Source: an uncultured Spirochaetaceae bacterium (GTDB lineage Bacteria; Spirochaetota; Spirochaetia; Sphaerochaetales; Sphaerochaetaceae). From it: DNA of 64,000 bases. Where the stretch lies: NCBI GenBank assembly GCA_944389025.1, contig CALXKU010000003.1:1-64000 (forward strand), read 5' to 3'. Every line of letters starts with the position of its first letter. The stretch's first letter is position 1. The notes beneath the pieces were generated by a model that saw nothing but the letters and a program-made list of their open reading frames with translations, was not told the DNA's origin and made no database searches. Below are positions 1 to 64,000 of this stretch, in pieces. The position numbers were made by a program, and so were the translations under genes.

Positions 1-152
1 CATAGGCTCATGTGTTTAAGCTCCTCGAGAGCGGTCGCGGACACCTCCTTCGTAAAATACTCATCCCCGCTATCTCTCAGCATCGTCTCCGCCTTTAGAT
101 ATGACGGCATGAAAGAGAACCGGATAACGGAATATCTTTCCTCTCCATTCAT
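1..152 (-). CDS. Hypothetical protein, 5' end only (runs off the left edge)
   Basis: An open frame on the minus strand starts with ATG at 152 and runs off the window edge after 50 codons. The start is supported by a strong AGGAGGAAA ribosome-binding site at about 160-169. The visible N-terminus (MNGEERYSVIRFSFMPSYL...) has no signal peptide or recognisable motif, so no function is offered. A competing plus-strand frame over 10-201 has no ribosome-binding site and is probably a shadow. Confidence 0.6.
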   Translation of the reverse strand, partial: MNGEERYSVIRFSFMPSYLKAETMLRDSGDEYFTKEVSATALEELKHMSL

Positions 153-267
153 ATTTTGTTTCCTCCTCTCATATGAATGCAGGAAAGGGGCGTTTTGTTA
201 AATTGAGATGTTGCGAATAGAGTCGAAAAGAATTCCGTAATACTCGTTTTTCTGATAAAACAAGAGT

Positions 268-606
268 ATGTACACACCCGATTATGATGAGTATTATTCT
301 CTCAAAAGTTATGCTGACAGATTCGTTAGCGATAGCGATGATGTGATTAAAGTGTATCTCTCGCGTCCTACGACTCTTAATCTTATTACGCTTTGGGAGC
401 TTAGGAATGGAAATGATATGTTCATAGCATCTCTTATGGAGAAATATCATGAGAGGGCGATGGCAGGGGAGGAGTTCGATGTCGGTGAGCTCATCAGTGC
501 GCTCAATCTCTTATCTGTATTCATTGAGAATGGTGACATAAGAGCCCATATCGACATCTATAATGATTTCGTAGCTTATCTAACTGAGAATGGAATAAAC
601 ACTTAA
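268..606 (+). CDS. Hypothetical protein, 112 aa
   Basis: A soluble, acidic, mostly helical-looking protein (MYTPDYDEYYSLKSYADRF...) with no signal peptide, membrane segment or family motif that I recognise. No Shine-Dalgarno sequence precedes the ATG. Instead TGA-TAAAAC lies six bases upstream (253-261), a weak match to the leaderless promoter pattern seen elsewhere in the window. Its stop overlaps the stop of the convergent TSCPD gene. Codon use looks normal, and the competing minus-strand frame at 169-450 is less protein-like. The function is unknown. Confidence 0.55.
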   Translation: MYTPDYDEYYSLKSYADRFVSDSDDVIKVYLSRPTTLNLITLWELRNGNDMFIASLMEKYHERAMAGEEFDVGELISALNLLSVFIENGDIRAHIDIYNDFVAYLTENGINT

Positions 607-857
607 GCCTTTAGCGCCTCTTTAAGAGCCTTTGAAAGCTGATCAGGGCAGCTGGTGTTCTTATAACCACATGTGTTCCCTTCCAAAATAGCTGCAATCT
701 CGGCTGCATCTTTTCCTTCGCATAGAAGTCCGATTCCTTTGAGGTTGCCATTGCAGCCACCGATAAACTGTAAATTATGAATTCTGTTCTCATCATCGAG
801 AGAGAATAGGATCTCTCTTGAGCATGTCCCTTTGGTCTTATAGCTGTATTCTTTCAT
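603..857 (-). CDS. TSCPD domain-containing protein (TIGR03905-like), 84 aa
   Basis: The protein carries the signature NTSCPDQL near residues 67-74, preceded by a glycine-rich FIGGCNGNLKGIG stretch and a CGYKNTSCPD cysteine pair. This matches the small stand-alone TSCPD family, which resembles a C-terminal module of some ribonucleotide reductases; its own function is unknown. The length is usual for the family. No Shine-Dalgarno sequence precedes the ATG at 857. A TATTCT hexamer lies seven bases upstream (865-870, minus strand), so initiation may be leaderless. The stop codon overlaps that of the convergent gene at 268-606. Confidence 0.85.
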   Translation of the reverse strand: MKEYSYKTKGTCSREILFSLDDENRIHNLQFIGGCNGNLKGIGLLCEGKDAAEIAAILEGNTCGYKNTSCPDQLSKALKEALKA

Positions 858-1328
858 AGCAGAGAGAATACAACTTTAATTGAATTCAATAAATAGGGGG
901 ATTATTGCTCGTTCGTAGCTGAATGATAAGTATAAAAACTTGAATCATTAGTTGCGAGTAACATTACGCAGTGATTGTTCCTGTATGTTACCATCACTCT
1001 CTACCGCATATTAAAACCATATGCGCTTTGCATCTTCAAGGTTCCTTCTTGCCACATGCGGGACGGATTGAACTCATTGTTTTTGACAATCTATATTCTT
1101 GCAAGGAAGATTCATATGGTAATTAATGTCCTTTTCCATTTAACTATCCCATTATAGGGCATTTTTTATCAAACCATAGTGAGAGTAGCTGTTTTGAAGA
1201 TTAAAAAAATATCGGCTGACAGTAATAAATCTTGACATTGGGGGGGGCAATTGTGGTAGCACTATGGGTGGGTAGTGGCTTGATATATTTTTATTTGCTT
1301 CTGCCTAAAAGACAAAAAAGGAGAAGAA
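858..1328. other. Intergenic region, 471 bases, AT-rich
   Basis: No convincing gene is visible. A 60-codon plus-strand frame at 975-1157 begins with TTG, lacks a ribosome-binding site and is rich in hydrophobic and cysteine codons, so I reject it. The left end carries the putative leaderless promoter of the TSCPD gene. The right end holds the leader and candidate promoter of the lipoprotein gene at 1329, including an eight-G tract at 1240-1247. Confidence 0.6.
1232..1262 (+). promoter_or_regulatory. Candidate promoter with 8-G tract in the spacer
   Basis: A perfect -35 hexamer TTGACA at 1232-1237 is followed by two Ts, eight consecutive Gs (1240-1247) and a weak -10 candidate TAGCAC at 1257-1262, giving a 19-base spacer. 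Losing one or two Gs would bring the spacer toward 17-18. It lies 66-97 bases upstream of a surface lipoprotein start. The -10 assignment is uncertain; TATATT at 1284-1289 is an alternative but has no good -35. Confidence 0.4.
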
Positions 1329-3536
1329 ATGAGAAAACACGCTTTAAATCTGTTTTTAATCATCTTATTATCTTTGTTGTTGTTTGGCTGTTCCTCTGGA
1401 GATGACACGTGGTCAGGAATGGCTTATACAAGTGATGACGGATTTCTTACGCTTACAGTTAGTGACGATGGAAGTTATTTGCGAGTGGCAAACAATACTA
1501 CTGATTCTATGGGGAATCCCATATCCTTGCCGGCTGAATATTCGATTCCAGCTTCCTATAAGGGAATTCCTGTAAAGGAAGTTCTTATATGGAATAGTGA
1601 TGTTGTAAAAATAAGTATTCCTTCTTCAGTCGAATCTTTGGAAGTTGAAAATTGCCCTGAACTGATGAGTATGAACATCCCAGGCAATTTGAAGGAAATT
1701 AGCATATACAATGCTCCAAAACTGGCAGGCGACTTGTATTTACCTGATTCTCTCCAAGTCGTTGGACGCTTAGATTATGTAGGGTATTCAAGTATAAGAT
1801 TTGGTGAGAACATATCAGAAGTTGGGTCTTATATTTTTCTTCTTAGATACTGTGAAAATCTTGAAAAAGTCTATATCCCATTCACAAACTATGATGAGTC
1901 AAGTGGGTGGTATGGCTGGTCAACATATCTTCCTGATTCTTGCGAGGTTTTGTATGATGGAGAAGCCAACGAGCCATCATTTATAATCTCGGAAGACAGA
2001 AGTTGCTATATTTTCACGGGATTTGATTCTGCTACAACAACCCTTGAAGAAGTAGTTGTTCCTTCAACACATAATGGTCTCCCGGTTTCGATAATCGGAT
2101 CGAACGCTTTTAACGGTTGCGAGACTATAAAAAGCGTGACAATTCCTTCATCCATCAAGGAAATCCATTCTAGCGCCTTTGAAGGATCTGGTATTGAAAC
2201 AATTACTATTCCATCAACTGTTGAAATGGTGGGGGAGTATGCTTTCTTAAACTGCACGTCTCTTTCAGATGTCGAGCTTCAGGAAGGATTCAAAAATATA
2301 TCCATTGGAATGTTTAAGGGATGTACAAGTCTTGAGACTTTGGATCTTCCTTCTTCCTTGGAAACAATTGAAGAGGGAGCTTTTTCAAACAGTGGAATAA
2401 GAGAGATTGTTCTTTCTGAAGATATCTCCTCTGTTGGGTATGATGTTTTCTCAGATTGCAATAATCTTATTTCTCTGACTGTTCCCGTCAATTCCTTTGG
2501 AACCCGTGTTAGTGGATGGACCGGCTGGAGTGATGGCATAAATACAAATACGTGCAAGATTAACTATTGCAATGGAGTTGATGACCTTTCTTATGTCATC
2601 TCCAAAGACAGGACATATTACTATTGTGTTGGTCTTCCTTCAGATTCAACAAAGACAACTGCGACTATTCCTGCAACACATAACGGACTACCTGTGGTTG
2701 TCGCATCTGACTGTATGTATAGCGTTGACAGCATTGAGGAGATAACTATAGAGAATGGAGTCGAGAAAATCGAGAGTGGGGCTTTTGAATATTGTGATAA
2801 TCTAAAGGTCATAAGGATTCCTTCAAGTGTAGTCGAGGTTACAGGTGCTATCGGGGATTACAGCCAGAAACTTACCGATGTGTATGTAGCGTGGACAGAA
2901 GGAAACATGCCTTCTGGCTGGAGCCCTTATTGGGATTATGACTTCAATGATTATAAGGTGACAATACATTATGGAGAGAATACTCCTGATCCAGAACCGG
3001 GTACAGATCCAGATGAGCCTGAGCCTGAACCGGGGCAGCCTGGAGAAATCAACGAAGAGATCAAGCCCTATGCAGATGAGATTCTCCTGAAGATCATGGG
3101 AAATGTTCAGAATGCCGGTACGTATAGGGAAGAGAACGGAAGAGCAAGTTTTACATATTCCGGACCTTTCGGCGGAGTTGATATTGTCTCTCCTGATTTC
3201 GGAGATGAACTGACAGTTGTATCCGCAACAGTGAATCTCACCTTCTACGGCAATGTTGCAAGTGAGGAGAGTGCAGGAAGCGGGGAGGCTGTATTCACAC
3301 CAGATACCTTCATTATTTCCACAGACTCTCCTATCCAGATGATGTATATGTCTGGAACAACATTTGAGACATGGTACCTGACAATTGATGAGATCAGTGG
3401 AAACGTTTCAGGTGTTAAAGTATTGCAGATTGATACTGGAGTAGAGGAGCAGCTGGGAGTCGAAACAGAAGCGGATGCAGCTGTTCTGGAAGCAACCACT
3501 ATCAGAGGATCTATAGAAAAACAAAGTTATATGTGA
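1329..3536 (+). CDS. BspA-family leucine-rich-repeat lipoprotein, 735 aa
   Basis: The N-terminus is a lipoprotein signal peptide (basic MRKH, hydrophobic core, lipobox ending at Cys21). Residues from about 60 to 560 are BspA-type (LRR_5) repeats with phrases such as FNGCETIKSVTIPSSIKEI and ENGVEKIESGAF. A motif with GW-type residues and a following THNGLPV block recurs: SSGWYGWSTYLPDSC, then SGWTGWSDGINTNTC, then a degenerate SGWSPYWDYDFND. A Pro/Glu-rich linker (around residues 556-575) leads to a C-terminal beta-rich domain of about 160 residues that I do not recognise. BspA-like proteins act in adhesion and host-matrix binding in other bacteria; that role is inferred here. An AAGGAGAAG site precedes the ATG. 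Composition is more AT-rich than the housekeeping genes. Confidence 0.9.
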   Translation: MRKHALNLFLIILLSLLLFGCSSGDDTWSGMAYTSDDGFLTLTVSDDGSYLRVANNTTDSMGNPISLPAEYSIPASYKGIPVKEVLIWNSDVVKISIPSSVESLEVENCPELMSMNIPGNLKEISIYNAPKLAGDLYLPDSLQVVGRLDYVGYSSIRFGENISEVGSYIFLLRYCENLEKVYIPFTNYDESSGWYGWSTYLPDSCEVLYDGEANEPSFIISEDRSCYIFTGFDSATTTLEEVVVPSTHNGLPVSIIGSNAFNGCETIKSVTIPSSIKEIHSSAFEGSGIETITIPSTVEMVGEYAFLNCTSLSDVELQEGFKNISIGMFKGCTSLETLDLPSSLETIEEGAFSNSGIREIVLSEDISSVGYDVFSDCNNLISLTVPVNSFGTRVSGWTGWSDGINTNTCKINYCNGVDDLSYVISKDRTYYYCVGLPSDSTKTTATIPATHNGLPVVVASDCMYSVDSIEEITIENGVEKIESGAFEYCDNLKVIRIPSSVVEVTGAIGDYSQKLTDVYVAWTEGNMPSGWSPYWDYDFNDYKVTIHYGENTPDPEPGTDPDEPEPEPGQPGEINEEIKPYADEILLKIMGNVQNAGTYREENGRASFTYSGPFGGVDIVSPDFGDELTVVSATVNLTFYGNVASEESAGSGEAVFTPDTFIISTDSPIQMMYMSGTTFETWYLTIDEISGNVSGVKVLQIDTGVEEQLGVETEADAAVLEATTIRGSIEKQSYM

Positions 3537-3574
3537 CTTGATTTAAACAGATATAACCTTTTTAATTTTAAACT

Positions 3575-3618
3575 GGTGCACTCTGAGTCTTCATTCCTTA
3601 GGGTGCATCATTGCTTTC
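3575..3618 (+). terminator. Terminator-like hairpin after the BspA lipoprotein
   Basis: GGTGCACTCTGAG (3575-3587) pairs with CTTAGGGTGCATC (3597-3609) over 13 base pairs including three G-U wobbles, with a nine-base loop. The following T-tract is weak (ATTGCTTTC). It lies 38 bases after the stop codon. Confidence 0.6.
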
Positions 3619-4386
3619 TAGCGTCATCTCGCTCATCTCTCATAATGTAAGAGTTTACTGTATCTGTTTAATAAAAGAAACTGAATTCATAGGACTATAG
3701 GAAATACGCTTGGGGCGGCCCTTTAACGGGGCGTTTTCTATTTTTTTGGAAGTACCGAGATGAAAATCATCAATTCGAAGGTATCTTTTACAGATATTCT
3801 TAGCATAAGAGATATTGAAATAAGAGATAAATCTAACGTAAAGGGGTAATTCCTGCATATAATTCGTTGATGATTGATTCTTCTTCTTTTTGCGGGAATG
3901 GGTCTGCTCCGGAAATTTCAATCAATATTTCAGAAGTTACTGGTAAAGCTCGTGCATTCAGTGGATTTGAATCTCCGATTTCAGGCGGGCTGACTATCCA
4001 TTTTCTCCGTACAGTCTATCCATCTGCCCCGTTTATTATCTCCACTCTATTTCTCCGCCCTTTAGCGGTCCGGCCTATACGTTGAAGCTCGGTGTACACA
4101 TCCTTAAAAGTGCGACAATCATGATAAAAACTCTATCGATTGGATTCTGCAATCAACCTGGCTCTTTATTTACACGATGAGAAGCAGATTCGCTTGATGC
4201 TATATTAGGAAAGAGAAGAATCAAATAGATGTTTAAAACACAACTTAAAGTTATAAAACTCTGATATTAGCCAATATTATTTGAAGATTTCTTATTGATT
4301 CAGCTTTCTTTTTATTTTATCTTATAGTTATATTTTAAAGAATAATTTATACTTTTAGTGTTGAGCTAGTAAAAAGAGGAGTTATT
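3610..4386. other. Long gene-poor AT-rich spacer, about 780 bases
   Basis: No intact gene is supported. The plus-strand frame 3867-4085 and minus-strand frame 3655-3921 lack ribosome-binding sites and look like chance openings. A decayed minus-strand frame (3833-4135) is listed separately. Two similar GC-rich patches, GCCCTTTAACGGGGC near 3718 and CGCCCTTTAGCGGTCC near 4057, stand out from the AT-rich background; the first is followed by a T-rich run and may be a weak terminator. The last 60 bases, with TTATAG/TATATT-like boxes near 4320-4335, probably hold the promoter of the next lipoprotein gene. Confidence 0.5.
3833..4135 (-). pseudogene. Degenerate reading frame of about 100 codons interrupted by one TAG
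   Basis: On the minus strand one frame is open from 4132 down to 3836 apart from a single TAG at 4016-4018. The upstream part reads ...CRTFKDVYTELQRIGRTAKG..., the downstream part ...RRKWIVSPPEIGDSNPLNA.... No ATG with a ribosome-binding site is visible and both ends are closed by stops. The residues look more protein-like than expected by chance, so I suggest a remnant of an inactivated gene or repeated element. The family was not recognised. Confidence 0.25.
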
Positions 4387-5973
4387 ATGAGAAAGTTCAT
4401 AAGATGTCACTTGAAAAAACATGGAATTTCGGCTTTGATTGTTTCTCTTTTTCTCATTGTTACTTTTTCCTCCTGTGGTCAGGCGGAACAAGACAAATAT
4501 GAGGATATGACGGGAGCAAATGTTACCATGTATGGGGATTGGCAGTCGGATCCTGTTACTTTTACAGATCGCTATGATGAGACATTTACCAATACCAAAA
4601 TTCTTCTTTCGTTTTCTGAGGATGAACTCGTGATTAAAAAAGGAGAATATGTTTCCAAGGCACATCCTTATACAAGGAATGGCGTCACTTTATCGATTAT
4701 GAATCCAGAAGATATCGGAGGCTTTGATATGTATTATCCATTCCCATTAGAATTCAATGGAAATACATTCAAGACCGATTTGTCTGCACTAAATTTCCTT
4801 AAAGGTATTACCAGTGTACGATTTACAAAAATAGCTGATGAACCATCTTTAACTGCAGCAACAGAAGATCAGCAACATAAGCATGACTGGGAACCTGTTT
4901 TAGAGGTAGCTGCAGATTGTGAAAATCCTGGCAATGTTTTCTATTATATTTGTTCCTCATGTGAACAGAAGACGTTAGATCCTTTTGCTTCGGATATTGA
5001 ATATGCTACGGATGAGGATGTTATTATACCGGCTCTTGAACATCTCTTGGAAACTGAGATTATCAGAGAGGCTGAGTATTGCGATCGTAATAGCACACCT
5101 GGATTAAGGATACAGAAATGTATGCGCGAAGGATGCGATTATTCTTCTGGTGAGGAGGAATACTATCTTGATCATGAAATCGATCCCGTGCAGAAGGATA
5201 TGATAGCTCCTACATGTGAGAATTATGGATATGAGCCATACTATGAATGTAATAGATGTAAAGGAAAATTCTTGTCCCCAGACGAAACTGGATATTCAGA
5301 CGAATATTCCCTTCGAATTAGCCCTACAGGGCACAGTTGGGCATTTAGTGACAGTGGGGAAGGTTACTATCATAATATCTATTGTTTAAATGAAAATTGT
5401 GACTACAAAGGTACAAATTTCCCTGGAAATCATGAATATGATACAGATATGAAGCATTGTAAATTCTGTGGGGCAGAGGAAACATATCAGGTTATGCTTC
5501 ATAATTGTTTATGGGCTAATTATGATACGGAAGCAAGTTATTATCATGGTCCTCTTCCAGAGTATTTTGCAGCTCCGGAATATGACTGTGCAGGAGAGTA
5601 TACGGACTCAGATTATGATACCTATGAGAAATCTGATCTTATAATTTCACTTGCAGAAGATCCTTTTACAGAACATGCAGACACTAAAGATATAAAAGGT
5701 ATTTTCATTCCAGACTCATATATCATTATAGAAAAAGACACATTTACAGCTTTTTCCTCGTTAACTGACATATATTTTGAGGGAAGCCAGGAAGAATGGA
5801 ATAAAATAAAAATTAAGAATTTGCGTAAGAGTCCTACCTCCATTATAGAGTATACAATAGGGGAGTATGGTATAAAAGGCATATTAGGAAATCAGGTTGA
5901 AAGAGAAAATGAGATTACAGTTCACTTTAATTTTCCTCGAGAGCAATTTTATTCTGAAATCAGATGGCAGTAA
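4387..5973 (+). CDS. Lipoprotein with repeated Cys/His modules and a BspA-like C-terminus, 528 aa
   Basis: A basic N-terminus, hydrophobic core and cysteine at position 30 (TFSSC) form a lipoprotein signal. Residues 31-150 are an unrecognised beta-rich domain. Residues 164-362 are a ladder of Cys/His modules: H164/H166-W168, C178, C189-x2-C192, H219; C232, C245-x4-C250, H263; C277, C288-x2-C291, H316-W318; C333-x4-C338, H349, C358-x2-C361. Similar H-x-W...C-x2-C ladders occur in lipoproteins of gut bacteria and spirochaetes, where their role is unclear. Residues from about 420 carry a BspA-type leucine-rich segment (FSSLTDIYFEGSQEEWNKI). The start follows GAGGAG at 4376-4381. Composition is AT-rich like the other lipoprotein. 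Surface exposure or metal binding is inference. Confidence 0.85.
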   Translation: MRKFIRCHLKKHGISALIVSLFLIVTFSSCGQAEQDKYEDMTGANVTMYGDWQSDPVTFTDRYDETFTNTKILLSFSEDELVIKKGEYVSKAHPYTRNGVTLSIMNPEDIGGFDMYYPFPLEFNGNTFKTDLSALNFLKGITSVRFTKIADEPSLTAATEDQQHKHDWEPVLEVAADCENPGNVFYYICSSCEQKTLDPFASDIEYATDEDVIIPALEHLLETEIIREAEYCDRNSTPGLRIQKCMREGCDYSSGEEEYYLDHEIDPVQKDMIAPTCENYGYEPYYECNRCKGKFLSPDETGYSDEYSLRISPTGHSWAFSDSGEGYYHNIYCLNENCDYKGTNFPGNHEYDTDMKHCKFCGAEETYQVMLHNCLWANYDTEASYYHGPLPEYFAAPEYDCAGEYTDSDYDTYEKSDLIISLAEDPFTEHADTKDIKGIFIPDSYIIIEKDTFTAFSSLTDIYFEGSQEEWNKIKIKNLRKSPTSIIEYTIGEYGIKGILGNQVERENEITVHFNFPREQFYSEIRWQ

Positions 5974-6397
5974 CAAATAAGTGGTCGTTTACATTTTTAA
6001 TGCTCTGACAAGGTCCATTACTTTTTATTCAAGCATTTGAGTTATTTTTGATGGCTTATTCTCTTTTGTGGGAGTAAGCCTTTATATTTTAAACTCTATT
6101 CTGCATGGCGGTGCTACTTTAGACGGCAAATAAGAGTAGTAAAGAATTCTTATTAAAATCTGATATTTTATGATTTCTGATAAGAATTTCCTGCAAATTA
6201 GTAAAAAATTCATACTGTTTTTAGCATTATTTCTGTTTTTAGTAAGAATTTTCTGCAAGAGCGTGGTGTATGGGCTTTCGATTTCGCTTCAGAAACCATC
6301 GATATTGTTGAGAGGAGAAAAATGGAATATATCAACAGGGTATTTTACTGGTCTGATTATCTTTCTGATACTGAAAGAGAATGGGCGGACTTTATGC
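5974..6397. other. Gene-poor spacer between lipoprotein and MerR gene
   Basis: This stretch holds the terminator at 6053-6090 and two pairs of short direct repeats: TAAGAATTTCCTGCAA at 6181-6196 against TAAGAATTTTCTGCAA at 6243-6258, and CTGTTTTTAG at 6215-6224 and 6233-6242. A tiny frame with a good ribosome-binding site begins at 6322 and is listed separately. The longer frame beginning at 6170 has no ribosome-binding site and runs antisense through the MerR gene, so I reject it. Confidence 0.5.
6053..6090 (+). terminator. Rho-independent terminator after the Cys/His lipoprotein
   Basis: GGCTTATTCTC (6053-6063) pairs with GGGAGTAAGCC (6070-6080) over 11 base pairs with two wobbles and a TTTTGT loop, followed by TTTATATTTT. 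Confidence 0.8.
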
Positions 6398-6405
6398 TCA
6401 GATAG
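6322..6405 (+). CDS. Possible small protein, 27 aa
   Basis: ATG at 6322 is preceded by GAGAGGAGAAAA, one of the best ribosome-binding sites in this part of the window, and opens a 27-codon frame (MEYINRVFYWSDY...) that ends with TAG at 6403-6405, eight bases into the 3' end of the convergent MerR gene. It is short, aromatic and charged and resembles no family I know. It may be a genuine small protein, or the surviving 5' end of a gene cut off by a rearrangement. Confidence 0.3.
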   Translation: MEYINRVFYWSDYLSDTEREWADFMLR

Positions 6406-7210
6406 TTTTGATCTGTTCTATTTTGATACTTATTTTCGTGATGAAATTGTCCTCATCTTCTTCTACAAGGTATGCAACGGGGTATTCCTCGTAGCAGGGG
6501 CCTGTCACCTTGTAACCCATCTTCTCTGCTTCTCTGACTACGCTCCTGTTCCATTTCTGAGTCTCACTCCAGTTGCCTTTATGATAGGAGACGGCATAAA
6601 GTCCTTTTTCCATCACGGCATTCCTGATCTTTCCTCTTCTGGAAAACAGGTATGACCTAGTCGTGTAATCCTGTAGGTCGAGGCTTTCAAGATCGAACTT
6701 CAGACCGGCCATCTCAATCCATGGGATCTCGTGTTTTGTCATGAAAAGCTCATACGGCTTGTCAAATGAGAGGAGGGCCGAAGAGTAATCGCCCTCATCG
6801 CTCAGACTTATTGGAATCTCTCCGATTTCTACAATCTCAATTTTTCCGTATTCCGAGCTTGCTGCTGTTATTATCTCATCGCTTGCGTTTCTGAGCAGTT
6901 TCTGCTGTTCCCTGAGTTTCCTGATTTCCTGATCGATATTGTTCACAGCTCCGCTTGCAAGGGCTAGGAATGAGGCGGCTGTTCTTTCTTTTGTGAACTC
7001 TTTGATGTTCTTGATTGGCAGTCCAAGCTCTCTTAGGTTTATGATGGTATCAAGCAATGGAAGCTGGTTTGTGGAGTATGATCTGTAATTGTTCTCTCTT
7101 CTCTCATCGGCTTTGAAAAGGCCTATCTTGTCATAATAGAGGAGAGTGTCCCTTCTTATGCCGAATATCTTCGCCATCTCGCTTATGGTGAGTTCGTGTT
7201 TTACAGGCAT
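6398..7210 (-). CDS. MerR-family transcriptional regulator, 270 aa
   Basis: The N-terminal winged-helix of the MerR family is clear (ELTISEMAKIFGIRRDTLLYYDKIGLF, then YRSYSTNQLPLLDTI), followed by a coiled-coil linker around residues 80-115 and a C-terminal domain of about 150 residues resembling the GyrI/BmrR effector-binding fold. I start it at ATG 7210 because AAGGA lies seven bases upstream; a longer frame beginning at TTG 7240 would lie inside the operator. The gene is divergent from a MATE efflux pump 57 bases away, and the intervening DNA has the 19-base spacer and central dyad typical of MerR-activated promoters. It probably senses a hydrophobic or cationic compound and activates the pump, as BmrR does for Bmr; the ligand is unknown. 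Confidence 0.9.
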   Translation of the reverse strand: MPVKHELTISEMAKIFGIRRDTLLYYDKIGLFKADERRENNYRSYSTNQLPLLDTIINLRELGLPIKNIKEFTKERTAASFLALASGAVNNIDQEIRKLREQQKLLRNASDEIITAASSEYGKIEIVEIGEIPISLSDEGDYSSALLSFDKPYELFMTKHEIPWIEMAGLKFDLESLDLQDYTTRSYLFSRRGKIRNAVMEKGLYAVSYHKGNWSETQKWNRSVVREAEKMGYKVTGPCYEEYPVAYLVEEDEDNFITKISIKIEQIKTI

Positions 7211-7220
7211 GTGTACATCC

Positions 7221-7251
7221 TTGACTATAGAGTAACTCAATAGTTTAGATT
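7221..7251 (+). promoter_or_regulatory. MerR-type promoter and operator for the MATE gene
   Basis: TTGACT (-35, 7221-7226) and TAGATT (-10, 7246-7251) are separated by 19 bases, longer than the usual 17 and characteristic of MerR-activated promoters. A dyad sits in this spacer: ACTATAGAGT (7224-7233), a central A, and ACTCAATAGT (7235-7244), matching at nine of ten positions. Such a dyad is where MerR dimers bind and untwist the promoter. The transcript leader would be about 10 bases, with a weak GGA before the ATG at 7268. Confidence 0.75.
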
Positions 7252-7267
7252 ATACAATTGGACAAAT

Positions 7268-8629
7268 ATGAGTGAGCAGAAAGATTCCGAGAAGCTATTT
7301 ATTTCTACAAAACCCGTACGTTTGTTTTTTAAGGCGTCGATTCCCGGAGCCATCGGGATGCTCGCTTCTTCCACATATTACCTGACGGAGACGATATTCG
7401 TTGGCAGGATGCTGGGAGAGGATGCTTTTGCCGGTCTCAATCTTGCAATGCCATTCATTCTGATCGCATTCGCTCTTGCGGATCTTGTCGGAGTAGGCTC
7501 TTCCGTTCCGATTTCCATCAAACTGGGGCAGGGGAAAGGGGAGGAGGCAAACAAGGTATTCTCCCTGGCGGTCGTTCTCATATTCCTTTTCGGGCTTTTA
7601 TCCGGGGTTTTCTTCTACATAGCCGCACCTTTCATCTTCCATGCGATGGGAGCCGATCCTGTTATTGCTGAGCAGGCTACCGAGTATATGAGAGTCTATG
7701 CGATATTCGCACCGTTTGCATCAATGTCTTTTGCTTTCGATAACTACACGAGGATAAGCGGAAAGATAAACAGGAGCATGGGGGTCAACATATTCATGAG
7801 CGTGATGTGTTTTACTTTCCAGCTCATATTCCTTGTTCTCATGCGTCTGCCTATCGCATTCGCAGCTCTTGCATCATCTCTTGGCATGCTCATAACAACG
7901 AGCATATACATGTATCCGTTCATAAGAGGTAAAATGCTTCTTCATTTCCGCCGCCCAGAGTTCAATATGCATATGATCAAAGTCATTATCGCAAATGGCA
8001 TCCCATCATTTCTCAGCAACATGTCCGGGCGCATCGTATCAATTGTGATGAATGCGGCGCTTCTTGCTGTCGGTGGTGCGACTGCCGTCTCCATATATGG
8101 AATACTTATGAGCATCGACGGTCTTGTGCTACCGACTATGTACGGCCTGTGCGACAGCCTTCAGCCTGCGGTCGGGTATAACTGGGGAGCTGGCAGGAAG
8201 GACAGGGTAAGAGCGATTGAAAGATGCTGTTATACGGCATCGATAACACTCTGCATGATAGCATTCCTTGTTCTTATTCTCTTTCCGGAAGGGACGGCAT
8301 CTCTCTTCGTTTCCGAGTCGGAGGCGATAATAAGGGGTGCCCATATGGCGATAATCATATTCGCATTCAACTATCTTATAAGATGGTTGAATTTCTCCAC
8401 CCAGAGTTTTTCCGCCTCGATAGGGCGTCCTCTCTATGCGACAATGATCTCGTTAAGCCAGGCTTTTGTCTTCCCTCTCGTTTTCATTCTCACGCTTTAT
8501 CCTCTTGGGCAGAACGGACTGCTTGCCAATATTACGGCATCCACATTCGCAACCGCCGTTGTCGCTGCGATAATTCTTACCAGGCTTATGCGGATTGTGA
8601 GCGATAAGAGCAGGGAAGGAGCGAACTAA
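7268..8629 (+). CDS. MATE-family multidrug efflux transporter, 453 aa
   Basis: A 12-helix inner-membrane protein of typical MATE length, beginning with a short cytoplasmic segment and the family pattern FKASIPGAIGMLASSTYYLTE-like first helix, an internal repeat after about residue 230 (NGIPSFLSNMSGRIVSIVMNAALL) and the conserved YGLCDSLQPAVGYNWGAGR segment near residues 291-309. MATE proteins export cationic drugs or metabolites in exchange for Na+ or H+. The divergent MerR gene and shared operator suggest inducible expression. It is not the polysaccharide-flippase type. The substrate cannot be read from sequence. Confidence 0.92.
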   Translation: MSEQKDSEKLFISTKPVRLFFKASIPGAIGMLASSTYYLTETIFVGRMLGEDAFAGLNLAMPFILIAFALADLVGVGSSVPISIKLGQGKGEEANKVFSLAVVLIFLFGLLSGVFFYIAAPFIFHAMGADPVIAEQATEYMRVYAIFAPFASMSFAFDNYTRISGKINRSMGVNIFMSVMCFTFQLIFLVLMRLPIAFAALASSLGMLITTSIYMYPFIRGKMLLHFRRPEFNMHMIKVIIANGIPSFLSNMSGRIVSIVMNAALLAVGGATAVSIYGILMSIDGLVLPTMYGLCDSLQPAVGYNWGAGRKDRVRAIERCCYTASITLCMIAFLVLILFPEGTASLFVSESEAIIRGAHMAIIIFAFNYLIRWLNFSTQSFSASIGRPLYATMISLSQAFVFPLVFILTLYPLGQNGLLANITASTFATAVVAAIILTRLMRIVSDKSREGAN

Positions 8630-8648
8630 ATCTTTTTCTTTAAACGTG

Positions 8649-8677
8649 TTGACATGATTTGAATTATTTCCTATTAT
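8649..8677 (+). promoter_or_regulatory. Strong sigma-70-type promoter of the tuf-ribosomal operon
   Basis: TTGACA (8649-8654), a 17-base spacer and TATTAT (8672-8677) make a near-consensus promoter, as expected for an operon of about 25 translation genes. Transcription would begin near 8684, leaving a leader of about 245 bases before tuf. Confidence 0.8.
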
Positions 8678-8928
8678 GGTCAAGGTGTCTCTGCGGGCTA
8701 AGACGCGCAGTGACGGTGAGCCAAACCGATTGCCTAAGTGCAGTTCAGGTGGTTCCAGAAACGTAGGTTTTTTATAAGTTTAATACGTATGTCGTCAGGC
8801 TTGACCTGCTGACCTCTGGAGCTAAAAGAACACTAAAGCAATCAGTTTAATCTCGCAAACCGGTAAAGGCTTGGGCCTTTATGATATATTTTTTGAGTTG
8901 TGACTAGAGAGTCACAAGGAGGAAACTG
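8678..8928 (+). promoter_or_regulatory. Long structured leader of the tuf operon with attenuator-like and SD-proximal hairpins
   Basis: The leader has no convincing gene and is richer in G+C than nearby spacers around 8690-8760. Two hairpins stand out. TAAAGGC (8864-8870), loop TTGG, GCCTTTA (8875-8881) is followed by a run of six Ts at 8889-8894 and resembles an intrinsic terminator or attenuator. TTGTGACT (8898-8905), loop AGAG, AGTCACAA (8910-8917) overlaps the AAGGAGG ribosome-binding site at 8916-8922 by its last two bases. The arrangement suggests control of transcription or translation of EF-Tu in the leader. It is not a tRNA and matches no riboswitch I know. Confidence 0.55.
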
Positions 8929-10119
8929 ATGGCTAAGGAAAAATTCGAAAGAACGAAGCCACACGTAAACGTTGGTACTATCGGTCACGTTGACCATGGT
9001 AAGACGACTCTCACAGCTGCTATCACAATGCACTGTGCAAAGCTTTTCGGTGACAAGGCTCTTGCTTATGACGCAATTGACAACGCACCAGAGGAAAAGG
9101 AAAGAGGTATTACAATCAACACAAGGCACGTTGAGTACCAGTCAAAGAACAGACACTATGCACACGTTGACTGCCCGGGCCACGCTGACTACATCAAGAA
9201 CATGATTACTGGTGCTGCACAGATGGACGGAGCTATCATCGTAGTAGCTGCTACAGACGGTGCTATGGCTCAGACAAAGGAGCACATCCTTCTCGCTCGC
9301 CAGGTTGGTGTACCTGCAATCATCGTATTCATCAACAAGTGTGATCAGGTTGACGATCCAGATCTCATCGAGCTCGTAGAAGAGGAGATGAGAGACCTTC
9401 TCACAGAGTATGGTTTCGACGGAGCTGGATGCCCTGTTATCAAGGGAAGCGCATATCTTGCAATGACACAGCCGGACAACCCAGAGGCTACAAAGTGCAT
9501 CGACGAGCTTCTCGACGCTATGGACGAGTACATCCCACTTCCTGCACGTGCAGTCGATCAGCCGTTCCTTATGCCAATTGAGGACATCTTCTCAATCAGC
9601 GGAAGAGGAACTGTTGTTACAGGAAGAATCGAGCGCGGAACAGTACATGTCAACGATCCAGTTTCTATCGTTGGTATCCGCGAGACAAAGAACACTGTTG
9701 TAACAGGTGTTGAGATGTTCAACAAGCTTCTCGACGAGGGACAGGCTGGAGATAACATCGGAGCACTTCTCAGAGGTGTTGATAAGAAGGAAGTTGTAAG
9801 AGGACAGGTTCTTGCAAAGCCAGGTTCAATTACACCGCACGCAAAGTTCACAGGAACTGTATACGTACTCAGCAAGGAAGAGGGTGGTAGACACTCCCCG
9901 TTCTTTGATGGATATCGCCCACAGTTCTATTTCAGAACTACTGATATCACAGGTACTTGCCACCTTCCTGCAGGAAAGGAAATGGTTATGCCTGGCGATC
10001 ACACTGAGATCAATGTTGAGCTCATTCACCCAGTTGCTATGGATAAGGGTCTCCGCTTCGCTATCCGCGAGGGTGGACGCACTGTAGCTTCCGGTCAGGT
10101 TACTGAGATTCAGGACTAA
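8929..10119 (+). CDS. tuf: Translation elongation factor Tu
   Basis: EF-Tu delivers aminoacyl-tRNA to the ribosome as a GTP complex. All GTPase motifs are present: GHVDHGKT (19-26), the RGITIN switch I segment, DCPGH in G3 and NKCD in G4. Beta-barrel domains 2 and 3 follow, with 396 residues in total, normal for the family. The start follows a consensus AAGGAGG. It is the first gene of the operon, the position it has in other spirochaetes, and a terminator-like hairpin separates it from rpsJ, so it can be made in excess over the ribosomal proteins. Confidence 0.99.
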
Positions 10120-10126
10120 CCTAATA

Positions 10127-10170
10127 ACTGGCCGGGGTTGATGAAACCTCGGTCGGTATTTTTGATTTTT
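10127..10170 (+). terminator. Intra-operon terminator between tuf and rpsJ
   Basis: ACTGGCCGGGGTT (10127-10139) pairs with AACCTCGGTCGGT (10145-10157) over 13 base pairs with three wobbles and a five-base loop, followed by ATTTTTGATTTTT. The rpsJ ribosome-binding site begins at the next base. No new promoter fits between them, so downstream genes must be reached by read-through. Confidence 0.8.
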
Positions 10171-10184
10171 GGAGATTTTTGAAA

Positions 10185-10493
10185 ATGGCAAACGAGAGAA
10201 TTCGAGTCAAGTTAACAGGTTTTGAAACAGAATTGGTAGAACAGAGCTCAAAGGCTATTGTTCAGACTGTTGTTAAGGCAGGGGCAAAGGTATCTGGTCC
10301 CATACCACTTCCGACTCGTATCAATAAGTATACTGTCTTGAGATCACCTCACGTTAATAAGAAGAGTCGCGAGCAGTTCGAGATGAGAACACACAAGAGG
10401 TTAATTGACATATTGGACCCAACTCAGAAGGTTGTGGAAGCCCTTATGAAACTTGAACTCCCAGCCGGTGTGGACGTAGAAATTAGACAGTAA
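10185..10493 (+). CDS. rpsJ: 30S ribosomal protein S10
   Basis: S10 is a head protein of the small subunit and, as NusE, an antitermination factor. The family pattern is clear ([10 protein letters not shown] near the start; [32 protein letters not shown]...), and 102 residues is the usual length. I choose ATG 10185 because GGAG at 10171-10174 is ten bases upstream; the in-frame TTG at 10179 is too close. It starts the S10 cluster directly after the tuf terminator. Since NusE promotes read-through, its position right after a terminator is noteworthy. Confidence 0.98.
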
Positions 10494-10507
10494 AGTTGAG
10501 GTAAGAG

Positions 10508-11128
10508 ATGTTAGGGCTTATCGGCAAAAAAGTTGGAATGACACAGGTGTTTGATGACAAAGGCAGACTCACTCCTGTGACTGTAATTAAAATTGAAGAT
10601 AATGTCGTCATTGCAAATAGAACTGAAGATAAGAATGGTTATTCAGCGGCAGTTCTTGCGACTGGTGACAAGAAGAAAAGTCAGATCACAAAGCCATATG
10701 CTGGCCAGTTCAAAGACGTTTGTGAACCAAAGGCCATAGTTATGGAGATGAGGGATTTCGACCAGGATGCCAAAGTAGGAGACAAATTCGGCGTTGACCT
10801 GTTCAAGGATGTCACATTCGTTGACGTAACAGGAACAAGCAAGGGTAAGGGTTTCCAGGGCGGTATGAAGCGCTACGGCTTTGGTGGTGGTAGAGCGACT
10901 CACGGTTCCAAGTTCCACAGGGATCTTGGTGGTACAGCTATGAGCTCAACTCCTGCTCGCACATTCAAGGGCCACAGAATGGCAGGCCATATGGGCGACG
11001 AGAGGGTAACCGTACAGAACCTTAAGGTTGTGGCAATCGATAGCGATATGCAGGTTCTCATGGTAAAGGGCGCTATTCCTGGCCCAACTCAGAGCACTGT
11101 GATCGTAAAGAAAGCGATTAAGAAGTAG
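10508..11128 (+). CDS. rplC: 50S ribosomal protein L3
   Basis: L3 binds 23S rRNA near the peptidyl-transferase centre and is an early assembly protein. The start MLGLIGKKVGMTQVFDDKG and the central loop GFGGGRATHGSKFHRDLG are diagnostic. Length is 206 residues. GAGGTAAGAG precedes the ATG and 14 bases separate it from rpsJ. Nothing unusual is seen. Confidence 0.98.
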   Translation: MLGLIGKKVGMTQVFDDKGRLTPVTVIKIEDNVVIANRTEDKNGYSAAVLATGDKKKSQITKPYAGQFKDVCEPKAIVMEMRDFDQDAKVGDKFGVDLFKDVTFVDVTGTSKGKGFQGGMKRYGFGGGRATHGSKFHRDLGGTAMSSTPARTFKGHRMAGHMGDERVTVQNLKVVAIDSDMQVLMVKGAIPGPTQSTVIVKKAIKK

Positions 11129-11140
11129 TGGAGTTAGGAT

Positions 11141-11770
11141 ATGGAACAGAAGGTTTTTTCTACTACAGGTGAGGAGATCCGCACAATAAATCTCAATGAG
11201 AATGTATTCGGCATTGAGGTTTCAACTGGCGCAATCTACCATGCAATAAGAAATGAAGCAGCTAACAGAAGAGTTGGAACTGCTTGCACAAAGACCCGTG
11301 CTGAGGTCAATTACAGCAATACCAAGCCTTATAAGCAGAAGGGAACTGGTAATGCAAGAAGGGGTGATAAGAAGTCCCCAATCTCAGTTGGTGGTGGTAC
11401 GATTTTCGGACCGAAGCCAAGAGATTACAGCTACAGCTTACCGAAGAAGGTGAAGCGCCTTGCTCTCAAGAGCCTCCTCTCAATGAGTGTTGAGGACGGA
11501 AGACTCTGTGTTATCGAGGACTTTACAAGCGAGAACGGTAAGACCAAGGATCTTGTCCGCATTATGAAGGCTTTTAACACAGAAGATCAGCGCACCGTTA
11601 TCATTATGAAGGATGATGATGTAATGCTTCGCCGTGCTGCAAGGAATATTCCTTACCTTCACGTACTCTGCTATGACAAGCTCTGTGCAAAGGAACTCCT
11701 TTACGGAAGAAAGATTCTCATCCTTGAAGGCGCTTGCACCAACCTTAATGATTTCTATGGTGAGAACTAA
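11141..11770 (+). CDS. rplD: 50S ribosomal protein L4
   Basis: L4 lines the peptide exit tunnel through an extended loop, visible here as the basic YKQKGTGNARRGDKKSP segment around residues 64-80. The length is 209 residues. In E. coli L4 represses this operon by binding the S10 leader; here the operon leader precedes tuf instead, so the same control cannot be assumed. AGTTAGGAT precedes the ATG. Confidence 0.97.
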   Translation: MEQKVFSTTGEEIRTINLNENVFGIEVSTGAIYHAIRNEAANRRVGTACTKTRAEVNYSNTKPYKQKGTGNARRGDKKSPISVGGGTIFGPKPRDYSYSLPKKVKRLALKSLLSMSVEDGRLCVIEDFTSENGKTKDLVRIMKAFNTEDQRTVIIMKDDDVMLRRAARNIPYLHVLCYDKLCAKELLYGRKILILEGACTNLNDFYGEN

Positions 11771-11780
11771 GGGGTAAGAG

Positions 11781-12080
11781 ATGAGAGCAGATCAGGTAAT
11801 TTTAGAACCAATCTTGAGCGAGAAATCAAATCTTGCACGTGAAGCTGAATGCAAAAAGTATACTTTCCGTGTAGACCCGAAGGCTAACAAGTATGAGATC
11901 ATGAAGGCCTGTAAGGAACTTTTCGGTGTAAACTGCATTGCTTGCAACGTAATGAATGTTAAGGGCAAGCCAAAGTATTCAAGAGGAAAGGGTGGTGCCA
12001 TCAAGGGTTACACTCCATCTTGGAAGAAGGCTATTGTTACATTGGCTAAGGGCGATAGCATCGCAGCCATAGAAGGTTAA
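11781..12080 (+). CDS. rplW: 50S ribosomal protein L23
   Basis: L23 sits at the exit-tunnel mouth and docks trigger factor and SRP. The conserved start (ILEPILSEKSN), the FRVDPKANKYEI strand and the KYSRGKGGAIKGYTPSWKKA tail fit the family, and 99 residues is normal. AAGGGGTAAG precedes the ATG, ten bases after rplD. Confidence 0.97.
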   Translation: MRADQVILEPILSEKSNLAREAECKKYTFRVDPKANKYEIMKACKELFGVNCIACNVMNVKGKPKYSRGKGGAIKGYTPSWKKAIVTLAKGDSIAAIEG

Positions 12081-12095
12081 TGGAGGACGAGAGAA

Positions 12096-12920
12096 ATGGC
12101 ACTTAAATCATATAAACCAAACACTCCTGGCCTCCGCCAGAGAACGATCTTAGTCCGCTCTGAAATCACGGCAGATAAGCCGGAGAAAACTCTGGTTATC
12201 TCACTGCCAAAGAGGGCTGGCCGCGATACGTTCGGTCGTATCAGCGTACGTCGCCGTGGCGGTGGACATAAGAGAGCATACAGAATCATCGACTTCAAGA
12301 GAGACAAGTATGGCGTTCCTGGAACTGTTAAGACGATTGAATACGATCCGAACAGATCCGCGAACATCGCACTCGTTTTCTACAAGGACGGTGAGAAGCG
12401 CTATATAATTGCACCTAAGGGACTGACCGTAGGAAGCGAGATCGTTAGCGGACCTAACGCTCCACTCTCAATCGGTAACGCTCTTCCACTCAAGAACATT
12501 CCCCTTGGACTTACCGTGCACAATGTTGAACTCACCCTTGGACGCGGTGGACAGCTTGTAAGAGCAGCAGGGTTAGGCGCAACAATCATAGCTAAGGAAG
12601 GAGATTACGTAACACTCCGCCTCCCTTCAGGCGAGATGAGGATGGTCTTCGGTGAGTGCTATGCCACGATTGGCGAGCTTGGAAACGAGGATCACATGAA
12701 CGTCTCTCTTGGAAAGGCTGGTGCTTCCAGACATCTTGGAAGAAGACCAAAGGTAAGAGGTGTCGTAATGAACCCTGTTGACCACCCGCATGGAGGTGGT
12801 GAAGGAAAGACGGCTGCAGGTCGCCATCCGGTTACTCCTTGGGGTAAGCCGACTAAGGGTGCTAAGACACGCAGCAAGAAGAATCCTTCCAACAAGTTTA
12901 TCGTTAAGAAGCGCAAGTAG
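12096..12920 (+). CDS. rplB: 50S ribosomal protein L2
   Basis: L2 is a large conserved protein needed for subunit association and peptidyl transfer. The diagnostic [14 protein letters not shown] segment near residues 225-240 and the basic C-terminus ([17 protein letters not shown]) are intact. Length is 274 residues. GGAGG lies upstream of the ATG. No anomaly is visible. Confidence 0.98.
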
Positions 12921-12929
12921 GAGTAGAAA

Positions 12930-13202
12930 GTGTCAAGGTCAATTAAGAAAGGTCCTTTCATCGATGCTAAGCTCGAGAAGAGGATTTTAGAATCAAACAA
13001 AGCTGGTCAGAAGCAGATGGTTAAGACCTACTCACGTAGTTCTACAATCATCCCAGAAATGGTTGGATACACCATCTCCGTTTATAATGGCAAGACCTGG
13101 GTTCCAGTATATGTTACTGAAAACCTTGTAGGACATAAGCTCGGTGAGTTTGCTCCTACACGTATCTTCCGCGGTCATGCATCTGACAAGAAGGGTAAAT
13201 AA
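12930..13202 (+). CDS. rpsS: 30S ribosomal protein S19
   Basis: S19 contacts the A-site finger in the small-subunit head. [19 protein letters not shown] at the start and the [16 protein letters not shown] segment identify it; 90 residues is normal. It begins with GTG at 12930, preceded by AGGAG, rather than ATG. Confidence 0.97.
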
Positions 13203-13213
13203 GTAGGTGTTAT

Positions 13214-13567
13214 ATGGAAACTAAAGGTTATAAAGCAATTGCCAAGTATTTAATGGTTTCACCTTCTAAGGTACGCCCTGTCGCAGATTTAATCAGGGGC
13301 AAGAGCTACCCGCAGGCTGAGGCTATTCTGAATGCAATGCCACAGAAGGGTGCACGTCTTATTGCCAAGGTTCTCAAGTCTGCAGGTGCTAACGCACTTT
13401 ATCAGAACAGGAAGCTTGACGAGGATTCCCTCTTCGTTTCCGCTATCTATGTGGATGATGGCCCGAGGCTCAAGAGGGTATGGCCACGCTCTCATGGAAG
13501 GCGTGACATCCTGCTCAAGAGGATGAGTCACATCACAGTTATCGTAGATGAGAAGGTAGGTAAGTAA
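13214..13567 (+). CDS. rplV: 50S ribosomal protein L22
   Basis: L22 lines the exit tunnel with a beta-hairpin. The KYLMVSPSKVRPVADLIRGK start and the C-terminal PRLKRVWPRSHGRRDILLKR hairpin, including basic residues that reach the tunnel wall, are present. The length is 117 residues. Its last base is the first base of the rpsC start codon, so translation is coupled. Confidence 0.97.
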   Translation: METKGYKAIAKYLMVSPSKVRPVADLIRGKSYPQAEAILNAMPQKGARLIAKVLKSAGANALYQNRKLDEDSLFVSAIYVDDGPRLKRVWPRSHGRRDILLKRMSHITVIVDEKVGK

Positions 13568-14271
13568 TGGGCCAGAAAGTTAATCCAATCGGACTTAGAC
13601 TTGGTATCAACAAGACTTGGAAGTCAAAGTGGTATGTAGACCGCAAAGAGTATGCGGATACCCTCCATGAGGATCTTGTCCTCAGAAAGGCTCTTCTTGC
13701 ATGCCAGGAAGTTCAGAATGCGGACATTGCAGATGTTGAGATCATCCGCAAGCCACAGCGTGTAACTCTCGTAATCTCGACCGCACGCCCTGGAATCATC
13801 ATTGGTACCAAGGGTGCAACAGTTGAAAAGGTTGCTCAGAAGCTACAGAAGCTCACAGATAAGAGTCTCCAGATCAAAATCAAGGAGATCAAGAAGAGTG
13901 AGACTAACGCTCAGCTCATTGCCCAGAACATTGCTCACACACTTGAGAACAGAGGTGCTTTCCGCCGTGCGATGAAGAACGCTGTTTCCAAAGCGATGGC
14001 TGGTGGAGCTCAGGGAGTTAAGGTCATGTGCGCAGGACGCCTTGGCGGTGCTGAGATTGCTAGAACAGAGTGGATGAAGGAAGGTCGTGTACCACTTCAC
14101 ACACTTCGCTCTGATATCGATTATGGTGTAGCTACTGCTAATACCAGCTTTGGTGCGATCGGTATCAAGGTATGGGTTTTCAACGGCGAGATCTTTAACC
14201 GTGCGAAGGCTGAGGATGAGACAGTCGGAACTATCGTTAAGAAGAAGACTGAATCAGAGGCAAGGAGTTAA
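13567..14271 (+). CDS. rpsC: 30S ribosomal protein S3
   Basis: S3 forms part of the mRNA entry channel. It has the [16 protein letters not shown] start, a type II KH motif ([17 protein letters not shown]) near residues 77-95 and the C-terminal [18 protein letters not shown]. It is 234 residues long. The start overlaps the rplV stop by one base; the ribosome-binding site lies inside rplV (AAGGTAGG). Confidence 0.98.
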
Positions 14272-14273
14272 CG

Positions 14274-14690
14274 ATGCTTAGTCCTAAGAGAATAAAGTTC
14301 AGAAAGAAGCAGCGCGGAACACGCGATGCAGTTGCACATAAGGGTAACAGCCTTGCATTCGGTGAGTACGGGCTTATGGCTCTTGAGCCAAGATGGATTA
14401 CGAACCGTCAGATCGAGGCTGCCCGTGTCGCAATGACAAGACACGTAAAGCGTGGCGGTAAGGTATGGATCCGCATCTTCCCAGATATGCCGTATACAAA
14501 GAAGCCTGCTGAGACAAGACAGGGTAACGGTAAGGGAAATCCGGAAGGATGGGTTGCTGTAGTAAAGACCGGAGCAATCATGTTTGAGATGGGTGGCGTT
14601 GATGAAACACTCGCTCGCGAGGCTCTTGAGCTCGCAGCTTCAAAGCTCCCTATCAAGACAAAATTCATCGTCCGCTCGGATATGGAGTAG
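14274..14690 (+). CDS. rplP: 50S ribosomal protein L16
   Basis: L16 organises the A-site tRNA region of the large subunit. [40 protein letters not shown] and the [21 protein letters not shown] stretch are conserved. It has 138 residues. AAGGAG precedes the ATG, two bases after the rpsC stop. Confidence 0.98.
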
Positions 14691-14695
14691 TAGAA

Positions 14696-14899
14696 ATGAA
14701 GAAATCTTATAAGGATCTTAGCTACAAAGAGCTGGTAGCAGAACGTGATAAGCTGAGAAAGGAACTGGTTAACCTCAGGATGCAGAAGGTGCTCAGTCAT
14801 CTTGATAATCCTGTGGCACTCAGAACCACAAGAAGGGATATTGCCCGTCTGAATACGAGAATCCACGCTGTGGATATCGGAATCGCGAAGGCAAAATAA
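14696..14899 (+). CDS. rpmC: 50S ribosomal protein L29
   Basis: L29 is a small helical protein near the tunnel exit that helps bind SRP and trigger factor. The [22 protein letters not shown] helix pair and the [17 protein letters not shown] segment match the family. It is 67 residues long, with GGAG in the rplP stop region as ribosome-binding site. Confidence 0.96.
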
Positions 14900-14911
14900 G
14901 AGAGGAAGGAA

Positions 14912-15166
14912 ATGATACAGGCTAGAAAGAAAATTATGCAGGGTCTTGTTGTCAGCGATAAGATGGACAAGACTATCGTAGTCCAGGTTTCTAACAGGAC
15001 TCTCCATCCTCTTTATAAGAAGTACGTGGTTTCCACAAAGAAGTTCAAGGCTCATGATGAGCGCAACGAGGCACACTATGGGGACACTGTCCGCATTATG
15101 GAATGCCGCCACCTGTCAAAGGACAAGTGCTGGAGGCTCGTTGAGATTGTCGAGAGAGCACGCTAA
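14912..15166 (+). CDS. rpsQ: 30S ribosomal protein S17
   Basis: S17 is a primary 16S rRNA binder with an OB fold. [20 protein letters not shown] and the [19 protein letters not shown] segment are diagnostic. Length is 84 residues. GAGGAAGG lies just before the ATG. Confidence 0.97.
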
Positions 15167-15177
15167 GGAGTAATGCC

Positions 15178-15543
15178 ATGGTACAGATGCAGACTTATTT
15201 GAATGTAGCGGATAACAGTGGTGCTAAGCGTGTGCAGTGCATCAAGGTTCTTGGCGGCAGCCATAGATATATTGCCGGCATTGGTGATATCATCGTTGTT
15301 GCGGTTAAGGATGCTCTTCCGAACGGAGCCATCAAGAAGGGTGATGTTCTGAAGGCTGTTATCGTAAGGACAAAGAAGGAATACCGCAGACCTGACGGTA
15401 CCTATATCAGGTTCGATGACAATGCATGCGTTGTCATTGATGCCAACAATAACCCACGCGGAAAGCGTATCTTCGGACCTGTTGCTCGTGAGCTCAGGGA
15501 TGGCTACATGAAGATCGTTTCACTCGCACCGGAAGTGTTGTAG
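15178..15543 (+). CDS. rplN: 50S ribosomal protein L14
   Basis: L14 lies at the subunit interface and begins the spc cluster. [36 protein letters not shown] and the C-terminal IVSLAPEVL are typical. It has 121 residues. AAGGAG precedes the first ATG at 15178, which I prefer over the Met four codons in. Confidence 0.97.
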
Positions 15544-15551
15544 GAGATAGT

Positions 15552-15851
15552 ATGAGACTGAAGAAAGATGACACAGTCAAGATCATTGCCGGCAAGGATA
15601 AGGGAAAGACCGGCAAGATCGTGAAGATTGACCCGAAGAATGAAAGGGTCTACGTCCAGGGTGCCAACATGATTACGAAGACTATCAAGAAGAGAAGTCC
15701 TCAGGATAAGGGTGGCATGATGGAAGTCGAGGCTCCAATCCACGTCTCAAACGTTGCTTTGCTCTCAAAGGACAAGACAAGCAGGATTGGATACAGGATT
15801 GAGAACGGAAAGAAAGTCCGTTATGCGAAGAAGACAGGTGAGGTACTCTAA
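15552..15851 (+). CDS. rplX: 50S ribosomal protein L24
   Basis: L24 is an assembly initiator for the large subunit. The KOW motif is intact near the start ([20 protein letters not shown]), followed by [19 protein letters not shown]. It is 99 residues long, with TAGGAG before the ATG. The ribosome-binding site of rplE lies within its last codons. Confidence 0.97.
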
Positions 15852-15852
15852 G

Positions 15853-16410
15853 ATGGCAGAAGAGAAGTTCATTCCAAATTTCAAGAAGAAGTATCTTGAG
15901 ACAGTCGCACCTGAGCTTTACAAGGAATTCGGATACAAGACTGTAATGCAGATTCCTAAGATCGAGAAGATCACGGTCAGCGTCGGAGTAGGCGAGGCCA
16001 CAGTTAACAAGAAGCTTCTCGATGCAGCTGTAAAGGAACTCGAGCAGATTACAGGTCAGCACGTCGTTAAGACGAAGGCAAGGAAGAGTATCGCAAACTT
16101 CAAGATCAGGGCTGGACAGGAGATTGGAGCCATGGTAACCCTCCGCGGGGACAACATGTGGTATTTCCTCGAGCGCCTCATCTCGATTGCGCTTCCTCGT
16201 GTTAAGGACTTCAGGGGTGTTAAGCCAAATGCTTTCGATGGCCACGGAAACTACAGCCTCGGAATCACTGAGCAGATTATCTTCCCTGAGATCGATTATG
16301 ACAAGATCGAGAGAGTAAGCGGCCTTAACGTCGCTATTGTTACGACAGCAAAGACTGATGAGGAGGCTTTCGCGCTTCTTCAGAAGATCGGTATGCCTTT
16401 TGCTAAGTAA
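15853..16410 (+). CDS. rplE: 50S ribosomal protein L5
   Basis: L5 binds 5S rRNA and the P-site tRNA elbow. I start it at ATG 15853 ([14 protein letters not shown]), with AGGTGAGG upstream inside rplX. An in-frame extension of 33 residues is possible but lies over rplX and is not L5-like. Family signatures are [31 protein letters not shown] and [18 protein letters not shown]. Length from this start is 185 residues. Confidence 0.97.
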
Positions 16411-16425
16411 GGAGTAGGAGTAGAT

Positions 16426-16611
16426 ATGGCTAAGAAATCTTTGATTATTAAGGCAAAGAAGACACCGAAGTTCTCCACCCGTTCTTACAACAGATGCAGA
16501 ATTTGCGGTCGTCCTCGTGGTTATATGCGCCAGTTTGATATGTGCAGAGTATGCTTTAGAAAATTGGCTAGTGAAGGCCAGATTCCTGGCGTTACCAAAT
16601 CCAGCTGGTAG
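16426..16611 (+). CDS. rpsN: 30S ribosomal protein S14, zinc-binding type
   Basis: This is the short zinc-type S14 (rpsZ form), 61 residues, with [20 protein letters not shown] supplying the four cysteines (C-x2-C...C-x2-C). The long zinc-free paralogue is not in this window. AAGGAGTAGGAG precedes the ATG. Together with L36 and L31, it means that several ribosomal proteins encoded here need zinc. Confidence 0.97.
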
Positions 16612-16620
16612 GAGATAGTT

Positions 16621-17019
16621 ATGGCACAGAGTGATCCAATTGCAGATATGCTTACCAAGATTAGGAACGCTAGTCAGGCTAAGCACGAAAAGGTGGAAAT
16701 CACCAATTCAAAGATGAAGCTTCAGATTGTGAAGATTCTCAAGAACGAAGGTTTCATTAAGAATTTCAAGAAGGTTACGAAGGATAATGTTCCATATATC
16801 CGCGTATTCCTAAAGTATGATGATGAGCAGAACCCAGTAATTCATGGGCTTGATCGTATCTCAACTCCGGGCCGCCGCGTATACTGCGGTTACAAGGATA
16901 TGCCAAGCGTATTCAACGGTAACGGTGTTGTAGTCGTTTCTTCCTCTACCGGAGTCATCACAGGCAAAAAGGCTGTAGATGCAAAGGTCGGTGGAGAGCT
17001 TATTTGCACTATCTGGTAA
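16621..17019 (+). CDS. rpsH: 30S ribosomal protein S8
   Basis: S8 is a central-domain assembly protein; in E. coli it also represses the spc operon. [22 protein letters not shown] at the N-terminus and the C-terminal [16 protein letters not shown] segment are characteristic. It has 132 residues, with TAGGAG before the ATG. Confidence 0.97.
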
Positions 17020-17029
17020 GGAGTAGGAC

Positions 17030-17572
17030 ATGTCAAGAGTTGGAAAATTACCGGTAGCGATTCCTGCAGGAGTAAGTGTCAGCATTGCTGATAACATCGT
17101 AACCGTAAAGGGAAGCAAAGGAACTCTCACACAGGCTTTAAGAGACGAGGTCGTTGTAGAGGTTAAGGATAACGAGGTTGTAGTTACCAGGAAGAACGAT
17201 GAGAAAACTTCACGCAGCTTCCATGGATTATATCGCCAGCTTATCGCGAATATGATCAAGGGAGTAAGCGAGGGCTACTCGAAAGTTCTCCTTATCAATG
17301 GTGTAGGTTACCGTGCAGAGGTTAAGGGAAGCATCCTTACGCTCAACCTTGGCTACTCAACACCGATTGAGTATATGATTCCTGAGGGGATTAGCATCGT
17401 GGCTGACGGACCTGCAAAGCTTACCGTTTCTGGTATCGACAAGGTCCGCGTAGGGCAGGTTGCAGCAGAAATCCGTTCTCTCAGGGGACCTGAGCCTTAC
17501 AAGGGTAAGGGTATCAAGTATGAGACTGAGACAATCCGCCGCAAGGTTGGTAAGTCCGGTGGTAAGAAATAA
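17030..17572 (+). CDS. rplF: 50S ribosomal protein L6
   Basis: L6 lies near the factor-binding site. The duplicated fold shows as VTVKGSKGTLTQ in the first half and INGVGYRAEVKGSILTLNLG plus GIDKVRVGQVAAEIRSLRGP in the second. It has 180 residues. AAGGAG precedes the ATG. Confidence 0.98.
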   Translation: MSRVGKLPVAIPAGVSVSIADNIVTVKGSKGTLTQALRDEVVVEVKDNEVVVTRKNDEKTSRSFHGLYRQLIANMIKGVSEGYSKVLLINGVGYRAEVKGSILTLNLGYSTPIEYMIPEGISIVADGPAKLTVSGIDKVRVGQVAAEIRSLRGPEPYKGKGIKYETETIRRKVGKSGGKK

Positions 17573-17584
17573 GGGGATTAACTG

Positions 17585-17944
17585 ATGAACAGAATGATAG
17601 ATAAGACAAGAAGGCAGCTCAAGAGGAAGGCTCACATCAGAAAGAAGATTTCTGGAACTCCAGAGCGCCCACGCATGACTGTTTTCAGAAGCAATCTTCA
17701 CATGTATGTTCAGGTAATTGATGATACATGTGGAAAGACCCTGGTCTCCGCATCCACTGTAGAAGCAGATCTCAGAAACCTCAGAAACAACTGCGAGGAT
17801 GCTCTTAAGCTCGGAGAGGTTGTAGGAAAGAGGATTCTGGACGCGAACATCGAATCTGTTGTCTTCGACAGGAACGGATATCTTTATCATGGCATCGTCA
17901 AGTCAATTGCTGATGGTGCGAGAAAAGCAGGCGTTAAGTTCTAG
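17585..17944 (+). CDS. rplR: 50S ribosomal protein L18
   Basis: L18 brings 5S rRNA to the large subunit together with L5. The basic start (RRQLKRKAHIRKKISGTPERP), RMTVFRSNLHMYVQVIDD and the GYLYHGIVKSIADGARKAGVKF end match the family. It is 119 residues long, with AAGGGG upstream. Confidence 0.97.
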   Translation: MNRMIDKTRRQLKRKAHIRKKISGTPERPRMTVFRSNLHMYVQVIDDTCGKTLVSASTVEADLRNLRNNCEDALKLGEVVGKRILDANIESVVFDRNGYLYHGIVKSIADGARKAGVKF

Positions 17945-17952
17945 GAGCGGAT

Positions 17953-18462
17953 ATGGAAAGGTCTAAAGATTTTGAAGAAAAGAAAGACGCATACGTAGAA
18001 AAGCTCGTAAAGCTTAATCGCGTATCTAAGACAGTAAAAGGTGGTAAGAGATTCTCATTCTCAGCACTTGTCGTTGTTGGAGATGGACAGGGTAAGGTCG
18101 GTTACGGCTTCGGTAAGGCTAACGACGTATCCGATGCCATCAGGAAGGCTACGGGCAAGGCAAGAAGCAACATGATCACCGTTCCTCTTAAGGAAAGCAC
18201 GATTCCACATGATGTGATCGGCAAGTACAAGAGTGCATCTGTTATCATGAAGCCGGCAGTTCCTGGTACTGGAGTTATCGCAGGAGGCGCAGTACGCCTT
18301 GTCTGTGATGCTGCAGGAATCAAGAACATCATCTCAAAGAGTCTCGGTTCCAGGAATGGAATCAATACAGTCAAGGCCGCCTTTGATGGACTGGAGAACC
18401 TCTTCGATGCAGCAAAGATTGCAAAGAACAGGGGCAAGTCTCTTAAGGAAATGTGGGGTTAA
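17953..18462 (+). CDS. rpsE: 30S ribosomal protein S5
   Basis: S5 affects decoding accuracy and mRNA unwinding. The double-stranded-RNA-binding start (RVSKTVKGGKRFSFSALVVV) and the GDGQGKVGYGFGKANDV loop are clear. It has 169 residues, with TAGGAG before the ATG. Confidence 0.98.
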   Translation: MERSKDFEEKKDAYVEKLVKLNRVSKTVKGGKRFSFSALVVVGDGQGKVGYGFGKANDVSDAIRKATGKARSNMITVPLKESTIPHDVIGKYKSASVIMKPAVPGTGVIAGGAVRLVCDAAGIKNIISKSLGSRNGINTVKAAFDGLENLFDAAKIAKNRGKSLKEMWG

Positions 18463-18464
18463 TC

Positions 18465-18647
18465 ATGGCAGACAAGATTAAGATAACACAGGTCAGGAGC
18501 GTTGCTGGAACACTTCCAAAGCAGAGAAAGACCATCAAGGCTCTTGGACTCGGAAAGATTAACAGCTCCGTTATCAGGGATAACAATCCTGTACATCAGG
18601 GTATGGTCCGCGTTGTTTCACACCTTGTGAAGGTTGAGGAGGTATAA
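18465..18647 (+). CDS. rpmD: 50S ribosomal protein L30
   Basis: L30 is a small protein absent from some bacteria but retained here. I start at ATG 18465 (MADKIKITQVRSVAG), preceded by a GGGG run at the end of rpsE; the upstream in-frame start at 18453 lies inside rpsE. KQRKTIKALGLGKINSSV is diagnostic. Length is 60 residues. Confidence 0.95.
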   Translation: MADKIKITQVRSVAGTLPKQRKTIKALGLGKINSSVIRDNNPVHQGMVRVVSHLVKVEEV

Positions 18648-18648
18648 G

Positions 18649-19080
18649 ATGGCTCAGATTGTAAAGCCGCTTGGCGCAACAAAGAAAAAGACAATTGTAG
18701 GTCGTGGTGCTTCCTCCAAGGGCAGAGCATGCGGAAGGGGACATGACGGACAGAACTCAAGAAGCGGTGGCGGAGTACGCCTTGGTTTCGAGGGTGGACA
18801 GATGCCTCTTTACAGGCGTGTCGCACGTCGTGGATTCTCCAACTATCCTTTCAAGGTCACATACCAGGCTATCAGCTTACAGGATCTTGAGGTCTCCTAT
18901 GAGGCTGGAGAGACAGTAAATGATGAGAGCCTGAGAGCAAAGGGCCTTATCAAGGGACAGGAGACGATTGCGAAGATTCTTTGCAATGGAGAGCTTACAA
19001 AAGCTCTGACTGTCGAGGGTATTAAGTGTTCTGCTACTGCTGCTGAGAAGATCAAGGCAGCTGGCGGAGATGTTAAGTAA
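18649..19080 (+). CDS. rplO: 50S ribosomal protein L15
   Basis: L15 is a late large-subunit protein with an extended glycine-rich arm, visible as GRGASSKGRACGRGHDGQNS and GVRLGFEGGQMPLYRRVARR. I start at ATG 18649 because GAGGAGG lies eight bases upstream and the protein then begins MAQIVKPLGATKKK. Length is 143 residues, one base after the rpmD stop. Confidence 0.97.
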   Translation: MAQIVKPLGATKKKTIVGRGASSKGRACGRGHDGQNSRSGGGVRLGFEGGQMPLYRRVARRGFSNYPFKVTYQAISLQDLEVSYEAGETVNDESLRAKGLIKGQETIAKILCNGELTKALTVEGIKCSATAAEKIKAAGGDVK

Positions 19081-19097
19081 GTAATAGAGGGTATCTG

Positions 19098-20399
19098 ATG
19101 TCAAACACTCTGGTAGATATGATGCGCATGAAAGATATCAGGAAGAAGGTCTTAATAACATTAGGCCTTCTTGCCGTATCCAGAATCGGTGCGGTTATTC
19201 CTGTTCCTGGTATCAATCCTGTCGCAGTTCTTAATTACTTTGAAGCTAGTGCAAACAGCTTCACTGAGTATTTGAACTTCTTCTCAGGTGGTGCGTTCAG
19301 CTATTATTCGATTTTCATGCTGGGCGTAATGCCTTACATCAGCACGCAGATCATCGTTCAGTTGCTGATGCTGGTAATCCCATCTCTGAAGAAGCTGTCT
19401 CAGGATCCTCAGGGTGCGAAGAAGATTCAGCAGTATACACGCTATGGTACAATCATAGTGTGTATACTCCAGTCCCTTGCGACTACAGTATATGCCAGGG
19501 GAATCCCGGGTGCTCTTACGATTGGAACCGTTCCATTCACGCTTATTGCGATCGTATCTGTAACCGCAGGATCCATGCTCCTCGTATGGCTTGGTGAGAA
19601 GATTACACAGTTCGGTGTCGGAAACGGTATTTCTCTGCTCATCTTTGCAGGTATCGTTGCCCGTATCCCTTCTGCATTCTACTCTCTCATCATCGCTGTG
19701 CAGTCAGGAGTTCTCAACCCGCTTGCAGTCGTACTCGTTGTCGTAATGTTCTTCTTCGTAATTGCCCTTGTTGTTTATGAAGAGCAGGGTCAGAGGAAGA
19801 TTCCTGTGCACTATGCAAAGAGGGTTGTCGGAAGAAAGATGTATGGCTCTCAGTCATCATTCATTCCTTTCAAGATCAATCCAAGTGGAGTTATTCCTGT
19901 TATCTTTGCATCTGCACTTCTTTCCTTCCCACTTCAGATTGGATATAATTCGAACGTAAGATGGATGCAGGCAGTTGCAAACTTCCTTAATCCTCAGGGT
20001 GCCCCCTATATGATTATCTACACCTTGTTGATTATCGGTTTTGCATTCTTCTATACTCAGATCAGTCTCAATCCGATTGAGATGGCTAAGAATATCCGTG
20101 ACAACGGAGGTTCAATTCCTGGAGTCAGGAACGAGAAGCTCGAAGAGTATCTCACAAAGGTACTTAACAGAATCGTTCTCCCAGGTGCAATATTCTTGGC
20201 TTTCATCGCTTTGATTCCGACTCTGATTCAGATGTTCTTCAACTTCCCGAGTGATGTCGCAATGCTCTTCGGAGGTACGTCCTTGATCATCTTGGTCGGC
20301 GTTGACCTCGATACAATGCGTCAGCTTGATGGACTTATGAAGATGCATCACCATGATGGCTTTGTAGACGTAAAGAAGCGCAAAGCTAAGAAAATGTAA
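19098..20399 (+). CDS. secY: Protein translocase subunit SecY
   Basis: SecY is the channel of the Sec translocon in the inner membrane. The sequence has ten predicted transmembrane segments, the plug region after TM1 ([11 protein letters not shown]), [16 protein letters not shown], and the cytoplasmic loops with [12 protein letters not shown] and [21 protein letters not shown], which contact the ribosome and SecA. It is 433 residues, a normal length. It follows rplO, its usual position in spc operons; adk, map and infA, which often follow secY, are absent. Confidence 0.98.
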
Positions 20400-20413
20400 T
20401 AGGAGCTCACGAA

Positions 20414-20527
20414 ATGAAAGTTAGAGCAAGTGTCAAACCAATTTGTGACAAGTGTAAAGTAATCAGACGTGCAGGTGTTGTTCGCATCATTTGCGAGAAC
20501 CCGAAGCACAAGCAGAGACAGAAGTAA
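20414..20527 (+). CDS. rpmJ: 50S ribosomal protein L36
   Basis: The 37-residue frame reads [20 protein letters not shown] then [17 protein letters not shown], the canonical short L36 with the zinc set Cys11, Cys14, Cys27 and His32. ATG 20414 is preceded by AGGAG. It lies between secY and rpsM, where L36 is found in most bacteria. Confidence 0.96.
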
Positions 20528-20539
20528 TAGGAGGCCAGG

Positions 20540-20905
20540 ATGGCACGTATAGCAGGTGTTGACCTGCCGAATAAGGCGGTCAAGATTGCTTTGACTTATA
20601 TCTATGGTATCGGTAGGGTTTCCGCTGTAGATATCTGTAAGAAAACAAATATAGATCCGGAAGTAAGGATTAACACTCTGGACCAGGACCAGATCGCTCT
20701 TTTAAGGAAAGTCATCGAGGAAGAGTACAACATCGAAGGTCACCTTCGCACTGAGGTAGCTCTCAACATCAAGAGACTGATGGATATCGGATGCTACAGA
20801 GGCCTCAGGCACAGAAAGGGTCTTCCTGTTCGCGGCCAGAGAACTAAGACAAATGCAAGAACCAGAAAGGGTAAGAAGAAGACCGTTGCTGGAAAGAAGA
20901 AGTAA
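20540..20905 (+). CDS. rpsM: 30S ribosomal protein S13
   Basis: S13 contacts P-site tRNA and the large subunit. [25 protein letters not shown] and the [18 protein letters not shown] segment followed by a lysine-rich tail identify it. It has 121 residues and a strong TAGGAGG ribosome-binding site. It begins the alpha cluster. Confidence 0.98.
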
Positions 20906-20918
20906 GGGTAGGTAAGAA

Positions 20919-21296
20919 ATGGCAAACGTAAAGAAGAAAGTAAAGAAGACGGTTCTGGAAGGGAATGTCTACATCCAGACAAGCTTCAACAACACAATCA
21001 TTACCGTTACAGATCTTGCCGGTAATGCAATCAGCTGGGCATCAGCTGGCGGACTTGGTTTCCGCGGTGCAAAAAAGTCAACTCCTTACGCAGCTCAGAC
21101 TATCTGTGAAGCAGCTGTTAAGAAGGCAATGGACTACGGTCTGAAAGAGGTTAATGTCTACGTAAAAGGCCCTGGAGTAGGAAGGGAGAGCGCTATAAGG
21201 ACAATCGGTGTTCTCGGACTCAAGGTTCGTTCCATCAGGGACGTAACTCCTATTCCTCATAACGGTTGCCGCCCACGTAAGACAAGGCGTGTCTGA
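20919..21296 (+). CDS. rpsK: 30S ribosomal protein S11
   Basis: S11 forms the platform near the mRNA exit. [24 protein letters not shown] appears in two pieces of the expected fold and the C-terminus [11 protein letters not shown] is diagnostic. It has 125 residues. It is followed by a strong hairpin and then rpoA; rpsD, which sits here in many bacteria, is absent. Confidence 0.98.
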
Positions 21297-21299
21297 TTG

Positions 21300-21320
21300 A
21301 CTGCGGGGTTACCCCGCAGT
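21300..21320 (+). promoter_or_regulatory. Perfect 9-bp hairpin between rpsK and rpoA
   Basis: ACTGCGGGG (21300-21308), loop TTA, CCCCGCAGT (21312-21320) forms a GC-rich stem three bases after the rpsK stop. There is no T-tract; the rpoA ribosome-binding site follows 13 bases later. It could set relative mRNA stability, serve as a protein-binding site, or be a remnant of the missing rpsD junction. Confidence 0.65.
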
Positions 21321-21343
21321 ACCTATCATTTAAGGAGTATTAA

Positions 21344-22399
21344 ATGGCTAGAAAATCACTTCTCAAGGGTTTTAAAAAGCCTACGGGAATCACTTCCGAG
21401 CATACAGTAAGTACAGCAGAGTATGGAAAGTTCATCGCCTATCCTTTTGAAAGAGGATTCGGCACGACGGTTGGTAATACGCTGCGCCGCGTGCTCCTTT
21501 CTTCTATCCAGGGGTATGCAGTAACGGCAATCCGTTTTACAACTTTCAGCGGTGAAGACCATACGGCTCATCTTGTAACAAGCGAGTATGAGTCGCTTAC
21601 CGGTGTCAGGGAAGATATTAACGATATCATTGCTGCCATTAAAAAGCTTCAGATCAGTATGCCTGAGGATTCAGAGGGAACTGTTCTCACAATCACGTGT
21701 AAAGGTCCTGGTGTAATTACCGGTGCCGATTTCGAGAAGAATCAGGTGAGCGTGACGAATAAGGATCTTGAGATCTTCACGATGATGGATGATTGTGATA
21801 TGGAGATGGAAGTCCAGATCGACCTCGGTCGTGGCTATGTTCCTTCAGAGTACAATGAAAAGTATTCCGAGGAGCCGGGAACTATTTCCATTGACGCATT
21901 CTTCTCTCCTGTAAAGAGGGTCAAGTACTCCATTGAGCCGACACGCGTCGGTCAGAGAAATGACTATGACAAGCTGATTCTTGAGATCTATACCGATGGA
22001 ACCATCAGCCCGGAGAATGCTCTCGGAGAGGCTGCAAAGATCATCAAGGATCATTTTACTATCTTCATCAATTTCGATGAGGGCAAGATTGCTTCCAACG
22101 ATGAGGTTGATGAGGAAGAGGAGAGAATCAAGAGTATTCTCGATACTCCTGTAGAGGAGCTCGAGCTTACTGTAAGGTCCTCTAACTGTCTGAAGAATGC
22201 CGGTATCAAGACTATCGGTGATTTAGCGAGAAAGACTGAAGACGAGATTGGTAAGACAAGGAATTTCGGAAAGAAGAGCCTTTCTGAGATTAAGGATAAG
22301 CTCAAGGAATGGGGCTTGACCCTTGGAATGACTGACTTCAGTGTATTAAAGACGTCTATCAAAGTTCCAGAGAACAAGGAAGTGGATAATGAAGCATAG
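21344..22399 (+). CDS. rpoA: DNA-directed RNA polymerase subunit alpha
   Basis: The alpha subunit dimerises to seed RNA polymerase assembly and its C-terminal domain contacts promoter UP elements and activators. The N-terminal domain shows [23 protein letters not shown] (near residues 35-57), and the alpha-CTD at about 255-335 contains [19 protein letters not shown] and [10 protein letters not shown]. It is 351 residues long. AAGGAG precedes the ATG. The 3' end overlaps rplQ by 11 bases. Confidence 0.98.
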
Positions 22400-22835
22400 A
22401 ATTGGTTTTAACGCGCTTTCCCGCACAACAAGCGAGCGCACGGCCCTCAAGAGAAACATGGTAACCTCTCTCTTCAGATATGAGAGAATCGAGACCACAA
22501 AGGCAAAGGCACTTGAAGTCAGGAAGATGGCAGAGAAGATGATCACCCGTGCTAAGGTTGACAATGTTCACAACCGCCGCATGATTGCACGTGACATCAA
22601 GGATGAGGCCATCCTCGACAAGCTCTTCAAGGAGATCGCTCCTCTCTTTTCAGAAAGGAACGGAGGCTACACCAGAGTTCTTAAGACCGGCTATCGTCTT
22701 GGGGATGCAGCTGAGATGGTTATCCTTGAGCTTGTAGAAAAGACTCAGAAGAAGGAAACCAAAGCTGAAAAGAAGGATGCCAAGGCTGAGAAGAAAGAAG
22801 CAAAGAAGGCCAAGGCAGATAAGGCAGAGAACTAA
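22389..22835 (+). CDS. rplQ: 50S ribosomal protein L17
   Basis: L17 lies next to the exit tunnel. [20 protein letters not shown] begins the usual core, and [20 protein letters not shown] closes it near residue 117. A lysine/alanine/glutamate-rich tail of about 30 residues extends beyond the core. The start codon lies inside rpoA, indicating coupled translation. It is the last gene of the operon and is followed by a terminator. Confidence 0.98.
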
Positions 22836-22865
22836 GTCCTTATCAAAAACAGGATTGATCCTGAG

Positions 22866-22892
22866 CCCTCACGGAAGTGGGGGTATTTTTTT
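22866..22892 (+). terminator. Terminator of the tuf-ribosomal operon
   Basis: CCCTCAC (22866-22872), a GGAA tetraloop and GTGGGGG (22877-22883) form a seven-pair stem with one wobble, followed by TA and seven Ts. It lies 30 bases after rplQ. Confidence 0.85.
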
Positions 22893-23020
22893 GCGTGTTT
22901 ACATATTGTCATCATTTTATGGTTCATTTGATATGGAAAATTTTCTTTTAATTTAAGAATATTTTTCCAAAATGGGAAAGATTTTCAATCGGCAGAATCA
23001 TAATTGTTTAGCTCTTATTC

Positions 23021-23049
23021 TTGACAGCAGGTAAACTTTAGACCATTAT
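23021..23049 (+). promoter_or_regulatory. Sigma-70-type promoter of rny
   Basis: TTGACA (23021-23026), a 17-base spacer and CATTAT (23044-23049) lie about 40 bases upstream of the rny start, with AGGGAGG at 23076-23082 as ribosome-binding site. Confidence 0.7.
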
Positions 23050-23088
23050 CAATAAATAATATGTAGTTATACATCAGGGAGGTTATTG

Positions 23089-24621
23089 ATGTTCGATCTA
23101 ATAATAGCCCTCCTATGTTGTGTAGTTGGCATCGGCATCGGATTTATAGTCCGTTGGATATATGCAAAGAGTAAGCTCACTTCCGCTGAGCAGCAGGCTA
23201 TCAGGATTGCGAAAGAGATCGAGGATAAGGCCAATGCTGAGGCGAAGGAGCTGATGCTTGAGACGCGTGATGCGCTGCAGAAAGAGCAGCAGCAGAACGA
23301 ACGTGATGCAAGAGAGAGAAGACTGGAACTGCAGAAGAACGAGAGAAGGCTTCTGCAGAAGGAAATGAATCTCGAGCACAAGCAGAATGAGCTTGATGCT
23401 GTCAAAAAACAACTGGGAGAAAGGGAAATCTCCATCTCTGAGAAGGAAAAGGCTATCGAGGAGAAGGAGGCGGCACTCGTCAGCGAGCTTGAAAGAGTCG
23501 CATCCATGTCTAGGGAGGAGGCTAAGAACCTCATCATAGAAGAGATGAAGGCTGAGGCTCAGCATGACGGACAGGTATTCATCAACAAGATAGAGAACGA
23601 GACTCAGCTTCAGGCTGATAAGATTGCACGTGATATCATAGTCACGAGCATTCAGAGATTGGCTACCGAGGTCTCGGGAGATATCACAACATCATCCGTC
23701 ACACTTCCAAGTGATGAGATGAAAGGACGCATCATAGGGCGTGAAGGGAGGAACATAAGGACCCTTGAGACCCTTACCGGTGTAGATATCATCATTGATG
23801 ATACGCCGGAGGCTGTCGTAATCTCATGTTTCGATCCTGTTCGTAAAGAAATTGCCCGTGTTGCTCTTGAGCGTCTCGTTCAGGATGGGAGAATTCATCC
23901 TGCTCGTATCGAAGAGGTCGTCAACAAGGTCAGCAAGGAAGTTGGCAGAATCATTGTTGATGAGGGTGAGAAGGTTGTTTTCGATCTTGGAATACACAAT
24001 ATGGGCCCGGAGCTTATCAGGGCCCTTGGCAGACTGCATTTCAGGACCAGCTACGGCCAGAATGTCCTTCAGCATTCGAAAGAGGTTGCAATCCTTGCCG
24101 GCATGATTGCCAGCGAGGTCGGTGCTGATACCGAGATCGCTAAGCGCGGAGGCCTTCTGCATGATATCGGAAAGGGTGCGGAGACTGAGAGCGAGGCCAA
24201 CCATGCGGAAATCGGAGCCGAGCTAGTGAAGAGACTTGGAGAGGAGCCGCGTGTTGTCAATGCCGTGCTTTCTCATCATAACGATGTCGAACCGAGCTGT
24301 ATCGAATCCATAATCGTTCAGATTGCGGATGCCATCAGTGCTGCACGCCCAGGAGCCAGAAGAGAATCTCTGGACAATTACATCAAGCGTCTTGAGAATC
24401 TTGAGGGCATTGCAAAGGGATTTGACGGGGTTGAGAACGCTTATGCAATTCAGGCTGGAAGGGAACTCAGGATACTCGTTAATGCTGACAGTGTTTCCGA
24501 TGAGAAATCCAGGGAGATTGCAACGGGAATCGCACAGAGGATTGAAGCTGAGCTAAGATATCCTGGAAAGATCAAGGTTACGATCATCCGCGAGCTCAGA
24601 GTCGTGGAGTATGCAAGATAG
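23089..24621 (+). CDS. rny: Ribonuclease Y
   Basis: RNase Y is a membrane-anchored endoribonuclease that starts mRNA decay. It has an N-terminal transmembrane helix (about residues 3-23), a long charged coiled coil to about residue 190, a KH domain (GRIIGREGRNIRTLETLTGV) and an HD domain with the catalytic LLHDIGKG pair. I choose ATG 23089 because it lies six bases after AGGGAGG; the in-frame TTG one codon upstream is less likely. That gives 510 residues, typical. The stop overlaps the ymdB start by one base, so the two are co-translated. Confidence 0.97.
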   Translation: MFDLIIALLCCVVGIGIGFIVRWIYAKSKLTSAEQQAIRIAKEIEDKANAEAKELMLETRDALQKEQQQNERDARERRLELQKNERRLLQKEMNLEHKQNELDAVKKQLGEREISISEKEKAIEEKEAALVSELERVASMSREEAKNLIIEEMKAEAQHDGQVFINKIENETQLQADKIARDIIVTSIQRLATEVSGDITTSSVTLPSDEMKGRIIGREGRNIRTLETLTGVDIIIDDTPEAVVISCFDPVRKEIARVALERLVQDGRIHPARIEEVVNKVSKEVGRIIVDEGEKVVFDLGIHNMGPELIRALGRLHFRTSYGQNVLQHSKEVAILAGMIASEVGADTEIAKRGGLLHDIGKGAETESEANHAEIGAELVKRLGEEPRVVNAVLSHHNDVEPSCIESIIVQIADAISAARPGARRESLDNYIKRLENLEGIAKGFDGVENAYAIQAGRELRILVNADSVSDEKSREIATGIAQRIEAELRYPGKIKVTIIRELRVVEYAR

Positions 24622-25388
24622 TGTCAACAGTAAGAGTTCTTGAACTTGGAGATGTTTCGGGCTCCTCAGGTATGGGAGCCCTCTTCCTTTCCCTTTCCTC
24701 AATTGTGAAGGAAGAGAAGATAGATTTCGTGATTGCCAACGGGGAGAACGCCTCCGATGGATTTGGAATAAGCCTTGAGGATTACAATAACTTCCTTAAG
24801 ATGGGAATCGATGTGATAACCAGCGGCAACCATATCTGGCAGAAGGATGAGATCTATCAGACACTGGACAAGGCCGATAATATCCTACGTCCTCTTAATT
24901 ACCCTGCGGGAACAATCGGGAAGGGGTATACGATAAAGAACGGTATTGCTGTCATAAATGCGCAGGGCAGGTATTCGATGACTCCGATAGACTGTCCGTT
25001 TCAGACCGTCGGTGCCCTTGTTGAGAAGATAAGGAAGACCACCCCTCTTATTTTCGTGGATTTCCATGCGGAACATACGGAAGAGAAGGAGGCTCTCGCT
25101 TTCTATCTTGATGGGAAGGTTACTGCTGTTTCTGGTACTCATACCCATGTGCAGACGGCAGACGAGAAAATCCTTCCTGGAGGGACCGCGTACATAACCG
25201 ATTTAGGACTTACAGGTGTTCTTGATGGCGTTATAGGCAGCCGGGAGGACAAGGCGATAGAAAGGGTGCTTACCCAGCTTCCGATCAAGAGTGAGGTCAA
25301 AGAGGGGCGAGCTCATATACAGGGTATAATCGTGGAGGCCGATCGCGATACAGGAAGGGCCCTATCAATAAAAAGATTCACTAAATGA
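24621..25388 (+). CDS. ymdB: Metallophosphoesterase of the YmdB family (TIGR00282)
   Basis: YmdB-type enzymes are dinuclear metallophosphatases; in Bacillus the protein hydrolyses 2',3'-cyclic AMP and affects RNase Y-dependent transcripts. The motifs GDVSG, NGENASDGFG, SGNHIWQKDE, FHAEHTEEKE and SGTHTHVQTADE supply the metal ligands. Length is 255 residues. It begins with GTG at 24621, overlapping the rny stop. The first motif is slightly altered (GDVSGSSG rather than the commoner GDIVGKPG). The stop overlaps the convergent GerMN gene by eight bases. Confidence 0.93.
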   Translation: MSTVRVLELGDVSGSSGMGALFLSLSSIVKEEKIDFVIANGENASDGFGISLEDYNNFLKMGIDVITSGNHIWQKDEIYQTLDKADNILRPLNYPAGTIGKGYTIKNGIAVINAQGRYSMTPIDCPFQTVGALVEKIRKTTPLIFVDFHAEHTEEKEALAFYLDGKVTAVSGTHTHVQTADEKILPGGTAYITDLGLTGVLDGVIGSREDKAIERVLTQLPIKSEVKEGRAHIQGIIVEADRDTGRALSIKRFTK

Positions 25389-25887
25389 GTTCATCATCGA
25401 TGATGATTCCAACCCTCAGCTCCGGATGTGCGAGACTGAGGGTTTCTTCTATCTGCTTTTTCGCGTTATCGATATCTTTTGATGAGAGAAAATCCTTTGA
25501 AAGCTGCACATAGGCAATGCCGTCCCTGATTGTAAGACCGATCAGTCTTGTTTTCGGACTGATATATGAGATGAGTCCATTCTCAATGTTCTCATTTCCC
25601 GGGCCATCAAGCAGGGCCTCCAGACGGAGATGGTCCTCATCTGTAAAGCCGATCTCACATTCCTTGCGTGCCACTGTCGGGCCATCAATCGAATAAAGTA
25701 CGATATCCAGCTCTGTTTTCTTCTCTTCCAGAAGGACTCTTCTGTATTCATTGAGAGCATCGAGGTATGCATACTCATTCATGTTCGTAGCTATCGAGGG
25801 CCTGAAGTAGAAAAAAAGAGCGATGGTGAATATGATATATGCCAGTATCCAGACCAGGGTATTGCGTATGTTTTTTCCTTCCTTCAT
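25381..25887 (-). CDS. GerMN-domain protein, membrane-anchored
   Basis: A single N-terminal transmembrane helix (about residues 10-28) precedes a GerMN-type domain with the pattern ALLDGPGNENIENGLIS and LIGLTIRDGIAYVQLSKDF. GerMN domains occur in spore-germination GerM and in lipoproteins of non-sporulating bacteria, where they bind partners at the cell envelope; this organism is presumably non-sporulating, so an envelope role is inferred. It has 168 residues. GAGG lies directly before the ATG, while TACTAT lies six bases upstream (25894-25899), so it may be leaderless or carry a very short leader. Confidence 0.8.
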   Translation of the reverse strand: MKEGKNIRNTLVWILAYIIFTIALFFYFRPSIATNMNEYAYLDALNEYRRVLLEEKKTELDIVLYSIDGPTVARKECEIGFTDEDHLRLEALLDGPGNENIENGLISYISPKTRLIGLTIRDGIAYVQLSKDFLSSKDIDNAKKQIEETLSLAHPELRVGIIIDDELI

Positions 25888-25893
25888 ATCCTC

Positions 25894-25931
25894 ATAGTAC
25901 CTTTACAATCAAGTTATTCAATTATTAATAT
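25894..25931. promoter_or_regulatory. Back-to-back promoters of the GerMN gene and ptsI
   Basis: On the minus strand TTGAAT, 16 bases and TACTAT (25894-25899) lie six bases before the GerMN start. On the plus strand TTTACA (25902-25907), 18 bases and TAATAT (25926-25931) lie six bases before the ptsI start. The two start codons are only 50 bases apart and the promoter elements interlock, so binding at one should hinder the other. Confidence 0.5.
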
Positions 25932-25937
25932 TAATAT

Positions 25938-27668
25938 ATGACTGAAATTAATGGAATATCATCATCCCCGGGTTATTCGATCGGGCGTGCATTCGTTTAC
26001 AGGCATGACAAGCTCGTAATACTTCATGAGCATATTCCAGAGCTTTCAGTAAATGATGAGATTGAGAGGCTTGATGGATGTTTCTCATCTCTTATAAGCG
26101 AATACAGGGAATATCTTGAGCATGCGACAGGCGATAGTGAGAGAGCCCTTTATTCCGTCGAGCTCCTTATGCTGGACGATGTGGAGTACCGCAAGTCGAT
26201 AAAGAAACTCATATCTGAAAAACTATATAGCGCTCCATGGGCTGTAGAGGAGGCCACAGAGGAGATAATCAGGGTTATCAGCACTGTCGAGGATGAGTAC
26301 CTCAAGGAGAGGATAATCGATATCCGCGATATCGAGTACGTCATACTCGAGACTCTGACTGGAAAGAGGAGAGAGCATATCGTTGTCCGTGACAAGAGGG
26401 TGCTCGTGGCGGATTACATCCTGACAAGCGAACTGCTAGGTCTTGAGGGGCTTGAGAACATAGAGGGCATAGTCCTGGACAACGGTGGAAAAACGAGCCA
26501 TGTATCCATAATTGCGAAGAGCAAGAAGATTCCATCCGTTGTAGGGGTTGCAGGTTTCTCCTCCACCCTCGAGGAAGGAGAGCTTGTCATCGTTGACGGG
26601 GAGCATGGCATAGTCATAAAGAATCCAACGGATTCTGTCATAAGGGAGTATGAACGTAAGAAGAAGGAGAGGGAGAAGCTCCTTAAAGGCCTTGACAGGA
26701 GAAGTGAGAAACTCTCTTATACCAGTGATGGCAGGAGAGTTACCCTCGATGCCAATATCGAATGGCTGGAAGATGTGAATGATGCCATATCTTCCGGGGC
26801 TGAGAATATAGGGCTTTTCAGAACGGAGTTCATCGCAATAAAGAACGACATATTTAACAGCCGCGATAAGAAAGACGAGATATATATGGAGACTGCGAGG
26901 CTGATGTCAGGGCGCGGTTCGGTCGTTTTCAGAACTCTCGATATCGGAGGGGATAAGAAAACAGAGGGGATGATCGAAGAGGACAATCCTATCCTTGGAT
27001 GGCGTGCTGTTCGCTACATGCTTGCTCATAAGGCGGAGTTCATGGCTCAGATGAGGGCGATTCTCCTCGCGTCAAGATATCGCAATGTAAAGATGATGTT
27101 CCCGATGATAAGCGGAGTGGAGGAGCTGGAGGAGACGCTTTCTCTCCTCTCTGATGTGAAAAATGAACTCAGACGCAAGAGGATCGACTTTGATGAGAAC
27201 ATGAAGGTTGGTACGATGATCGAGGTTCCGTCGGCAGCCATGATATCCGATATTCTTGCAAGGAAGGTGGATTTTTTCTCAATCGGTACAAACGACCTCA
27301 TTCAGTATACGATCGCGGTTGACAGGGGGAACGACAAGACCAATTACCTGTATGAACCGCTTCATCCGGGGGTGTTGCGCCTGATAAAGCTCGTGGTGGA
27401 TAACGCCCATGATGCGGGAATCGAGGTCGGTATATGCGGTCAGATGGCATCCGAGATTCTCTATCTTCCCATCCTCATAGGCCTTGGCCTTGATGAGCTC
27501 AGCATGAGCCCGGCAAGCATCCCGGTGCTCAGGGGTGTAATCCCCTCACTCTCCTATGGTGATTGCTCAAGACTTGTAAATGAAGTACTCTCAGAATCTA
27601 GTCATATCGAGATAGAGAGGAAAGTTAAGGAATTTTTAGATGAGAGAAAAACTCGAAATAAGAAATAA
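25938..27668 (+). CDS. ptsI: Phosphoenolpyruvate-protein phosphotransferase, PTS enzyme I
   Basis: Enzyme I transfers phosphate from PEP to HPr at the head of the sugar PTS. The phospho-histidine segment GGKTSHVSIIAKSKKIPSVVG-like region lies near residues 183-203, and the C-terminal PEP-binding TIM barrel has RTEFIA, MFPMISGVEEL, GTMIEVPSAA, SIGTNDLIQY and GICGQMAS. It has 576 residues, normal for the family. No Shine-Dalgarno sequence is present; TAATAT lies six bases before the ATG. No ptsH is adjacent. The 3' end overlaps der by 29 bases. Confidence 0.95.
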   Translation: MTEINGISSSPGYSIGRAFVYRHDKLVILHEHIPELSVNDEIERLDGCFSSLISEYREYLEHATGDSERALYSVELLMLDDVEYRKSIKKLISEKLYSAPWAVEEATEEIIRVISTVEDEYLKERIIDIRDIEYVILETLTGKRREHIVVRDKRVLVADYILTSELLGLEGLENIEGIVLDNGGKTSHVSIIAKSKKIPSVVGVAGFSSTLEEGELVIVDGEHGIVIKNPTDSVIREYERKKKEREKLLKGLDRRSEKLSYTSDGRRVTLDANIEWLEDVNDAISSGAENIGLFRTEFIAIKNDIFNSRDKKDEIYMETARLMSGRGSVVFRTLDIGGDKKTEGMIEEDNPILGWRAVRYMLAHKAEFMAQMRAILLASRYRNVKMMFPMISGVEELEETLSLLSDVKNELRRKRIDFDENMKVGTMIEVPSAAMISDILARKVDFFSIGTNDLIQYTIAVDRGNDKTNYLYEPLHPGVLRLIKLVVDNAHDAGIEVGICGQMASEILYLPILIGLGLDELSMSPASIPVLRGVIPSLSYGDCSRLVNEVLSESSHIEIERKVKEFLDERKTRNKK

Positions 27669-29184
27669 GGCAGATATAGACAGGTCGCTTCCGCTGATCA
27701 GCATAATCGGGCGTCCGAATGTGGGTAAGTCGACACTATTTAACAGGCTCATCGGAGAGCGTCGTGCCATTACCGATCCGACTCCCGGAGTAACAAGGGA
27801 TCCAATTCCTGCAAGATACCTCCTTGGGAACCACCCCGTAACGCTGGTAGATTCCGGTGGTGTAAAGCTTGAGAAGGAAGGACTTGATTATGCGGTAAGT
27901 GAGAAATCGCTTTCCCTCGTTGAAATCTCGGATCTTATCCTGTTTGTGCTCGAGTGTACGGAGATAACAGGAGAGGACATGATGCTCATAGAGGAGCTCA
28001 GACCATACAGTGACAAGGTCGTTCTTGTTGTAAACAAGGTGGATGATCCTTCCCGTGACGATCTTGTCTGGAATTATTTCAGCTACGGCTATCAGAGGGT
28101 TGTCGGGATATCAGCATCTCATGGACTCGGTTTTGAGGAGCTTGAGGACACGATGCTCGGTATGCTGAACCTTGAGAGGCTTGATGAGGAGCCTGAGGAA
28201 CCGGAACGCATTAAAATCGCAATTCTTGGAAAGCCGAATACGGGTAAGAGCACGCTTACGAACCTCCTTACAGGCAGGGACATTTCGATAGTCAGCGAGA
28301 TTGCGGGTACCACGCGTGATGTCATGCGTGGTACATTCGAATACAAGGGGACCGATTATACCGTTCTTGATACCGCCGGCATAAGGCGAAAGAGCAAGGT
28401 TGAGGAGGATGTCGAGTACTACTCCGTTAACAGGGCGATAAAAACGATAGATGAGGCGGATGTCGTGCTATTGATGGTGGATATCAAGGAAGGGCTTGCA
28501 GAGCAGGACAAGAAGATCGCAAGTCTCATCGTGCGTCGTGGAAAGGGAATAATAATAGTACTGAACAAGGCTGATCTCCTTTCCGGTGTTCCGAACCAGG
28601 TGGAAGCCATAAAGGACAGGGTACGCTTCTTATTTCCGATCCTTTCTTTTGCTCCTATCGTCACCATCTCCGCTTTGGAGGCGGATGGCGTTGCCAAGAT
28701 GCTCGATATCGTATGGGCTGTGTGGAGGCAGCTTAATAAGAGAGTAGATACCGCGGATTTGAATAACGCTCTCAAGGAATGGACGACAAGCTATGAGATT
28801 CCCCGGGCCAGTGACGGCTATTTCAAGATTCTCTATGCGACCCAGGTCTCCACGACCCCTGTGCGTTTCCTGCTCTTTGTGAACAGGATCAAGGATTTTC
28901 CCGAGACATATCTGCAGTACATAAAGAACCAGATAAGGAAGGAGCTGGGATTTTCTTCTGTTCCAATAGAGATAAATCTCAGGGAGAGGCGTCGCAATCC
29001 AAGCCTGAATGACAAGGGACCAAGCAAGGAGGAGGCGGATGCGCAGCGCATTGTCAGGCGCACAGCCGCATCTTCAAAAAGCAAGGGAGTCATGAAGAAG
29101 CCGGGAGGAAAAGCCCGTCTTGGAAAAGAGAGGGAGAGGGCTGAAAAGATAGTCCGTAACAGGAAGCAGAGGAAAGGAAAGTGA
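27640..29184 (+). CDS. der: Ribosome-assembly GTPase Der (EngA)
   Basis: Der has two tandem GTPase domains and a KH-like domain and acts in 50S maturation. The first domain shows GRPNVGKSTLFNRL and DSGGV, the second GKPNTGKSTLTNLL, DTAGIRRKSKVEEDVE and NKAD, and the KH-like part follows from about residue 380. A basic tail of about 60 residues (KPGGKARLGKERERAEKIV) extends the C-terminus. It has 514 residues. The start lies within ptsI and the stop overlaps the next start, so ptsI, der and the HAD gene are translationally coupled. Confidence 0.96.
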   Translation: MREKLEIRNKADIDRSLPLISIIGRPNVGKSTLFNRLIGERRAITDPTPGVTRDPIPARYLLGNHPVTLVDSGGVKLEKEGLDYAVSEKSLSLVEISDLILFVLECTEITGEDMMLIEELRPYSDKVVLVVNKVDDPSRDDLVWNYFSYGYQRVVGISASHGLGFEELEDTMLGMLNLERLDEEPEEPERIKIAILGKPNTGKSTLTNLLTGRDISIVSEIAGTTRDVMRGTFEYKGTDYTVLDTAGIRRKSKVEEDVEYYSVNRAIKTIDEADVVLLMVDIKEGLAEQDKKIASLIVRRGKGIIIVLNKADLLSGVPNQVEAIKDRVRFLFPILSFAPIVTISALEADGVAKMLDIVWAVWRQLNKRVDTADLNNALKEWTTSYEIPRASDGYFKILYATQVSTTPVRFLLFVNRIKDFPETYLQYIKNQIRKELGFSSVPIEINLRERRRNPSLNDKGPSKEEADAQRIVRRTAASSKSKGVMKKPGGKARLGKERERAEKIVRNRKQRKGK

Positions 29185-29870
29185 GCTATATCTCTGAGCA
29201 CGGAATCAAGGCTGTATGTTTCGATATAGACGGAACGCTCTATCCTAAGAGCCAGACGAACCGAATCCTAGTTAAAACAGCCTTGGCAGATCTTCCATTC
29301 GCACTAAGGTATCTTATGATGCGTAGAAAGATGAGAGAGGAGGATGGGTTCTCCGATTTCCCTCTTTCATCAGCCGATGATTTCAAGAGGAGAGAGCTTG
29401 CTATCATGTACGGGGAAAGGAAGGATCTGGATTGGTTCCTTGAGAAGGAGAGGAGTGTTTTTCATGCAAAGTGGGAGGAGGAATTCCTCTCTGTAAGGAT
29501 GTTCCCGGGAATGGCGGATTTTCTTAGGGATTTGAAAAAGATCGTTTCTGTGGCATTCCTTACCGATTTTCCTGTCGGAACGAAACTGAAGGCAATGGGG
29601 ATCGAGGATGTTCCTCAGTTCGTAATCTGCAGTGAGGATATAGGACACCTCAAACCTTCCCGTCTTCCTTTCCGTCTCCTCTCTGAGCGCCTTTGCCTCA
29701 ATGCGGAGGAGATACTATATGTTGGAGACAGTGAGAAGAAGGATGTCCTTGGGGCAAGAAATGCGGGCATGAAAAGCCTTCTGATTACTAAGGATGCGAG
29801 AAAAGCAAAGAAGAGTGCGGCGGATTTGGTGGTCTCTTCCTATGCTGAGATGAGAGAGAAGTTATTATAG
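29181..29870 (+). CDS. HAD-family hydrolase
   Basis: A haloacid-dehalogenase-type phosphatase of 229 residues. Motif I is CFDIDGTLYP (nucleophile Asp near residue 15), motif II FLTDFPVG, the lysine of motif III lies in GHLKPS, and motif IV is YVGDSEKKDVLGARNAGMK. The helical cap between motifs I and II points to subfamily I. It starts with GTG overlapping the der stop. The physiological substrate is unknown; position suggests only co-expression with der. Confidence 0.88.
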   Translation: MSYISEHGIKAVCFDIDGTLYPKSQTNRILVKTALADLPFALRYLMMRRKMREEDGFSDFPLSSADDFKRRELAIMYGERKDLDWFLEKERSVFHAKWEEEFLSVRMFPGMADFLRDLKKIVSVAFLTDFPVGTKLKAMGIEDVPQFVICSEDIGHLKPSRLPFRLLSERLCLNAEEILYVGDSEKKDVLGARNAGMKSLLITKDARKAKKSAADLVVSSYAEMREKLL

Positions 29871-29879
29871 GGGGTTAAA

Positions 29880-31529
29880 ATGCTCAATATCGTGATATCG
29901 GTTATTCTATTTGTTCTGTCACTTCTGATTTTCTTCTCTGTCAGGTCTTCTGACAAGAAATCAAGAAGCTTGGCGAATGTGAACGCCCAGATAAAAAGTT
30001 TCAGAAGCGAGGTCTCCGCAACTACGCAGCGCCTGATAACGACCGCTCAGGACTGTACAGATAACGTCCAGACCCATGTGGATAAGGCGAGGAATACCGT
30101 TGATATCGTGAATACCTGCCTTGACAGGCTCAGCCAGCATCAGAAGGACCTGACACAGCTTGAGGGCATATGTGTGGACTACAGGCGTGCCCTTGATAAG
30201 CTCCGTCTTCAGACTGAGCAGGCGGAGAACAGGATCGCCGTCGTGCAGCAGGAGGTAAGGAAGGCAGAGAGCGTATCGGACTTTGTGAAATCTTTCCATG
30301 AGGAGGCGGAACTCCTTGTGAACCAGATGCAGGATCTCAAAGCTGAGTATGTGCGTCTTGTCACTTCCACTCAGGAATCGCTAAAGCAGCAGGCGGCTCT
30401 CCAGAAGAGTGAGAATACGGATATGCTCAGCCAGTTCTCAAGCGCTGTTGAGAGGCAGAAGGCTCAGCTTGTGGAGTTCATAAACGTTGAGAAACAGGGT
30501 TTTAGCAGGGAGTGTGAGGAGCAGACCAGGGTTGCAGAGAGCATCACTGAGAAGGTGAGGACGTACCGGAGCGAGGTTGAAGAGGCAATAAAGAATGCAA
30601 GCTCTACCAATCAGAGTCTTAAAGATAGCATGAGAGCTTTCGTAGAGGAGGAGCGTGCTCTGCTTGATAGTATGAGGAGTGAACTCACATCAAGTCTTGA
30701 TGGTATGAAGAGGGATGTTGATGAGGAGAAGAGAACACTTGATGAGAAGCTCAAAGAGTGCACGGAGCGCCTAAATGCGTTCCAGGAGACGGCACTGCAG
30801 AATCTGAACTCTCAGAAGGGCTCCCTTGATGAGCTTCTGGAAGAGAAATATCATGATCTCGACAAGCGCATGAGTTCCCGTGAGAGCGAGCTGAAAGAGA
30901 GCATTTCCAGCATGGCCAAGGATGTTGATGACAGGATTCTGTCCCTTTCTAAGGAGAAGGATGCCTATTCGGAGAAGGTCAGGATAGGTTACAGAGTAGC
31001 TCTTGCGGAGGAACTTGAGAGCATAAGCGGTAATTTCGAGAAGATGAAAGCCGCCGTTACCGAGCAGATGGAAATTCTTGCGGAAAGGGCAAAGGATACG
31101 AGGGAGACTGTAGCCCTGCTGTCCTCAGGGGAGGCTGATAAGCTTTCTGAGACCCTTTCAAGGCTCAAGGAGTTAAATGACAAGATATCCTTAAGCGAAG
31201 CGAATCTTACCGCGATACAGGAGCAGGTGACCGAAGCACGTGAGGACCTTTATAAGAGCCAGAAGGAGCATGGCAGGCTTGTCTCCCAGATAAACGATGT
31301 GCATAAGGATATCGAGAAGGCTCAGAATGAGCTCAGTCAGGCAAAGGAAAAGAGGATGAGAGAGGAGGCCGAGACCGTGAAACTCCGCCTCGAAAAAGAA
31401 AGAAGCCTGGAGAAGGAAGAGAAAAAAGATGAGAAGAAGAGCAGGGCGGAGACAATCATCGAGCAGTTCCCTGATGACATATTCATCGGAGAAGAGGAAG
31501 AGATCAATCTGGATGATGAGGACGATTAA
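29880..31529 (+). CDS. Membrane-anchored coiled-coil protein, SpiroCoCo-like
   Basis: A single N-terminal transmembrane helix (about residues 3-22, IVISVILFVLSLLIFFSV) is followed by roughly 500 residues of continuous heptad-type sequence rich in Glu, Lys, Gln, Ser and Leu, ending in an acidic tail (EEEINLDDEDD). The layout matches long spirochaete coiled-coil proteins annotated as SpiroCoCo. Such proteins probably act structurally in the cell envelope or cytoskeleton; this is inference. The 549 residues contain no enzyme motif. A GGGG stretch precedes the ATG; no terminator separates it from the HAD gene. Confidence 0.75.
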   Translation: MLNIVISVILFVLSLLIFFSVRSSDKKSRSLANVNAQIKSFRSEVSATTQRLITTAQDCTDNVQTHVDKARNTVDIVNTCLDRLSQHQKDLTQLEGICVDYRRALDKLRLQTEQAENRIAVVQQEVRKAESVSDFVKSFHEEAELLVNQMQDLKAEYVRLVTSTQESLKQQAALQKSENTDMLSQFSSAVERQKAQLVEFINVEKQGFSRECEEQTRVAESITEKVRTYRSEVEEAIKNASSTNQSLKDSMRAFVEEERALLDSMRSELTSSLDGMKRDVDEEKRTLDEKLKECTERLNAFQETALQNLNSQKGSLDELLEEKYHDLDKRMSSRESELKESISSMAKDVDDRILSLSKEKDAYSEKVRIGYRVALAEELESISGNFEKMKAAVTEQMEILAERAKDTRETVALLSSGEADKLSETLSRLKELNDKISLSEANLTAIQEQVTEAREDLYKSQKEHGRLVSQINDVHKDIEKAQNELSQAKEKRMREEAETVKLRLEKERSLEKEEKKDEKKSRAETIIEQFPDDIFIGEEEEINLDDEDD

Positions 31530-31533
31530 GGCC

Positions 31534-31562
31534 TTGACGCTTTAGCTTACTCTTATTATTTT
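31534..31562 (+). promoter_or_regulatory. Promoter of the grpE-dnaK-dnaJ operon
   Basis: TTGACG (31534-31539), a 17-base spacer and TATTTT (31557-31562) lie about 30 bases upstream of grpE. I looked for a CIRCE operator (TTAGCACTC inverted repeat) and see none, so HrcA-type control is not supported here. Confidence 0.55.
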
Positions 31563-31593
31563 CCCATTTGGTACGCTTTAAAGGTGGTATTTC

Positions 31594-32169
31594 ATGAAAA
31601 AGGAAAACGAGAAAAAAGAAAAAGATAACAAGGAACAGGAAGAGCTTCTTAACGAGGAAACAGCACAGGCTGAGACGGATGAGGTCAGTGCGGAGGAGGA
31701 GCTCTCAAACAGGATTAAAGATCTCGAGGAGGAGGTAAGGACCCTTAAGGAAGACGAGCTGAGATATCGTGCGGAGACTGAGAATTACCGCAAGAGGCTT
31801 ATGAAGGATAAGGAGTCCGCCGTTCTTTATGCAAACGAGTCCCTGATAAAAGATCTGCTTGATCCCCTTGACAATTTTTCAAGGGCCCTTGAGGCTGCTG
31901 ACAAGGCAGAGGATTTCAAAGCCCTCAAGGATGGAATCAGCATGGTCGAGAGTCAGATACTCGGAATCCTGAAAACCAACTGGGGACTTGAGGCGATAGA
32001 GGCCCTGGACAAGCCTTTCGATCCTGCGGTGATGGAGGCTTATGCCGTGCAGGATAAGGAGGGAATTGACGAGGAGATGGTAATCAGCGTGTTCCAGCCT
32101 GGCTATAAGCTGCATGGCAAGGTAATAAGGACAGCAAAAGTTATGGTTGCAAAGCCTGTAAAGGCTTGA
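31594..32169 (+). CDS. grpE: Nucleotide exchange factor GrpE
   Basis: GrpE releases ADP from DnaK. A charged N-terminal coiled-coil segment of about 60 residues precedes the dimerisation helices (RYRAETENYRKRLMKDKESA) and the C-terminal beta domain (MVISVFQPGYKLHGKVIRTAKVMVAK). It has 191 residues. AAAGGTGG precedes the ATG. It heads a grpE-dnaK-dnaJ operon with hrcA absent. Confidence 0.96.
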   Translation: MKKENEKKEKDNKEQEELLNEETAQAETDEVSAEEELSNRIKDLEEEVRTLKEDELRYRAETENYRKRLMKDKESAVLYANESLIKDLLDPLDNFSRALEAADKAEDFKALKDGISMVESQILGILKTNWGLEAIEALDKPFDPAVMEAYAVQDKEGIDEEMVISVFQPGYKLHGKVIRTAKVMVAKPVKA

Positions 32170-32252
32170 CGATTGCCCCGCCGCTTATTATTTTGATTTC
32201 GTGAATCGGATGATTCATCTTTAAACTTGATAACTAATGGGAGAACATAGAA

Positions 32253-34172
32253 ATGAGTAAGATTATAGGAATTGACCTCGGTACCACTAACAGCTGCGTG
32301 GCAGTCATGGAAGGTAACGAGCCCGTTGTAATAGCGAACAGCGAGGGTGATAGGACCACCCCAAGCGTAGTCGGATATAAGGGAAATGACCGTCTTGTGG
32401 GTAAGCCTGCAAAGAACCAGATGATCACAAATCCTGAGAACACGATCTATTCAATCAAGAGATTCATGGGAAGAAAGTTCCATGAGGTTGCAGAAGAGAT
32501 CAAGATGGTTCCATACAAGGTCGTTGCCGGAGCTGGTGACGAGGTTAAGGTGGATGTGAACGGAGATAAGCTCTCTCCGCAGGCAATCAGTGCTGTAATT
32601 CTCCAGAAGATGAAGAAGACCGCAGAGGATTACCTTGGTGAGACCATCACTGAGGCTGTTATCACAGTTCCTGCATATTTCAATGATGCACAGCGCCAGG
32701 CTACGAAGGATGCTGGACGTATCGCAGGTCTCGATGTTAAGAGAATCGTTAACGAGCCGACAGCAGCCGCTCTCGCATACGGTTTTGGAAAAGATAAGAG
32801 CAAGGATGAGACGATTGCTGTATACGACCTCGGTGGAGGTACTTTCGATATCTCAATTCTTGAGCTTGGAGATGGAGTTTTCGAGGTTAAGAGTACGAAC
32901 GGAGATACACACCTTGGTGGAGATAACTTTGACCAGGTGATTATCGATTGGCTCGTCTCGGATTTCAAGGCTAAGAATGGTATCGACCTCTCAACGGACA
33001 AGATGGCGCTTCAGCGTCTCAAGGAAGCTGCTGAGCAGGCTAAGATTGTTCTTTCCTCTTCAACTACGACAACGATCAATCTCCCGTTCATCACCGCGAA
33101 CGCAAGTGGTCCGCTCCACCTGCAGGTAGAGCTCTCAAGGGCTAAGTTCGAGCAGATGATCGCACCTCTCGTAGAAAGAACCAAGACACCATGTCTGAAC
33201 GCTCTCAGGGATGCAGGTCTTTCCGCAAGTCAGATCGATGAGGTCATCCTTGTTGGAGGATCTTCAAGAATTCCTTGCGTACAGACTCTTGTAAAGGAGC
33301 TCTTCGGAAAGGAGCCTCATAAGGGAGTCAACCCGGATGAGGTTGTTGCTGTAGGAGCTGCAATTCAGGGAGGAATTCTCAGTGGTAATGTTAAGGATGT
33401 CCTTCTGCTTGATGTAACACCGCTTTCACTCGGTATCGAGACTCTTGGCGGTGTCATGACGAAGCTTATCGAGAGGAACACGACAATTCCTACCAAGAAG
33501 AGCCAGATCTTCAGTACTGCAAGCGATAACCAGACTGCGGTATCCATCCACGTTCTTCAGGGAGAAAGGGAGCTTGCAAGTCAGAACAGGACCCTTGGAA
33601 ACTTCGATCTTGTCGGAATCGCACCGGCACCCCGTGGAGTACCTCAGATTGAGGTTACCTTCGATATCGATGCCAACGGTATCGTGCATGTAAGTGCTAA
33701 GGATCTTGGAACTGGTAAGGAGCAGAAGATTGTTATTGAATCCTCTTCCGGACTTTCCGAGGCTGAGATTGAGAAGATGGTGAAGGAGGCTGAGGCTCAT
33801 GCCGCCGATGATAAGAAGGCTCGTGAGACGATTGAGGCCAAGAACACCGCTGAGAGCGTTGTCTACCAGACGGAGAAGGCTCTGAAGGATTATGGCGACA
33901 AGGTATCTGAGAGTGAAAGGAGTTCAATTGAGAATGCCTTGAACGATCTCAAGAGTGTACTTCAGAATCCTAATGCGACAGCTGAGGAGCTCAAGAGCAA
34001 GACAGATGCTGTACAGCAGGCTTCAATGCAGCTTGGACAGAAGATTTACGAGCAGGCACAGCAGCAGGGAGCTCAGAATCAGAACGCTCAGCCGGGACCT
34101 GAGGCACAGAGCAGCGCGGGGCATAAGAATGATGATGGCTCTGTCGATGCCGATTTTGAAGAGGTCAAGTAA
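32253..34172 (+). CDS. dnaK: Chaperone protein DnaK (Hsp70)
   Basis: The nucleotide-binding domain begins [19 protein letters not shown] and contains [29 protein letters not shown] and [12 protein letters not shown]. The linker [19 protein letters not shown] leads into the substrate-binding domain, and the C-terminal lid ends with a glutamine-rich stretch and the EEVK-type tail. It is 639 residues long, a full-length housekeeping DnaK. GGGAG lies before the ATG. Confidence 0.99.
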
Positions 34173-34205
34173 GCTCTTCACAATATCTTATAATGAAAAA
34201 GGGAG

Positions 34206-34228
34206 ACAGCATGTTAACATGCTGTTTT
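34206..34228 (+). terminator. Palindromic hairpin between dnaK and dnaJ
   Basis: ACAGCATG (34206-34213), loop TTAA, CATGCTGT (34218-34225) is followed by a short run of Ts. It may partly terminate or stabilise the dnaK message, lowering dnaJ relative to dnaK. The T-run is short, so full termination is unlikely. Confidence 0.45.
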
Positions 34229-34248
34229 CCTGTGTTTAAGGGGAAAAA

Positions 34249-35355
34249 ATGGCAAAGCGTGATTATTATGAAGTTCTCGGAGTTTCAAAGACCGCAACTC
34301 AGGATGAGATAAAGAAGGCATATAGGAAGATCGCTCTTGCGAACCATCCTGACACCCATCCTGATGATAAGCAGGCTGAGGAGCGGTTCAAGGAGGCGAG
34401 TGAAGCCTATGAAATCCTTTCCGATGATAAGAAGAGACGCAATTATGATCAGTTCGGCTTTGCAGGAGTTGAAGGAGCTGCCGGAGCAGGTAACTACAGC
34501 AATGTTTACCGTGATTTCTCCGATATCTTCGGAGGTGCCGGTGGTTTTTCAGATATTTTCGAATCTTTCTTCGGCGGTGGACGCAGGTCCTCTCAGAGAG
34601 CCGCGGGAAGGGCTGGTTCGTCGCTCCGTTATGAGCTGACAATCGATTTCAGTGAGGCGGTCTCCGGATGTAAGAAGGAGATTTCATTTGCCCATAAGGT
34701 GAAGTGTGAGACATGTGGCGGAAGCGGAGGAAGCGGACGTAAGACCTGTCCCACATGCCATGGAAGCGGGCAGGTGGCAAGAGGTAACGGATTCTTCCAG
34801 GTGGCTACTACATGTTCCACCTGTCAGGGAACTGGTACCATAATCGAGAACCCATGCGGTACATGTCATGGCTCAGGTACGGTCAGAAAGAGCGAGAAGC
34901 TCATGGTGACGATCCCTGCCGGAGTTGAGACTGGAAGCCGTCTTACCCTGCGTGGAAAAGGGGATGCCGGTGAGAACGGGGGACCGGACGGGGACCTCTA
35001 TATCTTCATAACCGTCCGTGACGACAAGTACTTTGTCCGTGATGGGCAGGATGTGTATCTCCAGATTCCAATTTCCTTTACTCAGGCTGTTCTCGGAGCG
35101 GACATCTATGTGCCGACTATCGACGGGACTGAGATCAAGGTTGCAATCCCTGCGGGAACGGAGTCTGGAAAGATTCTCCGTCTCAAGGGAAAAGGATTCC
35201 CTTTCATCAATTCCTCTCAGAGGGGTAACATGTACCTCAAGATCGTGGTTGATGTGCCCAGAAGGCTATCTCTCAAGGCTCGCAGGATCGTCAAGGACCT
35301 TGCAGAGGAGCTTGGAGATACCGATAAGCCTACACCGATGGAATATGATGCATGA
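34249..35355 (+). CDS. dnaJ: Chaperone protein DnaJ (Hsp40)
   Basis: DnaJ delivers substrates to DnaK and stimulates its ATPase. The J domain is intact with the HPD motif ([10 protein letters not shown]), followed by a Gly/Phe-rich region, four CxxCxGxG zinc repeats ([32 protein letters not shown]) and the C-terminal peptide-binding domains. It has 368 residues. AAGGGG precedes the ATG. The operon ends at the terminator just after it. Confidence 0.98.
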
Positions 35356-35360
35356 TTCAG

Positions 35361-35387
35361 AGCTGGCCGTTTGGCCGGCTTTTTTTC
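35361..35387 (+). terminator. Terminator after dnaJ
   Basis: AGCTGGCC (35361-35368), loop GTTT, GGCCGGCT (35373-35380) with one wobble, followed by seven Ts. A textbook intrinsic terminator. Confidence 0.9.
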
Positions 35388-35389
35388 TC

Positions 35390-35419
35390 TTGAGTTACAC
35401 CTTGAAAATAAAATAGAAT
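35390..35419 (+). promoter_or_regulatory. Promoter of rlmB with almost no leader
   Basis: TTGAGT (35390-35395), 18 bases and TAGAAT (35414-35419) form a good promoter whose -10 ends eight bases before the rlmB ATG at 35428. There is no Shine-Dalgarno sequence. Confidence 0.5.
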
Positions 35420-35427
35420 AGCTAATC

Positions 35428-36174
35428 ATGGGTGAAAGAATTTACGGTTATCATGCGATTGAGGAAGGCCTTAAGAAGGCGGCGGCGGGATCCACTCTCT
35501 ATCTTATGCGCTCTGGCGGAGAGAGACTTAACAAGCTTGAGTTCAGGGCTCAGTGTACAGGCAAGGTTGCCGTAAAGAAGGTAAGCCGTGATGAGCTTGA
35601 CCGCATGGCTCCCGGCATTGATCACCGTGGTGCCATACTTGACCTTGGGGGACCGAGGAAAGGTGCCAGCCGCCTTAAGGAGATAAGTGTTGATGATTTC
35701 ATCTCCTCTCTTTCTGAGGAGAATGACTACCTAGTGCTGATGCTTGATGGCATAACCGACCCTCATAACCTCGGAGCGATTCTTCGAAGTGCAGACCAGT
35801 TCGGTGTCGATCTGGTGATCATCCCTGAGCGAAGGAGCGTTCAGGCGAATGAGACCGTCGTGAAAGTCTCAAGCGGGGCTGCACAGTATGTTCCTCTTGC
35901 CGTGGTTACGAATCTTTCCCGTGAACTTGAGAGACTTAAGGCGAATGGCTTCTGGGTCTATGCTGCCGATATGAATGGAAGCTCGAGCTATGATGAGCAT
36001 TTCAGTAATCGTACAGTGCTCGTAATGGGAAGCGAAGGAAGCGGGATTTCAACGCTTGTGAGAAAGAATTCAGATTATGTGGTCTCCATACCGATGAGGG
36101 GGCACATAGACTCTCTGAACGTCTCAGTTGCGACAGGCATACTGCTTTATCAGTATAGAAAAAACCACAGTTAA
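35428..36174 (+). CDS. rlmB: 23S rRNA 2'-O-methyltransferase RlmB (SpoU/TrmH family)
   Basis: The C-terminal SPOUT domain has all three SpoU motifs: LDGITDPHNLGAILRSADQFG, VLVMGSEGSGIS and VSIPMRGHIDSLNVSVATGILLY. The N-terminal substrate-binding domain begins IYGYHAIEEGLKKA, typical of RlmB, which methylates G2251 of 23S rRNA; some relatives modify other sites, so exact specificity is inferred. It has 248 residues. The gene appears near-leaderless and its stop overlaps the convergent purD stop. Confidence 0.9.
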   Translation: MGERIYGYHAIEEGLKKAAAGSTLYLMRSGGERLNKLEFRAQCTGKVAVKKVSRDELDRMAPGIDHRGAILDLGGPRKGASRLKEISVDDFISSLSEENDYLVLMLDGITDPHNLGAILRSADQFGVDLVIIPERRSVQANETVVKVSSGAAQYVPLAVVTNLSRELERLKANGFWVYAADMNGSSSYDEHFSNRTVLVMGSEGSGISTLVRKNSDYVVSIPMRGHIDSLNVSVATGILLYQYRKNHS

Positions 36175-37436
36175 TTCTGGAAGAACCTGTTTCCTATATC
36201 GGTGCGGAACCAGCCTCCATCCAGGTGGATGTTTTCAAGTGCCTTATAGGCGGCCCTGTTGGCTTCCTCGATACTTCCGGCTTTTCCTACCACGGTTATG
36301 GCCCTTCCACCTGTTGTCACTGGATTTCCTTCTGCATTGGCATCGACAGCACCGCAGAAAATCAGAGGATGTCCTTCCATTTCCAGTCTTCTGATATTAG
36401 TCAGTCCTGTTATTTTGCGTCCTGTGATGCTTTCCATAGGGTAGCCCTCGCTTGCAAGTACGACGGCGACTGTGAAATCATCGGATGTTGATAGCTTCAC
36501 ATCGGAAAGCCTGTCATTGCCCATAGCGATCAGGATATCAAGGAAATCATTGTTCACAAGCGGTACGAATGCCTGTGCCGCGGGATCATTGAAGCGCACG
36601 TGGTAATCCACGAGTACCGGCTCCCTGTCTTCCTTTATTATGATCGAGAATGTAAGTACGCCGCGATATGAGAGCTGCTCGACTTTCATGCCGTACAGTG
36701 TGGGGGCGATTATCTTCTCCTTTATTGCGGTGGCTATATCCTCATGTATCGGAACAGGGCATATTGCTCCCATTCCACCAGTAGGGATATCATCCCCCTC
36801 CCTTCTTCTTGAGTACTCACTTACGATTGGAAGTGTAAGGTAGCTTCTGTTATCGAGGAGTATTGTAGCTGTTATTGGCAGGCCAGGAACATACTCCTCT
36901 AGGAATACAGGTCCTTTCTGTATAAGTTTCTTCGCATACTCAAGGAGCTTACCAGTGTCTGATGAGCTCAGCGTCTCCCTGCTGGGGGAGATGTTGTTGC
37001 TCTTTACGATGAACTCCTTCCCTTTATGACGGGTAAGGTATTTCTCCATCTGTGAGATATCTGCGAAAAGGCTTCTGCGGGGGGTTGGGATGTTATGGCG
37101 GTCTGTGAAGTTACGGCTGAAAGCCTTGTCATCTTCTAGTTTTATTGATCTGCTGGGTGCTCCGAATGTCTTTATTCCTCTTTCATTCAGGTATTCTATG
37201 ACACCGGTCAATAATGGTGCCTCAGTCCCGACGAATACGAGATCGATAGAGTGTTTCAGACAAGCCTCATACACACTTTGCCCATCAGAGGGATCGACAT
37301 TTTCCAATTTTCCCGCGATGTCCGGAGTGCAGTAATTCCCTTTTGCAACGAAAAGGCCTGAAATGAAACAGCTCTTACTCAGCCACCATGTCATCGCGTG
37401 ATCTTTAGCTCCCGAACCTAGAACCAGAACGCGCAT
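36171..37436 (-). CDS. purD: Divergent phosphoribosylamine-glycine ligase (PurD-like, ATP-grasp)
   Basis: PurD makes glycinamide ribonucleotide in purine synthesis. Overall layout and length (421 residues) match: an N-terminal MRVLVLGSGAKDHAM in place of the usual GSGGREHA, FVGTEAPL, an ATP-grasp core with GGMGAICPVP, and a C-terminal domain ending in AYKALENI. Key places differ: the usual KADGLAAGKGV is IVKSNNISPSRETL, and the metal-binding E-x-N-x-R-F-G-D-P-E is DYHVRFNDPAAQ. It may be a highly diverged PurD, or a relative with another activity. No other pur gene is near. AAAGGAG precedes the ATG. Confidence 0.75.
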   Translation of the reverse strand: MRVLVLGSGAKDHAMTWWLSKSCFISGLFVAKGNYCTPDIAGKLENVDPSDGQSVYEACLKHSIDLVFVGTEAPLLTGVIEYLNERGIKTFGAPSRSIKLEDDKAFSRNFTDRHNIPTPRRSLFADISQMEKYLTRHKGKEFIVKSNNISPSRETLSSSDTGKLLEYAKKLIQKGPVFLEEYVPGLPITATILLDNRSYLTLPIVSEYSRRREGDDIPTGGMGAICPVPIHEDIATAIKEKIIAPTLYGMKVEQLSYRGVLTFSIIIKEDREPVLVDYHVRFNDPAAQAFVPLVNNDFLDILIAMGNDRLSDVKLSTSDDFTVAVVLASEGYPMESITGRKITGLTNIRRLEMEGHPLIFCGAVDANAEGNPVTTGGRAITVVGKAGSIEEANRAAYKALENIHLDGGWFRTDIGNRFFQN

Positions 37437-37500
37437 AAATACTCCTTTATTTAAACGCTAGCATATGGAAATTCACAATTCAAGAACAATTTTCTTTCTT

Positions 37501-38445
37501 TTAGAGAGCAAGAAGCTTTAGCGCATTCTCATAATCCTGATAGCATGTGGCCGTCGTCATCATCGCCTTTATCTGGCTTGAATTCCTTATCCCTTTTACA
37601 TAGGACATCATGACTTTTCTCATTTCCCGTGCTGCTGTCTGCTCACCATAGAACGAGATTGCAAGTTCAAGATGTCTTAGAGCCGTGCCTATTCTCTCTT
37701 CTGTGGAAGGTAGGGTGTATTCCCCGGTTTCCAGCAGCTTTCTGGTTTCCCTGAAGATGAATGGATTGCCGATAGCCCCACGGGCGAACATCACGCCATC
37801 CATTCCGTACTCCTCAAGGTATAGCCTCGCATCCTCAGCACTGAAAACATCTCCGGATGCGTTAATTAGCGGTGAAGTGCTCTCATCTTTTGGAAAAAGT
37901 GCTCTCAATGCCTTGAAGTGCTCTTTTCTTGCCTGGCCAGAGTAAAGCTGACTGCGCGTTCTCGCATGGAGTGTGAGTTCGTCAGCTCCACTTTTTACTG
38001 CTGTCTCAGCAAAATCAAGGTAGTTGATGCTCCCTTCGTCCCAGCCGAGCCGGAATTTGATTGATACCTTCAGTCCGGTCTCCTCTTTAATGATATGGAT
38101 AATCTCCCCTGCGATTTCAGGTTTTCTCATGAGTGCGGATCCCGCTCCCGTTTTAACTACCTTTGCAACCGGGCATCCGGCATTTATGTCTATTTTGCTG
38201 AACTCCTGCCATCTGAATTCCTTAAGAGCTCTTTTAAAAGTATCCCCGTCCGGACCGAAAAGCTGAAGTGTCAGATTCTCACTCTCATCGAATTTCTCCA
38301 TCAGAGCTCTGGTTTTCACGCTTTTTCTTGCAAGCCCTTCTGCCGATACCATCTCCGTAACGGTTTCCTGGGCTCCGAAAGCGGAAGCTATCATTCTGAA
38401 TGCCTTGTCCGTATAGCCGGCAAGCGGTGCGAGTGTCAGTGTCAT
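37501..38445 (-). CDS. dus: tRNA-dihydrouridine synthase
   Basis: Dus enzymes reduce uridine in tRNA D-loops using FMN. The start MTLTLAPLAGYTDKAFRMIA, QLFGPDGDTFKRAL, the catalytic cysteine segment IDINAGCPVAKVVKTGAGSALM, TLHARTRSQLYSGQA and NASGDVFSAEDA followed by DGVMFARGAIGNPF are all present. It has 314 residues. Which D position it modifies cannot be told. No Shine-Dalgarno sequence is present; an extended -10, TGG-TATTTT, lies six bases upstream with TGGACA 18 bases further out, suggesting a leaderless message. purD lies downstream on the same strand only in reverse order (purD starts 64 bases beyond the dus stop). Confidence 0.93.
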   Translation of the reverse strand: MTLTLAPLAGYTDKAFRMIASAFGAQETVTEMVSAEGLARKSVKTRALMEKFDESENLTLQLFGPDGDTFKRALKEFRWQEFSKIDINAGCPVAKVVKTGAGSALMRKPEIAGEIIHIIKEETGLKVSIKFRLGWDEGSINYLDFAETAVKSGADELTLHARTRSQLYSGQARKEHFKALRALFPKDESTSPLINASGDVFSAEDARLYLEEYGMDGVMFARGAIGNPFIFRETRKLLETGEYTLPSTEERIGTALRHLELAISFYGEQTAAREMRKVMMSYVKGIRNSSQIKAMMTTATCYQDYENALKLLAL

Positions 38446-38451
38446 GAGTGG

Positions 38452-38521
38452 AAAATACCATCAAAACAGTTTCTTTGTCCATAAAGTGCTTATTGCTTAA
38501 TTAATTGTGTCATGTTACTTT
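38452..38521. promoter_or_regulatory. Divergent leaderless promoters of dus and ricT
   Basis: Minus strand: TGGACA, 18 bases, TGG-TATTTT (38452-38457), then six bases to the dus ATG at 38445. Plus strand: TTGCTT (38493-38498), 17 bases, TGT-TACTTT (38516-38521), then six bases to the ricT ATG at 38528. Neither start has a Shine-Dalgarno sequence. Confidence 0.5.
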
Positions 38522-38527
38522 TTTAGC

Positions 38528-39490
38528 ATGAAACATGAAAAGTATGTGAGCCAGGAAGATAAGGCTTATATCTATATAATTAAGAACCCGAGTTACAACG
38601 ACATCTGTCTCTGCGCATATGACAGCGTCATATATCCGGGTACGGCGGTTGTATACGAAACCCGTTTCGGTCTTGATCTCGGTATAGTTACATCGCCCGC
38701 TCCGCGTCCTGATAGGAAATATGAGAGGGGATGTGCAGAGGTCTGCGGATCCTGCGGGTCTTGCGATGCGAAGGCCGCATTTGCTGAACCGGAACTGATG
38801 GATGTCCCCGCCGACGTCGATTATATCGATCATCTTGCAACCCCAGAGGAAATGGAGAAGTACGAGCATAACAGTGCGAGGGAGGAGGCGGCGCTCCGCG
38901 TCTGCCGGGAGAAGGTCCTCAAGCATAAACTCAATATGAAACTTGTGACAGCTCATTTTCTTTTAGGCGAGCCCAAGGTCATTTTCTTCTTTACTGCAGA
39001 GGAGAGGGTGGATTTCAGAGATCTCGTCAAGGATCTTGTGTCGGTATTCAGAATGCGCATAGAGCTTCGACAGATTGGAGTGAGGGACGAGTCCAGACTC
39101 ATCGGAGGTCTTAGCGTGTGCGGCCGCGATTACTGCTGTCATTCCATTACAAGCCAGCTGGAGCCGGTGACGATAAAAATGGCTAAGGAGCAGAACCTCT
39201 CGCTTAACAGTATGAAGATATCAGGGCCGTGTGGTAGACTGCTCTGCTGTCTGGCATACGAGTATGATTACTATCTCGAGGAGAAGGCGTCATGTCCGCC
39301 TGAGGGGACAAGGCTGAAGATCGGTCACGAGCTATGGAAGGTTACAGAGGTCAACATCCTTTCACATAAGCTTACGCTGCAGGCTCAGGAGGGGCAGACC
39401 ATGTTCATACCTCTGAGCGAGGTATCCTATAATGATGAGTCGGGCTTCTGGGAAGTAAGCGATGACTTCCTTGAGGATTTTCTCGAGTAA
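38528..39490 (+). CDS. ricT: RicT-type PSP1-domain protein
   Basis: The PSP1 C-terminal domain is unmistakable: FRMRIELRQIGVRDESRLIGG, LSVCGRDYCCHS and ISGPCGRLLCCLAYEYDYY, with the conserved cysteines that bind an Fe-S cluster in the Bacillus RicA-RicF-RicT complex. That complex modulates RNase Y cleavage, which fits rny-ymdB elsewhere in the window. RicA and RicF are not seen here. I start at ATG 38528 (MKHEKYVSQ) rather than the in-frame TTG at 38507. It has 320 residues, including a cysteine cluster CGSCGSCDAK near residue 80 that is additional to the domain. Confidence 0.88.
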   Translation: MKHEKYVSQEDKAYIYIIKNPSYNDICLCAYDSVIYPGTAVVYETRFGLDLGIVTSPAPRPDRKYERGCAEVCGSCGSCDAKAAFAEPELMDVPADVDYIDHLATPEEMEKYEHNSAREEAALRVCREKVLKHKLNMKLVTAHFLLGEPKVIFFFTAEERVDFRDLVKDLVSVFRMRIELRQIGVRDESRLIGGLSVCGRDYCCHSITSQLEPVTIKMAKEQNLSLNSMKISGPCGRLLCCLAYEYDYYLEEKASCPPEGTRLKIGHELWKVTEVNILSHKLTLQAQEGQTMFIPLSEVSYNDESGFWEVSDDFLEDFLE

Positions 39491-39691
39491 CGTCATCAGC
39501 CTTGACTGAAAAACAGGTATCATTTTGGACCTAAGGCGTTTTAAGCGATGTTAATCCTTTGTAGATAGAAAGTTAATAAACGCTATTGACCAAAATAATA
39601 CTATTGTGATAACTTGACTAACGCTGTCGGAATGCAACCAAGTATTATCCTGCAGCGAATATGTTAACTAATTATTCTTGGAGGAAATAAA
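39491..39691. other. Spacer and leader upstream of rpsT
   Basis: About 200 AT-rich bases with no gene. TTGACC at 39586-39591 and TTGACT at 39614-39619 are possible -35 elements, but no -10 pairs with either at ideal spacing. A ribosome-binding site GGAGG (39680-39684) precedes rpsT. Confidence 0.4.
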
Positions 39692-39952
39692 GTGGCAAAG
39701 AAATCCGCTCAGAGAAGTGAACGCAGAAATCAGGCTCGCAGAATGCTTAATCGTGCAGCAAAGAGCAAGGTAAGAACTTCCATTAAAAAGTTCGAGGCAG
39801 CTCTTCAGGCCAGCGATAAGGAATCAGCCAGCACATTGATGCATGAAAGCTTCAAGCTTCTTGACAGTGCTGTTAACAAAGGTGTTATGCACCGCAACAC
39901 TGTTGATAGAAAGAAGAGTAGAATGGCGCACGCTTTTAACAAGCTTGCTTAA
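39692..39952 (+). CDS. rpsT: 30S ribosomal protein S20
   Basis: S20 is a helical primary binder of 16S rRNA. KKSAQRSERRNQARRMLNRA at the start and the GVMHRNTVDRKKSRMAHAFNKL end are typical; 86 residues is normal. It starts with GTG at 39692, eight bases after a strong GGAGG. The stop lies 21 bases before the HU-like gene start. Confidence 0.96.
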   Translation: MAKKSAQRSERRNQARRMLNRAAKSKVRTSIKKFEAALQASDKESASTLMHESFKLLDSAVNKGVMHRNTVDRKKSRMAHAFNKLA

Positions 39953-39973
39953 TTGGTAATGGTGGTGAACGAT

Positions 39974-40288
39974 ATGGACGAGAAACTTACCAAAGCTGCG
40001 ATCATTGAGAATTTGCACAACAAACTAGGCTTGAATAGGACCGAAATCCATATGGTTATTGATGAGCTCTTTGAAGAGATTAAGGACGGGCTCAAAGATG
40101 ACAGGGTTATAGAGCTCCGCGGATTCGGGACTTTTGAAGTCCGCACCAGAAAGGGCAGGGAGAAAGCTAGAAATCCGAAGACGGGAGAGGTCGTTGCCGT
40201 AGATAAGCACGGGGTTGCCATTTTCCGCCCGGGAAAAGAGCTTAAAGAGTTTGTCTGGAATATCCGCACAGCTAAGGAACTTGATTGA
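39974..40288 (+). CDS. HU/IHF-family DNA-binding protein
   Basis: A histone-like protein that bends and compacts DNA. The helical dimer part (LTKAAIIENLHNKLGLNRTEIHM) is followed by ELRGFGTFEVRTRKGREKARNPKTGE, including the beta-arm sequence RNPKTGE, and FRPGKELKEFV. I start at ATG 39974 (MDEKLTKAA), preceded by GGTGGTGA; upstream in-frame TTG and ATG codons are poorer. Length from here is 104 residues. HU and IHF subtypes cannot be separated with confidence. Confidence 0.9.
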   Translation: MDEKLTKAAIIENLHNKLGLNRTEIHMVIDELFEEIKDGLKDDRVIELRGFGTFEVRTRKGREKARNPKTGEVVAVDKHGVAIFRPGKELKEFVWNIRTAKELD

Positions 40289-40307
40289 ATTTTTGGAGAA
40301 GTAAGGC

Positions 40308-41957
40308 TTGAAAACTTTGAAGAAAAGAAGCCTCAGGACGGTCTGTTCTGAGGTTTTTGTATTATTGGTAACCGCATTCGTGTTTTCCCTGGCATTTCCG
40401 GGGTTCGTTCTTTCCGATGGATTGGGATTCATATCATTTTTCATCCTGATTCCCGTATTTGCCGTAATAAGGAACACGAGCTGGAAGCTGATTGCCCCTT
40501 ACGGGTTCTTTTTCGGCTTCATGTACTATATCTTTTTCAGCTACTGGCTGGCCTCGTTCCACCCGTTTGCAATACTTATAATACCGATAATACAGGGTGC
40601 CGAGATGTTCATACTCTTTCCGGCATTGAAGGCTGCAGATGCTTTCTTCAGAAAGAGGAGCTACATACTCCAGGCTGTTATCTGGGTAGCTTACTGTTAT
40701 CTTGCCCAGTCTTGGTTTGCAGGATTTCCGTATGGCTTCATAGCATATGCGCTCTGGGATTATCGTCCTCTTATCCAGATTGCTGATATCACGGGAATAT
40801 GGGGAATTACTTTCCTTCAGGTACTGCCTCAGGCATATATCGGCAATTACATCATGGACAGAATCAACGGAAGTGCCGAGCCGTTTAAGAGTTATCTTAA
40901 AAGCAATCTTGTCGTGCTCATCATATATGCGCTTCTTGTACTTGCTTCCCTCATCTACGGCTTTGTGAAGGTGGCAGAGTGGGAGGATAAGACTCCAAAT
41001 CGCACATGGCATGTTGCCACCGTGCAGCATAATCATGACTCCTGGGAGGGAGGACTGGCAACATATCGCAGGAACTTCAACAACCTTAAGCGTTATACCC
41101 TTGAGGCTATCGCGAAGGATCCGGATATCGTGGTCTGGTCCGAGACGGCTTTCGTTCCTTCAATCGACTGGAACCTCAGATACGATTATGAAGGGAATCA
41201 CGATATGAGAGCTCTTGTTGAGGAGTTCGTGGATTTCGCGGATGCCCTTCCAGTACCTCTTCTTACAGGTAATGCGGATGGGGAGCCGATTGATGATAGC
41301 CAGGGGCCACTGCTTGAGGATGGATCGCTTAACAGGAAGGATTATAACAGTGTGGTTCTCTTCCAGAACGGCAGGCTTGAGGAGAAGTACCGCAAGCAGC
41401 ACCTTGTTCCATTCTCCGAGCATTTCCCGTATGAGAAGCAGCTTCCATGGCTTTACAACCTCCTGCTCGCAAATGACTACAACTGGTGGGAGATGGGCGA
41501 TGAGAGTGTGGTATTCAGCTCTGACGGGGTAAAGTTCTCAACTCCGATATGTTTTGAGGATGTCTTTGGCTATCTTTCCGCCGATTTCGTAAGAGAGGGG
41601 GCTGATGTCATAGTCAATATGACGAATGATAACTGGTCCGGCTCCGTTGCAGCAGAGAAGCAGCATGCGTACATGGCGATATTCCGCTCTGTCGAGACCA
41701 GAAAGTCCATGATACGCGGAACTAACAGCGGTTATACCTGCATGATAACCCCGGATGGAACGCTTCATGACCCTATGCGACCCTTCTGGATGGGCTATCA
41801 CATATATGATGTACCCGTATATGAGGGAGGGAATGATACCTTTTACGTAAGGCATACAGAGCTCTTCGCATATATAGCCATATACGTGTCCGCAGCCATG
41901 CTTGCCATAGGTGCAGGAATGAAGATTGCAGGCACTATGAGGAATAAGAGGAAATGA
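40308..41957 (+). CDS. lnt: Apolipoprotein N-acyltransferase
   Basis: Lnt adds the third acyl chain to lipoproteins in the inner membrane, needed for outer-membrane sorting. Several N-terminal membrane helices (to about residue 225) are followed by a nitrilase-like domain. The catalytic triad is visible: Glu in VVWSETAFVPS, Lys in EKYRKQHLVPFSEHFP and Cys in FSTPICFEDVFGY. A last helix follows. It has 549 residues. It begins with TTG at 40308, nine bases after GGAG. It supports a diderm cell with acylated lipoproteins such as those at the left of the window. The stop overlaps cinA. Confidence 0.94.
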   Translation: MKTLKKRSLRTVCSEVFVLLVTAFVFSLAFPGFVLSDGLGFISFFILIPVFAVIRNTSWKLIAPYGFFFGFMYYIFFSYWLASFHPFAILIIPIIQGAEMFILFPALKAADAFFRKRSYILQAVIWVAYCYLAQSWFAGFPYGFIAYALWDYRPLIQIADITGIWGITFLQVLPQAYIGNYIMDRINGSAEPFKSYLKSNLVVLIIYALLVLASLIYGFVKVAEWEDKTPNRTWHVATVQHNHDSWEGGLATYRRNFNNLKRYTLEAIAKDPDIVVWSETAFVPSIDWNLRYDYEGNHDMRALVEEFVDFADALPVPLLTGNADGEPIDDSQGPLLEDGSLNRKDYNSVVLFQNGRLEEKYRKQHLVPFSEHFPYEKQLPWLYNLLLANDYNWWEMGDESVVFSSDGVKFSTPICFEDVFGYLSADFVREGADVIVNMTNDNWSGSVAAEKQHAYMAIFRSVETRKSMIRGTNSGYTCMITPDGTLHDPMRPFWMGYHIYDVPVYEGGNDTFYVRHTELFAYIAIYVSAAMLAIGAGMKIAGTMRNKRK

Positions 41958-43195
41958 CCAAGTGTTCCTTGATAGTAATTGGTAGCGAGCTGACACGCGG
42001 CATCATTGCCGATAAGCACGGACAGCTCGTTTCCAGGGAGATGACACATATCGGGGTGCATATGTCCCAGATTGTCGCTCTGCCTGATGACGGCTCGATA
42101 ACGTCCGTCCTCCATGCCCTTAAAAAGAGCAATGACATAATCATCGTCACAGGAGGTCTCGGTCCGACCCAGGATGATATGACGCGGCGCTGTATAGCGG
42201 ATGTGTTCGGCACCGAGCTCGTCAGGGATGATGAGTGTTTCGCAGAGCTTAGAAAGAGGGTCGGTGAGGATAAGGCTCTCGGAGCCAATGAGAAACAGGC
42301 ATACATTCCGCGCGGTTTCACGGTGATGAGGAATCCAAACGGTACAGCACCGGGCTTCTACGGTTTTGATGAGGGCACTTTCGTATTCGCCCTTCCGGGT
42401 CCGCCAAGAGAAATGGAGCCGATGTTCTATTCCTACGTGCTTCCTAAAGTCAAGGATCTTCTGGACATAAGGGACTCGGAGAGGTATGAGTACACATCAT
42501 TCATAACGGCGGAGGCACGCCTTGAGGAGCTTACAGAGCGGTATGCCAAGGTGGATTGGGGGACTAGATTCCAGGATTACAGAATCAGTCTTTATGCCTC
42601 CTGCGATGATAAGACTTATCTTGATAACGCTATAGCTGAACTTAAGAGCGAGCTTGGCCCTTGCCGCATAGTTGATGGTAATACCTCAGCCCTTGTTATA
42701 CTCACAGATCTTTTAAAGGAGAGAGGACTCAAGATATCTGTTGCAGAGAGCTGTACCGGAGGTCTGCTATCATCATTGCTGACCTCCCAGCCCGGTTCCA
42801 GCGAGTATTTCCTGGGCTCGGTGGTCTCTTACGATCCATCCGTCAAAATGGGCATTCTTGGCGTGAGAGGGGAGACTATTGAGCGCGTCGGAGTGGTCTC
42901 AGATGAATGTGCTACAGAGATGGCCGACGGGGTAAGAGAAAAATGCCTTTCAGATTATGCCGTATCAGTCACAGGTGTGGCAGGCCCTAGCGAAAGTGAA
43001 GGGAAAAAGGTGGGAACGGTGTGTTTCGGTTTCAGCTCAAAAGAGAGGGAAAGTGCGGCTTTCACCCTCCACTTCACATCCTGGGGCAGGGAGTCTATAA
43101 GAAGGAAGGCCTCTGTTACGGCAATGCTGTTCCTCTACCTTTACATTAAAGGATATGATATCGTAAAAATCAGCAGGGAGTGGACCAACATATGA
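41954..43195 (+). CDS. cinA: CinA-family protein (nicotinamide-nucleotide amidase type)
   Basis: The N-terminal MoCF-like domain shows IGSELTRGIIADKHGQ and VTGGLGPTQDDMTR, with ALPGPPREMEPMF. The C-terminal amidase domain has SVAESCTGGLLSSLLTSQPG, GSVVSYDPSVK and SVTGVAGPSESEGKKVGTV. Such proteins recycle pyridine nucleotides and respond to competence in some bacteria. It has 413 residues. ATG 41954 overlaps the lnt stop; the stop overlaps the next start. Confidence 0.94.
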   Translation: MTKCSLIVIGSELTRGIIADKHGQLVSREMTHIGVHMSQIVALPDDGSITSVLHALKKSNDIIIVTGGLGPTQDDMTRRCIADVFGTELVRDDECFAELRKRVGEDKALGANEKQAYIPRGFTVMRNPNGTAPGFYGFDEGTFVFALPGPPREMEPMFYSYVLPKVKDLLDIRDSERYEYTSFITAEARLEELTERYAKVDWGTRFQDYRISLYASCDDKTYLDNAIAELKSELGPCRIVDGNTSALVILTDLLKERGLKISVAESCTGGLLSSLLTSQPGSSEYFLGSVVSYDPSVKMGILGVRGETIERVGVVSDECATEMADGVREKCLSDYAVSVTGVAGPSESEGKKVGTVCFGFSSKERESAAFTLHFTSWGRESIRRKASVTAMLFLYLYIKGYDIVKISREWTNI

Positions 43196-43665
43196 GTTAT
43201 GAGAGCGTTATGGCATATCTTGAGCAGAAGGGGTATGCGGATAGGGTAAGGCTTTTCGATGTATCGAGCGCCACAGTCTCTCTTGCGGCGAAAGCACTCG
43301 GATGCGAGCCTCGTCTCATCGCCAAGACCCTTGCCTTCAAAAAAGGAGAGGATAGCGCGATCATAATCGTCACCGCGGGAGATACGAAGATTAACAACGG
43401 GGAGTTCAAACGCCGTTTCGGTTTCAAGCCGACGATGCTGAGCGCGGAGGAGACAGAGCGCCATACCGGGCACAGGGTAGGTGGTGTCTGTCCGTTCGCC
43501 CTGAGTGAGGATCTCGAGGTCTATCTGGATGATTCGTTAAGGCGTTTTGAGACCGTATACCCTGCGGCGGGAACATCAAACAGTGCCGTTTCCCTTACCC
43601 CGGATGAGCTCTATACACTTTCAGGTGCTTCCGGCTGGGTAAGTGTTGGTAAAATCATAGAGTAG
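43192..43665 (+). CDS. YbaK/EbsC-type aminoacyl-tRNA deacylase
   Basis: This family hydrolyses mischarged tRNAs, for example Cys-tRNA(Pro). The conserved lysine in IAKTLAFK near residue 46, the GDTKINNGEFKRRFG segment and the GGVCPFAL loop are present. I start at ATG 43192, about 10 bases after GGGAG; this gives 157 residues. The start overlaps the cinA stop. The amino-acid specificity cannot be read from sequence. Confidence 0.88.
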   Translation: MSYESVMAYLEQKGYADRVRLFDVSSATVSLAAKALGCEPRLIAKTLAFKKGEDSAIIIVTAGDTKINNGEFKRRFGFKPTMLSAEETERHTGHRVGGVCPFALSEDLEVYLDDSLRRFETVYPAAGTSNSAVSLTPDELYTLSGASGWVSVGKIIE

Positions 43666-43670
43666 TTTGC

Positions 43671-43732
43671 TGCGGAGATCTCATGCTCCGCACTCAGTTG
43701 ACAAGCTTCTTTCATGATAATATAGTTTAACT
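43671..43732 (+). promoter_or_regulatory. Hairpin and strong promoter upstream of rho
   Basis: A seven-pair hairpin (TGCGGAG 43671-43677, CTCCGCA 43686-43692) without a T-run follows the YbaK-like gene. It is followed by TTGACA (43698-43703), a 17-base spacer and TATAGT (43721-43726). The rho leader is then about 90 bases of AT-rich sequence, where autogenous control of Rho could act. Confidence 0.7.
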
Positions 43733-43823
43733 GTTAGGAAATTAAATCCAATTTAATCTCAAACATAATTCATTATTTTCGATTATAGAAAATTCAAACT
43801 GATAAATTACGGAGTTTTACCCG

Positions 43824-45668
43824 ATGTCTGATGAGACAGTAAAGCAGGAAGAAGAACCGGTATCTGAAGTTAAGAAAAAACGCGGAAGACCAAGAAAGCA
43901 GAAGCCAGAAGTGCAGAAGGAAGGCACGCAAGGGGGCTCAGAGTCAAATGAGCAGCAGGAATCGGCTAAGAAGGTTTTCAGAATTTCCAGAACGCCCAGA
44001 ATCAAAGTGAGAAAAAAAGAGGATAGTGTGGAAAGCTCGGAAGTCGAGAGCATCCCTGAAGATAAGAGCCAGAACGCTGAGACTTCTTTTGCAGAGGAGC
44101 AGGGAGAGAATCAGATGGAGCTCCCACTTTCCGAAGAGGCAATAGGTTCAGAACGTGAAAGCCTCGAGGAGAAGACCGAGCTGTCGGAGGCTCAGGAAGA
44201 GGTCGATGAGAGCCTTCCTGAAGCTCAGGATGGCAGGGATGAGGCCACAGAGGGAAGGAAGAAGTACGATAAGTACGACAGATATAATAAGAACAAGAAG
44301 AACGGGAAGAAGAGGGAGGACTATCCGATGGAGGTCAATCTCGAAGAGAATCCCGACGCTCCTAAACTTTACCTGTCCGTGCTTACGACCAAGCATATAG
44401 ATCAGCTCAGGGAGCAGGCCAGGGCAATGGGAATAAGCGAGGATGTGATTCTCGATTCCCGAAAGACGGATCTCATATACAGGATGTGCCGTCTTCACTC
44501 CCAGCAGGGTGGTGCGCTTCTTGTTGAGGGAGTTCTGGATATCATACAGGAAGGTGCTTACGGCTATTTAAGATATGCGGTTAACAACTATCTTCCAGGC
44601 GGGGAGGATGTGTATGTCTCCGCCCCTGTGATAAAGGCGACAGGATTAAAGACAGGGGACATGGTATTCGGTCAGATAAGAGCTCCTCGTGACGGGGAGA
44701 AGGCTGCTGCCATGATAAAGGTGTTCAAAGTCAATGGTGAGGAGCCGAAGATGGCGAAAATCCGTGCACCTTTTGACAGCCTGACACCACTTTTCCCCGA
44801 TGAGAGGCTCCACCTTGAGGTCATCGAGGAAGGAAAACCGAGCGATCTCTCAACGAGAGTTGTCGATCTTTTCTGCCCGATAGGAAAGGGGCAGCGTTCG
44901 ATAATAGTCGCACCTCCTAGGACCGGTAAGACCGTTCTCATGCAGAAGATTGCGAATGCTATAAGCGCGAATCATCCGGAGGTCACACTCATCGTCCTTC
45001 TTATTGATGAACGTCCTGAGGAAGTTACCGATATGAGGCGTAATGTAAAGGCCGAAGTTGTCGCCTCTACGTTCGATGAGCAGGCCACGCATCATGTGCA
45101 GGTCGCGGAGATGGTGATTGAAAAAGCTAAGCGCCTTGTTGAATACAAGAAGGATGTGGTAATACTCCTTGATTCAATCACAAGGCTTGCAAGGGCGTAT
45201 AACCAGACGGTTCCCGCTTCGGGAAAGATCCTCTCAGGCGGAGTGGACTCAAATGCTCTCCATAAGCCTAAGAGATTCTTCGGAGCTGCGAGGAACATAG
45301 AGCAGGGTGGAAGCCTTACGATAATCTCTACAGCTCTGATCGATACCGGAAGCAGGATGGATGAGGTCATTTTCGAGGAGTTCAAGGGAACTGGAAACAA
45401 CGAGATCGTCCTTGACAGGAAGATGGCTGACAACCGCAAATTCCCGGCAATCAACATCAAGAAGAGCGGAACAAGGCGTGACGACCTGCTTCTCCCTGAG
45501 GATGTGCTTACTCGGGTCTTCCTACTCAGGACAGCGTTCGGCAACCTTGATGATATGGATATGTCCGTATCTCTTATTGACAAAATGAAGAAAAATAACA
45601 ACAATAAGGAGTTCCTAGACAGCATGAACGCGGCGAGCGTGAATTCTGCCATGAGGGGCGTGAACTGA
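43824..45668 (+). CDS. rho: Transcription termination factor Rho, with long charged N-terminal extension
   Basis: Rho is a hexameric RNA helicase that ends transcription. The core starts near residue 190 ([14 protein letters not shown]), followed by the RNA-binding cold-shock-like domain ([15 protein letters not shown]) and the ATPase with Walker [28 protein letters not shown], the Q loop and the [25 protein letters not shown] segment. An extension of about 180 residues rich in Glu, Ser and Lys precedes the core, so the protein reaches 614 residues against about 420 in E. coli. Such extensions are known in other phyla and may bind RNA or promote condensation. CGGAG precedes the ATG. Confidence 0.97.
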
Positions 45669-45674
45669 CATACC

Positions 45675-45694
45675 CTCTCTGTGAAAGCAGGGAG
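45675..45694 (+). promoter_or_regulatory. GNRA-loop hairpin in the rpmE leader
   Basis: CTCTCTGT (45675-45682), tetraloop GAAA, GCAGGGAG (45687-45694) pairs over eight positions with two wobbles, between rho and rpmE and 17 bases before the GGAGG of rpmE. It has no T-run. It could be a leader element for L31 autoregulation or simply a processing hairpin. Confidence 0.45.
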
Positions 45695-45720
45695 AATTAC
45701 ATAAAACTCGGAGGAAAGAA

Positions 45721-45927
45721 ATGAAGAAGGATATCCATCCAAAATATGAGTTACAGGAAATACGTTGCTCCTGCGGCAACGTAATTAAGACAAAGACGAC
45801 GAGCAATAACCTTTCTGTTGAAATCTGCTCAGCATGCCATCCGTTCTTTACGGGTACGCAGAAGCTGGTTGACACCACTGGAAGGGTTGAGCGCTTCAAC
45901 AAGAGATATAACAGAGGTTCAAACTGA
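45721..45927 (+). CDS. rpmE: 50S ribosomal protein L31, zinc-binding type
   Basis: L31 bridges the subunits. [20 protein letters not shown] and [21 protein letters not shown] are typical, with the two Cys pairs (C-x-C and C-x2-C) of the zinc-containing C+ form. It has 68 residues, with GGAGG upstream. It follows rho and ends at tandem terminators. Confidence 0.96.
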
Positions 45928-45935
45928 TGTAAGGG

Positions 45936-45958
45936 CGGGTTCTTCGGAGCCCGTTTTT
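45936..45958 (+). terminator. First terminator after rpmE
   Basis: CGGGTTC (45936-45942), a TTCG tetraloop, GAGCCCG (45947-45953) with one wobble, then five Ts. Confidence 0.9.
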
Positions 45959-45974
45959 AATTTGTTTTTCCTAT

Positions 45975-46001
45975 CCTGTTCTCTCAGAGAGCAGGTTTTT
46001 T
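45975..46001 (+). terminator. Second, tandem terminator after rpmE
   Basis: CCTGTTCTC (45975-45983), loop TCA, GAGAGCAGG (45987-45995) with one wobble, then six Ts. It lies only 17 bases after the first terminator's T-run. Confidence 0.85.
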
Positions 46002-46104
46002 CACTTTTATCACATTAAGGTAAAGATTTTCTCTCCTAAATCCATTAAAATTCTTGCGTCTCTTATGATTGGATGCAATTATTTAATAATATAGGGAGTG
46101 TTTT

Positions 46105-47277
46105 ATGTACAGGGTTCTTGTGCACCATAGGAATGAGTATGGCGAAGAGCCGGAGGTCGTTGTCGACGTCCCTGGAGTCATGACCATTCTCGGATCCTAT
46201 GCTGATTTCTGTGACGGATATGCTTTGATGTGTACTAACACGCAAGGTCTTCGTCTCGCAATATCTCGCAGAAATGATAATACGGTAAAGGTCTATAATC
46301 ATACGATACAGGACAGGAAGAAGTTTCAGCTTTCAGGTCTCAAGTGCAAGCCTGATGACAAGTGGATAAGCACTGTGAAGGCGGTGTTCATCGCACTGCA
46401 GCATGATGGCATAAGCCTGCCGGGGATGGATATCAGCATAACGGGGCGTACTGCCCATTCGGATTACGATACCCTTTCAGCTGCGGTCGCAGCAGGCTTT
46501 CTTATTGCTTTCAACGATCTGCTGAACCTCTCTCTGAGTCTTAACGACATGCTGCGGATTGCCCATGCGGCCAATGCCTATTCCAATGGCTCATCAAAGC
46601 TCAGGGATTTGCTGACACTTTTCATAATAAAGAAGAAGGAGCTCGTTCTTTTCGACCTTGAAAGCTACACTTACGAGACGATGGAGAACCCGTTCGATAC
46701 CGATGAGATAACTACTTACATCCTCGATTGCGGAATTCCGAAGAACATACTCTACGAGGAAGAGAGAAAGGTTCAGGATATTACGAAGGAGACGATGGAG
46801 ACCCTTAAGAAAACGATGGAGAAGGGTACGAGACTCCGTGATTACAGTACCAGGGAGCTCAAGTATAAGAGGGGGCTTGCCACTGAGAATGCGCTTCGTT
46901 ATGCGAATTTCACTCTTACTGAGTCCTCCAGGGTTACGAAAGCCTGGGAAGCTTTAAAACATAATGACCGCAATCAGTTCTCAAAGATACTTCTTGAGCA
47001 GCAGGATGGGATAAATGATGACCTTGAGGTCACTTCCCCCGAGGTCGAGTGGCTCATAAAGAGGGCTAATGAGAATCCTCATGTCTATGCCTCTTCCCTT
47101 ATCAGCATGGGACTTAGCGGTCATATCCTGATAGTAGGAGAGCCTGGGTTCATAGAGCAGTTCGAAGATAAGCTGGCTGAGTATGAGAGAATATTCGATT
47201 TCCACGCCACACTACGTTCTTTCTCTCCGACAGGCGGAGTAAGGATTTTAAGAGATGACGATTCTGTTGGTCAATGA
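46105..47277 (+). CDS. Galactokinase-like GHMP protein with altered active-site motifs
   Basis: The 390-residue length and motif order match galactokinase: VPGVMTILGSYADFCDGYAL near residues 26-45 corresponds to the PGRVNLIGEHTDYNDG signature, and a C-terminal SLISMGLSGHILIV segment lies where GARMTGAGFGGC is expected. The middle phosphate-binding loop, normally GGLSSSA, is replaced by TGRTAHSDYDTLSAA, and the third motif lacks its glycine-rich turn. It is therefore probably a diverged kinase with another substrate, or a non-catalytic member used in regulation, as known for yeast Gal3. GGGAG precedes the ATG. The 3' end overlaps surE by 23 bases. Confidence 0.75.
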   Translation: MYRVLVHHRNEYGEEPEVVVDVPGVMTILGSYADFCDGYALMCTNTQGLRLAISRRNDNTVKVYNHTIQDRKKFQLSGLKCKPDDKWISTVKAVFIALQHDGISLPGMDISITGRTAHSDYDTLSAAVAAGFLIAFNDLLNLSLSLNDMLRIAHAANAYSNGSSKLRDLLTLFIIKKKELVLFDLESYTYETMENPFDTDEITTYILDCGIPKNILYEEERKVQDITKETMETLKKTMEKGTRLRDYSTRELKYKRGLATENALRYANFTLTESSRVTKAWEALKHNDRNQFSKILLEQQDGINDDLEVTSPEVEWLIKRANENPHVYASSLISMGLSGHILIVGEPGFIEQFEDKLAEYERIFDFHATLRSFSPTGGVRILRDDDSVGQ

Positions 47278-47995
47278 TGACGGTTTTGAGGCGGAGGGGA
47301 TAAGAGTTCTTGAGAAAGTCCTCTCTTCTTATGGCCACGAGATATGGGTCAGTGCTCCTATGCGACAGATGAGCGGGATGAGCCATGCCATGACAATAAG
47401 CAGGGAGATGGAGATCAGAAGGGAAAGCGAGAACCACTATTGCATGGATGGCACCCCTGTTGACTGCGTACTCTATGCCAAGCGTTATGAGGAGGGACTT
47501 TTCCCCCATGATCCGGATCTTGTGATCTCTGGTATCAACAACGGCTATAATCTTGCAACCGATATCACATATTCGGGTACCTGCGGGGCTGCAAGGGAGG
47601 CTGTGCTATGTTCATGGAAGGCCATTGCGATATCTTCCGAGCGCTATGATTATAAAAAGTGCGCCACATTCATAGCAGAGCGTCTCCCTCTTCTTTATGA
47701 CACCCTTGATCTTGAGAGTTTCATGAACATAAATTTCCCACCTTCTTTTAATGGAGAGATGCGTCTCACCATCCCCGGAGATATCCGCTATTCGGATAAG
47801 GTGCATCTACTTCGGCGTTCTGGATCTTCTTTGATTGTGAAGATCTCTGACGTGGTAAGGGAGGACCTTCATGTGGATGGTTTTCTCAATGATACCGAGG
47901 CGTGCAATGAGGGATTCGCATCAGTTTCTTCCGTTTCCATCCTCAATAAAAGCGGACTGGCTGGCTTTGAGAAACTGAAAGGGCTTCTATCCTGA
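47255..47995 (+). CDS. surE: 5'-nucleotidase SurE
   Basis: SurE is a metal-dependent nucleoside-5'-monophosphatase linked to stationary-phase survival. The metal-binding VNDDGFEAEGI start, the AP-type loop APMRQMSGMSHAMT, DGTPVDCVLY and SGINNGYNLATDITYSGTCG are all intact. It has 246 residues. The start lies inside the preceding galactokinase-like gene and the stop overlaps the next start, so three genes are coupled. Confidence 0.95.
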   Translation: MTILLVNDDGFEAEGIRVLEKVLSSYGHEIWVSAPMRQMSGMSHAMTISREMEIRRESENHYCMDGTPVDCVLYAKRYEEGLFPHDPDLVISGINNGYNLATDITYSGTCGAAREAVLCSWKAIAISSERYDYKKCATFIAERLPLLYDTLDLESFMNINFPPSFNGEMRLTIPGDIRYSDKVHLLRRSGSSLIVKISDVVREDLHVDGFLNDTEACNEGFASVSSVSILNKSGLAGFEKLKGLLS

Positions 47996-48300
47996 TGAGC
48001 TGGGAGGATATCTGCTCCCGCTGTGGATTCTGCTGTCATGAGAAGGTCGTTATGGGAGATTTCCTTATCATATCTGAGCGCTGCTGCGAGTTCTTTGATG
48101 AGGAGAGCCGGCTATGCAAAGTATATGACAAGAGGTTCAAAGTCTGTTCGCGATGTCGCAAGGTTACACCGTTAAGGGCATCTCTTGTTTCATATCTTCC
48201 ACCTACATGCTCATATGTCATGTGGGCAAAAAGGCATCATATCCGCCTCCGTCGCGATAAGGAGATGGTCTTTTCTGATGAGTCAGGCTTTCCTGGTTAA
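47995..48300 (+). CDS. YcgN/UPF0260-like cysteine-cluster protein
   Basis: A 101-residue protein with the pattern CSRCGFCCHEK, CKVYDKRFKVCSRCRKVTP and YLPPTCSYV, matching the YcgN/YkgJ zinc- or iron-cluster family, of unknown function. Ten or so cysteines in such a short protein imply metal binding. ATG 47995 overlaps the surE stop. It lies directly before the Fe-S assembly genes nifS-nifU, which may or may not be meaningful. Confidence 0.85.
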   Translation: MSWEDICSRCGFCCHEKVVMGDFLIISERCCEFFDEESRLCKVYDKRFKVCSRCRKVTPLRASLVSYLPPTCSYVMWAKRHHIRLRRDKEMVFSDESGFPG

Positions 48301-48353
48301 CTTGACTACCAGGTTAATTAAAGCTAACTTATTAGTGTTAAGGACGATATTCT

Positions 48354-49526
48354 ATGGATAAATACATATATCTTGATAATAACGCTACCACGGAGATGGC
48401 TCCCGAGGTCAAAGAGATCATGAGGGAGAATGAGGATCTCTACGGCAATGCTTCAAGCATGCATGCCATGGGAAGGATGGCAGAGAGTGCAATAGCCTGG
48501 GCAAGGGGAGAGGTTGCTAAGCTCATAGGTGCTGATGAGAAGGAAGAGATCTATTTTACATCAGGTTCCACCGAGGGGAATAACACCGTATTCAACACGT
48601 TCCGCGACCTTATAGACGATGGTAGCAGGAAGGACAGGATAATCCTTTCCACGGTTGAGCATCCTGCGAGCATCGAGACAGCCAAGTATCTTAAAAAGAG
48701 GGGCTATAAGGTGGATTACGTTCCCGTGGACCATATGGGAATGGTCGATTTGAAGGCTCTTGAAAGCATGATGGCTGATGATGTTGTACTGCTTTCCCTG
48801 ATGCTTGCTAACAATGAGTCTGGTGTCATACAGCCTGTGAAGGAGGCGAGCCGGATTGCAAAGGCCCATGGGGCTTACGTTCATACGGATGCTACACAGG
48901 CCATAGGAAAGATTCCTGTTAACGTGGACGATCTGGGAGTGGATTACCTTACACTGTCAGGCCATAAGTTCTACGGCCCCAAAGGGGTGGGAGCCCTTTA
49001 TATCCGTAAAGGTTCTCCTCGCACTCCGCTGCTTCATGGAGGCCATCAGGAAGGTGGGCAGAGGGCTGGAACATATAACAACCAGGCGATAATAGGGCTT
49101 GGTAAGGCAGCTGAGCTTGCCAGGCTGGGGCTTGATGAGGAGCGTAAACATCTCTGGTCTCTGAGGAGTGCGCTTAAGAAGGGGATTGAGGAGCGGATAG
49201 CAAATGTGACATTCAACGGTTCTGATGATTATGAGACGGCATTGCCTGGGACCCTCGATGTCTCTTTCTCTTCCGCAGAGGGGGAGAGCATACTGCTCTA
49301 TCTGGACCTTGAGGGCATAGAGGTTTCCACTGGAAGCGCATGTGCATCCGGCTCTCTTGAGCCAAGCTACGTACTTCTTGCTTCCGGCCTCGATATAGAA
49401 CTGGCTCACGGTTCGATCCGATTCTCATTCGGACGCTATAACACGATGGAGGAAGTTGAGACTGTGCTTGAGAAGCTTCCACCGATTATTGAGAAGATAA
49501 GAAAAATGAGCACAAGGAAGGTATGA
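48354..49526 (+). CDS. nifS: Cysteine desulfurase, NifS/IscS type
   Basis: The PLP enzyme that frees sulfur from cysteine for Fe-S clusters. MDKYIYLDNNATTEMAPEV, TSGSTEGNN, the HTDATQAIG segment and the PLP lysine in SGHKFYGPKGVGALYIRKG are clear; the sulfur-accepting cysteine is in STGSACASGSLEPSYVL. It has 390 residues. AAGGA precedes the ATG. nifU follows after three bases, so both are one unit. Confidence 0.95.
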   Translation: MDKYIYLDNNATTEMAPEVKEIMRENEDLYGNASSMHAMGRMAESAIAWARGEVAKLIGADEKEEIYFTSGSTEGNNTVFNTFRDLIDDGSRKDRIILSTVEHPASIETAKYLKKRGYKVDYVPVDHMGMVDLKALESMMADDVVLLSLMLANNESGVIQPVKEASRIAKAHGAYVHTDATQAIGKIPVNVDDLGVDYLTLSGHKFYGPKGVGALYIRKGSPRTPLLHGGHQEGGQRAGTYNNQAIIGLGKAAELARLGLDEERKHLWSLRSALKKGIEERIANVTFNGSDDYETALPGTLDVSFSSAEGESILLYLDLEGIEVSTGSACASGSLEPSYVLLASGLDIELAHGSIRFSFGRYNTMEEVETVLEKLPPIIEKIRKMSTRKV

Positions 49527-49529
49527 TTT

Positions 49530-50141
49530 ATGGCTAGCAGTTTTTTCTCAGAATGGGTTTATACGGATACTGTCAAGGATCATTTCATGAATCCGAGGAA
49601 CATATGGAAAGAGGATGATGATTTTGTCCCGGATGGGGTTGGAGAGGTTGGCTCTCTTGCCTGTGGAGACCAGATGAGGGTCGGCATAAAGGTCAAGGAT
49701 GGAAGGATTGCGGACCTCAGATGGCTCACTTACGGTTGTGCTTCAGCCATAGCAAGCACATCGATGATGAGCGAGATGGCTATCGGGATGAGCCTTGAGG
49801 AGGCTTATCATCTCTCTCCGAAGGAGATAATGGATTCCCTTGGCGGACTTCCTGAGCATAAGTTCCACTGCTCCGTCCTTGGTGATAAAGCACTGCGCGC
49901 AGCAATAGATGACTATCTGGAGAAGAACGGACTTGAAAATCCTTATAAGGCCACCACTGCGAAAATCATATGTGAGTGCAAAGGTGTGACGGACCAGATG
50001 ATCGAGGATCTCGTTAAGAGTGACCAGGTAAGGACTCTCGATGAGCTCATCGCCAAGACAGGAGCTACCACGGGCTGCGGTAAATGTAAGGAGAGAATTG
50101 TTGCAGAGCTTGCGGAGCTGCTTCACATCTATAACAAGTAA
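49530..50141 (+). CDS. nifU: NifU-type Fe-S scaffold with BFD-like [2Fe-2S] domain
   Basis: The N-terminal IscU-like domain supplies the scaffold cysteines in SLACGDQMRVG, TYGCASAIASTSMMSEM and HCSVLGDKALRAAI. A BFD-like domain follows from about residue 145, with ICECKGVTDQMIEDLV and TGATTGCGKCKERI carrying four cysteines for a stable [2Fe-2S] cluster. The C-terminal Nfu domain of classical NifU is missing; at 203 residues this is the shorter two-domain form. It assembles clusters with NifS, encoded just upstream. Confidence 0.93.
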   Translation: MASSFFSEWVYTDTVKDHFMNPRNIWKEDDDFVPDGVGEVGSLACGDQMRVGIKVKDGRIADLRWLTYGCASAIASTSMMSEMAIGMSLEEAYHLSPKEIMDSLGGLPEHKFHCSVLGDKALRAAIDDYLEKNGLENPYKATTAKIICECKGVTDQMIEDLVKSDQVRTLDELIAKTGATTGCGKCKERIVAELAELLHIYNK

Positions 50142-50143
50142 GC

Positions 50144-50461
50144 ATGGTATCCATATATAAGGAAGCGGTTAAGGATGCCCTCTATCCCAGGAAGAACGGT
50201 GTTGTCTCAAAGCGCAACCAGTCCCTTTCGGTGACACCTGTCAGGGATATGAAAGCAGCCGAGATAAAGGCTCTAAGAAAGAGCTTAAGGCTTTCTATAG
50301 CGGTCTTCGCATCTCTTCTCTCTGTCAGTGTGAAGACCCTGGAAGCATGGGAGGCCGGAACAAACAAGCCCTCAGGCCCATCTCTGAGGCTGATGAACAT
50401 GATGAAGGATAACCCGGATTTCCTCATAGATATGGGCCTGATAAAGGAGAGCTTCAGGTAG
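50144..50461 (+). CDS. Small HTH protein, NadS/HigA-like
   Basis: The 105-residue protein has a Cro/C1-type helix-turn-helix in its second half: AAEIKALRKSLRLSIAVFAS, then LLSVSVKTLEAWEAGTNKPSGPSLRLM. This is the NadS/HigA-2 antitoxin-like arrangement. No toxin gene is adjacent, so it may be a stand-alone regulator, perhaps of the Fe-S genes just upstream, from which it is separated by two bases. It overlaps the 3' end of the convergent kinase gene by eight bases. Confidence 0.8.
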   Translation: MVSIYKEAVKDALYPRKNGVVSKRNQSLSVTPVRDMKAAEIKALRKSLRLSIAVFASLLSVSVKTLEAWEAGTNKPSGPSLRLMNMMKDNPDFLIDMGLIKESFR

Positions 50462-52106
50462 CGCCATACACGCTTGATCCAATGAATTCCCTGAGAATCG
50501 AATCCTTCGGCACTAAGGTCGTGTCTATCGGGGAGATGTACTGCAGAAAGGACAGAAGACGTCTTGCAACCGGATAGGCGTCCCTGTCCTCTTTTCTTAC
50601 CATCCTCAGAAGCGGTATCGCCTTTGAGGAGAGGACCGCAAGCTCATAGTCAAGGGCGCTGTTAATCATGACATCCGCATTGTTCTGATAGGGGAATATA
50701 TGATTCTTCTCCCCTCGCTCCACGCTTGGCCAGCGTGAGATTGTCTCTACCGCATCGAAACCTCTGGTGCGGTTATCGCGTACCATTCTTCTTATTATGC
50801 GATTGTCGGTTGTACTGATACGCGTATTTGAATCCAGGTTCAGCAGTGTCAGTGCGGATATGTATACCTTGAAGCTCAGTGACGAATCGAGATTTGGAAG
50901 GAGTGCGGGGTTGAGGCCGTGGATTCCTTCGATTAACAGATACGTGTCATCATCCATCCTGTAGCCTTCCATGCTCAGCTCCGTCTCCTGCTTTATGAAT
51001 GAGAATGATGGAAGGTGTACATCCCTTCCTTCAAGAAAGTCGTTTATCTGCCAGCGGAAGAAATCGAGCCGCAGTGCTTCCAGTGCCTCATAGTCATAAT
51101 CTCCGCTCTCATCCCTCGGCACTTCGGAGCGGGGCTTGTAATAGTCATCAAGGCTGATCTTTATTGCCTTTTTCCCCATTATCCTGAGCTCATCTGCCAG
51201 CTTCAAGCTGAATGTCGTCTTGCCTGAGGATGAGGGGCCTGCGATGAATATGATTCTCGCACTCTTCTTTGCAAGGATCATGTCTGCTATCTTTATGATT
51301 TTCCTCCTCTGCTGTGCTTCCATCAGCAATATGTCGTGCGCAATCCTGTTTTTAGCGATGCTGTCATTGAGCTCTCCGATGGAACGTATGGAAATCCTCT
51401 CCTCATTCATCCTGCTCTCTTCAAAGACCGAGAATAGCAATGGGTTGTCTGAAAATGGCATAATTCTCTCTATTGATCGGGATTGGGGGTATCTTAAAAG
51501 AAGCCCATCCGAGTACCGCCTCAGTTCCCAGAGCGTGACGATTGAGAAGTCCGGAAGTACAGGTTCCGTGTAAAGGGCGTAGAAATCACCACAGCGGACG
51601 AAATCGTAATCGCTATCGTTCATTGATTCAAGGAGTATTTCAGTTTCCTTTTCCTCTTTCTCCCTGGCATAGCTCATCGCCTTATCATGGCTGAGCCTTA
51701 TCCTCTCAATCCTTGTTCCCTTCTCAACGATTTCCATCATCTTCTTTTTGAGAGCATCCAGTGAGAAATCCTTCTGGTCTTCGTAACGGAAAAAATAACC
51801 GTCTCCCAGGCTGTGCCCGATTACAAGTGGCCTTTTATGATAGATAAGGCTTGATGCGTATGAGAGCAGCAGTGTAAGGCTCTTCCTGTAAATCCTCTTT
51901 CCAAGAGGGGAAAAGAGGGGGATGCTTTCTATTTCAGAGGCACCTTCAACCCTTTCGGAGAGGCTTTGAAGCTTTCCGTTGACCAGTACTCCTACAGTCG
52001 GATTGTCTGAATAGCTTTTTCCGTCGTATTCAACTATGTTCCTGTATTCCGAAAGGAATTCCACATTTCGCTCTATCCCGTCAACATTTACATTTATTTT
52101 TTCCAT
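50454..52106 (-). CDS. Nucleoside kinase fused to a threonyl-tRNA-synthetase-like N-terminal region
   Basis: The C-terminal part is a uridine-kinase-type P-loop domain: Walker A IAGPSSSGKTTFSLKLADEL near residues 290-309, ISLDDYYK and the LLIEGIHGLNPAL segment. The N-terminal 270 residues begin with a TGS-like ubiquitin fold (GVLVNGKLQSLSERVEG) and contain GHSLGDGYFFRYED, resembling the second additional domain of threonyl-tRNA synthetase. This fusion is known in spirochaetes and Firmicutes as a putative nucleoside kinase. It has 550 residues. No Shine-Dalgarno sequence is present; TCGACA, 17 bases, TGC-TATCAT and six bases lead directly to the ATG. Confidence 0.88.
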   Translation of the reverse strand: MEKINVNVDGIERNVEFLSEYRNIVEYDGKSYSDNPTVGVLVNGKLQSLSERVEGASEIESIPLFSPLGKRIYRKSLTLLLSYASSLIYHKRPLVIGHSLGDGYFFRYEDQKDFSLDALKKKMMEIVEKGTRIERIRLSHDKAMSYAREKEEKETEILLESMNDSDYDFVRCGDFYALYTEPVLPDFSIVTLWELRRYSDGLLLRYPQSRSIERIMPFSDNPLLFSVFEESRMNEERISIRSIGELNDSIAKNRIAHDILLMEAQQRRKIIKIADMILAKKSARIIFIAGPSSSGKTTFSLKLADELRIMGKKAIKISLDDYYKPRSEVPRDESGDYDYEALEALRLDFFRWQINDFLEGRDVHLPSFSFIKQETELSMEGYRMDDDTYLLIEGIHGLNPALLPNLDSSLSFKVYISALTLLNLDSNTRISTTDNRIIRRMVRDNRTRGFDAVETISRWPSVERGEKNHIFPYQNNADVMINSALDYELAVLSSKAIPLLRMVRKEDRDAYPVARRLLSFLQYISPIDTTLVPKDSILREFIGSSVYGAT

Positions 52107-52112
52107 AAGAGA

Positions 52113-52192
52113 ATGATAGCAGTAAAAAAAGAGGTTGTCGAATTTTTAAAAGTAACTTCTCTATGGTGCAAAGCATGACTAACAATTATAAT
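52113..52192. promoter_or_regulatory. Divergent leaderless promoters of the nucleoside-kinase and AOR-like genes
   Basis: Minus strand: TCGACA, 17 bases, extended -10 TGC-TATCAT (52113-52121), six bases, ATG at 52106. Plus strand: perfect -10 TATAAT (52187-52192), seven bases, ATG at 52200; its -35 is poor. Neither gene has a ribosome-binding site. Confidence 0.6.
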
Positions 52193-52199
52193 CATAGCG

Positions 52200-53735
52200 A
52201 TGAGCATTCTGTATATCGATCTGGAAAGTGGTGAAGTAAGAAATGAGAAAGACAGGGATGAGAAGGGTTTCTTTCTCGTCCACTCGCTTATGGGGGAAGG
52301 GGGTGAGAGAATCGTTTTCTCTTCTATAACTGATGCATCCCTTGAGATCAGCGGAGCATTATCTTCCTGTTATGCATTCTCATCTCCTCTCAAAGAGCGT
52401 ATCGAGTATGGGTACATGCCATCCCTTTATGGCCTTGTCCTTTATAATTTCGGCTATACCGCCATGGTGATTGAGGGGCGGGCTGATTGCCTCAGCTATA
52501 TAACAATGCGTGGTGGCACGGTTGAGATTCATGAGTGTGAAAATTATGCCCACACATCGGTTTCAACCTTCTCCTCTGCCGTTAGGGAGAAGGATTCGGA
52601 TATTGTACTTGCCACGGGAAAGGCTGCAGACAGCCATATAAAATGCTCCGCCCTCTATGAAAACGGGAGGGAGGTCGGACGTGGTGGTTTCGGTTATGCC
52701 TTCTCTTCTCTGAACCTGAAGGGAATATGTTTTCAGCGCCTCCTTGCAAAAAGGAAGAGTGGAGATGAGGATAGGCGATATCTCAGAGCTCTAGAGAAGT
52801 CCAAGTTCGCAAAAAGACTCAAAAGAGACAGTACGACAGGCTGGATACGCAATGCTGAGCGTGCCGCATTCCTTCCTATAGACGATTTTGAGCGTCGTCA
52901 TGATGCAAGGGCGATATTCCTTGACGGTTCATATCTGAAAGAGAAATACGGGGTATACAGCGCTGGGTGTGGAGATTGTCCTGTATCGTGTGGAAGGCTG
53001 TTGCAGGATGGCTCTTCAGCCCCTGATATCACGGAGGCAATGGCGCTGGGATCAATGCAGGGCATATTCTCATCAGATAAGGTGATGCTTTTGAAAGCGG
53101 CGGTCAACGAGGCTGGTCTTGAGACTGTGGAGGCGGGAGCGATGCTTGCCGGCTCCTCCCTTTCTTTCGAAGATAAGATACGTTTCGTGATGGATTATAA
53201 TGGGGCTTCTTATGGACGCTATGAGATGGGAGGACTGTCAGTGCTTGCGGATCTAAGGGGATCCGGTGAGGCAGCGCTTTTCCTGATGCTCGGAGATAGC
53301 GAGCTCCCGTATTACACGCTATATGCGCCATGCGTGATAAGAAATGACAGGATTTCTGCGATTCTCGCACTTTTTGAGAGGGTTTATAGATACGCTCTTT
53401 CTTCCCGTGGCCTTCCTGTCAAAGGTGCGTACGCCGCGTATTGCTCATCCATTCCCGCATCCTGCTATGCTGTTCCTGAGATCCTTCGCTTCGTTCTTTC
53501 GAGAATATCATTTTTCGGAATAAAACCATCCCTTCTCATAAAAGAGGGGCTTGAGATAATAAACCTCATAGGGGAGGAGGATAATCCGGTCGATGACCAT
53601 TTCGTATACACATCATCTTCCACCACAGAAAGGAGCGTATGCAATCCCACGCGGCTGATGATGCATTACAGGACTGAGAAGAGAAGGCTAGAAGAGAAGT
53701 TCCTTAAAAACACGGGCCTTGGGGAACGTAAGTAG
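52200..53735 (+). CDS. Divergent aldehyde:ferredoxin oxidoreductase (AOR) family protein
   Basis: AOR enzymes oxidise aldehydes with a tungsten-bispterin centre and a [4Fe-4S] cluster. The N-terminal fold is recognisable (ILYIDLESGEVRNEK; the FGYTAMVIEGRAD strand; GREVGRGGFGYAFSSLNLKGI), and AGCGDCPVSCGR near residue 260 gives the C-x2-C-x3-C cluster ligands, with YCSSIPASCYAVPEI further on. It is 511 residues, about 90 shorter than typical AORs, with a reduced C-terminus. Pterin-cofactor genes are not in the window. It may be a diverged enzyme or a cofactor-free relative. The promoter suggests a leaderless message. The stop lies 48 bases inside the convergent gene. Confidence 0.8.
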   Translation: MSILYIDLESGEVRNEKDRDEKGFFLVHSLMGEGGERIVFSSITDASLEISGALSSCYAFSSPLKERIEYGYMPSLYGLVLYNFGYTAMVIEGRADCLSYITMRGGTVEIHECENYAHTSVSTFSSAVREKDSDIVLATGKAADSHIKCSALYENGREVGRGGFGYAFSSLNLKGICFQRLLAKRKSGDEDRRYLRALEKSKFAKRLKRDSTTGWIRNAERAAFLPIDDFERRHDARAIFLDGSYLKEKYGVYSAGCGDCPVSCGRLLQDGSSAPDITEAMALGSMQGIFSSDKVMLLKAAVNEAGLETVEAGAMLAGSSLSFEDKIRFVMDYNGASYGRYEMGGLSVLADLRGSGEAALFLMLGDSELPYYTLYAPCVIRNDRISAILALFERVYRYALSSRGLPVKGAYAAYCSSIPASCYAVPEILRFVLSRISFFGIKPSLLIKEGLEIINLIGEEDNPVDDHFVYTSSSTTERSVCNPTRLMMHYRTEKRRLEEKFLKNTGLGERK

Positions 53736-54179
53736 GAAGACGCCTTTCTCATCCAGGATTGCAAAGCTTTTGACTCCATCTCTTGGCCGTGCAGGAGATC
53801 CGGGATTGAGGAATATTATTCCCCCGTTTTTTTCAAGCATTGATCTGTGCGTATGCCCTGATATGAAGATATCTCCATCTTCCAGCTGGAACTGGTAGCT
53901 CTGATAGTGATCGCCGTGGGTTATGACGGCTTTTCTAACACCAAAATCGAACTTTATGAAATCCCTTGGATCAGAAAGGAGGCTAAGGCTATGGTATCTG
54001 TCACAGTTTCCCATTACGGTTATGAAATCGGTGTTATATGCCATGACTTCCATCTCTGAAGTCGGGCAGAAATCGCCGGCGGATATTATGGCCTCGCAAC
54101 CGAGGTCCTCTTTCAACCTGATAATGGTGGAGAACGCCTTCTCATCCCCATGGATGTCAGAGCATACGAGATATTTCAT
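53688..54179 (-). CDS. YfcE-type metallophosphoesterase
   Basis: A small calcineurin-like phosphodiesterase: CSDIHGDEKAF, SAGDFCPTSE, GNCDRYHS, ITHGDHYQ and SGHTHRSML supply the dinuclear metal ligands. I start at ATG 54179 (MKYLVCSDIHG), with AAGG seven bases upstream; the longer frame starting at 54248 adds an unrelated leader. Length is 163 residues. Relatives hydrolyse phosphodiesters in vitro; the natural substrate is unknown. It overlaps the convergent AOR-like gene by 48 bases. Confidence 0.88.
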   Translation of the reverse strand: MKYLVCSDIHGDEKAFSTIIRLKEDLGCEAIISAGDFCPTSEMEVMAYNTDFITVMGNCDRYHSLSLLSDPRDFIKFDFGVRKAVITHGDHYQSYQFQLEDGDIFISGHTHRSMLEKNGGIIFLNPGSPARPRDGVKSFAILDEKGVFLLTFPKARVFKELLF

Positions 54180-54324
54180 GTTTCTACCTTTTCTGCTATT
54201 CTGAACAAAATCGGAGCGAGTGTCGAGAGATAAGTCTCCACTGTTCATATGGGCGTGTGAAAATGTTCATTTTGGAATGACTTTTAACATTTGCTGTGTT
54301 ATCTTTTCTTACAGAGGACATCAT

Positions 54325-55245
54325 ATGCGTGAAGAACAGCTTACATTGAGGGATGGGCACAGGTTATTTTATCGTGTATGGGATACGGAGGGAGCCAAGG
54401 CGACCTTGCATATCAATCATGGGATGGCGGAGCATAGCCTTCGCTACGATTCTCTTGCCCGCTTTCTTAATGAGCATGGATATGTGGTGTATGCTCAGGA
54501 CCATCGGGGACATGGTTATACATGCGATGAGGATGAAAGGGGGTGGTTCGCGGAAAAGGATGGATGGTCCACTGTTGCGGATGACGCTTTCGCCCTTGAT
54601 GAGAGGATAGCAGAGGATTATCCGGATCTGCCTCATTTCCTTTTCGGTCATTCGATGGGCTCGTTCATCAGCCGTGTGTGTATCGAGAGGCATAGCAGGG
54701 ACTATGATGGTGTCATCATTTGTGGAACCGGCGCTCATCAGGGATTAATTGGAAAGTTCGGACAGATAATCGCCAGATCACACGTCAGAAAGTGGAACTC
54801 CAGAATGAGGGATCCCGATCTTGATAATCTCGCGTTCTCTTCCTATTCAAGACATTTCAAGGGTGAGGGCAGGTTCGCATGGCTATCGAGGGACAGGAGT
54901 GAGGTTGAGAAGTACGAGAATGATCCGCTCTGCGGTTTCGTCTGCTCGTCCAAGTTCTATGATGATCTTATCGAGCTTTCTAATCAGGCGAATGACAGAA
55001 AGCGGATTGAAGAAATACGAAAGGATCTCCCCATTTTCATAATAAGCGGATCAGATGATCCTGTAGGTGGGTATTCGAAAGGAATCAGGAAGGTTTACTC
55101 CCTTTATAAGAATGCGGGACTTGAGAATGTGTCAATGAAGCTTTATGAGGGTGCGAGGCATGAGATTCTGAATGAGACCAACAGGGATGAGGTCTATTCA
55201 GATATACTTTCATTTTATGATGGTCTGATGAAGAGAAGGAAATGA
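54325..55245 (+). CDS. Alpha/beta hydrolase, monoacylglycerol-lipase-like
   Basis: The serine hydrolase fold is clear: INHGMAEHSLRYDSLARFL with the oxyanion-loop HG, AQDHRGHG, the nucleophile in LFGHSMGSFISRV, the acid in ISGSDDPVGG and the histidine in YEGARHEILNE. This is the lysophospholipase/monoacylglycerol-lipase type. I start at ATG 54325 (MREEQLTLRDG), with AGAGGA upstream, giving 306 residues; an upstream in-frame start at 54220 is not needed. Its stop overlaps the next start. Confidence 0.9.
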   Translation: MREEQLTLRDGHRLFYRVWDTEGAKATLHINHGMAEHSLRYDSLARFLNEHGYVVYAQDHRGHGYTCDEDERGWFAEKDGWSTVADDAFALDERIAEDYPDLPHFLFGHSMGSFISRVCIERHSRDYDGVIICGTGAHQGLIGKFGQIIARSHVRKWNSRMRDPDLDNLAFSSYSRHFKGEGRFAWLSRDRSEVEKYENDPLCGFVCSSKFYDDLIELSNQANDRKRIEEIRKDLPIFIISGSDDPVGGYSKGIRKVYSLYKNAGLENVSMKLYEGARHEILNETNRDEVYSDILSFYDGLMKRRK

Positions 55246-56516
55246 TAAAAGACAGTCTAGAGAAGATAGGGCAGAAATACCAAGGATTCATAGAGTGGTG
55301 GAAGGATTACGTCAAGGTTCTCATCCTCTCATACACGAGGATAGCCCGTGATAATGTGAGCATACTCGCTTCAGGCATGGTGTATTCAACCCTTATCTCA
55401 ATAGTACCATGCATCGCTTTCCTTTTCGCGTTCTTTTCCGCTTTCGGGGTGCTTCAGAATGTCATGGACATGCTTTCCGTCTTTTTACGGGAGACACTTG
55501 GGGAGCAGACCGGTGCGGAGATGGTTTCCATGATAGAGTACTATACCGGCAATGCTCTCAGCCTCGGGGTGTTTGGAATAATATCATTCCTGATTACGAG
55601 CATACTCCTGATAAACAGGGTATACACCGTGATGAACAGGATTTTCCGTACTCAGCCGAGGTCCGGTACACTTAAAAGGTTCACGACGTTCCTCACCCTT
55701 TTAATCGTGGCAGCGATTCTTATCGTTGTCCTTATCGCGATACAGGGAAGGGTTGAGCGTACAATGCTCAATTTCGTGAAAAGCGATGCTTTTGTCCTCG
55801 CCTCCTCGAACTTCTGGGAGAGTCTCATGATAATCGCGGTCCTCTGGGTTGGAATATTCTCCCTGATATTCTTTCTGCCGAATGCCAGGATAAGACTCTC
55901 AAGTGCGATGGTAGGCTCTCTTACCGGCCTCTTTGCCATCCTTATCGCAACTGAGGTGTTCAAGCATATCATAACGACATCGGTGAATTATTCGGTGATC
56001 TATGGCTCTCTCGCATCCATTCTGTTCGTGCTCATATATTTCTACCTTTTCTGGTACATAATCATGGTAGCCGCGGAGATAACGTACGTTCACCAGTTCC
56101 GCCCGGATAAGGGGCTTATAAAAGGAAGGCCGGAAAGTCCGCTATCGCAGATAAGTGAAGGTGTGAACCTTGTTCTCCTTGTTGCGGACAGGTATCGCTC
56201 CGGAGGTGGTGCTATGAGTGAGAAGGAGCTTGTCAGGAAGCTTGCAGTTCCTACGAGCAAGCTTTACGGATATATAAACTGCCTTGAGGATGGGCACATA
56301 ATAATGCCCGTCAACACCCAGCGCAGTGCTTTTGTCCCATCCCGCCCTCTGGACAGGATATATCTAAAGGAGGTGCTCCACGTCCTTTATGGCAGCGAAA
56401 GAAAGGCCAGGGAGGATATCCAGACGATGGGAGAGGCGGTTGCTGAGGAGCTCGAGGAGAGGGGAATTCGCGCCATGGAGGACATCTCGATAGAGAATCT
56501 GCTGGAGAGGTTATGA
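55242..56516 (+). CDS. YihY/BrkB-family inner-membrane protein
   Basis: The YihY/virulence factor BrkB pattern is present: ARDNVSILASGMVYSTLISIVPCIAFLFAFFS-type first segments, GVFGIISFLITSILLI, SLIFFLPNARIRL and the final membrane region with VIYGSLASILFVLIYFYLFWY. About six transmembrane helices occupy residues 25-290. A C-terminal extension of about 130 residues looks like a winged helix-type domain (LVRKLAVPTSKLYGYINCL). Family function is uncertain. It has 424 residues. ATG overlaps the upstream stop and the stop overlaps the next gene. Confidence 0.9.
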   Translation: MIKDSLEKIGQKYQGFIEWWKDYVKVLILSYTRIARDNVSILASGMVYSTLISIVPCIAFLFAFFSAFGVLQNVMDMLSVFLRETLGEQTGAEMVSMIEYYTGNALSLGVFGIISFLITSILLINRVYTVMNRIFRTQPRSGTLKRFTTFLTLLIVAAILIVVLIAIQGRVERTMLNFVKSDAFVLASSNFWESLMIIAVLWVGIFSLIFFLPNARIRLSSAMVGSLTGLFAILIATEVFKHIITTSVNYSVIYGSLASILFVLIYFYLFWYIIMVAAEITYVHQFRPDKGLIKGRPESPLSQISEGVNLVLLVADRYRSGGGAMSEKELVRKLAVPTSKLYGYINCLEDGHIIMPVNTQRSAFVPSRPLDRIYLKEVLHVLYGSERKAREDIQTMGEAVAEELEERGIRAMEDISIENLLERL

Positions 56517-56989
56517 TCTTAGATAAGAAAGAGGCATCAGTTCTTACACGTATGGACTGGGCGACATTACCGGATACGAAAAGTGCAATAAGCAAAAGAG
56601 AGGTGGATGAGGAGACAGGACTTGAGCTTGTTTTCATGAGAAATCCACAGTCTGCCGGCTCTGACTCGATGGTTATGATTACCCATTCGGTGGCCGCACT
56701 CAGGGATGGTGATATGATATTCGCCGCCTCACTTGAGGCTCTGGATCTCAGATCCCTTTCCTCTGCCCTTGGAGAAAGCGTGAAAAATCTGCAGATGGAG
56801 TACGGAGTCAGGGGATTTCTCACCCCTGAGAGGATCGTACTTTATGGCAATGGTGAGAAGGAGGACCTTGGTGTCTACCTTGGGGAGAGGAGAGATGATG
56901 AGATTTTCGATTTCCTTCGCTCCCTGTTCGAAGATTCATTCATCTCGGGCTCTGAAGACGATCCCTATTCAGACTGGATCGTTGAGTGA
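56513..56989 (+). CDS. Hypothetical protein, 158 aa
   Basis: I do not recognise this protein. It is soluble and acidic, with an alternating strand/helix character (MVMITHSVAALRDGDMIFAAS, GFLTPERIVLYGNGE) and an acidic C-terminal segment. ATG overlaps the YihY stop, so it is translationally coupled to that membrane protein and to the hydrolase before it. Its 3' end overlaps thpR by 21 bases. Confidence 0.75.
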   Translation: MILDKKEASVLTRMDWATLPDTKSAISKREVDEETGLELVFMRNPQSAGSDSMVMITHSVAALRDGDMIFAASLEALDLRSLSSALGESVKNLQMEYGVRGFLTPERIVLYGNGEKEDLGVYLGERRDDEIFDFLRSLFEDSFISGSEDDPYSDWIVE

Positions 56990-57508
56990 ACGTTTGAAGA
57001 CAGGAGTATAGACCATCTTCCCGTTGACCCGTTCCGATTTCATCAGGCAGATTGAATCAACATGCTCTTTAAATGGGGAGAAAGAGGATTCGGTATCCCT
57101 TAGAAATGAGTTCCGCGCAATTGTGATATGTGGTTTGTATCTTCCTTTCTCAAGTCTGAAACCCCTTCTTTCAAGAGCCTCTACCAGATTCCATTGAAGA
57201 CTTTCAAGAGCAGAAGATTTTTCCAGACGGAGAAAATAAGTATTCCCATTTCTGCCTGAGCGTGAGAAATGACCGAGCTCTCCGGTGAGAAAGATGGAAA
57301 ACGGTGGGGCAGCGATCTCTTTCATCGCATCTTCTATCATATTAACTTCACTTTCATCCCTCTCCCCAAGGAAGGAGAGTGTGATGTGGAAGTTCTCATT
57401 TGGTACGATGGAACCCTTTTTCTCCCAGAGAGGTCTTAGTTCCCTCATTGAGTGGGCGATGTGGTTCTTGCATTCATTTGAAAGATCGATTGCTATAAAT
57501 AGTCTCAT
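56969..57508 (-). CDS. thpR: RNA 2',3'-cyclic phosphodiesterase (2'-5' RNA ligase family)
   Basis: The two HxT motifs that define this 2H phosphoesterase family are present: FHITLSFLGE near residue 41 and YKPHITIARN near residue 127. The enzyme opens 2',3'-cyclic phosphates on RNA and also ligates tRNA halves in vitro. It has 179 residues. No Shine-Dalgarno sequence is seen; the extended -10 TGC-TATAAT ends six bases before the ATG. Its substrate chemistry parallels YmdB, encoded elsewhere in the window. Confidence 0.92.
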   Translation of the reverse strand: MRLFIAIDLSNECKNHIAHSMRELRPLWEKKGSIVPNENFHITLSFLGERDESEVNMIEDAMKEIAAPPFSIFLTGELGHFSRSGRNGNTYFLRLEKSSALESLQWNLVEALERRGFRLEKGRYKPHITIARNSFLRDTESSFSPFKEHVDSICLMKSERVNGKMVYTPVFKRSLNDPV

Positions 57509-57514
57509 GTGTCA

Positions 57515-57523
57515 ATTATAGCA
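57515..57523 (-). promoter_or_regulatory. Extended -10 promoter placing thpR transcription start at its ATG
   Basis: On the minus strand TGC-TATAAT (57523-57515) is a consensus extended -10. Six bases, TGACAC, separate it from the ATG at 57508, so transcription should begin at or next to the start codon. No -35 matches well, which is normal for extended -10 promoters. Confidence 0.65.
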
Positions 57524-57536
57524 GATTCCTGGCCTC

Positions 57537-58265
57537 TCAGTTTGAAAGTGCGATATGGAATTGCGTATCTCTTCCATTCCAGATTGTTTCTGAATACTCT
57601 ACCGGACTACCATCGGTGTCAAAATACACTGATGATATCTTAAGTGCCGGAGAATAAAGCGAGGTGTTGAGAATGTGAGCGGTCTCCGCATCCATCGACA
57701 GTGATTCTATGTAATTGTCTATATATGAGAATGAGATATGATACCTTTTCTGCAATGTCTCCGTGACACTGTTGTTCTCAAGCGGTATTTCAGTAATACC
57801 TGGAACCTTGTTTAATGGAAACCATGCGTAGTTTATGCCGATTATTCTTCCCGCCTTCACAAAATCTCTTGTAAGGAATGCAACATTGGTATCCCTTGGA
57901 AGCCTTAGAAATTCAATTACTGCAGGATTGGTGGCAGGAGAGACTACTATTTTAATATTTTTAGATTCTATGTCCGACTTCCTCTTAACCCCTACCTGCG
58001 GGATGAAGAGATCCTGTATCGTTAGCCCGGGCTTGGTTTTTACGAATGTGCCTTTGCCTCTGTTCTTCTCTATGAAACCCTCATACTCCAGTTTTGTAAG
58101 AGCCTGGCGTAGAGTGACCCTGCTAGAACCGTATTCCTCGCATAACTGGAACTCGGATGGCAGTTGCATGCCTATCTCCCATTCCCCTGAGGAAATTCTT
58201 GAAAGTATGTCGGAAGAGATCTGCTGGTATAGCGGAATCGCCGATTTCCTGTCGAGTTTTTTCAT
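57537..58265 (-). CDS. GntR-family regulator with UTRA effector domain
   Basis: The N-terminal GntR winged helix is clear (IPLYQQISSDILSRISSGEW, LPSEFQLCEEYGSSRVTLRQAL, GKGTFV), followed by a UTRA sugar-sensing domain of about 150 residues (the HubC/NagR subfamily). It has 242 residues. Its start overlaps the HAD gene stop (ATGA), with GAGGTG as ribosome-binding site. It probably represses the divergent sugar ABC locus and its own operon, since palindromes TGTATTAA...TTAATACA lie over both promoters. The ligand is likely a phosphorylated sugar, as in other UTRA regulators. Confidence 0.92.
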   Translation of the reverse strand: MKKLDRKSAIPLYQQISSDILSRISSGEWEIGMQLPSEFQLCEEYGSSRVTLRQALTKLEYEGFIEKNRGKGTFVKTKPGLTIQDLFIPQVGVKRKSDIESKNIKIVVSPATNPAVIEFLRLPRDTNVAFLTRDFVKAGRIIGINYAWFPLNKVPGITEIPLENNSVTETLQKRYHISFSYIDNYIESLSMDAETAHILNTSLYSPALKISSVYFDTDGSPVEYSETIWNGRDTQFHIALSN

Positions 58266-59089
58266 GTCGTCTGCACCTCAAAAAAATCGGAAAAATGCTC
58301 CAGGGCTTCGATGACCCCATCTCCATAAGGAAGGCTGCATACGTAGCATGCCGCTTCTTTTGCCTCTCTTACCGAATTGCCAACGGCTGCCGAATAGCCG
58401 CATCGGGAAAGCATTTCGATATCATTCGTATGATCCCCTATGGCAAGGATTTCAGACAGTTTTATTCCAAGCGCATCTGCCAGCGTCTCTATCCCTGTCA
58501 TCTTCGAGCACCCCGGTGGACCAATCTCGGTAGCATGTATTCCGTACTGGAAGACGCTGCATCCTCCGATTTCCCTCATTCTATCAAGAAAAGTCTGCAG
58601 TTTGCCATCATTAACAGGGTCGGTAGCTGAAATTTTGTTCACTTCAAGATTCCAAACCTCGTCACCCGTTCCAAGAGGTCTGTCATATCCTCTGAAATGA
58701 TCGCTCTTCCTTCTTGTCCTCTCGGTTTCAATCAGAGGCCGGTATGAGTCGTCGTAGTCCAGGTCTATCTCTAACCCTTTTTCAAGGTATTCAAGAAAGA
58801 GGACTCTGTATGGGCGTACGGGGAATGTGCGCTCAAGTATTTTCTTTCCGCGTGAAATCACCACAGCTCCGTTATCTGCTATGTAATATCTCTCCTCCGG
58901 GCGCAGGAATGATGCAGTATGGCGGTCTATGCGGTGCATCATCCTTCCTGATGCTATTGCAAAAATGATACCGGATGAGGCATAGCGTCTTACCGTATCC
59001 GCCGTTTTCTCAGTCAGAATGCTATCCTGATTGAGCAGTGTGCCATCCATGTCACAGCATATCATTTTGATTCGATTTTGTATTAACAT
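58262..59089 (-). CDS. Cof-type HAD sugar-phosphate phosphatase
   Basis: A type IIB HAD hydrolase with motif I CCDMDGTLLN, SGRMMHRI, the cap domain and motif IV AIGDHTNDIEMLSRCGYSAAVGN. Such Cof-like enzymes dephosphorylate sugar phosphates. It has 275 residues from ATG 59089; the in-frame ATG at 59065 (MICCDMDG) is an alternative. Neither has a Shine-Dalgarno sequence, and the first start codon touches operator O1 (59089-59106). It is co-transcribed with the GntR gene. Confidence 0.87.
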   Translation of the reverse strand: MLIQNRIKMICCDMDGTLLNQDSILTEKTADTVRRYASSGIIFAIASGRMMHRIDRHTASFLRPEERYYIADNGAVVISRGKKILERTFPVRPYRVLFLEYLEKGLEIDLDYDDSYRPLIETERTRRKSDHFRGYDRPLGTGDEVWNLEVNKISATDPVNDGKLQTFLDRMREIGGCSVFQYGIHATEIGPPGCSKMTGIETLADALGIKLSEILAIGDHTNDIEMLSRCGYSAAVGNSVREAKEAACYVCSLPYGDGVIEALEHFSDFFEVQTT

Positions 59090-59106
59090 GTATTAATATC
59101 AACACA
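59079..59106. promoter_or_regulatory. GntR operator O1 over the HAD-GntR promoter
   Basis: TGTATTAATATCAACACA (59089-59106) is an imperfect palindrome, with an extra half-site TGTATTAA at 59079-59086. It overlaps the start of the HAD gene and a possible -10 (GATATT on the minus strand), so binding would repress the regulator's own operon. Confidence 0.6.
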
Positions 59107-59170
59107 ATAAAATGCATAAGTCAATATTTTAATTATTAGAGAGAAAGAAATTAATAATAAGAAAATTTGT

Positions 59171-59206
59171 TTGACGAAAACATGAACATGTATTAAAGTT
59201 AATACA
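59171..59206 (+). promoter_or_regulatory. Promoter and GntR operator O2 of the sugar ABC operon
   Basis: TTGACG (59171-59176), 17 bases and TAAAGT (59194-59199) form a candidate promoter. The -10 lies inside a perfect inverted repeat TGTATTAA-AG-TTAATACA (59189-59206), exactly 100 bases from O1. Occupancy of O2 should block RNA polymerase. Confidence 0.7.
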
Positions 59207-59235
59207 AGATTACATTGTCAGGAGGTAACAGCAAG

Positions 59236-60108
59236 ATGGAGAGAAGAAAGCTGTGTAATTACCTTGAAGCGTATTTATACCTGTTGCCGGCATTCGTACT
59301 TCTGATAATCTTCATTTACTATCCATTCCTGGTGTCAGTGTTCAAATCTTTCTTCCTGACAAACAGTTTTGCCGAGATCAGGGAGTTTGTCGGCTTTGAT
59401 AACTATATGGATCTCTTTGCTAATAATTCGTTCAGAAAATCGATTCTCAACACTTTCAAATTCACACTTTTCTCCGTGCCGATATCGATACTCATATCAT
59501 TCTTCATGGCGATGCTGGCAGCGAAGACGAGGAGGATGTCTCCCCTTTATGAGGTCTTCTATTCGATTCCGATGGCGATGTCATCTTCCGTAAGTGCCAT
59601 GATATTCAAAATCATCTTCAACCAGAATGTTGGAATCGTTAACAAGGTCCTGAACCTCCACATAAACTGGCTTGATGATATAAGTACCGCCATGTGGGTC
59701 CTCATAATCATAAGCATCTGGATGCACCTGGGGTACAATTACCTGTTCATACTCTCCGCTGTAAGGGGATTGCCACAGTCGGTTTTAGAATCTGCAGAGC
59801 TTGATGGCGCGAACGCTTTCACTAGAGCCTATAAGATTATTCTTCCCCTTGTGTCTCCCACAGTGTTCTTCCTGCTGTGCAATTCCCTTGCAAGCGCTCT
59901 TACAATGTCCAACCTCTCCCTTATCCTGACACCTCAGGGAGGGCCAGGGAAGACGACCGAGACCATGATCTCCTTCATGTACAAGGCATCCGCGCAGAGC
60001 TCGAATTACAATCTGGCATTCCCAGCTGCCGTAATCAGCTTCATCATCGCGGTCATGGCGATAATTGCGACGTTCGCATATGAGAGAAAGGGGGTGTATT
60101 ACAATTGA
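59236..60108 (+). CDS. Sugar ABC transporter permease, MalF type
   Basis: An inner-membrane subunit of a carbohydrate uptake system (CUT1), six transmembrane helices, with the EAA-loop ESAELDGANAFTRAYKIILP near residues 185-205 that contacts the ATPase. I start at ATG 59236 (MERRKLCNYL), ten bases after GGAGG; the upstream in-frame TTG is part of the leader. Length is 290 residues. First gene of the GntR-controlled operon; the stop overlaps the next start. Confidence 0.95.
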   Translation: MERRKLCNYLEAYLYLLPAFVLLIIFIYYPFLVSVFKSFFLTNSFAEIREFVGFDNYMDLFANNSFRKSILNTFKFTLFSVPISILISFFMAMLAAKTRRMSPLYEVFYSIPMAMSSSVSAMIFKIIFNQNVGIVNKVLNLHINWLDDISTAMWVLIIISIWMHLGYNYLFILSAVRGLPQSVLESAELDGANAFTRAYKIILPLVSPTVFFLLCNSLASALTMSNLSLILTPQGGPGKTTETMISFMYKASAQSSNYNLAFPAAVISFIIAVMAIIATFAYERKGVYYN

Positions 60109-60941
60109 AGACCCGCATTACGAGACGAAACGCATTCAGCGCTCTTTTCCAGATTTTCTGCATCCTTGTGGGGCTCGCGATAATGTTCCCCCTGATCTAT
60201 GCTTTTTTCATCTCCTTCATGGGAGCTGAGCAGATATTCTCAATCACATCAGGACTTATCCCTGAGCGGTGGACGACTGAAAACTACGTGGCTGCCTTTG
60301 CGACCGCTCCGTTCCTCCGTTTCATGTTCAACTCGTTTTTCGTATCGTTCATATCAAGTCTTATCAGGATTCTTACCGCTTCTCTTGCCGCTTTTGCTTT
60401 CGCTTTCCTAGACTTCCCTGGAAAGAAGGTTCTATTTTACCTGGTGATTGCGACCTTTCTGATTCCCGGGGATGTGACTCTTGCCGCGAACTACCGTACG
60501 ATAGCGGGCTTGCATCTGATAAACAAGTATTCGGGAATAATGGCGATATATCTTGTGAACGGAATGAACATCTTCATGATAAGACAGAGCTTCAAGACAT
60601 TCTCCACCGAGATAAGGGATGCGAGCTATGTGGATGGATGCTCGAACTTCAGGTTCTTCTGGAACATACTTCTCCCTTCCAACTATCAAATTCTCATAAC
60701 CGTTTTCATAACATCATTCATGGGTGTCTGGAACTCATATCTCTGGCCGCTCATGGTTACGAACAAGACAAGCATGAGAACGGTGCAGGTTGGAATAACC
60801 ATGCTCAACTTCGCAGATGGAAACCCGTATGGCCCGATAATGGCGGCATCCATGGTTGTCATTATCCCGTCATTCCTCATCTTCCTGTTCTTCAGAAAGC
60901 AGATTGTGGCTGGAATGATGGCGGGCGGTGTAAAAGGCTGA
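60105..60941 (+). CDS. Sugar ABC transporter permease, MalG type
   Basis: The partner permease of the CUT1 family, 278 residues, six transmembrane helices, with the EAA-loop EIRDASYVDGCSNFRFFWNI and a C-terminal FRKQIVAGMMAGGVKG, typical of MalG. It starts with TTG at 60105, overlapping the stop of the previous gene, after a GGGGG ribosome-binding site. No ATPase gene is present in the window, so a shared MsmK/UgpC-type ATPase elsewhere is expected. Confidence 0.94.
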   Translation: MKTRITRRNAFSALFQIFCILVGLAIMFPLIYAFFISFMGAEQIFSITSGLIPERWTTENYVAAFATAPFLRFMFNSFFVSFISSLIRILTASLAAFAFAFLDFPGKKVLFYLVIATFLIPGDVTLAANYRTIAGLHLINKYSGIMAIYLVNGMNIFMIRQSFKTFSTEIRDASYVDGCSNFRFFWNILLPSNYQILITVFITSFMGVWNSYLWPLMVTNKTSMRTVQVGITMLNFADGNPYGPIMAASMVVIIPSFLIFLFFRKQIVAGMMAGGVKG

Positions 60942-60978
60942 TTCTGAATCATCAGGAAATACCTGAAAGGAGGATATG

Positions 60979-62334
60979 ATGAAAAAAATATTTTGTATTC
61001 TTTTGGTGGCAATGACAGCTGTTCTGGCGCTTTTCGCCTCAGGCTCAAAGGAGGGCGAGGATAGCGGAGTCGTTACAATCGATGTCTGGCATTCGATGGA
61101 AGGCTCAAACGGACAGGTCATGAGCTCGCTTATCCAGAAGTTCAATGAGACTAAGGGTAAGGAACTTGGTATAGTTGCCAATGACGTTTTCCAGGGAAGC
61201 GATACGGCTGTTAAGCTGAAGACCTGCATCCAGACCAATGATATCGAGAACATGCCGGATGTGTGCCAGATCTATAACGCATCCCTTCCTGTAATCGATG
61301 CCACCAACTGCGCTGTGGATATCGACTCCATGTGGGGTAAGGGAAGTGCGAGTGTTGAAAAGACAGATCTCATCGATAGCGGAATCTACTGCTATACATA
61401 TGAGGGAAGGCTCCTCTCAATGCCGTTCAACACATCCACGATTCTCCTTTATTGCAATCTCGATGCTTTTGCAGAGGCAGGGCTGAGCGAGGCGGATCTT
61501 CCCCGCACATGGGATGATGTTTATGAGATCGGACAGAAGCTCATCAAGCTTGATGAGGATGGGAATGTCCTCAGATATGGTGTGAACTGGCAGCTTGCAC
61601 GCTATGAGCTCTTCGATGTCATGGGTGTGATCGGCGAGAACGGTACGGCATTCGCAGATAACAACAACGGCAGGGATGGCCTTGTAAGCAAGGTTATCTG
61701 CCGCGACGAGATGCTCCAGGTGTTCAAGATGTGGGAGAAGTTCTCCAAGGTTCCAGGACTCCTCAATGATTCAGGCTCTGATCAGAGTGGTAATTTCGCG
61801 AGCGGACTCAATGCGATGGCACTTCGCAGTTCGGCTGGCATTGGTGCGATCACTCAGATGACGGATGCCAACGGTATGCATTGGGCGGCTGCCAAGCTCC
61901 CAGTGTTCAACGTGGAGACAGATAAGGGTGGAGCAGCTCTTGGAGGAGCATCCCTTGCGATGTTCGACAGAGGCGATGAGGCAAAGAAGAATGCGGCATG
62001 GGAGTTCATCATGTGGATGGTATCTCCTGAGGTGCAGGCCGAGTGGGCTATGGCGACAGGTTATCTCCCTGTGAACAAGAAATCTCTTGAACTTGATTCT
62101 TATAAGGAGTTCGTCGCTGCAAGTCCTGCAGTAAGCGTAGCTCTTGAGCAGCTCATGGAAGCCCTCCCTTCAACCCAGGAGACTGTCATGAACATGCAGG
62201 ATGAGATCAGCGGTTACATCAAGACTGCTGCGACCGATGTAAAGAACGGTACGATCTCTGCAGAAGAGGCTGTGGATAGGATTATCGCTGAATCCGAGCA
62301 GGCGTTCAGTACCTACAACAGGGCAAACCAGTAG
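60979..62334 (+). CDS. Extracellular sugar-binding protein of the ABC system
   Basis: The family-1 solute-binding fold is clear (DVWHSMEGSNGQVMSSLIQKF, PFNTSTILLYCNLDAFAEAG, PRTWDDVYEIGQKL, AWEFIMWMVSPEVQAEWA). The N-terminal signal peptide MKKIFCILLVAMTAVLALFA then SGSKEG has no lipobox cysteine, so it is probably a free periplasmic protein. I start at ATG 60979, five bases after AAAGGAGG, rather than 60976. Length is 451 residues. It is followed by a stable hairpin that may protect its mRNA. Confidence 0.95.
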   Translation: MKKIFCILLVAMTAVLALFASGSKEGEDSGVVTIDVWHSMEGSNGQVMSSLIQKFNETKGKELGIVANDVFQGSDTAVKLKTCIQTNDIENMPDVCQIYNASLPVIDATNCAVDIDSMWGKGSASVEKTDLIDSGIYCYTYEGRLLSMPFNTSTILLYCNLDAFAEAGLSEADLPRTWDDVYEIGQKLIKLDEDGNVLRYGVNWQLARYELFDVMGVIGENGTAFADNNNGRDGLVSKVICRDEMLQVFKMWEKFSKVPGLLNDSGSDQSGNFASGLNAMALRSSAGIGAITQMTDANGMHWAAAKLPVFNVETDKGGAALGGASLAMFDRGDEAKKNAAWEFIMWMVSPEVQAEWAMATGYLPVNKKSLELDSYKEFVAASPAVSVALEQLMEALPSTQETVMNMQDEISGYIKTAATDVKNGTISAEEAVDRIIAESEQAFSTYNRANQ

Positions 62335-62341
62335 CTAAAGC

Positions 62342-62367
62342 GGGGGTGCGGCATCAGCCGTATCCCC
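62342..62367 (+). promoter_or_regulatory. REP-like hairpin after the binding-protein gene
   Basis: GGGGGTGCGGC (62342-62352), loop ATCA, GCCGTATCCCC (62357-62367) pairs over ten of 11 positions with two wobbles. The following TTATAAGG has no T-run, so it is unlikely to terminate fully; it probably raises binding-protein mRNA relative to the genes after it, as the REP element of malE does. Confidence 0.6.
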
Positions 62368-62382
62368 TTATAAGGAGTTAAA

Positions 62383-63258
62383 ATGCGGCTTTCCACATCC
62401 ACGAACATCTATCTGAGACGTCCGGGTAATCGTTTTGCTGAAATAGAGGAGTCCATGAAGGTCTGTGCAAAAGCAGGATTCAGGGTGATGGATCTCAATT
62501 TCTACGATGCTACCTCGTTCCATCTTGAGTTCATGTCACCTGCATGGGAAAGCTGGGCGAAAAGGGTAAAGGATCTGGCCGCGGAGCTTGGCATCGAGTT
62601 CAGCCAGGCTCACTCCAGTTTTTATAATTTCTGCGAACCTGATATTCCGGATTGGGAATATTGGGAGACGTCTGTTAGAAGAAGTGTTCAAGCCGCAGAA
62701 ATCATAGGAATTCCATGGATCGTGATTCATGCCGGAACCGCATTCGATGCCGAGGATTACAGGAAGGAATCCCGGAAAAGGAACATAGCATACTTCAGAC
62801 CACTTCTTGCATTCGCCGCAGAGCATGATATAGGCCTTGCGATAGAGAACCTATGGGATCTCGCCATCAGGCCGAGGCGGAGGTATACGGCCAACGCTGA
62901 GGAGCTGATGGAGCTTGTCACGGCTTTGGATGCTTATGGTGACGGGCGTGTCGGTACATGCTGGGATTTCGAACATGCGGACATAATGGGACAGAGCCAG
63001 AGGGAAGGGCTCTTGCTACTTGGCAAAAGTCTGAAATGCACTCACGTATCGGACCAGACCGGGATAAACAATGACCATATACTCCCTCTTTACGGCTCGA
63101 CAGACTGGAAAGAGTGCGTTGGCCTTCTCAGGGAGATCGGATACGAGGGGGATTTCACCTTCGAAATGCACCGCTATGGCATGAATACCCCCGAGCCTCT
63201 CATTCTTGATGCCCTGCGCTATAGCATAAAGGTTGGAGAATACATCCTTTCACTTTAG
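62383..63258 (+). CDS. Sugar phosphate isomerase/epimerase, TIM-barrel
   Basis: The AP-endonuclease-2/xylose-isomerase-like barrel is seen: MRLSTSTNIYLRRPGNRFAE, the HSSFYNF strand, WIVIHAGTAF, LAIENLWDL, GTCWDFEHADIMGQ and the metal-binding FTFEMHRYG. It has 291 residues. AAGGAG precedes the ATG. In similar loci such enzymes epimerise or isomerise the imported sugar. The exact substrate is unknown. Confidence 0.9.
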   Translation: MRLSTSTNIYLRRPGNRFAEIEESMKVCAKAGFRVMDLNFYDATSFHLEFMSPAWESWAKRVKDLAAELGIEFSQAHSSFYNFCEPDIPDWEYWETSVRRSVQAAEIIGIPWIVIHAGTAFDAEDYRKESRKRNIAYFRPLLAFAAEHDIGLAIENLWDLAIRPRRRYTANAEELMELVTALDAYGDGRVGTCWDFEHADIMGQSQREGLLLLGKSLKCTHVSDQTGINNDHILPLYGSTDWKECVGLLREIGYEGDFTFEMHRYGMNTPEPLILDALRYSIKVGEYILSL

Positions 63259-63267
63259 GAGAAATGA

Positions 63268-64000
63268 ATGAATGAGTACATGGGCCTGATAAACCAGGTC
63301 AGAAGCCTTCCTGAGCTTATCAGGAATCAGTATGAGGATCTTGAAAGGAAGACAAGGAGCGCTTTAAGCACACCTGAGATTTTCAAGGTAATGCGTGTGA
63401 CACTCACCGGATGCGGGGACTCGTATGCAGCTTCCCTGGCAGTAAGGGATGCGTTTGCAAGTCTTACAGGATTAGCTGTGGATGTGATCCCATCCATAGA
63501 ACTGAGCAGGAGCTATGACAGGTCGTTCTTCGGATGGGCGCCGCTCAATCCGCTTGTGATAGCCGTAAGTAATTCTGGAAGCGTTGCAAGGGTTGCAGAG
63601 GCAATAAGCCGTGCCTCAAAATACGGTGCTTTCACGCTTGGTGTGACGGGTAACCGCAAAAGCCCACTTGCTGAGGCATCAAGTCGTATCCTTGACCTTG
63701 ACATTCCTTCATTTGAAGCCGCACCTGGGACTAGGTCATACGTGGTATCAGTTCTTGCATTACTTCTTCTTGCGATCAGAATCGGAGAGGTAAGGGGACG
63801 TTACAGCATGGATGAGGCGATGAGAATGAGGCTTGATATACTATCTCAGGCAGATGAGCTTGAAAGGCTTCTTCCATCAATTGAAAGTGAAATGAAAGAA
63901 CTTTCAATAAGATGGGCAGATCTTGATGGCTATGATTTCATAGGAACAGGAATGGAGTTCGGAAGTGCCTGGTATGCTCATGCGAAAGTCCTTGAAATGC
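63268..64000 (+). CDS. SIS-domain sugar isomerase/deglycase (5' part; runs off the right edge)
   Basis: The visible 244 residues hold the first SIS domain and the beginning of the second: TLTGCGDSYAASLAVRDAF, SNSGSVARVAEAISRASKYG, GVTGNRKSPLAE and FIGTGMEFGSAWYAHAK. The double-SIS layout resembles GlmS-type isomerase domains, glucosamine-6-phosphate deaminase relatives and FrlB fructoselysine deglycases. With the barrel isomerase and GntR/UTRA regulator, it points to amino sugars or Amadori products as substrate. I start at ATG 63268, after TTAGGAGAA; the ATG four bases earlier runs at once into a stop. Confidence 0.9.
   Translation, partial: MNEYMGLINQVRSLPELIRNQYEDLERKTRSALSTPEIFKVMRVTLTGCGDSYAASLAVRDAFASLTGLAVDVIPSIELSRSYDRSFFGWAPLNPLVIAVSNSGSVARVAEAISRASKYGAFTLGVTGNRKSPLAEASSRILDLDIPSFEAAPGTRSYVVSVLALLLLAIRIGEVRGRYSMDEAMRMRLDILSQADELERLLPSIESEMKELSIRWADLDGYDFIGTGMEFGSAWYAHAKVLEM

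Follow-up and report, generated by a model that had tools for sequence, protein, structure and literature searches.

A poly-G tract between the -35 and -10 of a BspA-type lipoprotein gene is a probable phase-variable switch and belongs to a genus-wide promoter design in uncultured spirochaetes

Background

Can a run of eight Gs between the -35 and -10 elements of a surface lipoprotein gene act as a switch in an uncultured spirochaete? The question is raised by a window of 64,000 nucleotides (the whole stretch of DNA that was analysed), for which a sequence-only reading had proposed that changes in tract length make a BspA-type, adhesin-like protein phase-variable, as at poly-G promoters of Treponema pallidum. 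Among spirochaetes, switching by poly-G promoters has mainly been described for a few outer-membrane genes of T. pallidum, an organism that is hard to grow. In that species such tracts, most of them G9, differ in length in vivo and alter the activity of the promoter (PMC7864442).

Layout of the promoter and its lipoprotein gene

The -35 hexamer TTGACA (1232..1237, + strand) is separated by TT (1238-1239) from the G8 tract (1240..1247, +), the proposed slipped-strand switch. It is followed by CAATTGTGG at 1248-1256 and then by the hexamer TAGCAC (1257-1262), a weak -10 that matches TATAAT at three of six positions and is preceded immediately by TGTGG, giving a putative extended -10 region TGTGG-TAGCAC (1252..1262, +). 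The spacer (1238-1256) measures 19 nt, and a spacer of 17 nt would require G6, which was seen in no species examined. The arrangement that had been described from the letters alone at 1232-1262, with TTGACA, two bases, G8 and a weak -10 at 19-base spacing, is confirmed by the sequence, and a homopolymer of at least about eight lies between -35 and -10, as in promoters of the porA/tp0126 type. A standard sigma-70 scan of the window at 16-18-nt spacing did not list the site at 1232-1262, because its spacing is 19.

The tract is the sole G8 in the window. By itself it is unremarkable, since shuffled windows give 1.45 +/- 1.82 such runs; what goes beyond chance is the combination of TTGACA with the G tract and the conservation of both, rather than the G8 alone.

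The promoter sits 66 bases upstream of a gene (1329..3536, +) that is preceded by a Shine-Dalgarno sequence recognised from its letters, AGGAG (1319..1323, +), 5 nt before the ATG at 1329. The product of 735 aa (MRKHALNLFLIILLSLLLFGC) carries a lipobox (LFGC, with Cys21) and BspA-type leucine-rich repeats (PF13306, LRR_5; E 4.9e-48) and is predicted to be a surface-type lipoprotein. The BspA-type assignment thereby holds, and the adhesin role suggested for the protein derives from its LRR_5 domain. On the other side, a divergent gene with a TSCPD domain (603..857, - strand; PF12637) is a syntenic neighbour, which adjoins the poly-G promoter also in three further species (G021, G026 and G038).

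Downstream in the window, a second lipoprotein-like gene (4387-5973; lipobox FSSC) has neither a G tract nor a Pfam match. Further on (6398-8629), a MerR/GyrI-like regulator and a MATE-type efflux protein, both so named by sequence appearance, form a divergent pair that is probably drug-responsive. A search for RNA families found none in the window.

The promoter element is conserved in six species

When the upstream region was searched against the genus, a stretch of 51 bp matched at 82-85% identity over the tract, in species where similarity has been lost in the surroundings. An element of about 45 bp is found as a single copy upstream of a lipoprotein gene in each of six species from two genera, namely the window's own genome (G000), G021, G026 (CALXYM01), G038, G041 (CASFJV01) and, in a sister genus, G063/CASFTW01. 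A second copy was sought in the window's own genome (2.31 Mb, 39 contigs) and none was found.

The common pattern reads TTGACA-NN-G8or9-YARNTGTG(G/C)TAGNNCTA, with GGTAG 8-10 nt further on. TTGACA is invariant (6/6), TGTG(G/C)TAG is kept in all six species, and the -35, the tract, TGTGGTAG and CTA stand at fixed distances from each other throughout, which supports the reading of this region as a promoter. Within the core from -35 to CTA, the sole length difference is the G tract itself (8, 9, 9, 8, 9 and 9 G), and lengths in the window's clade are 8 or 9 only. Between species, the tract is therefore the length-variable part of a conserved promoter, a statement on variability that rests on these 8/9 G differences and on copies within other congeneric genomes (see below). 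The encoded lipoproteins in G021, G026 and G038 are now 27-36% identical or too divergent to be matched; the promoter is therefore better conserved than the protein.

In unrelated bacteria carrying TTGACA-NN-G6-7-TGTGGTAG (G6-7-N3-4-TGTGG), a TAGNNT -10 lies mostly exactly 17 nt from the -35. This speaks for an extended -10 at TGTGG-TAGCAC, with the implication that the G8 of the window places it 2 nt above the usual optimum.

Two further features were considered around the promoter. An imperfect dyad, CACTA (1260-1264) N8 TAGTG (1273-1277), lies over the expected start point (1260..1277, no strand assigned); it measures 5 bp in three species, is a perfect 7 bp in G041, is degraded in G038 and in G063 has 4 bp with one compensatory change. 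It might possibly serve as an operator, and we list it as a tentative candidate. AT-rich inverted repeats (1202-1213 and 1282-1293) flank the promoter and could have suggested an invertible element; this reading was rejected because the repeats are missing from most orthologous elements.

Poly-G promoters of lipoprotein genes across the genus

The pattern TTGACANNG6 occurs at 10 sites in the genus versus 2 for the reversed control. With the looser pattern TTGACAN{0,12}G8, sites were present in 38 of 48 congeneric genomes, and the reversed-pattern control gave 0 in every genome; the C-tract version was found at 8 sites in 8/48 genomes, so that tracts on the wrong strand are rare. At 73/81 distinct sites, the tract is followed within 0-2 nt by a TANNNT hexamer, mostly as TAG(A/C/G)(C/A)T, which makes a TAG-type -10 the consensus of the set. 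Spacers cluster at 18-19 nt, the commonest being 19 nt.

Lipoprotein genes lie downstream of 82/89 poly-G promoters versus 0/24 canonical promoters in the same genomes (TTGACA-N16-18-TATAAT; Fisher p ~1e-18), a comparison in which the two classes were sampled with different patterns and lipoboxes were called by a simple pattern and hydrophobicity rule rather than a trained predictor. The design recurs at hundreds of lipoprotein promoters among the relatives of the window's species. Few of the encoded proteins match Pfam, and those that do show LRR_5, beta-helix, pectate-lyase-like adhesive, GLUG or Big_3 domains.

The main form in the genus (N7-11 + G8-12 + TAGNNT) shares with the window promoter the TTGACA, a G tract of at least 8, a TAG-type -10 and a lipoprotein target. 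In the main form, however, the tract abuts the -10, whereas in the window element it abuts the -35 and is followed by YARNTGTGG and a downstream dyad. Judged by its sequence, the window element is a variant of the genus-wide design.

The window's own genome holds tracts of 8-10 upstream of lipoprotein genes at three other loci, L002 (C2:46291-46300), L016 (C15:51650-51657; TTGACA-N10-G8-CATACT) and L018 (C20:36742-36750). In five other genomes (G009, G011, G013, G014 and G016), many poly-G promoters with near-identical leaders are found at contig ends, which suggests that promoter and signal peptide form a repeated cassette joined to different lipoproteins.

Tracts were also seen outside promoter spacers. 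At L015 (G000:C13:65453-65460) and L024 (G000:C38:6406-6413), a G8 or C8 follows closely on the lipobox cysteine within the coding sequence of a lipoprotein; a slip at this position would throw translation out of frame, and both are candidates for translational phase variation. At L006 (G000:C4:90553-90560), L014 (G000:C8:82578-82585) and L057 (G001:C23:236160-236175), G8-G9 tracts lie about 3-8 nt from a possible start codon and could act as variable Shine-Dalgarno sequences.

A second family and a cultured species

The same architecture was detected in another family of the same class (f24), again with a mode of 9 G and with a spacing of 15-16 nt instead of 19. One genome of this family (G301) holds ten poly-G promoter sites, of which seven or more precede lipoprotein genes, and two of its near-identical promoters carry G9 and G10. 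Its chromosome of 2,731,853 bp is equal in length to that of Treponema succinifaciens 6091T (PMC3156407), a cultured species, to which it is taken to belong. As it is an isolate genome, the worry about metagenome assembly is reduced here.

Tract length varies between near-identical copies

Among promoter pairs within a genome whose flanks are at least 95% identical, tract length differs in 24/35, against a mismatch rate of 1.2% per flank base. Where the flanks are identical, 14 of 23 pairs differ, by 1-3 G, and more than one tract length is held by 11 of the 13 copy clusters. These pairs are non-independent, and since many are found at the ends of contigs, a single physical locus may be represented on two contigs; such duplication, however, would add equal lengths and not different ones. 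Each species is represented by a single genome in the collections; most of these are metagenome assemblies, whose tract lengths may contain assembly errors.

When tracts from G4 upwards were counted, 87/106 sites fell in the range of 8-12 G; nine was the commonest length, and 4-7 G were seldom seen. No correlation links tract length to the remaining part of the spacer (rho 0.09), so that the tract does not compensate for that part and total spacing runs from 14 to 23 nt; the compensation predicted for a static spacer is absent. A length peak at 9 regardless of geometry is, on these sequences, what an equilibrium of slippage would give and not what a fixed spacer requirement would.

A few tracts are interrupted (G4TG5, G5AG4 and G4TG4, at sites in G017, G038 and G022). 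Such tracts would slip poorly and several keep a 19-nt spacer; these promoters are possibly locked. In G022, the promoters L230-L234 carry mostly G11-G12 and hence spacers of 21-22 nt, as if the whole set had drifted longer.

Alternative explanations

In the main rival explanation, the lipoprotein genes form a regulon whose G-rich spacer is a constant feature, structural or protein-binding, that is read by a regulator or by RNA polymerase itself, with the tract held at 8-10 and no switching. The sharp mode at G9 with other lengths rare, the interrupted tracts of G017 and G038 that retain their 19-nt spacer and the coherent class of target genes all agree with it. A fixed feature is hard to reconcile, however, with identical-flank copies of unequal tract length, with uncompensated total spacing or with the same modal length at a different spacer length in another family; a binding site could also accommodate tracts of 4-7 G, yet these are rare. 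On balance we consider this explanation unlikely.

A real promoter with a selectively neutral tract is improbable as well. Here slippage would occur, but expression would be set elsewhere, by the dyad at 1260-1277 or a regulator, or would merely be fine-tuned. The dyad and the GGTAG 3' of the -10 are indeed kept in most species; in T. pallidum, moreover, expression of tprL in vivo does not follow G number cleanly, and at other tpr promoters the tract acts jointly with a CRP homologue (PMC7864442). If the tracts were neutral, however, they would not be found preferentially on one strand, inside the promoter spacers of lipoprotein genes, in dozens of species. Coincidence would require a start elsewhere and a G8 without any role, and we give it almost no credence: chance would suffice to give the window a G8 on its own, and the -10 is weak, but the whole element is conserved in six species, whereas TATATT at 1284, which the sequence-only reading had offered as an alternative start, is kept only in the closest one (G021) and was rejected as a promoter.

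Discussion

We think it likely that the window promoter is phase-variable by the mechanism known from porA and tp0126, with the G8 as a contingency switch in the spacer of a BspA-type lipoprotein promoter. In a population, replication slippage would add or remove G:C pairs in the tract; each change would alter the distance between -35 and -10 (19 nt at G8) and, presumably, transcription, so that cells of one population would come to carry different levels of the lipoprotein. The window locus would be one of a large set of such lipoprotein promoters in the genus.

The closest known counterpart is tp0126 of T. pallidum, encoding an OmpW homologue: it too is a spirochaete promoter with a poly-G between -35 and -10, where tract length sets the spacing and 17 nt is the optimum (PMC7864442). 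It differs from the window promoter in its target, an outer-membrane barrel, and in being a single locus; the window promoter, in turn, has its tract 2 nt after the -35, a 19-nt spacer at G8 and an extended -10. The porA promoter of Neisseria meningitidis likewise has a poly-G in the spacer, and its transcription depends on a 17-nt optimum, according to the summary given in PMC7864442; it belongs to an unrelated organism, drives a porin gene and is also a single locus. Tracts of about 7-11 G (mostly 9 at tprL) that vary in vivo lie 5' of the surface-protein genes tprE/G/J/L, of which tprE/G/J are transcribed at 8 or fewer G (PMC7864442). At tprL, unlike in the window, the tract overlaps the -10 and leaves the -35/-10 spacing unchanged (PMC7864442). 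With its LRR_5 lipoprotein gene and a tract beside the -35, the window promoter falls outside the tpr promoter family.

The Treponema-like logic proposed for this locus is thus strengthened by the genus-wide set of lipoprotein promoters and by the length differences between near-identical copies. Against it stands the spacing of 19 nt, and not 17, that G8 gives. By analogy with tp0126 and porA, the ON length would be 17 nt, i.e. G6, and the assembled G8 state would then be OFF or weak. Alternatively, the ON length may be 18-19 nt; 19 nt may be a permissive, working spacing, because it is the commonest in the genus and several interrupted, probably non-slipping tracts keep it.

More broadly, we lean towards the view that a stereotyped TTGACA-N-G8-12-TANNNT promoter lets gut spirochaetes from at least two families switch each member of a large set of unrelated lipoproteins on its own. 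A literature search, with most subscription papers outside its range, found no description of such a set of lipoprotein poly-G promoters. While the mechanism itself belongs to a known type, its scale, its specificity for lipoproteins and its occurrence in commensal spirochaetes of the gut, one of which can be cultured, are new as far as the searched literature shows.

The recurring slippery design suggests that many surface proteins are randomly switched on and off in these bacteria. It appears as a stereotyped lipoprotein regulon in most members of a genus of uncultured spirochaetes, and the same design is present in T. succinifaciens, which is apathogenic and culturable and has a complete genome. 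If it switches, it would amount to a combinatorial system of surface variation in commensals: with about ten such loci per genome, a population would contain numerous combinations of surface lipoproteins, and this would apply to commensals and pathogens alike.
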